Source of the DNA: a virus
IMG/VR virus record: IMGVR_UViG_3300005913_001977
Coordinates: 1 to 32,138 of that record
Length of the DNA: 32,138 nt
Reading direction: 5' to 3' (one strand)
Shown: one piece after another, positions 1 to 32,138 of the stretch
Layout of the letters: each line of letters begins with the position of its first letter
How positions within the stretch are numbered: the first letter of the stretch is position 1
Program-made: the position numbers and the translations under genes
Notes under the pieces: model-generated
Seen by the model: only the letters and a program-made list of their open reading frames with translations
Told to the model about the DNA's origin: nothing
Database searches by the model: none

Positions 1-93
1 CATGCCAGTACCTACTGATGGGTCGTTCTTATCCAAAGAACCTACGTTCCTAGGATTCTCATAATGATCTAAAACTTTATCTGAATAAGCCAT
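1..93 (-). CDS. iscU: IscU-like Fe-S cluster scaffold protein (5' end only)
   Basis: Only the first 31 codons lie in the window. The reverse strand reads MAYSDKVLDHYENPRNVGS and then LDKNDPSVGTGM. This is the near-invariant N-terminus of bacterial IscU, the scaffold on which [2Fe-2S] and [4Fe-4S] clusters are assembled by the IscS desulfurase before transfer to apo-proteins. The cluster-ligating cysteines lie beyond the window edge, so activity cannot be judged. The start is supported by an AGGAG Shine-Dalgarno sequence 7 nt upstream (around 101-105). A T4-type late box (GATAAATA, 129-136) sits upstream, so it is probably expressed late. Its neighbours are virion-like genes, not isc genes, so it looks like an auxiliary metabolic gene acquired by a phage. 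Family identification is strong; completeness is unknown. Confidence 0.88.
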   Translation of the reverse strand, partial: MAYSDKVLDHYENPRNVGSLDKNDPSVGTGM

Positions 94-128
94 GTTGTTT
101 CTCCTGATACTTGACTATTATTGTACAG

Positions 129-136
129 TATTTATC
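129..136 (-). promoter_or_regulatory. T4-type late promoter box of iscU
   Basis: GATAAATA on the minus strand matches 7 of 8 bases of the T4 late consensus TATAAATA. It lies 35 nt upstream of the iscU start, leaving room for a short leader with an AGGAG ribosome-binding site. Confidence 0.6.
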
Positions 137-156
137 ATGTTAATGCAAGAGATTTT

Positions 157-531
157 TTAAAAAACGGATTTGTTTCTTTTTTTGCCGGCACGTTTGGCCA
201 TTTTGGATACGGTGTCCACTGGTGCTTTGTTTGCGTCCGTATTGGTTGTTGTAGCATCTGTATCGTCTGTGTCATCAGCTGATCGAAGTTCCACATAATC
301 TTTATTGAAGCTTTTTATTAGATTTTTGAGAGCTGGATTGTTTTCGTTTGCAGACACAAGGGCGTCATAATTAAAATTCTTATCAGTATTAAGAACCATA
401 TTAATAAGGCTTTGTGTTGAAATCTTTGGGGGTGTTTTCTTATCTTTATATCTGTGGCGGATAAGTTCCAGAGCTGTTGTTAAATTTGACTCTGGAGTAT
501 TTGTACTGTTTGTAAATTCATCTAATCGCAC
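157..531 (-). CDS. Unknown protein, possible small virion/core protein
   Basis: 124 aa, starting with GTG. It begins 2 nt after the stop of the upstream gene (534-1220), so the two are probably cotranscribed and translationally coupled. The N-terminal 80 residues look helical and mixed in charge. Residues about 85-105 are a low-complexity Asp/Thr stretch, and the C-terminus is strongly basic (KMAKRAGKKRNKS). An acidic linker followed by a basic tail resembles small head-core or scaffold-associated proteins of T4-like phages, but I recognise no family. The role is inferred only from position next to another Glu/Asp-rich protein and from the late-promoter neighbourhood. Confidence 0.75.
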   Translation of the reverse strand: MRLDEFTNSTNTPESNLTTALELIRHRYKDKKTPPKISTQSLINMVLNTDKNFNYDALVSANENNPALKNLIKSFNKDYVELRSADDTDDTDATTTNTDANKAPVDTVSKMAKRAGKKRNKSVF

Positions 532-533
532 GA

Positions 534-1220
534 TTATCTTAATTCACGGCCAAGTTCTTCTGCACCACCAGTAGCGGCATCTGTAGCCGCAAAGCCATCA
601 GTTTCGTCTGCATCTAGATCACTCTCAGGTGCTGGAAGTTCTGCTGGTAATTCATCTGGCATTGCCATTGGGTTGTCTGTTTGCTCGCCAGTTAGGATTT
701 TAACACCATTGTCAACACCTTCACGTGCTGTTTGTAGTTGTGTCATTAATGTATCTAGTGTTGTTCCGACAGCGTTTTTAAAACCATCTGACTGTTCAGA
801 ACCAATTTGGTCACGGATACTGTCTAACAGTTGTGGAAGTTGTTCGTTTTGCATCTTGCCAACTTTCTCAATGGCGTCTTGGATTGAATCAACCATGTCT
901 TTAGCGGCTAATAACACTTCAGCGTTGCCAACTTCACCTTCGTTGATGATTTCAGCTTCTGTTGTTGTGTTAGCGTTTTCTTCTAACCAACGTGATAGTC
1001 CTTCTTTCACTGTCAACAATTCCATATAGCGTGGATTTGTCTCTGCTGTATGTAAATTTGCACTGTGGCGGATTTTATCCAAATTAGCGGCGATAGTTTC
1101 GCTGAGTTTTTCAGCTTTTTCAACGGTTAGGCTATCGTAATTAATAGCAAATCCAAAACGACTTTCTAACACTTTGTTAATCTTTTTCGCTGATGTCAAT
1201 GACATTTCTGCTAGTTTCAT
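534..1220 (-). CDS. Conserved phage protein of unknown function, helical, acidic C-terminus
   Basis: 228 aa. It starts MKLAEMSLTSAKKINKV, an opening I associate with conserved proteins of marine T4-like phages, though no function is known to me. Residues 1-170 appear mostly alpha-helical with coiled-coil potential (Asp/Glu/Gln-rich heptads around 100-170). Residues 185-225 are Pro/Glu/Asp/Ala-rich and probably disordered. That design fits a scaffold or internal head protein, but this is inference. An AGGGAT Shine-Dalgarno sequence lies 7 nt upstream of the ATG. The downstream gene begins 2 nt after its stop. Confidence 0.8.
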   Translation of the reverse strand: MKLAEMSLTSAKKINKVLESRFGFAINYDSLTVEKAEKLSETIAANLDKIRHSANLHTAETNPRYMELLTVKEGLSRWLEENANTTTEAEIINEGEVGNAEVLLAAKDMVDSIQDAIEKVGKMQNEQLPQLLDSIRDQIGSEQSDGFKNAVGTTLDTLMTQLQTAREGVDNGVKILTGEQTDNPMAMPDELPAELPAPESDLDADETDGFAATDAATGGAEELGRELR

Positions 1221-1238
1221 GGTATAATCCCTGTTAAT

Positions 1239-1727
1239 TTATTCTTTAATATATTTAGCCAAGTTTAGAGTTTTCTTTAATTCTTTCTTGACCTCTTCTA
1301 GTCGATCCATGGTGTCTGTGTACCTAGCTGAATAATAATCTTCCCTAAATCCGTCACCTTTTTCAACTGCCTTCTTGTAACCCGACCGATATTGTATGGC
1401 ATCTACCTCTAATCTACCCAACAGTGTATCAGCCTTCTTAATATCATTTGCTAGTGTGTGTTCTTTTTGGTGCAGGGCTATACAATAAAATATAGCATCT
1501 TTACGCGAAAAGAAATCAAATATATTAGTGGTGCCATTAACTACTCGCCAACACCTGTTATCAATTTTTACAACCTTATAATGCCCTACAAGAACATCAA
1601 ATCCAATTTGATAGCAAAAAGGCAGGTCACGAGGGCCACCAGATATACGATCTAATTCTTGTTCCGTAAATCTACGGATCTTGTCAAGATCAAATTCGCT
1701 ATATTTTCTTGTAATAGATTTTGCCAT
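1239..1727 (-). CDS. Unknown phage protein, 162 aa
   Basis: 162 aa, overlapping the 3' end of the upstream 66-aa gene by 29 nt. The N-terminal half is mixed alpha/beta with aromatic residues (around FCYQIGFDVLVGHYKVVKID). The C-terminal third, from about residue 95, is a long charged helix rich in Lys, Glu and Leu with coiled-coil character. There is no signal peptide, membrane segment or recognisable catalytic motif. I do not recognise the family. Its position within a block of late, probably virion-related genes suggests a structural or assembly accessory role, weakly. Confidence 0.75.
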   Translation of the reverse strand: MAKSITRKYSEFDLDKIRRFTEQELDRISGGPRDLPFCYQIGFDVLVGHYKVVKIDNRCWRVVNGTTNIFDFFSRKDAIFYCIALHQKEHTLANDIKKADTLLGRLEVDAIQYRSGYKKAVEKGDGFREDYYSARYTDTMDRLEEVKKELKKTLNLAKYIKE

Positions 1728-1899
1728 CTGAATTAGTTCTAATTAACACATCTTTGACAGTTAGTTGATTTGCAAGCAGTTGCTCGCGATCATTTAACTG
1801 ATTCTTTGCGATGGGCTCATCGGTGAACTGTTCCAACAATTCAATTTCTTCGTTGGTAATTGGCATTAGTAATTTGTTTGTGAGTTCTACGATCTTCAT
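1699..1899 (-). CDS. Small unknown phage protein, 66 aa
   Basis: 66 aa, beginning MKIVELTNKLLMPITNEE. An AGAAGGG Shine-Dalgarno sequence precedes the ATG, and a perfect T4 late box (TATAAATA, 1926-1933) lies 27 nt upstream, so this is the first gene of a late transcript that continues into the 162-aa gene (29-nt overlap). The sequence reads as a small helix-turn-helical domain followed by a beta-like C-terminus (VLIRTNSDGKIYYKKI). Function unknown. Confidence 0.72.
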   Translation of the reverse strand: MKIVELTNKLLMPITNEEIELLEQFTDEPIAKNQLNDREQLLANQLTVKDVLIRTNSDGKIYYKKI

Positions 1900-1925
1900 A
1901 AAGTCAAGCCCTTCTGGTTTAACTT

Positions 1926-1933
1926 TATTTATA
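1926..1933 (-). promoter_or_regulatory. T4-type late promoter box, perfect match
   Basis: TATAAATA on the minus strand is identical to the T4 late consensus. It overlaps the stop codon of the upstream gene (1929-2192) and lies 27 nt before the 66-aa gene. Confidence 0.7.
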
Positions 1934-2192
1934 GGTATATGTGGCCGCTGGAGATAAAACCTAACACAGCCGCGGCTAGGACACCAATCACAGTCACTCC
2001 AATTTTGACCAATTGGGTCACTCTAGTACGTTCGTTGGCAGTGAGACAAGCCTTGATATCCACCATATGGCCTTCAAGTTTGTCCATTCTTGTTTCTAAA
2101 TTGTCCAGCTTTGTTTCCAAGTTATTATACCTTTCGGCACATAACTCAACGTGGGCTTCTAGATTCTTTTTCTCTATTTCAGTGGTTGACAT
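1929..2192 (-). CDS. Small coiled-coil protein with C-terminal membrane segment
   Basis: 87 aa. Residues about 5-55 form a heptad-rich coiled coil (EKKNLEAHVEL then NLETKLDNLETRMDKLEG). Residues about 64-83 are a single hydrophobic segment (VKIGVTVIGVLAAAVLGFIS) near the C-terminus. This layout, cytoplasmic coiled coil plus a C-terminal anchor, is common in small phage proteins of the hemolysin XhlA type and in some holin-associated proteins. A lysis or membrane-associated role is possible but unproven. It sits alone between a late box at 1926 and the 2.2-2.3 kb repeat region. Confidence 0.75.
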   Translation of the reverse strand: MSTTEIEKKNLEAHVELCAERYNNLETKLDNLETRMDKLEGHMVDIKACLTANERTRVTQLVKIGVTVIGVLAAAVLGFISSGHIYL

Positions 2193-2230
2193 ACGTCGTG
2201 TCCATTATGTAAATGACCCGATGCAGTTGA

Positions 2231-2273
2231 TGTGCCTATGTTGTGCCTTAATATGTGCCTTAATTGTTTGCCT
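2231..2273. repeat. Iteron-like short direct repeats (TGTGCCT)
   Basis: TGTGCCT occurs at 2231-2237, 2242-2248 and 2254-2260, with a variant TTTGCCT at 2267-2273. The spacing of 11, 12 and 13 bp is near one helical turn. They lie in the 122-nt gap between the coiled-coil gene and the 148-aa gene. Confidence 0.5.
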
Positions 2274-2282
2274 TTGCATCAC

Positions 2283-2300
2283 GTAACGATCACTCGTTAC
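2283..2300. repeat. Hairpin/inverted repeat GTAACG-N6-CGTTAC
   Basis: A perfect 6-bp inverted repeat (2283-2288 and 2295-2300) with a 6-nt loop. It has no adjacent T-run on either strand, so it is not an obvious terminator. It lies between the stop of the 148-aa gene and the iteron-like repeats. Confidence 0.5.
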
Positions 2301-2305
2301 ATTAA

Positions 2306-2313
2306 TATTTATT
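2306..2313 (-). promoter_or_regulatory. Possible late promoter box, weak
   Basis: AATAAATA on minus, 7 of 8 matches to the late consensus, lies 114 nt upstream of the coiled-coil gene. The hairpin and the iteron-like repeats would fall in its leader. It could equally be chance in AT-rich intergenic DNA. Confidence 0.35.
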
Positions 2314-2314
2314 T

Positions 2315-2761
2315 CTAAATCGTTGGAGTAAAGTATATGTTTTTATACACACCTTCTGCGTAGAACAGTGGATGAGGTGGGGCAGGCATTTGTTCATCTA
2401 ATCCTACTATTGCAGGTACGTAAACAAAATCGTTTTTGATAGTGCCATATGGATCATCATTTAATCTATAGACTTCGTCGAATTCTATTGAGAACGAAAA
2501 GCTCCAAACATTGTACTTAAATCCTAGGTCACCAAGATAGAATGATCCAAATTTAAATTGGGCCACAGCAATATCCTCCATTCTCCAAACATTAGATATA
2601 TTAAATAATTGTGTTCTTAGTCCCAACAGTTGGCATACTGTTTCAAAATTACGTTGTTGATTTCTTTGTTTTGTCTTTTCAACTGAGTGTTGTAAGACAT
2701 TAGTTTTTGTAATGTCTATCAAGGTGAAAATTTGGTGATTGTACATTCTTTGTTCTATCAT
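2315..2761 (-). CDS. Conserved T4-like phage protein, probably virion-associated
   Basis: 148 aa, starting MIEQRMYNHQIFTLIDITKT. The opening resembles a small conserved protein of marine T4-like phages, though I cannot attach a function. The middle (VAQFKFGSFYLGDLGFKYNVWSF, broken by turns) is beta-rich and aromatic. The C-terminus is Pro-rich. There is no membrane segment. A late box (AATAAATA, 2770-2777) ends only 8 nt before the ATG and no Shine-Dalgarno sequence is visible, so the transcript would be almost leaderless. A structural (baseplate or tail) role is plausible from its neighbours but not shown. Confidence 0.78.
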   Translation of the reverse strand: MIEQRMYNHQIFTLIDITKTNVLQHSVEKTKQRNQQRNFETVCQLLGLRTQLFNISNVWRMEDIAVAQFKFGSFYLGDLGFKYNVWSFSFSIEFDEVYRLNDDPYGTIKNDFVYVPAIVGLDEQMPAPPHPLFYAEGVYKNIYFTPTI

Positions 2762-2769
2762 TATAATAC

Positions 2770-2777
2770 TATTTATT
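2770..2777 (-). promoter_or_regulatory. T4-type late promoter box next to a start codon
   Basis: AATAAATA (7 of 8) on minus, 8 nt upstream of the ATG at 2761. Transcription would begin at or within a few bases of the start codon. Confidence 0.5.
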
Positions 2778-2795
2778 GGTAGGATTTTAAGTCAT

Positions 2796-2822
2796 AAAAA
2801 AAGCACCCAAAGATGCTTTTTT
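2796..2822 (-). terminator. Rho-independent terminator of the 152-aa gene
   Basis: On the minus strand an A-rich stem (AAAAAAGCA paired with TGCTTTTTT) closes a short loop and ends in a T-run, 16 nt after the stop at 2838. Confidence 0.75.
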
Positions 2823-2837
2823 AATATATTAAACCAG

Positions 2838-3296
2838 TTAGGCTGTAGGTGTTACAGTGCCTTCAATTACTTGTGTACCACTAATATCAACAAGGTTAGC
2901 TTTTGATGGTATTGCGGTATTTGCATAGGTAAATGTTGTACCAGTTAATCGTGTTGCCGCTGTGTTGGCGCCAATCTGTCTGATGCGATGTTGCAAGTCA
3001 TCTGCGGATACACTTTTATCTGTAATAATAAAAATATTTGCCTGATCTGCTACTGTGGAACCTGTTGTCCAATAGGCCAATGGTGCCGCTTCATCAATTA
3101 TTGATTCAATTACTCCCCCAGTCAATCCAGAGTCTGGAACTAGGTTGCCACGTGGTGTTGTGGTTGTTGTTGACCCACCTGCGTTAACTGTAATTGTGTG
3201 TAATCTCGAGTTAACCGGATATATAGTGCCTACTGTTGTCTGCGTTCCCACTAACGTGTTAGCTTGGCCCAATTTCCATTTTTGTACTATTGCCAT
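2838..3296 (-). CDS. Small Thr/Ala-rich virion-like protein 1
   Basis: 152 aa, starting MAIVQKWKLGQANTLVG. The composition is dominated by Thr, Val, Ala, Ile and Gly, with few charged residues, beta-strand-prone stretches (residues 20-60) and a Thr run (STTTTTPRG). It has no cysteine, membrane segment or enzyme motif. This fits an abundant surface or decoration protein of the virion. It is its own transcription unit: late box at 3327-3334, TTGGAGAG ribosome-binding site, and a terminator at 2796-2822. A dedicated promoter and terminator suggest high late expression. I cannot name a family. Confidence 0.8.
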   Translation of the reverse strand: MAIVQKWKLGQANTLVGTQTTVGTIYPVNSRLHTITVNAGGSTTTTTPRGNLVPDSGLTGGVIESIIDEAAPLAYWTTGSTVADQANIFIITDKSVSADDLQHRIRQIGANTAATRLTGTTFTYANTAIPSKANLVDISGTQVIEGTVTPTA

Positions 3297-3326
3297 TTCT
3301 ATCTCTCCAATTTAGATCCTTTTTAT

Positions 3327-3334
3327 TATTTATG
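3327..3334 (-). promoter_or_regulatory. T4-type late promoter box
   Basis: CATAAATA (7 of 8) on minus, 30 nt before the ATG of the 152-aa gene. Confidence 0.6.
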
Positions 3335-3356
3335 CAGGATCGGCAGAATGCAAGAT

Positions 3357-3387
3357 TAAAAAAAAAGCACTCCGAAGAGTGCTTTTT
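3357..3387 (-). terminator. Rho-independent terminator of the 120-aa gene
   Basis: On minus: AAAAAGCACTC, loop TTCG, GAGTGCTTTTT, then more T. A strong stem with a stable tetraloop, about 26 nt after the stop at 3413. Confidence 0.85.
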
Positions 3388-3412
3388 GTGTTCCATACAT
3401 AAAGTATAGAGC

Positions 3413-3775
3413 TTACATACCTTCTAAAGTAGTAGGTTCTGTAACTGTTACTGATTGTGAGTCTGATAGTGTAGCAACACCACCTGCAACTGCAAATGTA
3501 CCTGTATCAAGTACTTGTGCAATTAAGTCTGCCATTTGATTGATATCAAGTGCATGCTTATCAACTACAGCATAGATTTCATTACCGTCTGCTTTAAAGT
3601 TAAAAGTACCAACTGCTGAACCAAATGCGTCTGAGATTCTTGCCGCCGCCGCATCAGATGCCGCTACTGCTAAACCTGAACCACTTAATACAACTTTGTA
3701 TACTGATTGTGCTACATTTCTTTGGATTGTACCGCGAGCTACTGCTGTTGGGTTAGTTCTTGTAAAAACTGCCAT
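3413..3775 (-). CDS. Small Ala/Thr-rich virion-like protein 2
   Basis: 120 aa, starting MAVFTRTNPTAVARGTIQRN. It is rich in Ala, Val, Thr, Ser and Gly. The opening 'MAxFxRT' is shared with the next gene (MATFARTSKSSR), and both share a similar C-terminal layout of hydrophobic-Ala then Val/Thr strands, so the two may be distant paralogues. The middle has a conserved-looking block (FNFKADGNEIYAVVDKHAL). There are no enzyme motifs or membrane segments. It is a single-gene late unit: late box 3822-3829, an AGGAG ribosome-binding site, and terminator 3357-3387. A virion surface protein is the best guess. Confidence 0.8.
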   Translation of the reverse strand: MAVFTRTNPTAVARGTIQRNVAQSVYKVVLSGSGLAVAASDAAAARISDAFGSAVGTFNFKADGNEIYAVVDKHALDINQMADLIAQVLDTGTFAVAGGVATLSDSQSVTVTEPTTLEGM

Positions 3776-3821
3776 TGTGCTTCTCCTAATTTTATTACTC
3801 GAGTCTGTCCGAGCATAAATT

Positions 3822-3829
3822 TATTTATC
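3822..3829 (-). promoter_or_regulatory. T4-type late promoter box
   Basis: GATAAATA (7 of 8) on minus, 46 nt upstream of the ATG at 3775. The leader contains a small CTCG/CGAG hairpin before the AGGAG ribosome-binding site. Confidence 0.6.
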
Positions 3830-3840
3830 AAGGTTTAGCC

Positions 3841-3876
3841 AAAAAAAAGCACGCTGATTAAGCGTGCTTTGTTTTA
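3841..3876 (-). terminator. Rho-independent terminator of the 126-aa gene
   Basis: On minus: AAAGCACGCTTAATCAGCGTGCTTTTTTTT, that is a stem AAAGCACGCT/AGCGTGCTTT closed by a short loop, followed by a run of T, about 20 nt after the stop at 3896. Confidence 0.87.
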
Positions 3877-3895
3877 TATTCTGCTAACTTAAAAC

Positions 3896-4276
3896 TTAAT
3901 ATACAAAGTCAGCTACTGTTGCTGATGTTACACCAGAACCGTAAGTTACATAGTTGTTGCAATATGCTTGTAAACTTTGGTCGCCAGTTGCGGCTGTGCC
4001 TACGAAGCCTGATACCCCTACGTGAAATACGTTACCACTTAGTGGAGTTCCTAATAACTCAATTGAGCCCACTTGTGAAATTGCTTGTACTAATTTGTTA
4101 TAGTTAGAACCGTCTGCTAGGAAGTCAACTGCACCTGCTACAACGCCTGATGCTGACCACATACCTGCTGAAGTTACAGTGAAGTGCTGTAGCGTTCTGC
4201 CTGTTATCATTGCGTTACCAAATCCAGATCCGTCTGCAGGTCTGCTTGATTTTGATGTTCTTGCGAATGTTGCCAT
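3896..4276 (-). CDS. Small Gly/Ser/Ala-rich virion-like protein 3
   Basis: 126 aa, starting MATFARTSKSSRPADGSG. It is rich in Gly, Ser, Ala, Val and Thr, with a Phe-Leu-Ala-Asp-Gly block (VDFLADGSNYNKLVQAISQV) at the position of the 'FKADGNEIYAVV' block of the preceding gene. That supports common ancestry of the two proteins. It is a single-gene late unit: late box 4343-4350, leader with a GTGCTA/TAGCAC hairpin (4322-4335), a GGAG ribosome-binding site, and terminator 3841-3876. Likely an abundant virion component; the family is not recognised. Confidence 0.8.
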   Translation of the reverse strand: MATFARTSKSSRPADGSGFGNAMITGRTLQHFTVTSAGMWSASGVVAGAVDFLADGSNYNKLVQAISQVGSIELLGTPLSGNVFHVGVSGFVGTAATGDQSLQAYCNNYVTYGSGVTSATVADFVY

Positions 4277-4321
4277 TTTTCTTTCTCCAAAATTGTTATT
4301 TTAATATAATTATTAATTGTC

Positions 4322-4335
4322 GTGCTAGATAGCAC
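4322..4335 (-). promoter_or_regulatory. 5' UTR hairpin, GTGCTA-2nt-TAGCAC
   Basis: A perfect 6-bp inverted repeat just downstream of the late box, in the leader of the 126-aa gene. A 5'-terminal hairpin of this kind can protect a highly translated mRNA from decay; that role is inference. The minimal 2-nt loop means the RNA hairpin would lose its innermost pair. Confidence 0.45.
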
Positions 4336-4342
4336 ATGTAAG

Positions 4343-4350
4343 TATTTATG
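4343..4350 (-). promoter_or_regulatory. T4-type late promoter box
   Basis: CATAAATA (7 of 8) on minus, about 67 nt before the ATG of the 126-aa gene and just after the stop of the 184-aa gene. Confidence 0.6.
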
Positions 4351-4356
4351 TTTTAA

Positions 4357-4911
4357 TTATAATTTACTTTTGAAATGCACAAAAATGTCAGCTTGATGTG
4401 CTGTAGACTGTAACACGTTTTTTAACGCTCTTTTTGTTACAGCTTTTTCTGTTTTACTAGGTAGTTGCCAATCTGCAATGTTACGTCTTGCTGAGCTTAA
4501 TTCACTACTGCTAACCTTAAAAGCATCCTGTAATTTCTTAAACAGTGCTCGATCTAATCCGCGGTCCTTGTGTCCAGCAGTGATCTCTCTAAAATATCTT
4601 CTTATCGCTAGCACAGGTACTGATATATTAGCGTTAGCTTTAATCCTTGCTGAGTACTTGTCTTGGTTGTTTAACACTGCTAGTAGATTATGTAGGTCTG
4701 TAGCACTGGTACGCATAGCATCAAAGTTAGTATAGTCCATGGTGTCTCGAACATATTTTTTAGCCCAGGCATTGTCTTCTTGGCGTAGTATCTCTAACAT
4801 CAATATCATAGTGAACGCCATCTTTGCGACATCGTCTGCGGATTTGCCCCTGAGCGTGTCACTGCCTCTGAACATCCTTGCTTCTTTTAACTCCTCAAAG
4901 AAGTCAAACAT
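4357..4911 (-). CDS. Conserved T4-like phage protein of unknown function
   Basis: 184 aa, starting MFDFFEELKEARMFRGSD. It is predicted almost wholly alpha-helical and basic. Its ATG shares one base with the stop of the upstream 408-aa gene (TAATG), so translation is coupled and the products may act together. There is no membrane segment or recognised motif. If the 408-aa protein is a nucleotidyltransferase, this helical partner could be an accessory subunit; that is inference. Confidence 0.78.
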   Translation of the reverse strand: MFDFFEELKEARMFRGSDTLRGKSADDVAKMAFTMILMLEILRQEDNAWAKKYVRDTMDYTNFDAMRTSATDLHNLLAVLNNQDKYSARIKANANISVPVLAIRRYFREITAGHKDRGLDRALFKKLQDAFKVSSSELSSARRNIADWQLPSKTEKAVTKRALKNVLQSTAHQADIFVHFKSKL

Positions 4912-6137
4912 TATGCTTTACCTTGGAAGTTAGTTCTTGAAAATTCTAAACGATCAACTAATTTTATAGCGCCACCATCGTGCCCAATGGCAACAAAACC
5001 TTCTGGTGTAGTAACCTTGTAGCCATCGTTGGTTTTTTGGAAAGTACCTATGCCTTCTACCTGTTGTAGTTTGCGCAATAGCAGGCCTTTCATTTCAATC
5101 AATCTTTTATATACAGCCATGATGCCAGTTAATGCGTTGGCGTTGTCTGCGATCCACTGTTCTTTTTCTTTGATCTTAACTAGTCTATTCTGTGCGGCTC
5201 TATCAGTGATGTTCTCTATGTCTTTGGTCATTACATCATTGTAATGCATTACAAAATCTTTAAGGAATGATGTTGGGTCAGTAACCTGTGTGCCGCTTCG
5301 TACCATCTTGTTAACAAAAGGTTTGATATTGCGGGCAAAGTCCTTGTTGTCTAAGATGATGTCAAATCTCTGTTTGCCAATCTTCTCAATGGTCTTGTAG
5401 GTGCTGTTCAGCATGGCTTTTAGTTTTACGTCCTCACTCGGAGTCAGGCTGGCTATGCCAGTGTAGTCTTTATATGTAGCATCGTCAAACCATACGTCAT
5501 TAGTTTGATTAAGTCCTTGTACATTTACTATAAACGAAGCTTTCATATCTTCAAGAGTATTACCTTCGTAGCTGGTGTGGAACACTATACCTAATTTGGC
5601 ATTAGCAATCCTAGCACCCAATTTAGAGTCAACAGGTACAGCATAAGTTATGGTGTTAGGAGTAAACACATAGCATGATTGACCGTTAATTTCTTCTGTG
5701 GTTACATCACCTTCTGTAAACATTAGGTCACCTTGCACCACTCCGCCTATCCCTAATTTTTTAAGATTTTTTAGTGCTGACTGTAATTTTACTGCTAGCT
5801 CAGGCTTATCACTGTAGAATTTTTCAATGTCTCTGGTGGACTTACACAGTTTAGGTTCTGCGGAAAATACTGATTTAGTACCAACAAAGAAACGACTGTC
5901 TTTAGGATCAACACCACATATAATTGCTGGTGACCCGTCCCACTTAACTGTTAGTTTGCTCGTGGTTCCTGTTCCATCTGCTAACATCTGGCGGAGGCTT
6001 TCTACATAATCCAATGCACTCATAGCGCCATCGTAGCCATCGTTAAACACTAGATCCTCGAGATGTTCAAGGTGCGTGTTCTTGCTTTCTGTTAGTAAAA
6101 AGGTTGGAGTCTGTCTTTTGATCTCAAATAGTTTCAT
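4911..6137 (-). CDS. Putative nucleotidyltransferase / ligase-superfamily protein (DUF6267-like)
   Basis: 408 aa. I associate it with a conserved uncharacterised family of marine T4-like phages (DUF6267, from memory). Motifs resembling covalent nucleotidyltransferases (DNA/RNA ligases) appear in order: KWDGS at 65-69 (motif I, K-x-D-G, Lys65 as candidate AMP acceptor); VVQGDLMF at 133-140 (motif III-like); GIVFHTSYEG at 183-192 (IIIa-like); PEGFVAI at 378-384 (motif IV, E-G-x-V); and AIKLVDR at 390-396 (motif V, Lys392). A helical insertion of roughly 180 residues separates IIIa from IV, which is unusual. The ATG overlaps the stop of the upstream gene (TAATG), and the 3' end is coupled to the 184-aa gene in the same way. 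It belongs to a late operon promoted near 6950. The existence of the gene is firm; the enzymatic assignment is inference. Confidence 0.8.
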   Translation of the reverse strand: MKLFEIKRQTPTFLLTESKNTHLEHLEDLVFNDGYDGAMSALDYVESLRQMLADGTGTTSKLTVKWDGSPAIICGVDPKDSRFFVGTKSVFSAEPKLCKSTRDIEKFYSDKPELAVKLQSALKNLKKLGIGGVVQGDLMFTEGDVTTEEINGQSCYVFTPNTITYAVPVDSKLGARIANAKLGIVFHTSYEGNTLEDMKASFIVNVQGLNQTNDVWFDDATYKDYTGIASLTPSEDVKLKAMLNSTYKTIEKIGKQRFDIILDNKDFARNIKPFVNKMVRSGTQVTDPTSFLKDFVMHYNDVMTKDIENITDRAAQNRLVKIKEKEQWIADNANALTGIMAVYKRLIEMKGLLLRKLQQVEGIGTFQKTNDGYKVTTPEGFVAIGHDGGAIKLVDRLEFSRTNFQGKA

Positions 6138-6691
6138 TATAATACGTCTGCTGGTTCTTCAATGACTCTGCCTGCATCTGCGGCCTTATTGTAATAGTCA
6201 TTGAATTTTTGTATATTTTTTGGTTGTTTAACTTTATACAGTCTTGTAGCGGGGTCACGTTGAACTTGTCCACGCAAGCCTTTTGGTAACTTATTTAAAT
6301 ACCAGCCGTCTTTTCTTACAATAATATTAACATCGTCGGCTCTGTATAGCGGATGGTCAAATCTATATTGAGTAGTATCGTCTAGTGTAGAATTAAGATC
6401 AAAGTTAGCACCAGTTTGTACGGGTTGGTCTGCAGGTGTCGTTGGAGCAATAAGTGCGTTTAATTGTTGTTGTACTTCTTTACTTGCAGGACTATATCCT
6501 CCAGGACCTTTTACACCCCATTGCTGTCCTAACCATCGATAGGTATTGCCTTTGTATTCAAAATCTCTAGAACCTGTTTGTGTAGGTATTTCTGCATTAG
6601 ACGCCATAGCGTTGGGTGCTAATGCTTGTCCAATCCCTTTAGCCAGTCCTTTAAATATTCCAGCCTCGGACATTACTTCTTTAATCTTCAT
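6137..6691 (-). CDS. Unknown late protein, 184 aa
   Basis: 184 aa, starting MKIKEVMSEAGIFKGLAKGIG, an amphipathic N-terminal helix. Residues 40-60 form an aromatic patch (FEYKGNTYRWLGQQWGVKG). A Pro/Thr/Gln-rich linker follows (75-95). The C-terminal part is a compact alpha/beta domain (DVNIIVRKDGWYLNKLPKG) ending in a helix. No family recognised. It overlaps the upstream 82-aa gene by 11 nt and the downstream putative nucleotidyltransferase gene by one base (TAATG), so it belongs to the same late operon. Confidence 0.75.
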   Translation of the reverse strand: MKIKEVMSEAGIFKGLAKGIGQALAPNAMASNAEIPTQTGSRDFEYKGNTYRWLGQQWGVKGPGGYSPASKEVQQQLNALIAPTTPADQPVQTGANFDLNSTLDDTTQYRFDHPLYRADDVNIIVRKDGWYLNKLPKGLRGQVQRDPATRLYKVKQPKNIQKFNDYYNKAADAGRVIEEPADVL

Positions 6692-6929
6692 CTTTTAGTT
6701 TCCTTATGCCTCTGGAGAATTTTGATGGGTCTTGACCTTTGATCGCATTTAAGAAACGATTTTCTAGTTTGGTCGCAGTTTCATTGTCGTAGTTTTCGTG
6801 GATATGCTGTATGATGTTGATGGCACTTTTGATCACATTGCTAGCACGACTTTCTAGGAGATTTTCCTTGTCCTTGTGTATTAGTAGTTCGTCAAGCTCT
6901 GTTAATATACTACGGGTACGTTTTTGCAC
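6681..6929 (-). CDS. Small helical phage protein, 82 aa
   Basis: 82 aa from a GTG start; the GTG is preceded by TTGGAG, 9 nt upstream. It is all-helical and basic (MQKRTRSILTELDELLIHKD), and resembles small conserved proteins of marine T4-like phages. It is the first gene of a four-gene coupled operon running to 4357. Upstream are a late box (6950-6957) and a weaker sigma70-like promoter (6984-7012). Confidence 0.75.
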   Translation of the reverse strand: MQKRTRSILTELDELLIHKDKENLLESRASNVIKSAINIIQHIHENYDNETATKLENRFLNAIKGQDPSKFSRGIRKLKDED

Positions 6930-6949
6930 GGTCTCACTCCAATTTAGTA

Positions 6950-6957
6950 TATTTATG
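6950..6957 (-). promoter_or_regulatory. T4-type late promoter box
   Basis: CATAAATA (7 of 8) on minus, 20 nt upstream of the GTG start at 6929. Confidence 0.55.
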
Positions 6958-6983
6958 CTTGTCTATACTGATTTATTTCTTTA

Positions 6984-7012
6984 ATTATAGCATGAACTAA
7001 ATATGATTACAA
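6984..7012 (-). promoter_or_regulatory. Sigma70-like promoter
   Basis: On minus: -35 TTGTAA (7007-7012), 17-nt spacer, -10 TATAAT (6984-6989) with a TGC extension just before it. It sits inside the 5' end of the divergent radical SAM gene, so the two could interfere. Confidence 0.5.
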
Positions 7013-8046
7013 TGAATAATTATTTTTGCGTATTACCTTTTTACAGTAAAGAACATTTCAACAACATCACCACACCCTGTTGTTTGCTACCTTTTGATGT
7101 AGATCTAGAACAAGTTAAACAGGACATGCTCGATGGTAAACGTGCACCAGCATGTCAAAAATGTTGGGCACTAGAAGATCAAAATATTAAAAGTGATAGA
7201 CAAATTAAAAACGAATCGTTTGACTTCTATGCTGATAAAGATATACAACAAATAGAAGATGCATGTCAAAAAGGAGAGTACAGCACACAAATCGTTAAAT
7301 TAGGAATCTCAAATCTTTGTAACAGTACCTGTGTAACTTGTGGTAGCATAGCCAGTAGTGCGTGGGCTACATTACGAAAACAAAAAACATTTCAGATTTT
7401 ACCTGATAATAAGATCAATGGCATTGATTACAAAAATCTAATAATGTTATCTTTTGTTGGTGGTGAGCCTCTGATGGAGAATAAAAACTTTTGGATATTA
7501 GAGCAACTAATAGAACATAACAATACCAATTGTTTTATAAGTGTAATTACTAACAGCAGTATAGAGTTAAGTTCAAAGCAAAAAGATATATTATCAAAAT
7601 TTACAAATGTAAATGTTTGTCTTAGTATAGATGGAGTAGGAAAACGTTTTGAATATATGAGGTATCCTCTGAAATGGGATATCCTCTTAGAGAATATTAA
7701 ATTATTCAAACAGTTAAACTTTATGCTCAGTGTTAGTTATGTTGTTAGTAATGTAAATGCTATGTACTATCAAGAAACCATTGATTGGTTTGATAGCATG
7801 GGGCTGACACACAATCACACTATGGTGTCAGAGCCTGCATACTTTTCACCGCATGCACTTCCTATAGGTATTAAAAATAAAGTAAATGTTACTCATATAC
7901 CTAAGGTAGAAGGTGCAGACGATCTTGTACAATTCAATGCGGCAATTAAAGAATTACGAATACAGGATCAATTAAAGAAGATTAGTATTAAAGATTATAT
8001 GCCTGAATTTTTTGATTTAATTCAGGAAACGTATCTCGCCAATTAG
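7003..8046 (+). CDS. Radical SAM enzyme, 'twitch'-type phage protein
   Basis: 347 aa, one of only two plus-strand genes. The radical SAM cluster motif is CNSTCVTC (Cys106, 110 and 113, CX3CX2C), which binds a [4Fe-4S] cluster and S-adenosylmethionine. GGEP at 153-156 is the usual SAM-binding strand motif. Upstream cysteines (C9, C26-C27, C51-x2-C54) form a Cys-rich N-terminal region such as carries an auxiliary cluster or zinc in 'twitch' and SPASM-related proteins. The substrate is unknown. ATG at 7003 or, four codons on, at 7012 could be the start; neither has a clear Shine-Dalgarno sequence. It is AT-rich, isolated between operons and on the opposite strand, which fits independent acquisition. 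An Fe-S scaffold gene (iscU) lies at the window start. Confidence 0.88.
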   Translation: MITMNNYFCVLPFYSKEHFNNITTPCCLLPFDVDLEQVKQDMLDGKRAPACQKCWALEDQNIKSDRQIKNESFDFYADKDIQQIEDACQKGEYSTQIVKLGISNLCNSTCVTCGSIASSAWATLRKQKTFQILPDNKINGIDYKNLIMLSFVGGEPLMENKNFWILEQLIEHNNTNCFISVITNSSIELSSKQKDILSKFTNVNVCLSIDGVGKRFEYMRYPLKWDILLENIKLFKQLNFMLSVSYVVSNVNAMYYQETIDWFDSMGLTHNHTMVSEPAYFSPHALPIGIKNKVNVTHIPKVEGADDLVQFNAAIKELRIQDQLKKISIKDYMPEFFDLIQETYLAN

Positions 8047-8109
8047 TGCCTCGTCTTTGATCTAGATTATCTAAGTATTCTACAATTTCCCCCAATCAGT
8101 GTTACTAGT

Positions 8110-8132
8110 AGCAGATGTTATTCTGCTTTCTT
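8110..8132 (+). terminator. Possible weak terminator of the radical SAM gene
   Basis: AGCAGA-N6-TCTGCT followed by TTCTT on plus, about 63 nt after the radical SAM stop and overlapping the helicase stop codon on the other strand. Stem 6 bp, T-run interrupted; a modest candidate. Confidence 0.35.
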
Positions 8133-9509
8133 AAGGCCAGCCAGCATATTCTTCAACTTGCTAGAGTCTACTTGGGCATTTACTTTTGCTGTATCTTCTT
8201 GTGATGGTGTTACATTTGATTGGCTTTTGATCTGACCCATAATGTTTGATCCAGTTCTCTGTCGTCCACTTTCTTGTGCTTCTTCACCTGGATCTGTAAT
8301 ACGTAGACTGTCTAAGTTAAACTCTAGATCAACTTTCATACCCACCCCACTACTTGAACGTGTTTTCATTAACTGTATCTGATATCTTCCACGTTCTCGC
8401 ATTGCACGACTTGTAAATATACCAAACACATTATCAGCAGTATTAATTTTACTCAACCCACCTGCAATGTGACTGTGATCAAACTCTACTTCTTCTACTG
8501 CTCCACGATTCAACTGTGAAGCTGTAATCATTAGCATGTTAAGTTCTTTTGCTAGGTTACGTAATTCTTCACTCACATACTTGTCTTTAACAAACAAATC
8601 ATTTGGGCTTACTTTAGCACTTACTGGCATGACCAAATCTAAATAGTCAACCATGATAAAGTCAATTTTCATTCCTGTTTGTACCTGCAATTCTTTCAAA
8701 TAACTTCTGATTTGATTGACATTACTCTGTGCTGGCATGTATTTGATACGTAACTTGCCTGACTTCTTCCCAACCATTTTAACTTTCATTTCCACTGTGT
8801 CTAGGTCCCTAAACACTTCTTTGGTTGAACAGTTTGCTACCATACTGTCCATACGCATAGCACACAAGCCCTCACTCAATTCCAATGTCAAGAACACACC
8901 ATTAAGTCCTTGCGTAACCCAATTGATTGCTATGTTCTGCATGAATAAACTTTTACCTGAACCCGAGCCACCTGCAAAGATGTTTAGTTCACCTCTGTTC
9001 ATGCCGCCAAACAATCTTTTATCTAGGGTAGGCCATCCTGTTGATACCTGTCCGTTATTATCTTTGATCGCTAACAGTCTTGCTCTAGGGTCTTCAAAGT
9101 AATCTGTACCCATGTCTTTGGTAAGTGATATCTGTACCGCATCTTTAATTAATTTTTCTACTGGATCATACTCACCTTTTTCTAACAAGTCTGCTGACTT
9201 TAAGATCGCACGCTCTAGTTCTTTCTGACGTGTAAATCCTTCAAACTCAATCATGAACCAATCATAATGGTCTTCAGTTAGATCTTTGATTGGCTTTAGG
9301 TCTACCTTAGTTACTGCTAACACCTGTTCAGGGGTTGGAAGTGTCTTGTGCTTGTCAGCATGATCCATCAAGAACTTGGCCGCTTCTTTTAGGTTGCGAT
9401 CAAAGTTTTCTGGATTGTAGATGTTCTGCACACGCACAAAGCTCTGTGCATCCTGCATCATCATTTCAAGAAATAGTTTCTGTAGTTCTGGTGTGTATTC
9501 TTTTGACAT
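8118..9509 (-). CDS. 41: Replicative DNA helicase, DnaB family (T4 gp41-like)
   Basis: 463 aa, close to T4 gp41 (475 aa). It should form the hexameric 5'-3' helicase that moves on the lagging strand with the primase. Residues 1-130 are the helical N-terminal domain. The RecA-like core has Walker A GGSGSGKS (180-187), Walker B IMVDYLDL (D288), the sensor ASQLNR (330-335), and the KTRSSSGVG segment (382-390) where the arginine finger lies in this family. The last 60 residues are polar and probably flexible. It lies 6 nt after the primase stop (9516), as gp61-gp41 partners often do. The ATG has no Shine-Dalgarno sequence, and a -10-like TATAAT ends 9 nt upstream. Confidence 0.93.
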   Translation of the reverse strand: MSKEYTPELQKLFLEMMMQDAQSFVRVQNIYNPENFDRNLKEAAKFLMDHADKHKTLPTPEQVLAVTKVDLKPIKDLTEDHYDWFMIEFEGFTRQKELERAILKSADLLEKGEYDPVEKLIKDAVQISLTKDMGTDYFEDPRARLLAIKDNNGQVSTGWPTLDKRLFGGMNRGELNIFAGGSGSGKSLFMQNIAINWVTQGLNGVFLTLELSEGLCAMRMDSMVANCSTKEVFRDLDTVEMKVKMVGKKSGKLRIKYMPAQSNVNQIRSYLKELQVQTGMKIDFIMVDYLDLVMPVSAKVSPNDLFVKDKYVSEELRNLAKELNMLMITASQLNRGAVEEVEFDHSHIAGGLSKINTADNVFGIFTSRAMRERGRYQIQLMKTRSSSGVGMKVDLEFNLDSLRITDPGEEAQESGRQRTGSNIMGQIKSQSNVTPSQEDTAKVNAQVDSSKLKNMLAGLKKAE

Positions 9510-9515
9510 ATATAA

Positions 9516-10502
9516 TTAATTATACAACTTTTTCCTCATAAGTTCAATCTTGAGCTTACTTGTTTCTTTAGCGTCAATGATTGATTTAAGCACAAACAGT
9601 TTGCCATACGTCTGTACTGCTTCATTGATATCTTTACAGGTCTCCTGCCATACAGGAAAACTAGCGCTCCATCCGTACTCCTGTGCGTCTTGTAACAGTT
9701 TACTACCACTACGGTCTTGATCTGCCACCACTATAACTTCTCTGCCCAAACTTTCAATCATGTCTGCTTGTTGTTCTGATATTTGATTGTGCATGACTGC
9801 AACTCCGTCAACGCTCATGGCATCAAATGGTCCTTCACATACTATAACAAACTTCCAATCCTGTTCCTGTTTATTGAGATTAAACACGTAACCAGTGTCA
9901 AATTGATTCCAATATTTTGGTTTTACTGTGTCATCTATAGCACGTCCTACATAACCTATTAGATCATGTTGCCAATAACAAGGTATGATCACTCGTTTAT
10001 GTAGATTATATGCAGAGTCTTCTGTCACATAAAAATCATACTTATCTAAATCAATCTTTCGATTGTAGCAGTACTCCAAGGCTGGGTGTGCTACCGTTAG
10101 GTCTTTAAATCTCACGGCGTTCTTTGGCAGTGGCTTGGCCGTGAACTCGATCTTTTCTTCTTCCGCTTTGACTTCTTCTGGTGCTACTAATTCTCTGATA
10201 CGTATGGCTTCAATGACCAATCGTTTGATCTCATTTGGGTCTGCACCAAACCATGCGAGCAGTTTGCGGAATTTGTACGTTAAATGTCTGCCAGGTTGAT
10301 AGCTGGCTTTGAAGTTACAATTAAAACAGTGGTATGATACTGAGCCGTCAGTGTTGTTTGCTATACCACCTCTACCACGCCTGTCAGGAGTTTCCCCATT
10401 GTGTTCACAGCAGACAGCATTAAAACTTGTCCATCCACTGGCACTGGTCTTCTTCTTACTAGGTAAGATTAACTTTACATAATCTTGTACGGTATTGAGC
10501 AT
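9516..10502 (-). CDS. 61: DNA primase (T4 gp61-like)
   Basis: 328 aa, close to T4 gp61 (342 aa). It synthesises RNA primers for lagging-strand replication with the gp41 helicase. The N-terminal zinc ribbon is CCEH (31-34) plus CFNC (59-62). A Toprim domain follows: VCEGPFDAM (Glu223), VVADQDRSG (Asp261 and Asp263, metal-binding) and CKDINEAV. Residues about 70-125 are a charged linker. The conserved opening (MLNTVQDYVKLILPSKKK) starts at this ATG, so the start is secure. There is no Shine-Dalgarno sequence, and a sigma70-like -10 box lies 7 nt upstream. Confidence 0.92.
   Translation of the reverse strand: MLNTVQDYVKLILPSKKKTSASGWTSFNAVCCEHNGETPDRRGRGGIANNTDGSVSYHCFNCNFKASYQPGRHLTYKFRKLLAWFGADPNEIKRLVIEAIRIRELVAPEEVKAEEEKIEFTAKPLPKNAVRFKDLTVAHPALEYCYNRKIDLDKYDFYVTEDSAYNLHKRVIIPCYWQHDLIGYVGRAIDDTVKPKYWNQFDTGYVFNLNKQEQDWKFVIVCEGPFDAMSVDGVAVMHNQISEQQADMIESLGREVIVVADQDRSGSKLLQDAQEYGWSASFPVWQETCKDINEAVQTYGKLFVLKSIIDAKETSKLKIELMRKKLYN
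9519..9547 (-). promoter_or_regulatory. Sigma70-like promoter of the helicase, near-leaderless
   Basis: On minus: -35 TTGAAC (9542-9547), 17 nt, -10 TATAAT (9519-9524). The -10 box ends 9 nt before the helicase ATG, so the predicted leader is about 2 nt. It lies within the end of the primase gene. Confidence 0.5.
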
Positions 10503-10509
10503 ATACTAT

Positions 10510-10538
10510 ATTATACACTCATTTTTGGAGGAAATCAA
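10510..10538 (-). promoter_or_regulatory. Sigma70-like promoter of the primase, near-leaderless
   Basis: On minus: -35 TTGATT (10533-10538), 17 nt, -10 TATAAT (10510-10515), 7 nt before the primase ATG. The start site would coincide with the start codon. Confidence 0.6.
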
Positions 10539-10549
10539 TGATTTTTAGC

Positions 10550-11293
10550 TTATAACCCGTAGATTGATTTGGCGTTGTTGTAGTTTGAAGTAACTTCTGC
10601 ACCGCTTAGGGCACGATCATAGACACGAATAATACCCATTCGTCCATTAAAGTATGTGCCGTCACCCATATTGGTTGCGGCTCCTGCACCCCATAATAGA
10701 TGATGTGCTGTTAGGCTATCATCATGTGGCGAACTATATGTTATGGTTGCACTTGCAACCTCTGCGCCGTTGATATAACCTTTGAGTGTAGTAGCATCAT
10801 AGGTAATAACCATGTGATACCATGTGTTGTAACTCAATGCTGAGCCTGTGTCTTTTATGATGCCTGCACCGCCCCAAAGTCCAAAGTTAGGAACAGGACT
10901 TCCTGCACCAACAAACTCTAACGCACTAAAGAAATAGGTTAGTCCTGGTGTTGGTGTGCCAGCTATTTGTAGCACAACACCTGCGGCTGTTGGATATACC
11001 CATGCTCCTGCTGAAAATGTATCTGGATTGCCTATGTCGCTGTATAAGTTTGGTGAGCGGATATAATCGTTTGTGCCATCTAAAGAAAAATAACTGCTGT
11101 TGGTATAAGTTGCCCCAACAATGGTTCCATCGTTGCTGTTTCCTGACAAATCACTGAATGTTGAACCTGTTCCTGAATAGCTTAGAGAGTTTGCTGGATC
11201 ATAATATGCTACCAAACCAGAACTTACAAAGTCTGGCGGTGTGTATCCAAATTCTGCAACATTGTTAGCCACCATTTGCATGATACCTGTCAT
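10550..11293 (-). CDS. LamG/concanavalin-like jelly-roll protein, probable fibre tip or adhesin
   Basis: 247 aa. After a short N-terminus, from about residue 24 the sequence follows the LamG-like (laminin G / concanavalin A-like) fold: GLVAYYDPANSLSY, then DLSGNSNDGTIVGATY, FSLDGTNDYI, FSAGAWVYPT, WYHMVITYDATTLKGYINGA, and the terminal GRMGIIRVYDRALSGAE strand. This fold typically binds carbohydrate. The gene is coupled to the upstream 704-aa fibre gene (TAATG at 11293), so the products are probably assembled together, with this one as a receptor-binding or decorating part. Conserved LamG elements are clear; the ligand is unknown. Confidence 0.85.
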   Translation of the reverse strand: MTGIMQMVANNVAEFGYTPPDFVSSGLVAYYDPANSLSYSGTGSTFSDLSGNSNDGTIVGATYTNSSYFSLDGTNDYIRSPNLYSDIGNPDTFSAGAWVYPTAAGVVLQIAGTPTPGLTYFFSALEFVGAGSPVPNFGLWGGAGIIKDTGSALSYNTWYHMVITYDATTLKGYINGAEVASATITYSSPHDDSLTAHHLLWGAGAATNMGDGTYFNGRMGIIRVYDRALSGAEVTSNYNNAKSIYGL

Positions 11294-13407
11294 TAAACTA
11301 TTCCATTACCGTTAATAAACCAAGCGTCTGTTGCTACTTTCATTAGAGTAGCCATACCATATGTGGTGATTGTTCTTGTGCTAGTTGTTGCGTTGCCTGC
11401 TAGGTACATTGATACTTCAACTTCTAGTGCCAAGGTTACGTTACCAGTCCCTTTGTTCACTATGCTTATGGCAGTACCTGTTGGGAATGCCACGTTGGCG
11501 TTGCTTGGCACCGTCAACGTCGTTGGTGCTGTGCTCGTTGAGTAATAGTGTTTACCAGAGTCAGTTAATGCAATAGTAACGTTACCTGCTGTAACTTGTG
11601 GAATATTTTTATATCCAATTGCGTATCCGTTTACTGTAGATTGTATGTTTCCTTGATATGTCGCAAGATTAACATTTGAATAATGAGATTGGCTGGCAAC
11701 ATAACCAACCATGCCAATATTAGCTGTAGTGACTGCGTTATCAGTATAACCTATTTGTCCAATGTTAGCAGTGGTGGTTGAGTTATCTACATATCCAATC
11801 ATACCAATGTTGGCAGTGTTTACTCTTGATGTAATAACACTGTCTTGTACTGTGTTGGCAAAATCAACATAACCAGTCATACCAATGTTAGCAGTGTTTA
11901 CCGCATTTGTTGTATACCCTTGTACTGCTACGTTAACAGCATAAGATGTTAATTGACTATCAACATACCCTACCACTCCCGTATTAGCAGTTGTTACTTC
12001 ATTACCTATGTATCCAATAATGCCAATATTGGCTGTAGTGACTGCGTTATTAGTATAACCTATTTGTCCAATGTTGGCTGTTGTAGTTGAGTTATCTACA
12101 TAACCGACCATACCAATGTTTGCATTTGTAATTGCTGTAGTAAGGTTAGTTGCTATGTTAGCGTCATCGTTTATTGCCGCAGATAATTCGACCAAAGTGT
12201 TTAATGCGTCGGGGGCGGCACCTATTAGTGCAGTAATTCCGTTGTCAACGTAGCCTTTCATACCCACATTGGCCTGTGTAACTGTCTCGTTGGTAAATCC
12301 TATCTGTCCAATGTTGGCAGTGGTTACTTGTTGTCCGACATAGCCAATCATGCCAATGTTGGCAGTGGTGATTGAGTTATCTGTATACCCCACAACACCA
12401 GTGTTTGCTTGGGTAATCACACTAGCCTGGACACTATTAGCAAAATCAACGTAGCCAGTCATACCAACGTTGGCAGTTGTGGTTGAGTTATCAACGTAGC
12501 CAACCATACCAATGTTAGCTGTTGTAACTGCGTTATCAGTATAACCTATTTGTCCAATGTTTGCTGTTGTAGTTGAGTTATCTACATAACCGACCATACC
12601 AACGTTGGCAGTTGTGGTTGAGTTATCAACGTAGCCAACCATACCAATGTTAGCTGTTGTAACTGCGTTATCAACATACCCCACAACACCAGTGTTTGCT
12701 TGAGTGATTACACTAGCCTGTACAGTATTAGCAAAATCAACATAGCCAGTCATGCCAACGTTGGCAGTGGTGGTTGAGTTGTCTACATACCCAATCATAC
12801 CAATATTGGAGGCAGTTAAAATTTCTGATTGTATAGTATTTGCAAAAGCCCATGCAGTGTTACCTGCTAGCATCTGTTCTGATTGTATTGTGTTTGCAAA
12901 AGCCCATGCAGTGTTGGCAGCCACTATCTGTTCTGATTGTATTGTGTTTGCAAAAGCCCATGCAGTGTTGGCAGCCACTATCTGTTCTGATTGTATAGTA
13001 TTTGCAAAAGCCAAAGCCGCATTACCTGCTAGCATTTGTTCAGTCTGTATTGTGTTGCCTAAATTAATAGTGTTATTCAATGTCACAAACACATTAGCAT
13101 CATCATTGATAGAATCTGCTATCTCACCCAGGGTGTCTAATATGCCAGGGGCTGACCCAACCAATGCGGCAATGTTTGCTGATATCGAATAGTCAACATA
13201 TCCTCGCATGCCCACATTGGCCTGCGTGATGTTGCCGGTGATCACTGCGGCGTTAGGTAATAACAATCCTCCAGCAGTAAGACCATCCTGTATCCTTATA
13301 GAGTCTGATGTGGTGTCGATAGTTATCTCACCCACCGGTCCAATATATGTTGAACTTACTGTGGCATTGCCACGCTTGTGTAATATCTGTACGTTAGCCA
13401 CGGCCAT
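11293..13407 (-). CDS. Repeat-built tail fibre protein
   Basis: 704 aa. Residues 5-60 (LHKRGNATVSSTYIGPVGE, then ITIDTTSDSIRIQDG) match the phage tail-fibre N-terminal module in which a beta unit precedes an 'xIRIGDG'-type turn, as in Mtd-type and collar-type fibres. Residues about 110-195 hold four 18-aa repeats (AFANTIQSEQIVAANTAW). Residues about 195-600 hold roughly 22 repeats of 15 aa (consensus TANIGMVGYVDNSTT), in places broken by longer linkers. The C-terminal 100 residues are a non-repetitive beta domain (AVTLTD/VPSNANVAFPTG region) resembling fibre C-terminal caps. The periodicity suggests a long trimeric shaft. Coupled by TAATG to the genes on both sides. The receptor is unknown. 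Confidence 0.87.
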   Translation of the reverse strand: MAVANVQILHKRGNATVSSTYIGPVGEITIDTTSDSIRIQDGLTAGGLLLPNAAVITGNITQANVGMRGYVDYSISANIAALVGSAPGILDTLGEIADSINDDANVFVTLNNTINLGNTIQTEQMLAGNAALAFANTIQSEQIVAANTAWAFANTIQSEQIVAANTAWAFANTIQSEQMLAGNTAWAFANTIQSEILTASNIGMIGYVDNSTTTANVGMTGYVDFANTVQASVITQANTGVVGYVDNAVTTANIGMVGYVDNSTTTANVGMVGYVDNSTTTANIGQIGYTDNAVTTANIGMVGYVDNSTTTANVGMTGYVDFANSVQASVITQANTGVVGYTDNSITTANIGMIGYVGQQVTTANIGQIGFTNETVTQANVGMKGYVDNGITALIGAAPDALNTLVELSAAINDDANIATNLTTAITNANIGMVGYVDNSTTTANIGQIGYTNNAVTTANIGIIGYIGNEVTTANTGVVGYVDSQLTSYAVNVAVQGYTTNAVNTANIGMTGYVDFANTVQDSVITSRVNTANIGMIGYVDNSTTTANIGQIGYTDNAVTTANIGMVGYVASQSHYSNVNLATYQGNIQSTVNGYAIGYKNIPQVTAGNVTIALTDSGKHYYSTSTAPTTLTVPSNANVAFPTGTAISIVNKGTGNVTLALEVEVSMYLAGNATTSTRTITTYGMATLMKVATDAWFINGNGIV
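11690..12823 (-). repeat. 45-nt coding repeats (15-aa fibre repeats)
   Basis: About 22 imperfect copies of a 45-nt unit encode the TANIGMVGYVDNSTT repeat. Some copies are near-identical in DNA (for example around 12480-12530 and 12600-12650), which points to recent duplication and makes the region prone to length change and misassembly. Confidence 0.85.
12824..13039 (-). repeat. Four 54-nt tandem coding repeats
   Basis: Four copies of a 54-nt unit begin at 12824, 12878, 12932 and 12986 (each opens TCTGATTGTAT on plus). The two middle units are almost identical. They encode 18-aa repeats (AFANTIQSEQIVAANTAW) of the fibre shaft; a degenerate fifth copy follows at 13040. Confidence 0.88.
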
Positions 13408-13898
13408 TATATAGTTCCTCCATCGTAGGACACATTGGCCGCAAATGGTTCTGCGTTATAGTAGGCTGGGCGTATGTCCAGATCCAATGGTGCTTGGTAA
13501 TTGTCATCAAAGTACATAGGTTGTTCCACGTTGTCTATCTCTCTATTGGACTTGAACGTAATTTTGTACAATCTTGCTTCTAGGTTGCTGATTGTCAATG
13601 AATCAAACGTAAATGTGCCTCGCCCAGTTGCGGCATTGGCAAAAGTTACCGCGTAGGTGTTGACCGTAATTTTCCCTATAGGATCTTGTATCGCGGCCTG
13701 CACCGCATAGCCTGTAAGATTCACGGCCTTTTGATCTTGATTCTTAAATTCAACAACCACTGGATTGTCGATCCCTTGGTAAACTACGACTGGTCTTTGA
13801 TACACGGGTCTGTTCCTCGTTTTAATTGTGGGATCGGAATAGTCCAGAATTTGGACGGTGTGTTTATTATCATATAAATAACTTGTGATTAGGGGCAT
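13407..13898 (-). CDS. Fibre/baseplate-associated beta protein
   Basis: 163 aa from ATG at 13898 (MPLITSYLYDNKHTVQILDY). The open frame extends 17 codons further upstream, but a late box (13921-13928) lies in that stretch and an AAGGAT Shine-Dalgarno sequence sits 11 nt before this ATG, so the shorter start is preferred. The sequence is beta-rich: VVVYQGIDNPVVVEFKNQDQ, then NLTGYAVQAAIQDP and a strand series ending in DLDIRPAYYNAEP. This resembles the immunoglobulin-like BppU-type N-terminal domain seen in baseplate proteins that carry fibres. It heads the fibre operon and is coupled by TAATG to the repeat fibre. A connector role is inference. Confidence 0.78.
   Translation of the reverse strand: MPLITSYLYDNKHTVQILDYSDPTIKTRNRPVYQRPVVVYQGIDNPVVVEFKNQDQKAVNLTGYAVQAAIQDPIGKITVNTYAVTFANAATGRGTFTFDSLTISNLEARLYKITFKSNREIDNVEQPMYFDDNYQAPLDLDIRPAYYNAEPFAANVSYDGGTI
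13873..13880 (+). promoter_or_regulatory. T4-type late promoter box on plus, perfect match
   Basis: TATAAATA on plus, 57 nt before the ATG at 13937. It lies inside the 5' coding end of the minus-strand baseplate-like gene and faces the opposite late box at 13921-13928. Confidence 0.65.
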
Positions 13899-13920
13899 TT
13901 CAGTCTCGATCCTTATTGAG

Positions 13921-13928
13921 TATTTATC
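13921..13928 (-). promoter_or_regulatory. T4-type late promoter box of the fibre operon
   Basis: GATAAATA (7 of 8) on minus, 22 nt before the ATG at 13898. It heads the three-gene fibre operon (13898 to 10550). Confidence 0.62.
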
Positions 13929-13936
13929 GCAAAGAC

Positions 13937-14311
13937 ATGGAAGACACATATAAGAAACTATTAGACCAATATCCGTTCATCAGCTTCATAACCTATGGCG
14001 GCAATGATTACATTGGAATCATACAGAACTCCGATGAAATCATAACTACAATCTATGATTTTGCGGCATTAAAAACTATAGACCAGAAGACACGTTTCTT
14101 AGAAATGGCAGATCAATGGTGGTGGGAATCAAATAGATTAGTACCGATCAATGTGTTTTTGAAATCTGACTGGAGCGAGTTCCGTGCCTGCTTAAAAACA
14201 TTCAACAGCAAGGACGTGAACATAGAACACGGTCCTTACATAAGCCTAAAAGAAATCGCTAGCAAGAGAAGCAAGCGCAGGAGTATTACCTTAGTCAGGA
14301 AAGTAAGTTAA
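13937..14311 (+). CDS. Conserved small phage protein, plus strand
   Basis: 124 aa from ATG at 13937 (MEDTYKKLLDQYPFISFITY); a TTG start 21 nt upstream is possible but less likely. It resembles a small protein conserved in marine T4-like phages; function unknown. It is mixed alpha/beta with an aromatic patch (MADQWWWESNRLVPINVFLK) and a very basic C-terminus (KEIASKRSKRRSITLVRKV) that could bind nucleic acid. It has its own perfect late box (13873-13880) and no clear Shine-Dalgarno sequence. Its last 17 nt overlap the end of the convergent gene at 14295-14858. Confidence 0.8.
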   Translation: MEDTYKKLLDQYPFISFITYGGNDYIGIIQNSDEIITTIYDFAALKTIDQKTRFLEMADQWWWESNRLVPINVFLKSDWSEFRACLKTFNSKDVNIEHGPYISLKEIASKRSKRRSITLVRKVS

Positions 14312-14858
14312 GATTTACCACAACCAACTGTGAATAGGCCACAGAATGACTTTTCTTAAAACTGTATTCACCCTCAACTTTAGTCCAAACCGTATCACTA
14401 ACTTCTTTCCAAGTTTTACCTATTAGATGTCGCTTGCCTGGACGTATCACTGCCAGGAACATGGCCAAGCGTGGGATAGTGTCTACAGGCTCTGGCATTT
14501 TAAGTAGGGTGTCATAGTGATTGTTGATATGTATCAATTGCCCACATATTTCTGGGTTATATAAATTGGCCCAATTGGGTTCTCGCATCAACTCCACTAG
14601 GTGTTTCTCATCACGGACCTGTTTATAGAGGTTAACGTTAAGCAGATCCAGTTTCATGTATCCGCGGTCTTCAGCAACATCATAGTCCAGGCTCGCCCAT
14701 CCGGTAAATGGGTCCACTGGAATGTCTGAAGCATATACCCCTGAGTTGTGTTTAACCAACTTACCCTCACGCATGATGCTAGCTGGAGTAACATCAAGCA
14801 CTGCTAATACCTGATCTCTGTCTGCGAAGTCTATGTCAATGTCTGATTTAAATTTCAC
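14295..14858 (-). CDS. Miniature DNA polymerase III alpha (DnaE)-like protein
   Basis: 187 aa from GTG. It has the order of motifs found in the bacterial replicase DnaE palm: SDIDIDFADR (5-14, cf. PDIDxDF, two catalytic Asp), KHNSGVYASDIPV (36-48, cf. the HASGV motif), then YDVAEDRGYMKLDLLNV (59-75, cf. the AExxGLxKxDxLGL motif with the third catalytic Asp, here Asp71), IPRLAMFLAVIRPGK (cf. the IRPG motif), and FKKSHSVAYSQLVVV (cf. the FNKSHAxAY motif). DnaE is about 1100 aa, so most domains are gone. I recall similar proteins in marine T4-like phages, so it is a conserved reduced protein and not a random remnant. Its role is unknown. Confidence 0.78.
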   Translation of the reverse strand: MKFKSDIDIDFADRDQVLAVLDVTPASIMREGKLVKHNSGVYASDIPVDPFTGWASLDYDVAEDRGYMKLDLLNVNLYKQVRDEKHLVELMREPNWANLYNPEICGQLIHINNHYDTLLKMPEPVDTIPRLAMFLAVIRPGKRHLIGKTWKEVSDTVWTKVEGEYSFKKSHSVAYSQLVVVNLNLLS

Positions 14859-15780
14859 TACTGTCTAAGCCCAAATATTTAATAATTTCTTTAGTGTTGG
14901 TAAAATACTGTTCTTGTTTGAATGGCATTTCTTTATTATACGCTATTTCAAGGCGAGCATTCAACCACGATTCTTGAAGTAAGTTAAAATCAATTGGTCT
15001 ATGTTCCATTTTTTGTATTGATTCAAATACATTGTGGGCGTTAATATTCCATCGAATAGCATCAATTTTTTTAATAAAGGACAACCACAATGGCTGGTAG
15101 TATTTAAGGTCAACAGAATACTCTAAATTAAAATACTGAATAATCTGAGTCAATGTTTCTATGTACGTTTCAAAAGTATATAATTTTTTAAAATTAATTT
15201 CTAATACCGGGACCGTAGAATTTAAATGAACTTGCTTTTGCCTTAGAATTTCTTTCCATGCCTGGCACGTTGAATAATCTAAAAAACCAAACTTAAAAAA
15301 TTCTCTAAGTATTCCTCTACTAATAGAATCTGTTTTTTTAACATCAACATTGTAGCATTTTTTTAAAAGAGCAAAATACAATTCTGATCCCGGCATTTTT
15401 TTATGTGTGCTATAAAAATTTATATTAAGATCTTTAACATTATATCCATAGTCGCCGACCCGACTTATGTTTAAATAAACAACTAACGGGGTGTCTTCTT
15501 GTTCAGCTGTAAGAGAAATAATCTTTCTACCTTTGCATGTCATATCATTTATGGTATAATGATAACATACAGACAATGTTCTTTCAAATGCCTTATGCGA
15601 GGTTCCAAACTTAGTAAAAGGATCATCTAATCTGACAACAGGATCTAATGCATTTATAGAATAATCTAAAAAATTTCCATGAATCCCTGGATAGAAATCA
15701 ATTTTTATCAACTCCTTGCTATCGGCATGTAAAACCCACGGTGGGGTTTTGTCTATTTTTAAAATTGGTAGTTTTGTCAA
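14848..15780 (-). CDS. Sulfotransferase-like protein (tentative)
   Basis: 310 aa from a TTG start, which is supported by a strong AGGAGG Shine-Dalgarno sequence and a TTGA overlap with the upstream stop. An N-terminal motif KIDFYPGIHGNFLDYSINAL resembles the P-loop-like PAPS-binding region of some sulfotransferases and of a marine-phage family built around 'HGNFLEY'. The C-terminal half (VPVLEINFKKLYTFETYIE, then LTQIIQYFNLEYSVDL) resembles the helix-strand pattern after the 3'-phosphate binding site. The rest is not diagnostic. It is visibly more AT-rich than its neighbours, which fits recent acquisition. The enzymatic call is weak. Confidence 0.72.
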   Translation of the reverse strand: MTKLPILKIDKTPPWVLHADSKELIKIDFYPGIHGNFLDYSINALDPVVRLDDPFTKFGTSHKAFERTLSVCYHYTINDMTCKGRKIISLTAEQEDTPLVVYLNISRVGDYGYNVKDLNINFYSTHKKMPGSELYFALLKKCYNVDVKKTDSISRGILREFFKFGFLDYSTCQAWKEILRQKQVHLNSTVPVLEINFKKLYTFETYIETLTQIIQYFNLEYSVDLKYYQPLWLSFIKKIDAIRWNINAHNVFESIQKMEHRPIDFNLLQESWLNARLEIAYNKEMPFKQEQYFTNTKEIIKYLGLDSSEI

Positions 15781-16517
15781 AGTCCCGCCTCCTTTAATAA
15801 CATCTTAACCCACTCAGTGTCCGCCATGTAGTCGGTAAACTTTCGTTGCCAGTACTCTGGATCTATCCAGGGCATTATGATGGCGATCTGTTCTTCGTTG
15901 AGCGTTTCTAAGAATTTGATTCCACTGCCGCAGTTAAACACTATCCACGGACTGATGCGTCCGTTAGTGATGTGCGAGCATATCCTGTTCGTACTGCCAA
16001 AACGGAAATAGTCGTTGAACTGTAAACCTTCTGTTTCGTCGGCGTAGTCCTGCATCTCTGTTAGGGCACGCTCAACGGCATCATTGATTGATTCTTTCTT
16101 TATGTAGGTGGCAAGGAACTCTGCGTAAATGATTTCTTTGCACCAATGATCTAATTTCTTATTTTCTTTTATAACCCATTCAATGAACATTTTAGGATTA
16201 ACAGCACGGATAGCAATCATGTGGCGGCCAAACTTAACGAATGCTGAATAGTATGATGAGTTAGCAAAGTCCGTGTATGTCTTCATTTTAGCACTGCCCT
16301 GCGTCAGTTCATAAAACCGCAAGTAGGCCTGCATGCCTAATTGTACTCCTACTTCCTTTTCTTGCTGAACACGTCTTTTGCTTTCGCACATATGAGCCGC
16401 CAAAGTTGATTCCTTGCGGTATTCTTTAGTACAATACTTGCACTTATAGGTCGGATTTGAATGACTTGTCATCGTGTCCGAGCTCTCACGCCAAGTCTCT
16501 AAGATCTCGTTTATCAT
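15777..16517 (-). CDS. Conserved phage protein with N-terminal C2H2/C2HC zinc finger
   Basis: 246 aa. Residues 24-48 hold a classic finger: YKCKYCTKEYRKESTLAAHM followed by CESKRR, with the spacing C-x2-C-x12-H-x-C as in C2H2/C2HC fingers, and basic flanks. The remainder is helical and aromatic (ending WQRKFTDYMADTEWVKMLLK). Zinc fingers of this type are rare in bacteria but do occur in marine T4-like phages; nucleic-acid binding is the natural guess. It overlaps the upstream gene by 4 nt (ATGA). A second in-frame ATG at 16472, just before the finger, is an alternative start. Confidence 0.8.
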   Translation of the reverse strand: MINEILETWRESSDTMTSHSNPTYKCKYCTKEYRKESTLAAHMCESKRRVQQEKEVGVQLGMQAYLRFYELTQGSAKMKTYTDFANSSYYSAFVKFGRHMIAIRAVNPKMFIEWVIKENKKLDHWCKEIIYAEFLATYIKKESINDAVERALTEMQDYADETEGLQFNDYFRFGSTNRICSHITNGRISPWIVFNCGSGIKFLETLNEEQIAIIMPWIDPEYWQRKFTDYMADTEWVKMLLKEAGL

Positions 16518-17179
16518 AAATTATTGTTAGTAATATGTTCATATATAAATTCATTTAATATCGTAAAACTTTCGGTCGTATAATGTAGGCCAGAGGGGTT
16601 GCCTTCTTTCTCAATACTGGTCCCACCGTGGTCATGCATATATTGGTTAGCTGACCAATTTTCAATGTTAATGATTCGTGTATTGTTTTTTAAATATGTT
16701 AATTTATCTTGATTAAATGTAAACTTAGCCCACTTAAAATACTCGCCTGGCGAAGAAAAAATTAAATATCTGATGCCCATTGAATCTAACCATCCCGTAA
16801 ACATTATTATATCATTTAACAGTTTGTCCATGTAGTTAATGTCGACATCATATCGATATCTGTCTTGTATATACTTCTTATACATTGACTCGTCATTTTT
16901 TAATTCTGCTGGTCTCATTACACCCATGGGAGAATAATCAGTCCAATCATCATCAGCCCAATATGCTTCTTGGCGATCCCAAAAAGTCATTGATAACATA
17001 ACAAAATCTACTTTATTTTTAAAAATATATTCTAAAGTTGTCCTAAATATCCTATCGTTAGAACTACCAGGAGTGCTTAGATTTACTGTACTCTCAAACT
17101 CCAATTTCTTTCCAAGCACCTTATCTAGTGGACTCCAATTTGCAGTATAACTACACCCGTTTATCAATAGGGTGCTCAT
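16514..17179 (-). CDS. SGNH/GDSL-family hydrolase-like protein
   Basis: 221 aa. SGNH blocks are recognisable: block I LLINGCSYTAN (nucleophile Ser10 in G-C-S-x-T), a GSSNDRIFR segment supplying the conserved Gly/Asn, FVMLSMTFWDR in the block III region, and a C-terminal SGLHYTTESF with the catalytic His. Members hydrolyse esters, often acetyl groups on sugars. Such genes are common near glycan or fibre genes of marine phages. It overlaps its neighbours by 4 nt on both sides. The substrate is unknown; modification of phage or host glycans is inference. Confidence 0.82.
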   Translation of the reverse strand: MSTLLINGCSYTANWSPLDKVLGKKLEFESTVNLSTPGSSNDRIFRTTLEYIFKNKVDFVMLSMTFWDRQEAYWADDDWTDYSPMGVMRPAELKNDESMYKKYIQDRYRYDVDINYMDKLLNDIIMFTGWLDSMGIRYLIFSSPGEYFKWAKFTFNQDKLTYLKNNTRIINIENWSANQYMHDHGGTSIEKEGNPSGLHYTTESFTILNEFIYEHITNNNL

Positions 17180-17643
17180 CCTAAATCCTTTTTTATATCT
17201 TTGTCCTCAATACCTAAACTGTGTGCTAATTTTTTAATTTCTTTCTTATCATTGAGTTTAGACAATAGGTCTATCTCGTCTAATTTCATGTTTGGATACA
17301 GCTTGGCCAAAAATTTCTGACTCTTGTTATCCCCCTCTTTCTTTTTAGCCTTTAACCAATAATGGAACTGTGGCTCCTTTGCTGGACTCACAGTGGTGCA
17401 GGTCAGCCATTGTAGCTTAGTGTGTTTGGTGCCTAGATCAAAGAAGTTCTTGTTGACCCGACCATTTGTGGCCATTAGATAATAGGCCTGTAGATCTTGG
17501 TTGCCACCAACATTGGCACCATATTTCAGCATTAGATAAGTTGAAAACTTCTTGCGATCTTCATCAGTGAAGTTATCATAATATGCACGATCCTTGCGAT
17601 CAAAGGCCTGCATCTCATACTTGATTTCTAAACTTGAACTCAA
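17176..17643 (-). CDS. 62: Probable sliding-clamp loader small subunit (T4 gp62-like)
   Basis: 155 aa from a TTG overlapping the upstream stop (TTGA); the first ATG is 10 codons on. The core DNFTDEDRKKFSTYLML, then DLQAYYLMATNGRVNKNFFD and KLQWLTCTTVSP, resembles the gp62 family of T4-like phages. In that family the small subunit joins four gp44 ATPases to load the gp45 clamp. The length is a little short of T4 gp62 (187 aa). No gp44 or gp45 gene is in this window, so context gives only partial support; gp62 is poorly conserved and the call is moderate. Confidence 0.65.
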   Translation of the reverse strand: MSSSLEIKYEMQAFDRKDRAYYDNFTDEDRKKFSTYLMLKYGANVGGNQDLQAYYLMATNGRVNKNFFDLGTKHTKLQWLTCTTVSPAKEPQFHYWLKAKKKEGDNKSQKFLAKLYPNMKLDEIDLLSKLNDKKEIKKLAHSLGIEDKDIKKDLG

Positions 17644-17873
17644 CTTTTACTTCTAACGACGCTAACCAATTGATCAACTGCCTGTTGCATGCGATTGTAT
17701 TTGGCCTGTAGATCATCAATGGCGGACTGTTGTCGTGCTACCATGTCGTGTAATTTACCAAATGCTTCTGTGGTCTCACGCAGTTTCTTGTCTTGGCTGA
17801 GTAGATTTGGGCGCGGTGGAGCATTTGGATCCACTGCTCGTTTCTTTTTTTGCTTAAACATATTTGGATTCAA
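17640..17873 (-). CDS. Small coiled-coil phage protein, 77 aa
   Basis: 77 aa. The first codon is TTG, overlapping the upstream stop (TTGA), with a GAGGA Shine-Dalgarno sequence about 9 nt before it. An ATG four codons later (17861) is the alternative start but lacks a ribosome-binding site. The N-terminus is basic and Pro-rich (KQKKKRAVDPNAPPRPN). Residues 30-75 form a coiled coil (ARQQSAIDDLQAKYNRMQQA). I do not recognise the family. It lies between an acidic 79-aa protein and probable gp62. Confidence 0.7.
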   Translation of the reverse strand: MNPNMFKQKKKRAVDPNAPPRPNLLSQDKKLRETTEAFGKLHDMVARQQSAIDDLQAKYNRMQQAVDQLVSVVRSKS

Positions 17874-18109
17874 AATGGTAGGTCCTCGTCGTTGTGGTCT
17901 TCTTTACTTAAATTATATATCATTTTTAATTGATCAAGTGCCGCTTGTACAGCCGGATGTGTTTTTGCCTGTTTATTAATAGATTTCCATAGAGCGACAG
18001 AATCCCAATCAGTGTCCCAGGGTCCAGTATTACTATACTCATCCTTAGTTTGGGTAAGGTAATCATATTCTAAGTTATCACCTACCGCCATTAATTTATC
18101 ATCTCTCAT
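17870..18109 (-). CDS. Small acidic phage protein, 79 aa
   Basis: 79 aa, starting MRDDKLMAVGDNLEYDYLTQ. It is acidic and helical, with a conserved-looking tryptophan block (GPWDTDWDSVALWKSINKQA) and an acidic tail (DHNDEDLPF). No function known. It is the first gene of the operon continuing to 14295. The -10 box of a sigma70-like promoter ends 7 nt before this ATG, so the mRNA would be leaderless. An in-frame ATG at 18091 is an alternative start with only a weak upstream GAGAG. Confidence 0.7.
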   Translation of the reverse strand: MRDDKLMAVGDNLEYDYLTQTKDEYSNTGPWDTDWDSVALWKSINKQAKTHPAVQAALDQLKMIYNLSKEDHNDEDLPF

Positions 18110-18116
18110 ATATATA

Positions 18117-18146
18117 ATTATACACTCTTTGACCGTGTGTTGTAAA
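18117..18146 (-). promoter_or_regulatory. Sigma70-like promoter, near-leaderless
   Basis: On minus: -35 TTTACA (18141-18146), 18 nt, -10 TATAAT (18117-18122), 7 nt before the ATG at 18109. It drives the operon containing gp62, SGNH, zinc-finger and DnaE-like genes. Confidence 0.58.
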
Positions 18147-18160
18147 GTTAAATTTTGCTT

Positions 18161-18661
18161 TTACCAAATTTTGCCGTAGTCGACGACTTCGCTCTGGCGG
18201 CTAATTTCCTTAACAAAATAGGCACACATTGGTTTATCACCGTCATTGATTGGCACCGCCAGTAACTGCCCTGGTTTAAGTTTGGGGAAATACCATTTAA
18301 CATCTTGATAGATGTCCACGATCTCAACTGTTTCAAATACTGGTTTGAAACTGGTCAATGGATTGAACGTGTATACCGAAAAGCCGCGATCATTGATACT
18401 GGTCAATGGGATAACTTCCAAGTCGCCAAAATCGGGTTCTCCTATCAGTATCTGCCAGTCCACAGGCATCTTGACCAAGTTGCCACCAATGTTTAATACT
18501 AGTGCTGGACTGTTAAAACTTTCTAAGAAGATTAAAGGAATAAAGAAATAGTCCGGATTCTTTGGATCGCTATTGTCTAGTATAGAGAAACGCATATCCT
18601 CAACTTCGTCGGGTATCTCGTTCATCTCATATGCTTTATTCTCTAGTGTTAATATGTACAT
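18161..18661 (-). CDS. Unknown protein following uvsW, 166 aa
   Basis: 166 aa from ATG at 18661 (MYILTLENKAYEMNEIPDEV). The frame is open 8 codons further up, but an AAGGAAAAT ribosome-binding site and the uvsW stop codon directly precede this ATG. It is beta-rich with hydrophobic strands (SPALVLNIGGNLVKMPVDWQ), mixed alpha/beta at the C-terminus, and contains no membrane segment or catalytic motif I can identify. It lies immediately downstream of uvsW, so it may serve recombination or replication. The family is not recognised. Confidence 0.78.
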   Translation of the reverse strand: MYILTLENKAYEMNEIPDEVEDMRFSILDNSDPKNPDYFFIPLIFLESFNSPALVLNIGGNLVKMPVDWQILIGEPDFGDLEVIPLTSINDRGFSVYTFNPLTSFKPVFETVEIVDIYQDVKWYFPKLKPGQLLAVPINDGDKPMCAYFVKEISRQSEVVDYGKIW

Positions 18662-18672
18662 AATTTTCCTTA

Positions 18673-20133
18673 TTAAGTTTGCCAATCCACCTTTTCAACT
18701 ATAAATGGATAGTTTGCGTCTTTATAAAATTTCTTTCGTACTGTTAAATGCCTCTTGGCGAACTTGCATGTTGACGTTATATCCCAGATCTGAACAAAGT
18801 CTTTATCTTCTGCTTTACGTATACCTCGCCCTATACTTTGTATCACACGCACAAAGCTCTTGCCAGGTTCTATCAAGACCATATTAAATATACGTGGTAT
18901 GTTAATACCTACTGCGGCAACTCCATATGTTGCAATGATAACTTTTGCATCTTCGGTAGCAATCATATCATATTCATCTTTCCTATCTGCGGCCTTAGTT
19001 GCTCCAGATACGAATACTGAATTAGGAATCCTTTCTTGTAATGCCTTTCCTGGTGCTATCCTATCTACCAGTATTAACGTATTACCAGTCTCAATAACCT
19101 TGCTTACTAATTCAGCAATGTAATCTAATCTACCCTCTGTTTCCAGTAGATATTTTAACTCACTCTGATAATCTTTATATTCCACGTGATCAATTAATTG
19201 TAACACATTTACATGGCAATTAGCAAGTACTCCTTGGTCTTGTAATTCGCTAGCACTTAATCGACCAATAACATCACCAAGCGAGCATCTTAGACTCATG
19301 AACTCAAACTCTTCCTTAGGTATTGTTCCAGTTAACCCCCAACGGATAGGTATGTGTGCCATGACCCCAGTAAGCAGATTTTTAAGTGCATCTGCCTTAG
19401 CCATATGTACTTCGTCAACCATAACACAAACTACATCTTCTAAGAACTCAGTTATAGTAATATCTACTTCATGATTGCGGCTACCTTTGAGTAGGATATT
19501 TAGACTCTGCCAAGTACATATGGTATGTGTACGACCAAATTCTTTACGGTCGCCAAAGTAAACACCTACGTCTAATCCCATGTTGATATAGTCTGCTTCG
19601 GTCTGTGTAACAAGTGATTTGTTTGGTACTATAACTATAGTGCGGCCGTGTTCTTCGCAACTGTGACTTAATACAGCAGTTATAAGTGTCTTTCCTGCGC
19701 CTGTCGCTACTTCCTGTAGGCACTGCGGAGTAGACAAAAACTCATTGATAATTTTAACCTGATAGTCACGCAACATTATAGGCTGTCCGGCTATAGGATG
19801 TGTCTTTGGCCATGTTAGATGACTGTAACTGTCTTCTGTGACCTGTTTGAATTGAAATGTTGTTTGATAGTCTCTAAAGTCTTCTACTTCCACATGATAC
19901 CCTTGTTTCTCTAGGTATGGTAATATCTCTGGCAGTAGGTTGATGTACGTGCTACCACCTAGTTGGAAAAATCCTACCTTGCCATCCCACCGACCTAATC
20001 GAACTGCGGGCAAGTATCGTGCTCCGGGAATCTCAAATTTAAACATATTAGACAGCTCCTTGCGTTCATGCAAGTCGAGTCCCTCTATCTTCACGTTCAC
20101 TTCATCTTTAATTAGTAGTCTGGCTAATGCCAT
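18673..20133 (-). CDS. uvsW: UvsW-like ATP-dependent helicase
   Basis: 486 aa from ATG at 20133 (MALARLLIKDEVNVKIEG), which matches T4 UvsW in length (503 aa). The frame is open 21 codons further up, but the ATG forms a TAATG junction with the upstream gene's stop. The first 100 residues correspond to the UvsW N-terminal domain. SF2 motifs: LRDYQ (Q-region), ATGAGKT (143-149, Walker A), MVDEVH (DEVH box, 240-243), GLTGT (motif III), and QSIGRGIRK (motif VI). UvsW unwinds R-loops and branched intermediates and regresses or anneals strands at stalled forks, controlling the switch from origin-dependent to recombination-dependent replication. Confidence 0.93.
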   Translation of the reverse strand: MALARLLIKDEVNVKIEGLDLHERKELSNMFKFEIPGARYLPAVRLGRWDGKVGFFQLGGSTYINLLPEILPYLEKQGYHVEVEDFRDYQTTFQFKQVTEDSYSHLTWPKTHPIAGQPIMLRDYQVKIINEFLSTPQCLQEVATGAGKTLITAVLSHSCEEHGRTIVIVPNKSLVTQTEADYINMGLDVGVYFGDRKEFGRTHTICTWQSLNILLKGSRNHEVDITITEFLEDVVCVMVDEVHMAKADALKNLLTGVMAHIPIRWGLTGTIPKEEFEFMSLRCSLGDVIGRLSASELQDQGVLANCHVNVLQLIDHVEYKDYQSELKYLLETEGRLDYIAELVSKVIETGNTLILVDRIAPGKALQERIPNSVFVSGATKAADRKDEYDMIATEDAKVIIATYGVAAVGINIPRIFNMVLIEPGKSFVRVIQSIGRGIRKAEDKDFVQIWDITSTCKFAKRHLTVRKKFYKDANYPFIVEKVDWQT

Positions 20134-21263
20134 TAATATTGTTCTCTTAGTTGTGTTACACCATAGTAGATGATCTTTTCTGCTTTGCGTGTCCAATCCA
20201 TCTTGCGACCGCCAAACATCATTTCAAATGTTGTTACTAATAATAGTACAGGAAAATCCCAGGTCGTTGGAATCTTATGTGCATATATTACTTTAACACA
20301 ATACGGGTCATAATCGCTAGTCTTGGTTTTACCATTCCGGTCAAACCTCACAATGTCCTCTTCAATAAAACGACTTAGGTCTATGTCAAATAGGGTAGGG
20401 TTATATATACAGATAGGATATCGATCAGTTAGCTCGGCATAGTCAAATATCATATTTAAATTTTTAGGACTTGGGGTAATATGTATGCTATGTTTTCCTC
20501 CGATCTCATGAAGTGCTGTTCCGTACCTTGCTACCACTTCTTCGACGACTTCCTCATTGATGTCGTATCCGCACATGCCGGCACAATCAATTAACTTAAC
20601 AAGATTGCTGTGCCCAAACCCGCCTTGCTGTTTTATGTATGCCACTAAACTTTTAGGAGCATTGGTTATCTTGTATTTTTTATCATCTTTAACTAACTCA
20701 ATCTTATAGGGGGTCTTTTCGCAGTCGACTATCTTAGACAGTAGATCACGTATCGCCTGATCGATTGTAAACCCGTAGCCATCGCCCCAGGTAACTATCC
20801 AATTGACATTGTACTCGGTTACTCCTAAATACCAAACTTTAGTGTCACGGTCAAATTTGGCACGCCCTTGACTTAGTCCACGGAATTCTTGTATTTCGTT
20901 TATCATCTGATTGTCGTATGGAAATCGTAAAGCCATCATGTCACCATCCAATTGGATAGTTTTAGTTCGATTTATCTTACGGATTGGAACCCTAAACACA
21001 GGATTCTCAACTGGGGTAACATCCACACCATACTTTAAAAACTGTCTACGGTACTTTAAAATCAGTTTAACAGCTAGGTCTGCTTGTTTGTCTGTTAATG
21101 CTGTACCAAACACTGTGGTGGACGACATGTTGCCGACTATCTGCACATCATACCGGGCTAGACTTATCCTGTCAGACACTGTAGGCCATATTAACGATGA
21201 CGGCCCTATTTCATATCCACCAAGGAACTCAAGATAGTCTTCTACGTATTGGAATGTCAGCAT
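20133..21263 (-). CDS. HARP-domain-like nucleic-acid protein coupled to uvsW
   Basis: 376 aa. Residues about 108-165 resemble the HARP domain of annealing helicases such as SMARCAL1: FPYDNQMINEIQEFRGL, then RAKFDRDTKVWYLGVTEYNV. This is the Y[DN]-x2-hydrophobic ... [KR]-[YF]-D-x2-TK-x-W pattern. In SMARCAL1 that domain gives the SF2 motor its fork-remodelling specificity. Residues 55-80 form a basic helix (LTDKQADLAVKLILKYRRQF). The C-terminal half is unassigned alpha/beta. Translation is coupled to uvsW (TAATG). A protein partner of UvsW is a natural inference; the HARP match was made by eye and should be tested. Confidence 0.75.
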   Translation of the reverse strand: MLTFQYVEDYLEFLGGYEIGPSSLIWPTVSDRISLARYDVQIVGNMSSTTVFGTALTDKQADLAVKLILKYRRQFLKYGVDVTPVENPVFRVPIRKINRTKTIQLDGDMMALRFPYDNQMINEIQEFRGLSQGRAKFDRDTKVWYLGVTEYNVNWIVTWGDGYGFTIDQAIRDLLSKIVDCEKTPYKIELVKDDKKYKITNAPKSLVAYIKQQGGFGHSNLVKLIDCAGMCGYDINEEVVEEVVARYGTALHEIGGKHSIHITPSPKNLNMIFDYAELTDRYPICIYNPTLFDIDLSRFIEEDIVRFDRNGKTKTSDYDPYCVKVIYAHKIPTTWDFPVLLLVTTFEMMFGGRKMDWTRKAEKIIYYGVTQLREQY

Positions 21264-22144
21264 ATAATTTTTCCAATGCGTTGATGTAACCCAATTGACT
21301 CAATTATTTTTTTGCGGCTCTCCTGATTAATCAATTTCCCAACAGTGATCCAACCTAGACTAAGTTTTGGATCAAATTTGCTGTATCCTAACTTAGTAAA
21401 AAACTCGTTGTGCTGGTCAAAATATTCCCAAACTTCATTTTCTAATTTAGAATAGTATTCCTCTGATTTATCAGTAAATCTCACAGTGAAATCTACACTA
21501 TAGTAAGACAATGGTTTAAACGCATCTTTATCAATATAGGTATCTTTATCATGATAAAGATCAAACAAAGTCTTACCTATTTCGCAGTAGTTTATCTTTA
21601 GATCTCCCCAATGTTCAGTTAAAGAAAACTCATTGAAGTCGTCCTCGTCCAATGTCTTGCGACAAGATTTTCCATACCAAGTGCCAACAAATCTTGGCAT
21701 CTCACCTAAACTTTCAAATCGATGTATCCATATGTTTAGATCTGCCAATGCCTGCTTCACTTCTTCCGGAGCATTTTTATAAAATTTATTATTAGTCTGT
21801 TGATCATACAAGCCATGGTGCACTTCAAATATGTGATGTAGATAATTCAATGTGTCTTGTGTCATTGACTCAGTGGCTCTTTTTTCTATTAGTCCGGACG
21901 AATGACTGTTAATAGTATCAATTAGCTCATTGAGATAGTTAACTACATAAGTCGGAGTGTATTTACTGTGGGGAAAATTATAAAACCTTTCTTTGTCGTC
22001 GAATGGTTGCCCATGCTTATCAAACTCTTTAACTTCTCGTAACCACTTGTGAGCTATAGAAGTATCATTGATTTCAAAATCTAAATCATAAGTACTGGTC
22101 TGATCTACATTTGTTAATTGTATTTGTAATTTTTTCTTAGGCAT
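21257..22144 (-). CDS. Unknown phage protein, 295 aa
   Basis: 295 aa from ATG at 22144 (MPKKKLQIQLTNVDQTSTYD). The open frame extends 30 codons upstream, but that stretch holds the terminator and the promoter of this gene, so it is not coding. The protein is mixed alpha/beta and acidic, with no membrane segments and an aromatic C-terminal half (YYSVDFTVRFTDKSEEYYSK). I do not recognise it. It overlaps the HARP-like gene by 7 nt. Promoter -10 TATACT lies 6 nt upstream and no Shine-Dalgarno sequence is present, so the mRNA should be leaderless. Confidence 0.75.
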   Translation of the reverse strand: MPKKKLQIQLTNVDQTSTYDLDFEINDTSIAHKWLREVKEFDKHGQPFDDKERFYNFPHSKYTPTYVVNYLNELIDTINSHSSGLIEKRATESMTQDTLNYLHHIFEVHHGLYDQQTNNKFYKNAPEEVKQALADLNIWIHRFESLGEMPRFVGTWYGKSCRKTLDEDDFNEFSLTEHWGDLKINYCEIGKTLFDLYHDKDTYIDKDAFKPLSYYSVDFTVRFTDKSEEYYSKLENEVWEYFDQHNEFFTKLGYSKFDPKLSLGWITVGKLINQESRKKIIESIGLHQRIGKIIC

Positions 22145-22150
22145 ATTAAT

Positions 22151-22179
22151 AGTATATAGCATTCTAACAGATATTGCAA
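22151..22179 (-). promoter_or_regulatory. Sigma70-like promoter, leaderless arrangement
   Basis: On minus: -35 TTGCAA (22174-22179), 17 nt, -10 TATACT (22151-22156), 6 nt before the ATG at 22144. It drives the operon 22144-18161 (unknown, HARP-like, uvsW, unknown). Confidence 0.58.
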
Positions 22180-22182
22180 GCA

Positions 22183-22219
22183 AAAAGAACCCCCAAAGCC
22201 GACAAAAACTTTGGGGGTT
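22183..22219 (-). terminator. Strong rho-independent terminator after the AAA+ ATPase
   Basis: An 11-bp perfect stem AACCCCCAAAG/CTTTGGGGGTT (22188-22198 with 22209-22219), 10-nt loop, followed on minus by CTTTTT. It ends the transcript of the AAA+ gene before the next promoter at 22151-22179. Confidence 0.9.
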
Positions 22220-22226
22220 TACTGCC

Positions 22227-22263
22227 CGATACACCCGGAGCCAGACAAATGGAAGGTGTATCG
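22227..22263 (-). repeat. 3' UTR hairpin 2, 9-bp perfect stem
   Basis: CGATACACC (22227-22235) pairs with GGTGTATCG (22255-22263) around a 19-nt loop. It lies between the ATPase stop and its terminator, so it would be in the 3' UTR. Confidence 0.75.
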
Positions 22264-22264
22264 T

Positions 22265-22293
22265 TTTTGGCTACTATTAATCAGTAGCCAAAA
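22265..22293 (-). repeat. 3' UTR hairpin 1, 11-bp perfect stem
   Basis: TTTTGGCTACT (22265-22275) pairs with AGTAGCCAAAA (22283-22293) around a 7-nt loop, starting 3 nt after the stop codon of the ATPase. It has no T-run on minus. Confidence 0.75.
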
Positions 22294-22296
22294 CTT

Positions 22297-23301
22297 TTAT
22301 CTACTCTTCATACAAGTAGTTTCAGCCATCAGTTCCCACTTCAATGGAAAACTCTTACGTAGCTGAGCGATTTTAATCGCCATACGCAAACTAACTTCAC
22401 GCAGTTTATTTTGTGTGGCATGCATGAAGTCAATGATCTCATCCTGTTGTATCTGATCAAAGTCGTAGTCATTAAATAATTCACCTGTGCCAGCGATCTG
22501 TTTGATACGTAGAAGTTTGTCACGCATAGTGTCTAGTGTTAGGTCTAAGTAATGACATCTTGATTGGATGGCGTCCAAATGGTCTCTGGTCTTTTGGCTT
22601 TTCATTTGGTCAAACTTTAAGTTAGTGATAAAGATCACTCCACCTTTAAAGTTAAACTGATCAGGCACGCCTTCTCTACGCAACGAATGACTGTCAGATA
22701 ACCATGAAATAACTCTCTTCTTGCTTGAGTCCAGGGCACCTTTAAGCAAGTTCAAGCAAACATCGTCCAATAAGATCGAATCACAATCATCGAACACCAC
22801 AACTGAGTTCTCATCTGAGTATTTGTAAAGTGACTTGTACATACCTAATGCTGATGCTGTACCTTTGATCATTTCACTCTTAACACGTCTTCCACTTACT
22901 TGATCAAACAGGTTGGCTTTGTCTAATTCACGTTCGATGCCATATGACTTACCAACCCCTGGAGGGCCTGCTACGATCATAGCACGGATATCACCGTTCA
23001 ATACTGCTTTGGTCATGTCATCTAAGATATCAAACCGTTGAGCAATACGTTCAATGATTTCAGCATCGGTCTCTTGACCCTCTACTTTTGGTGGAACATA
23101 TTGTGATTGGTCAACTAGTTCATAGTCAGTTGGGGAGTTGACTGTAACTCGGATCTTGTCCTTGCCAAATAGCCCAGTGCCGTCCACAGTGATAAACCCA
23201 CCGTTCGATCCTAGTTGGAATTGTTTGATTAAGGGAAATACCTGATCGGTAACTTCCTGATTGCGATAACTACCATTTTTGATTTTTACAAAACCGTTCA
23301 T
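22297..23301 (-). CDS. AAA+ family ATPase (not gp44)
   Basis: 334 aa from ATG at 23301 (MNGFVKIKNGSYRNQEVTDQ), which has an AAGGAG Shine-Dalgarno sequence 8 nt upstream. The frame is open 12 codons further up but without a ribosome-binding site. An N-terminal beta domain (1-70) precedes an AAA+ module: Walker A AGPPGVGKS (111-119), Walker B VVVFDDCDS (167-175), a sensor 1 region VIFITNLKF, and a candidate arginine finger in QSRCHYLDL. It lacks the 'EKYRP' N-terminus of clamp-loader gp44. A role in protein remodelling or replication is possible. It has its own consensus promoter and a strong terminator, so it is a single-gene unit. Confidence 0.85.
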   Translation of the reverse strand: MNGFVKIKNGSYRNQEVTDQVFPLIKQFQLGSNGGFITVDGTGLFGKDKIRVTVNSPTDYELVDQSQYVPPKVEGQETDAEIIERIAQRFDILDDMTKAVLNGDIRAMIVAGPPGVGKSYGIERELDKANLFDQVSGRRVKSEMIKGTASALGMYKSLYKYSDENSVVVFDDCDSILLDDVCLNLLKGALDSSKKRVISWLSDSHSLRREGVPDQFNFKGGVIFITNLKFDQMKSQKTRDHLDAIQSRCHYLDLTLDTMRDKLLRIKQIAGTGELFNDYDFDQIQQDEIIDFMHATQNKLREVSLRMAIKIAQLRKSFPLKWELMAETTCMKSR

Positions 23302-23365
23302 ATTGTCTGTCTCCTTAGTTGTCTTGATACTAAACATTTGTCTGTTTTCTAAGTATCATGTAAAC

Positions 23366-23394
23366 ATTATAGCACGATTGTTTCTATCTGTCAA
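23366..23394 (-). promoter_or_regulatory. Consensus sigma70 promoter of the AAA+ ATPase
   Basis: On minus: -35 TTGACA (23389-23394), 17 nt, -10 TATAAT (23366-23371), preceded by GTGC (extended -10). Perfect hexamers at optimal spacing. The leader is about 58 nt and ends in AAGGAG. Confidence 0.88.
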
Positions 23395-23409
23395 TCTCTT
23401 TTTACTATC

Positions 23410-23549
23410 GAAAGTGTTATTGAGCAAGCCAGGGGATTTCTAAGTGATCAATCTAACCCCTAACTACTCCAACTTGGTCTCGAGCCCACGTCTTTGTCAT
23501 TTTACTTAAACTAGACCTGCTCAATAACACCTTCATTTCCTAACTTCTT
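23410..23549 (-). ncRNA. Candidate structured non-coding RNA
   Basis: This is the main gene-free stretch of the window (23302-23642). A strong promoter (23556-23584) predicts a start near 23549. The transcript contains GTGTTATTGAGCA (23530 down to 23518) that pairs perfectly with TGCTCAATAACAC (23426 down to 23414), extendable with wobble pairs to a 17-bp closing stem (23514-23530 with 23414-23430). The enclosed 83 nt include a second element with GGGG (23460-23457) facing CCCC (23435-23432), and a GG-x-CTCGAG-x-CC palindrome near 23480. No tRNA cloverleaf or known riboswitch is seen. A 27-codon frame (23453-23536) starts with no usable ribosome-binding site. It could be a regulatory sRNA, a long leader of the AAA+ gene, or DNA structure such as an origin. 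Confidence 0.55.
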
Positions 23550-23555
23550 AAATAC

Positions 23556-23584
23556 ATTATAGCACCAACTTAACCAAAAGTCAA
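23556..23584 (-). promoter_or_regulatory. Sigma70 promoter of the candidate RNA
   Basis: On minus: -35 TTGACT (23579-23584), 17 nt, -10 TATAAT (23556-23561) preceded by GGTGC. Same type as the promoters at 23366 and 23957. Confidence 0.8.
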
Positions 23585-23642
23585 CCTATTTGTAAACTAA
23601 TTAGATAACCTATTAGACTAAAAAATATAACTAGAATTATTA

Positions 23643-23747
23643 TTAAAGTTTTAATATCTTTATAACCAATTTACTCAGCAACCAAAATGGTGCCATTAAC
23701 ACTATTGCTAGGGAAAATATCACCATTTCAATTAACTGTCTAAACAT
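23643..23747 (-). CDS. Tiny membrane protein, 34 aa
   Basis: 34 aa: MFRQLIEMVIFSLAIVLMAP, then FWLLSKLVIKILKL. Residues about 5-25 form one hydrophobic transmembrane helix, followed by a basic C-terminus (positive-inside orientation would place the C-terminus in the cytoplasm). GGATAAT upstream and overlap with the end of the 56-aa gene suggest coupled translation: this ATG lies 3 nt past that stop. Too short for a family call. Together with the two other small membrane proteins nearby it may form part of a lysis or membrane-modifying cassette. Confidence 0.6.
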   Translation of the reverse strand: MFRQLIEMVIFSLAIVLMAPFWLLSKLVIKILKL

Positions 23748-23750
23748 ATA

Positions 23751-23921
23751 TTATCCAAAATACCCAAGTAATAAATCCATAAGCATAGCTCCAAAACAGG
23801 CAGCCATAACTAAGCTAAAGAATTTAAGCATACCCTCGATACGATCTAATTTAACGATCACTTGTTCGTATACCCGTTGTGTACGCTCTGCTGTTCCAAA
23901 ATCCCTTACTCTTTTTTCCAT
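23751..23921 (-). CDS. Small membrane protein, 56 aa
   Basis: 56 aa from ATG at 23921 (MEKRVRDFGTAERTQRVYEQ), with GGAG 7 nt upstream. A GTG four codons earlier (23933) is less likely. Residues 1-32 are charged and helical (VIVKLDRIEGMLKF), and residues about 33-54 are one transmembrane helix (LVMAACFGAMLMDLLLGY). The layout, a cytoplasmic coiled region plus C-terminal membrane helix, resembles the larger 87-aa protein at 1929-2192. Possible holin or antiholin; unproven. Confidence 0.7.
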   Translation of the reverse strand: MEKRVRDFGTAERTQRVYEQVIVKLDRIEGMLKFFSLVMAACFGAMLMDLLLGYFG

Positions 23922-23956
23922 TGCTTTCTCCACATGATTTAGTAAATTACAGCGTA

Positions 23957-23985
23957 ATTATAGCACATCTTGTGGTTAAAGTCAA
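23957..23985 (-). promoter_or_regulatory. Sigma70 promoter of the small membrane-protein genes
   Basis: On minus: -35 TTGACT (23980-23985), 17 nt, -10 TATAAT (23957-23962) preceded by TGTGC. The leader of about 30 nt carries the GGAG ribosome-binding site of the 56-aa gene. Confidence 0.82.
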
Positions 23986-23998
23986 CCAAAATTTATCA

Positions 23999-24229
23999 TT
24001 AATCTGCGTATCCGTCATCTTCAATGATTGTTGTGTTCCCTTTTTTGTTGAATTTTGCATTAGTTAACCCAACATACAGGTCCTGTGACAACAAATCTAA
24101 TGATTTTCGTTCTTGCTGATCTAAATCCTTCCAATTGGCTTTCATGTGATCTAATATTTCCCAGAGGTTACGTATCTCATGGTGTTCTCCATAGAACTGT
24201 ACTACTGCGTGTGCTTGGTCAAGTGTCAT
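23999..24229 (-). CDS. Small unknown protein, 76 aa
   Basis: 76 aa, starting MTLDQAHAVVQFYGEHHEIR. It is helical and acidic, with no membrane segment. Its ATG overlaps the stop of the upstream membrane protein (ATGA), and a GGAG lies 9 nt before it, so the two are coupled. Function not recognised. Confidence 0.7.
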   Translation of the reverse strand: MTLDQAHAVVQFYGEHHEIRNLWEILDHMKANWKDLDQQERKSLDLLSQDLYVGLTNAKFNKKGNTTIIEDDGYAD

Positions 24230-24576
24230 TGTGTTTTCTCCTGGAATTCTTCGTCGGTTAGGTCGTCTATTGTTCTAAGCTCGTCAAACACTTCCAGGTC
24301 CTCCTCAGTTAAAGGAAGTGCTTGTTCTATCTCTATGTTTAGATTGAGAGTTGATGTTGGTCGACCGTCTGGCAGTGTGACTGAAGATTCAAATACATTT
24401 GGGGGAGTAAACGGTTGTGCACCATTGTGTTGCTTTGGATTAACTTCTGGTTTTAGGCCTAGTGGATTAAGCCATGTTTGATAAGCACCAATTGCTGATA
24501 TTAATAGGCAGACACTCACACCTAAATAGAATATGCGTTTTATTTTGCTATGGAATTCTTTTTCTTTTTGTAACAT
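24226..24576 (-). CDS. Bitopic membrane protein, 116 aa
   Basis: 116 aa. A short basic cytoplasmic N-terminus (MLQKEKEFHSKIKR), one transmembrane helix at about 15-33 (IFYLGVSVCLLISAIGAYQT), then an 80-residue Pro-rich and finally acidic tail predicted outside (ending LTDEEFQEKT). No known family. It has its own promoter (24586-24614) whose -10 box ends 9 nt before the ATG; no Shine-Dalgarno sequence is present. The downstream 76-aa gene is coupled. Proximity to the SleB endolysin makes a lysis-related role possible. Confidence 0.72.
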   Translation of the reverse strand: MLQKEKEFHSKIKRIFYLGVSVCLLISAIGAYQTWLNPLGLKPEVNPKQHNGAQPFTPPNVFESSVTLPDGRPTSTLNLNIEIEQALPLTEEDLEVFDELRTIDDLTDEEFQEKTQ

Positions 24577-24585
24577 ATAGCATAT

Positions 24586-24614
24586 ACTATACTACCAAAA
24601 AGACTTTTTGTCAA
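24586..24614 (-). promoter_or_regulatory. Sigma70 promoter with an internal palindrome
   Basis: On minus: -35 TTGACA (24609-24614), 17 nt, -10 TATAGT (24586-24591). CAAAAAG-N1-CTTTTTG (24596-24610) fills the spacer and could bind a dimeric repressor; the arms also overlap the -35 end. Confidence 0.72.
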
Positions 24615-24625
24615 CCGGTAATTTC

Positions 24626-24799
24626 TTAACCGCAGTCTGAAAAAGCTTCAACCATTCGTCTAGTAGCTTCGCTTTTTTCTTTTAGCTTCAATGCTTCGAA
24701 CTTTTTAAGTTCGTCTGTTGCTTGTGCTTGTTTCTTTTCTTTGGCTTCTTTAGCTAACGCTTGTAAAGCCTCAGTACCACTTGATTGGTAACCTGGCAT
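24626..24799 (-). CDS. Small charged helical protein, 57 aa
   Basis: 57 aa from ATG at 24799 (MPGYQSSGTEALQALAKEAK). The frame is open 16 codons more to an ATG at 24847, but AAAGGA 8 nt before 24799 supports the shorter start, and a start at 24847 would be leaderless. It is Lys/Glu/Ala-rich and predicted to be one long amphipathic helix, ending in FSDCG. No family recognised. It has a perfect consensus promoter, which suggests strong early expression. Confidence 0.68.
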   Translation of the reverse strand: MPGYQSSGTEALQALAKEAKEKKQAQATDELKKFEALKLKEKSEATRRMVEAFSDCG

Positions 24800-24853
24800 T
24801 TTCTTATTTCCTTTTGAGAAAGTTAATTTAACCTGCCTTCTGAGCATGTTATT

Positions 24854-24882
24854 ATTATACAGCAGAAATATCCTGCTGTCAA
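24854..24882 (-). promoter_or_regulatory. Perfect sigma70 promoter with an internal palindrome
   Basis: On minus: -35 TTGACA (24877-24882), 17 nt, -10 TATAAT (24854-24859). ACAGCAG-N7-CTGCTGT (24859-24879) spans the spacer and touches both hexamers, the classic position for an operator. Confidence 0.85.
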
Positions 24883-24885
24883 TAA

Positions 24886-24893
24886 TATTTATC
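24886..24893 (-). promoter_or_regulatory. Possible late promoter box
   Basis: GATAAATA (7 of 8) on minus, directly after the stop of the SleB gene and upstream of the consensus sigma70 promoter; it may add late expression of the 57-aa gene. Confidence 0.4.
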
Positions 24894-25460
24894 CTAAGGT
24901 TGTTTTTGACGGTAGAAAATGTGGTCGTCTATTTGGGCTACACGTTCTTTGAACTTGCGCCAGGCGGGTCTAACATAGTCAGCATGGAACCAATAAGTGT
25001 CATGGGTGACCACTGACAGTTTATGATAATCTCTAATTGCCAACCAAGCTAGTTGGAATATTGGGTTGGATTCAGACACCAGGAGATTTTTGTTTGCGTT
25101 GGGATCACACCTCCAACTAAATTGACATACTTCCTGTCCTTTAACCATGTAACGTTCATTTACCACACCACATATCGAATCGGGAAACATACCGCTCTCT
25201 ACCCTGTTTAGGGTTACCTGGGCTACCGCCAGTTGTCCTTGCTCACTTTCGCCACGTGCTTCATAATAAACGTTGCGTGCGAGGCAGTCAATTTCTTTAA
25301 AAAGGATTTGTTGACGTTTCATGTCTTGGGTAACATTGTGATAGTCTATCCTGATATGGATAGGATCGTGTCCTGGGGTTCCTGATAGGGTTCCTAATGT
25401 GATCGAGAACGCCAGTAATGCTAATGATACTAATACTAAAAACTTGGCAGATTTAAGCAT
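24894..25460 (-). CDS. SleB/CwlJ-type cell-wall hydrolase, signal-anchored endolysin
   Basis: 188 aa from ATG at 25460, which has GGAGG 6 nt upstream (a TTG one codon earlier is not needed). An N-terminal hydrophobic segment (LVLVSLALLAFSITLG, about 7-24) acts as a signal anchor, so the enzyme could reach the periplasm by the Sec system. The hydrolase domain has the SleB hallmark CLARNVYYEARGES with the catalytic Glu, followed by VAQVTLNRVESGMFPDSICG and QFSWRCD. Members of this family cleave peptidoglycan. For a phage this is an endolysin of the signal-arrest-release or exported type. Flanked by small membrane-protein genes that could supply holin functions. Confidence 0.87.
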   Translation of the reverse strand: MLKSAKFLVLVSLALLAFSITLGTLSGTPGHDPIHIRIDYHNVTQDMKRQQILFKEIDCLARNVYYEARGESEQGQLAVAQVTLNRVESGMFPDSICGVVNERYMVKGQEVCQFSWRCDPNANKNLLVSESNPIFQLAWLAIRDYHKLSVVTHDTYWFHADYVRPAWRKFKERVAQIDDHIFYRQKQP

Positions 25461-25493
25461 CAATCGCCTCCTTTTTTGGTTGTTTTACTATAT

Positions 25494-25513
25494 ATTGCCA
25501 TACATATGGCAAT
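25494..25513. promoter_or_regulatory. Perfect 9-bp palindrome upstream of the endolysin
   Basis: ATTGCCATA-N2-TATGGCAAT, 34 nt before the endolysin ATG and 12 nt after the stop of the upstream glycan gene. No T-run follows on minus, so it is more like an operator or activator site than a terminator. Confidence 0.55.
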
Positions 25514-25525
25514 TCTAACAGTAGT

Positions 25526-26359
25526 TTACTCTATATTAAGTATTCCTGGATTATTATTGATAAAAGCGTGTCTATAGTAGTTCCAGACATTATATAATTC
25601 GTCACTGTCGTACTGGTTTATAGCTACTTTTAGGTTGGATAGTGCTTGTATTTCATCAAATATAGGTCTATATTTAGACAAAACTGTGTCATGGGTGTAT
25701 GTGTACGCTAAACTATCTAAGTGTTCTAATTCAAGGTATGTTGGAATTAATCTTTCAATTAAGAAAGTAAAGTTTGGTAACGACTTATCATGGGCATAGT
25801 TGCTCAACCCCTCACCAAACACTTGATGTTTAAATTCAATATCCTTGTCAGCCTCGACGAACAGCTTACGGGTAAACTCCATAAACTCTATCCAAAACTT
25901 ACGACTACCTACTACGTAGTTAGCAAATACTGTATTGTTGCGATCTAATAACATTGTCTTAACATCAACATTATCATAGCCTATCTTCTGTAAGAAACTA
26001 TTACCTATGTCACTGATGTTTGGGTGATGGAGGTCTCCCTGCTCCCAACTGTTAGCAAACACTGCTTCATTTAAAATGCATGGATTGAATAGGTAAACGT
26101 CACATCCTGGATTGTCTGACATAAATTTTAATACTTGATGTCCGTGAAGACCTGTTTTTTCTTTAAACTTCCAACTAACAAATCCCCAATAATCTAAGCC
26201 TTGTGCTAAGATGTTATCATGTTCGCGATTCCACACGTCCCATTCACGCAAGTCCGGACGCGGATTTTCTACGTTGCTCAACGGAGTAAACGCAGGGTCT
26301 AAATATTTTTCAAGCTCTGGCTTAAAGTATATTTGAAAGATTTTTGTGTTTGCTGACAT
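25526..26359 (-). CDS. Putative glycan-module protein, 277 aa
   Basis: 277 aa. It overlaps the end of the 260-aa glycosyltransferase-like gene by 38 nt, so the two are translated together. The sequence (KIFQIYFKPELEKYLDPAFTP, broken here) opens like small glycosyltransferase-like proteins that bear a 'WGFVSWKFKEKTG' segment, present here at residues 57-69. I cannot identify catalytic residues, and the fold class (possibly GT-A like) is a guess. It is the last gene of the glycan module and is followed by a palindrome and the endolysin gene. Confidence 0.7.
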   Translation of the reverse strand: MSANTKIFQIYFKPELEKYLDPAFTPLSNVENPRPDLREWDVWNREHDNILAQGLDYWGFVSWKFKEKTGLHGHQVLKFMSDNPGCDVYLFNPCILNEAVFANSWEQGDLHHPNISDIGNSFLQKIGYDNVDVKTMLLDRNNTVFANYVVGSRKFWIEFMEFTRKLFVEADKDIEFKHQVFGEGLSNYAHDKSLPNFTFLIERLIPTYLELEHLDSLAYTYTHDTVLSKYRPIFDEIQALSNLKVAINQYDSDELYNVWNYYRHAFINNNPGILNIE

Positions 26360-27104
26360 AGTATTCTAAATCCTTTGATAAATCTCTCGCTTGAGGAACG
26401 AACTCATTCTCAAGTCTATGGGTTAATGTTTCGTTGTTGGTTATATGATGATACCCCCAACCTCGTTGTCTATCTACTAGAGGTATTTGTGTTTGTATCT
26501 GTGTTTTCCTAGCAAGTTGTCCTTCATCCCAAGGGCACCAACCCCAATAGAGTGTGACCAATTGGTCTGTATTATATGAATGATAATGGCGTCCTGGACC
26601 CATACACTCAGCAGTATTATTTGGCGGATAAAATACCGGAGTATTGTGCATGCTCCTTGCCCTTCGTTCTAAAAATTGTTGAGGTCCATCTTTAAAACTA
26701 AATCCATGATGGTATTGTTCATACAAAGGAAGATCAGGATTTGCTGTATTACGTTCAACATCAATCATAAAAATATTAGGAATTAATAACTGTTGATTGG
26801 TATGATCTGATAATACCGAATAGTCGCCTATTAGTTGTTCAGTAACGTTAAGTGCTATGCGCCATCCGTCGATTGACTTTTCTATATCCATGACTTCAGT
26901 ATCTATGTTGTCTGCTTGGAAATCAGGATTACGACTTGTTACTATGTCCCATGTTGGGCATATCTCTTTGATTAGATCAACGGAATAATCTGTTGAGTGA
27001 TAGTCAATCATTATGCCATGGTCAAATATTTCCTTGTGATGGTTAAGGAACCACGGTAGCATCCATTGTTCGTTATAGAAGTGGCATATCAGGGTTTTCT
27101 TCAT
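26322..27104 (-). CDS. Glycosyltransferase-like protein (Glyco_tranf_2_4-like)
   Basis: 260 aa. The start ICHFYNEQWMLPWFLNHHKE, followed by GIMIDYHSTDYSVDL, matches the glycosyltransferase family 2 subgroup (Glyco_tranf_2_4), which recognises a nucleotide sugar through an early 'xxNE' and later 'D-x-S-D' motif. Here N/E at residues 11-12 and DYHSTDYS at 34-41 fit. The C-terminal half is unassigned. Its ATG overlaps the stop of the methyltransferase gene (ATGA). It probably adds a sugar in the surface glycan encoded by the module; donor and acceptor are unknown. Confidence 0.78.
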   Translation of the reverse strand: MKKTLICHFYNEQWMLPWFLNHHKEIFDHGIMIDYHSTDYSVDLIKEICPTWDIVTSRNPDFQADNIDTEVMDIEKSIDGWRIALNVTEQLIGDYSVLSDHTNQQLLIPNIFMIDVERNTANPDLPLYEQYHHGFSFKDGPQQFLERRARSMHNTPVFYPPNNTAECMGPGRHYHSYNTDQLVTLYWGWCPWDEGQLARKTQIQTQIPLVDRQRGWGYHHITNNETLTHRLENEFVPQARDLSKDLEYYVSKHKNLSNIL

Positions 27105-27979
27105 AGACTACTAAGCGACGCACCTTTATTGGGCATAGAGAATGTAGGGTCAACTGTTGCTTTGGGAGTTGGTGTTGTGTTAGGTATTCTAAACCTATGT
27201 TCTATCTTTGTTGGATCACATTCTTTAGTTTTTTGGAAATAGTTTGAGCTGTTGTCGATAGTTATAAATTCATCGTCAATGTTGTGGAATTTTCTATAGT
27301 CTTCCAAGGCCTTGCGGCAGTTAGGTAATCCGTAATCGTCAACTATTACGTATCCACCTACTGACAGTTTAGGGTACAGATTTTCTAACGCCACAATGGT
27401 TGATTCATACATGTCACCATCTAACCTTAAAATAGATATTTGTTTAATCTCATCTTTTAGTTTTGGCAAGGAATCACTAAACCATCCTTTAACAAATTTT
27501 ACTTGACTGCTTAATAGATTGTATCCTGCAAAATTTCGAGCTACTGTAGGCTGGTCACACTTTAACCATCCTGCGGTAAAATGTGTGTCGCCTTTATCAA
27601 TTGGATATGCTTTATCGTTGGGTTTAGGTAATCCATCAAAGCTGTCACAGACCCATATTTGTCGATCTAAAATATTCTCTGCTTTAAATATTCCAGCAAC
27701 GTATATGCATACACCACCGCGCCAGACTCCAGTTTCAACAAAATCCCCAGGAATGCTGTTGGCAGTAATTTGATCAATTAACTCATGAACATTAAGCATT
27801 CTTTTACTGCCTGCCATGCTCTGAGCATTAAACGGCCAATCTTCGCCATTCTCTCTAGCTTTTGGGTCATGTGGGCGAATTTCTCCCACTGAAGGATCAA
27901 TCCTATAGTCGGCGTATGTAAGACCAAGTATGGTGTTCCTTAACAAGTCTAAATACGATTTTTTGAAGTCTATAGCCAT
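27101..27979 (-). CDS. TylF/MycF-type O-methyltransferase
   Basis: 292 aa. It matches the macrocin O-methyltransferase (TylF) family: GDFVETGVWRGGVCIYVAGI (SAM-binding motif I with E-T-G-V-W-R-G-G), VCDSFDGLP, SILRLDGDMYESTIVALE and GGYVIVDDYG. In this family the paired aspartates bind a metal and activate the sugar hydroxyl. It methylates hydroxyl groups of (deoxy)sugars. The length and order of motifs are typical (about 250-290 aa). It lies 2 nt after the C-methyltransferase gene and overlaps the glycosyltransferase gene, consistent with making a methylated sugar of a surface glycan. Confidence 0.88.
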   Translation of the reverse strand: MAIDFKKSYLDLLRNTILGLTYADYRIDPSVGEIRPHDPKARENGEDWPFNAQSMAGSKRMLNVHELIDQITANSIPGDFVETGVWRGGVCIYVAGIFKAENILDRQIWVCDSFDGLPKPNDKAYPIDKGDTHFTAGWLKCDQPTVARNFAGYNLLSSQVKFVKGWFSDSLPKLKDEIKQISILRLDGDMYESTIVALENLYPKLSVGGYVIVDDYGLPNCRKALEDYRKFHNIDDEFITIDNSSNYFQKTKECDPTKIEHRFRIPNTTPTPKATVDPTFSMPNKGASLSSL

Positions 27980-27981
27980 TA

Positions 27982-29190
27982 TTATTCTACCTCTACTGTT
28001 GGAAAATATTTTAAGAAAACATCGTTGCTGTTGTTACGTTTAGCTTTAATTTTACCTTTAATTTCTTTAAAGAAGTTCCACGCCAATGGAACAAATACAA
28101 TTTTACGATCAGTCAGATTATCTAACTCGTCAATTGGCACTATAGGGATATTACTGCCAGGCGCAAACTTACCTTGCTTCATTGGATTGTCATCGATAAT
28201 GAGATCTAAATATAAGTCACCAGCATTGATCAATGTCATACCCTTGGCGGCCGCACCATACCCTACTATAAAATATTGGCTGAGTCGATGTATTACCAAC
28301 ATTTGGTCTAGATCCTCAAGTACCTGTCTACAACGCTGTTCGTATATTTTATAAGTTTCTAAATTCTGTGCTCCTTGGTCGCGCTCCTCTTGTAGCACTT
28401 GTTCTATGTTACCTGGTGCTGGCATCTTCTTAAACACAAACACATAACTGTTGCCATGGATTGGGGTTTTCTCAACGTTAACTAGACAAAGACCTGCTCT
28501 CTTGCTTAATTCGTTCATTGAATTCGCATTAAAGAAACTCAAATGCTCGTGATAGATAGTATCAAACTCGTTGTTCTTAACCATGTCAGCTTGGCTTGTT
28601 TGTATGAACAATACTGAATCGTCATGCATAATTTCTTTACACATTTTTAAGAATTCTAATGGATAACTGTTGTGTGCAAATACGTTTTGTGCGTTTATCA
28701 CATCTAGGTGTTTGTCTTTGAGCTGGTCAACATATTGTTCTGTAAAATAGTCACAGATAACTTCATGATTTGTTGAGCTCAACTTGTATAAATTTTCTGC
28801 AGGGTCAATGCCGTACGTAGTAAAACCTTTTGCTTTGAAACTGTCTAGCTGAGTGCCGTCATTACAAGCAATGTCTAACACATTTTTTGGATCAGTGGCA
28901 AAGAAGCTCTTGGTGTATCCAGCAAACCAATCAAAATAGTCTTTTAATGTCTGGCTGGTGCCACTAACATATAGATAGTGTTTGAACAGCAAGTCCGGAT
29001 TTACTGCGTGGCTCAATTGTAGATGTGTGCAATCTGTACAAAGATTTAGCTTTAACGGAAATGTTAATTCTTCCTCAGTTGGGCTGTCCTTAAAACTGTT
29101 AGCCATTGGCTGTTCATTTAGATCCAATGTTACTTTTAAGTTAGTGCCACCACAGCACAGACACTCTGTTAAGTGTGTTGCATTATCCAC
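27982..29190 (-). CDS. NDP-sugar C-methyltransferase
   Basis: 402 aa from GTG at 29190, which has GGGAG 8 nt upstream. The N-terminal zinc-binding motif CLCCGGTNLKVTLDL (with further Cys in FPLKLNLCTDC) followed by the FKDSP/QPMANSF segment is typical of the sugar C-methyltransferase family (Methyltransf_13). The SAM domain has VLDIACNDGTQLDSF. A C-terminal third domain (YGAAAKGMTLINAG) completes the three-domain architecture. These enzymes methylate carbon 3 of a keto-sugar nucleotide, as in branched-sugar synthesis. It overlaps the epimerase gene by 8 nt. The substrate is probably the 4-keto sugar from the dehydratase in this module. Confidence 0.88.
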   Translation of the reverse strand: MDNATHLTECLCCGGTNLKVTLDLNEQPMANSFKDSPTEEELTFPLKLNLCTDCTHLQLSHAVNPDLLFKHYLYVSGTSQTLKDYFDWFAGYTKSFFATDPKNVLDIACNDGTQLDSFKAKGFTTYGIDPAENLYKLSSTNHEVICDYFTEQYVDQLKDKHLDVINAQNVFAHNSYPLEFLKMCKEIMHDDSVLFIQTSQADMVKNNEFDTIYHEHLSFFNANSMNELSKRAGLCLVNVEKTPIHGNSYVFVFKKMPAPGNIEQVLQEERDQGAQNLETYKIYEQRCRQVLEDLDQMLVIHRLSQYFIVGYGAAAKGMTLINAGDLYLDLIIDDNPMKQGKFAPGSNIPIVPIDELDNLTDRKIVFVPLAWNFFKEIKGKIKAKRNNSNDVFLKYFPTVEVE

Positions 29191-30118
29191 GTTCTTGCTC
29201 CCATTGATAAATTATGTAGTTGTTTCTGTATTGTACAGCCGATTCATGATACCTACTAATCAAACTGTCTACTATTGAGTCTACTGTTTCTTTAAATTGA
29301 AAATTATAAGTTTGTTCAAACAAGTCTGTTGATATAGCAAAATCATAAGCATTCGTAGTATTTCCGTTATCGTTAATTTTTGCCTCTAATTTTTTTGCTA
29401 CGCTAACTGCTATGTTTCCAACAGTGTCATTGAAACTAGATAGGTTATATATTCCTACGTGTTGTTGCTCAATACATTCAGTAACTGCACGACAAAGATC
29501 TTCTATACCCAAGATTGCACGACTGATATGTTTATTTGTTACGTTAATTGGGTGTTTGAATGGTGTTTGGTTTCCTACTACTGTACTATACATAGCATTG
29601 ATCATAACATCACATCGAAGATTTGGGCTCCAACCATTGACCGTACCAAATCTTAACCCTATAACTCTTTTTCCACTTAGATTAGCAATAATGGCCTGTT
29701 GGTCCAAGGCATACTTAGTAACATCATAGTTGTTTACTGGAACAAATTGTTTGTTGGTTTCGGCATGAAGTTCGCCCGGCTTACTATTACCGTACACACT
29801 TGCTGAACTAGCATAGATAACCAATTGATCATCTATTTTATCTAATAGGTCTGTAAAGTTACTAACATTGTTTAACCATGGACTATATAGGGCTCCAATA
29901 CAACTAGGAACACTAGGATGCCCAGCTAACACTATTACAACATCAAATTTTGATAATTCTTCTTTGGTAAGTCTATGATAATCTCTGTGGTCTTTGTATT
30001 CACTGTCATAGTTAAACCAACAGCAGTCAACGGAATGGATATTATGCATTTCTGCAAGTACCTGTCGTAACCTACTGCCTACATATCCGTTACCACCTAA
30101 GATTAATACATTCTTCAT
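29183..30118 (-). CDS. NAD-dependent epimerase/dehydratase (extended SDR)
   Basis: 311 aa. N-terminal Rossmann motif GGNGYVGS (8-15), an active-site Ser-Ser/Tyr-x3-Lys set (YASSASVYG and NNYDVTKYAL), and the length of sugar-nucleotide epimerases or reductases. It should act on a nucleotide-activated sugar, changing or reducing a keto group. Which reaction is not clear from sequence. TAATG coupling to the upstream 245-aa gene and overlap with the C-methyltransferase place it in the pathway. Confidence 0.86.
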   Translation of the reverse strand: MKNVLILGGNGYVGSRLRQVLAEMHNIHSVDCCWFNYDSEYKDHRDYHRLTKEELSKFDVVIVLAGHPSVPSCIGALYSPWLNNVSNFTDLLDKIDDQLVIYASSASVYGNSKPGELHAETNKQFVPVNNYDVTKYALDQQAIIANLSGKRVIGLRFGTVNGWSPNLRCDVMINAMYSTVVGNQTPFKHPINVTNKHISRAILGIEDLCRAVTECIEQQHVGIYNLSSFNDTVGNIAVSVAKKLEAKINDNGNTTNAYDFAISTDLFEQTYNFQFKETVDSIVDSLISRYHESAVQYRNNYIIYQWEQERG

Positions 30119-30855
30119 TAATCAATAACCATCATACCATTTGGAGCTATGTTACCTTGCAACCCCACTGTGTCAAGTTCAACTAACTTGTCTTTTGGAA
30201 TAAATTTACTCATAGCATGCTCATTGTCGATATATTTCTGTTGATTAAATAATTCCAACATTGTTTCAATGATGTTGGTATACATGTCTGCTGTATCTTC
30301 AAGCAGGCTAGGAGTAAATGACCATAGGCGTGTCTGCAATAGCGTGGAGACTCCGGTGTCTACAGGATTAATCCAACTTGGTTGTGCTTTTTTAAACACG
30401 TATTTGTCTTTTGTGGTACTATTAGCAAATTTCTTAATGTCAAACTTGTCTGTAACCTGATAGCGGCCACTAAGTTTAAATATGCGTTCTGCTTGTTTTA
30501 CTTCTGCTAGAAGAGCTGGATCAGATATAATATGTCTTAATGCTTTTGTCATGCCCAACGCCTCCATGGCATTCTTCCCAATGTCATAATTAGAGCAGGT
30601 CTTATGAAACAGTTGGATGTCGGGGTCTTCACAGTTATCAATGTAGTAATCAACTGTGTCGATTAGTTCATTGAACACCTTACCATCTTCATTGAGGACA
30701 TCGATCTTACTGTTGTCAACTAGAATAACCACCGCACCCGGAATATATTTTTTAGCACTTTTAGCAGTATCCAACGTTTGTTGAATCCGTTCTGTTGGAT
30801 CATATATTCCGTAGTTGGTGTATAGAGCCGACGTTAACAGTACTATATTTTTCAT
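30118..30855 (-). CDS. Glycan-module protein of unknown function
   Basis: 245 aa, starting MKNIVLLTSALYTNYGIYDP. The first half suggests a nucleotide-diphospho-sugar-transferase-like fold (strand-loop start, GAVVILVDNSKIDV), with a later F-K-L-S-G-R-Y-Q-V block that could be a glycosyltransferase acceptor region. There are no clear catalytic residues, so I do not assign an activity. It is coupled at both ends (TAATG) to sugar-nucleotide enzymes and is probably part of the same pathway. Confidence 0.75.
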   Translation of the reverse strand: MKNIVLLTSALYTNYGIYDPTERIQQTLDTAKSAKKYIPGAVVILVDNSKIDVLNEDGKVFNELIDTVDYYIDNCEDPDIQLFHKTCSNYDIGKNAMEALGMTKALRHIISDPALLAEVKQAERIFKLSGRYQVTDKFDIKKFANSTTKDKYVFKKAQPSWINPVDTGVSTLLQTRLWSFTPSLLEDTADMYTNIIETMLELFNQQKYIDNEHAMSKFIPKDKLVELDTVGLQGNIAPNGMMVID

Positions 30856-31892
30856 TATAGATCCTCACACCGCAACCAACGATCGTTCTGTAGTGTCCAA
30901 TCAACTACTTCACCAATACGTTCTGTTAGTTCTACTTTAGGTTCCCATCCTAGTTTTCTCATGTAGTCACCATCTAATGCATAACGTAGATCGTGTCCTG
31001 GGCGGGCTGAGTGGAAATCCATCATTTCATATTTTAGTTCTTTGCCCTGGGCGTCAGCAATGATCTGTGCCAGTTGTAGATTGTTGATTTCTTGCTTACC
31101 TACTAGGTTAAACTTAGGACATCTAGCATCACCGTAGTCTGGTTCTAGTTTAGTGTCGTCTAATTTCAGCAAGAACATCATGGCATCTGCTACATCAGCG
31201 GCATGTATATAAAATCTACTGCCCGGAATTGTGCGGGTGGCATCACTGTGGATAGTAATAGCATCACCGTCGTTTACTTTACGGATGCACATCGGAATAA
31301 ACTTCTCTGGGTGTTGTCTTTGCCCAAACACGTTCATGGTGTGTGTGATGTATATTGGCATTTTGTAGGTATTTTCAAACGCCACTGCTAATTCTTCGCC
31401 GCCAGCTTTAGTTGCTGAATATGGATTACTTGAATTATATCTATCGCGTTCTTTATAATTTACACCTTGTGGTGCTGGCCCAAATACTTCATCAGTTGAA
31501 AAGTATATAAAGCGTTCTAGGTTTGGTAATTTACGTGCAAACTCTAAGCAGTGTCCTGTGCCAACTACATTATCCAAAACAAATTCCATTGGATATTCAA
31601 TTGACCGATCAACATGGCTTCCAGCCGCCAAGTGTAGCACATAATTAACATCGCCGATGTCTCTAGCAACCATTGGGTTAATTTCTGCTCTTAGATCGTG
31701 GAACACTATCCTTACACGTTTTTTGGTTTCTGTATCAAACACAGCCATCATATCGTGTAGTCGATTTAGATTTCCTGAAAAGTCTAACCTGTCTAGGCTG
31801 ACCACATTCCAATCGGTATTTCTTAATATATTTTCAATAACGTGGTGTGCAATAAAACCTGCACCGCCAGTCACTAAGACGGTTTTTGACAT
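30855..31892 (-). CDS. dTDP-glucose 4,6-dehydratase-like enzyme
   Basis: 345 aa, typical for RmlB-type dehydratases. The NAD motif is GGAGFIAHH (9-17), the catalytic segment is FSTDEVFGP (Thr/Asp/Glu), and the YSATKAG motif supplies the catalytic Tyr and Lys. HDLRYALDGDYMRKLGWEPK is the RmlB-like C-terminus. It converts an NDP-glucose to the 4-keto-6-deoxy sugar. A late box (31933-31940) and a TTTGGAG ribosome-binding site lead it, so it heads the six-gene glycan module. The substrate nucleotide (dTDP, GDP or CDP) cannot be read from sequence. Confidence 0.9.
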   Translation of the reverse strand: MSKTVLVTGGAGFIAHHVIENILRNTDWNVVSLDRLDFSGNLNRLHDMMAVFDTETKKRVRIVFHDLRAEINPMVARDIGDVNYVLHLAAGSHVDRSIEYPMEFVLDNVVGTGHCLEFARKLPNLERFIYFSTDEVFGPAPQGVNYKERDRYNSSNPYSATKAGGEELAVAFENTYKMPIYITHTMNVFGQRQHPEKFIPMCIRKVNDGDAITIHSDATRTIPGSRFYIHAADVADAMMFLLKLDDTKLEPDYGDARCPKFNLVGKQEINNLQLAQIIADAQGKELKYEMMDFHSARPGHDLRYALDGDYMRKLGWEPKVELTERIGEVVDWTLQNDRWLRCEDL

Positions 31893-31932
31893 TGATATAC
31901 TCCAAATTTCAGTTGAATTTACTGCTTTTTGT

Positions 31933-31940
31933 TATTTATT
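31933..31940 (-). promoter_or_regulatory. T4-type late promoter box of the glycan module
   Basis: AATAAATA (7 of 8) on minus, 40 nt upstream of the dehydratase ATG. Its position suggests the whole glycan module is expressed late. Confidence 0.5.
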
Positions 31941-31970
31941 TTAACAAAATAGGGCAGGAAAATTATGCTA

Positions 31971-32138
31971 CTACGCTACTACCGGTGATGCTACCTTCTT
32001 AGTTTCTACATATTGACGTATGAACTTCATAGCTTTTCTGCTGGTGTCAAATACAAATTCTCTAGGCTCATCATCTTCCGGCGTTAATATAACGATGAAC
32101 CCATTAAACGCTTTTCTAATCTCAATCGAATCAAACAT
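31971..32138 (-). CDS. Small conserved phage protein, 55 aa
   Basis: 55 aa, starting MFDSIEIRKAFNGFIVILTP with the ATG at the last bases of the window; a longer upstream start cannot be excluded. It resembles small conserved proteins of marine T4-like phages. The fold is probably a short beta-beta-alpha unit (FIVILTPEDDEPREFVFDT, then RKAMKFIRQYVETK). Function unknown. The glycan module's late box lies just beyond its stop. Confidence 0.68.
   Translation of the reverse strand: MFDSIEIRKAFNGFIVILTPEDDEPREFVFDTSRKAMKFIRQYVETKKVASPVVA

Follow-up and report, generated by a model that had tools for sequence, protein, structure and literature searches.

The window analysed here is a virus record of IMG/VR, taken over its whole length of 32,138 bases. 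Its gene set resembles that of T4-like aquatic phages, with a UvsW-type helicase, a DnaB-type helicase, a DUF6267 protein and a PHROG 1250 AAA protein, and the best matches of the DUF6267 protein were to cyanophages and Methylophilales phages. Methyltransferase genes of the sugar/antibiotic type (TylF-like, C-methyltransferase) also follow one another on the minus strand at 26322-29190, together with a glycosyltransferase-like gene. Upstream of the AAA gene lies a gene-free stretch, in which all relevant elements are on the minus strand (Table 1). The first-pass annotation had described here a sigma70 promoter, two complementary arms enclosing a GGGG/CCCC element and a CTCGAG palindrome, and a promoter of the AAA gene behind them, and each of these was found in place.

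Table 1. Features of the gene-free stretch and the adjoining AAA gene (window coordinates).
Feature	Position	Strand	Remarks
RNA promoter, TTGACT-N17-TATAAT	23556..23584	-	canonical sigma70-type; GGTTGAC...GGTGCTATAAT; same class in relatives L002-L027
Predicted structured RNA, ~140 nt	23405..23548	-	fold z -4.5; homologues at E 2e-21 with a window-only model; conserved core 23411-23533
P1 closing helix, 5' arm	23518..23533	-	16 pairs maintained in every homologue, 2 of them with both sides altered
Conserved GUCUAGUUUAA-n-UAAAA..CAAAGAC segment	23490..23516	-	possible helix P2 inside
P3 hairpin, invariant loop GCUCGAGA, self-complementary CUCGAG	23474..23489	-	2 pairs changed on both sides
P4 hairpin (23465-23457 with 23435-23427), invariant UUGAUCA in loop	23427..23465	-	9 pairs maintained, 2 of them with both sides altered
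GGCU strand, two alternative partners	23427..23430	-	23514-23517 (P1 to 20 bp) or 23462-23465 (P4); neither option varies
P1 closing helix, 3' arm	23411..23426	-	partner of 23518..23533
Next promoter, TTGACA-N17-TATAAT, serving the AAA gene	23366..23394	-	kept in relatives without the RNA
Downstream phage AAA gene, PHROG 1250	22297..23301	-	relatives conserve the ATG at 23301 as the start rather than 23337

The TTGAC-N-GCTATAAT promoter family was represented by 3 sites in the window against 0.00 expected, and the GGTTGAC-N-GCTATAAT class by 44 copies in 224 kb of sequence from relatives (L002-L027). The promoter ahead of the RNA (Table 1) belongs to the early class of the window's phage group. 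On the minus strand, the stretch 23647-23985 holds a third promoter of the same class (23985-23957), ahead of small frames that include one of 34 and one of 60 codons, both of which look like membrane proteins; the 60-aa protein had no relative in IMG/VR.

The sequence following the RNA promoter was predicted to fold with an energy of -45.9 kcal/mol, which none of 200 shuffled sequences equalled and which ranked fourth among 1,600 stretches scanned in the window. The annotated arms (23414-23426 and 23518-23530) are perfectly complementary over 13 nt with 91 nt between them, and lengthen, as had been stated, to 17 bp, with one G.U pair (23410-23426/23518-23534). As a correction to that length, the closing helix can reach 20 bp (23514-23533/23411-23430), an extension that competes with a longer inner hairpin. 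Perfect inverted repeats of 13 bp within 150 nt also arose in 17 of the 200 shuffles that preserved the window's dinucleotides, so the arms by themselves are only mildly unusual and not decisive. Inside the closing helix, a possible helix P2 would pair GUCU (23516-23513) with AGAC (23493-23490), although both strands are invariant and so carry no covariation support. The loops of both hairpins contain self-complementary sequence, CUCGAG in P3 and UGAUCA in P4, and could dimerise. No clear intrinsic or U-tract terminator was found right after the RNA.

Homologues were searched for in IMG/VR by a stem-pattern scan, which returned six records with the same spacing and a conserved interior; a second pattern added L089, giving seven fragments. 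They belong to a second aquatic T4-like lineage, here called phage B, which is only distantly related to the window phage. Its DNA polymerase is ~53% identical to those of cyanophages, and just three of its proteins had a match in the window, with identities of 26-40%. When a covariance model was made from the window sequence only, its search of 633 kb recovered L082 (E 2e-21), L088 (8e-21) and L089 (9e-15), and a further search with it recovered the records holding L082, L083, L086 and L087. Of 129 aligned positions, 30 differ between the version in the window and that of phage B, while the blocks TTATTGAGCAGGTCTAGTTTAA, CAAAGACG, GGCTCGAGAC, TTGATCA and GGCTTGCTCAATAA are identical.

The other searches made did not detect the RNA outside these fragments. 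It was absent from the upstream stretches of the 26 closest AAA-gene relatives, inspected directly, in which the AAA promoter is kept, and a model of both lineages found no copy in any of 80 AAA-related loci; 49 whole records of AAA relatives, many of them fragments, also had none. A DNA-level search of GenBank phages, a search of plasmids and a model search of eight reference phages gave no match. Several other matches were rejected: one of the model in the reference phage S-SRM01 (E 0.3) lies inside a TPR gene, weak BLAST matches in L028, L031, L068 and L069 were judged from their translation to be chaperonin (GroEL-like) coding sequence, and matches to looser DNA patterns (L084, L090, L091-L108, L109 and L110-L185) were attributed to chance, that in L090 being judged an LptF-like Desulfuromonas gene.

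The homologues made it possible to examine whether the predicted pairs are maintained. For 33 pairs in four helices, 99.2% of alignment cells can pair. In six pairs, distributed over P1, P3 and P4, both partners were replaced, and in no pair was a single partner replaced; the window version lacks one P3 pair. Six such double changes compare with 1.5 in shuffled alignments and 0-1 in slid structures, in a set that amounts to two sequence groups separated by one deep split, many of the records being fragments. P3 was recognised on the alignment and is therefore a less independent test. The fold predicted from the window only retained 38 of its 43 pairs in the homologues (permutation P 0.002), 4 of them compensatory (P 0.018). 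The conserved G.U pairs are those of the minus strand, where the model scored 137 bits compared with 22 on the opposite strand. These compensatory changes are those expected of a conserved structured RNA, and they bear out the earlier proposal of a phage structured RNA, for which a covariance search had been suggested as a check. On this comparison the element is a real, conserved structured RNA, and it represents a new family among phages.

No match to a known family was found. Rfam 15 gave 0 matches in the window region at gathering score or at E <= 10, and the sole match of L087 was a chance miRNA on the other strand (E 7). ARAGORN reported 0 tRNA or tmRNA genes in the window and in the homologue loci, in agreement with the first-pass annotation, which had set a tRNA aside. 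Tandem-hairpin terminator, riboswitch and tRNA-like readings of the RNA were considered and found unsupported, and no description of the window or phage B RNA was found in the open-licence papers searched. The structured noncoding RNAs so far known from virulent phages are few. Those of T4, RNAC and RNAD (the species 1 and 2 stable RNAs, 139 and 119 nt long and untranslated), are still described as of unknown function (PMC9697503). As small structured RNAs of a T4-type phage these are the nearest in kind to the window RNA, but RNAC has a tRNA-like arm, lies in a tRNA cluster and is expressed late. The two are not homologous: the T4 region 70908-71171, which holds RNAC and RNAD, showed no homology, and the best score of the window model was 7.8 bits, at unrelated places.

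The surroundings of the RNA differ between the lineages. In phage B it stands behind a different promoter class, TGTACTTTAATT-N-TATAAT, which recurs throughout that phage; in L225-L226 this class, with a spacing of N9-10, is present in many copies upstream of genes, and an activator encoded by the phage may recognise its constant upstream box. In the window the RNA is followed by the AAA gene, in L087 by a gene for 113 aa that precedes thymidylate synthase, and in L088 and L089 by a winged-HTH-like gene; in all three contexts the gene is on the same strand, ~75-105 nt past the RNA end. Within phage B, the cassette of promoter, RNA and hairpin is 95-98% identical at two non-equivalent sites, compared with ~73-75% for the rest of the genomes and the flanks, and L226 has an empty site at the HTH gene, with an ordinary promoter and a short leader. 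The cassette identity at two sites, the empty site and the differing neighbours together indicate that the RNA is mobile and comes to lie behind promoters that suit it.

Of the three roles that had been offered at first, an sRNA, an mRNA leader and an origin element, the first two stand and the origin is disfavoured. The reading we favour, at about an even chance, is that of a stand-alone small RNA acting in trans. It is preferred because the RNA has its own promoter, of the phage's class, as an independent small RNA should, has no constant neighbour, is separated from the window's gene by an intervening promoter and shares no downstream sequence between lineages. The locus would then be a gene for a structured noncoding RNA of ~120-140 nt, whose early transcription, on the minus strand, would start at a promoter belonging to the phage itself. 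Its 16-20 bp closing helix would seal the 5' and 3' ends and enclose a junction with P3 (CUCGAG loop) and P4 (UUGAUCA loop); the helix would protect the RNA, yielding a stable small RNA in trans, and the invariant loops and joining strands would bind a host or phage protein or RNA. Transcription, stability, action in trans and any target are predictions from sequence. Phage-encoded small RNAs of this general kind have been described: VpdS and PreS are Hfq-dependent, with reported trans activity on host or phage (review PMC12197685). They come from temperate phages, however, whereas the window RNA lacks a U-tract terminator and has far more structure.

The main alternative, which we regard as less probable but a serious contender, is a portable 5' leader, in which the RNA would stay on the downstream mRNA, either as a stabilising 5' structure or as a ligand- or protein-sensing leader. 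There is always a gene downstream and no clear terminator directly after the RNA, and in phage B the conserved cassette spans the distance from promoter to ribosome-binding site before two different genes, with the RNA beginning ~4 nt after the transcription start expected from sequence. A precedent also exists in manA (RF01745) and wcaG (RF01761), motifs of T4-like cyanophages situated upstream of varied genes, including those of nucleotide synthesis (PMC2864571). These resemble the window RNA as structured RNAs of T4-like aquatic phages before varied genes; they are, however, cis-regulatory candidates, and the window RNA matched neither of them nor any other Rfam family at E <= 10. A second complete promoter separates the window RNA from the AAA gene and is also found in relatives that have no RNA, and a closing helix of 16-20 bp would make a poor switch. 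A riboswitch or cis-acting leader would be expected before one gene class with a conserved expression platform; the RNA precedes three different genes, and since nothing downstream of it is common to both lineages there is no common platform, which argues against a leader.

A DNA-level element with no RNA function, such as an inverted repeat, a replication origin or a small insertion sequence, would be consistent with the inverted-repeat layout and with the mobility of the cassette within phage B. We consider it improbable, because three separate helices covary, the conserved G.U pairs favour an RNA of the minus strand, every copy lies directly behind a lineage-specific promoter, and the position varies, unlike that of an origin. 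A short protein-coding gene is less probable still: an open 78-codon frame spans the cassette in L088, and 15 of 27 residues agree in the common frame, but the 27-codon frame of the window, whose conservation had been named beforehand as an argument against an RNA, has no start codon in the phage B homologues and does not share its stop with them, and its substitutions are spread evenly over codon positions (6/8/7). The window moreover has an in-frame TAG, a one-base indel breaks the 78-codon frame in L082-L087, and the peptide matched nothing beyond chance in Pfam, PHROGs or GenBank phages.

If the RNA acts in trans as a small RNA, it more probably has an accessory role, in host take-over or counter-defence, than a core function in the phage, given its sporadic occurrence, its mobility between sites and the lack of any gene to which it is tied. 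Tentatively, and with less expectation of being right than for action in trans as such, we propose that the RNA belongs to a new class of structured RNAs that are carried by phages, mobile and active in trans: a small cassette exchanged among aquatic T4-like phages and plugged in behind their own promoters. Its target would be a host factor, taken over or blocked by the RNA, possibly in dimeric form through the palindromic CUCGAG and UGAUCA loops. The family is defined from sequence by its strong conservation, covariation, horizontal movement and lineage-specific promoters, and accessory mobile phage RNAs are good candidates for host-control or counter-defence factors.

Two further structured stretches were observed in the course of the analysis. 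The most stable fold of the window is formed by three tandem stable hairpins on the minus strand at 22190-22300 (z -5.6), immediately 3' of the AAA gene, the last of which is CCCCCAAAG/CTTTGGGGG followed by a T-rich run; they constitute a strong terminator. In the relative L025 (4641-4915, plus strand), and in the same stretch of L026, ~270 nt rich in hairpins (-59 kcal/mol) lie immediately upstream of the AAA promoter; they had no Rfam or tRNA match and are possibly another phage structured RNA.
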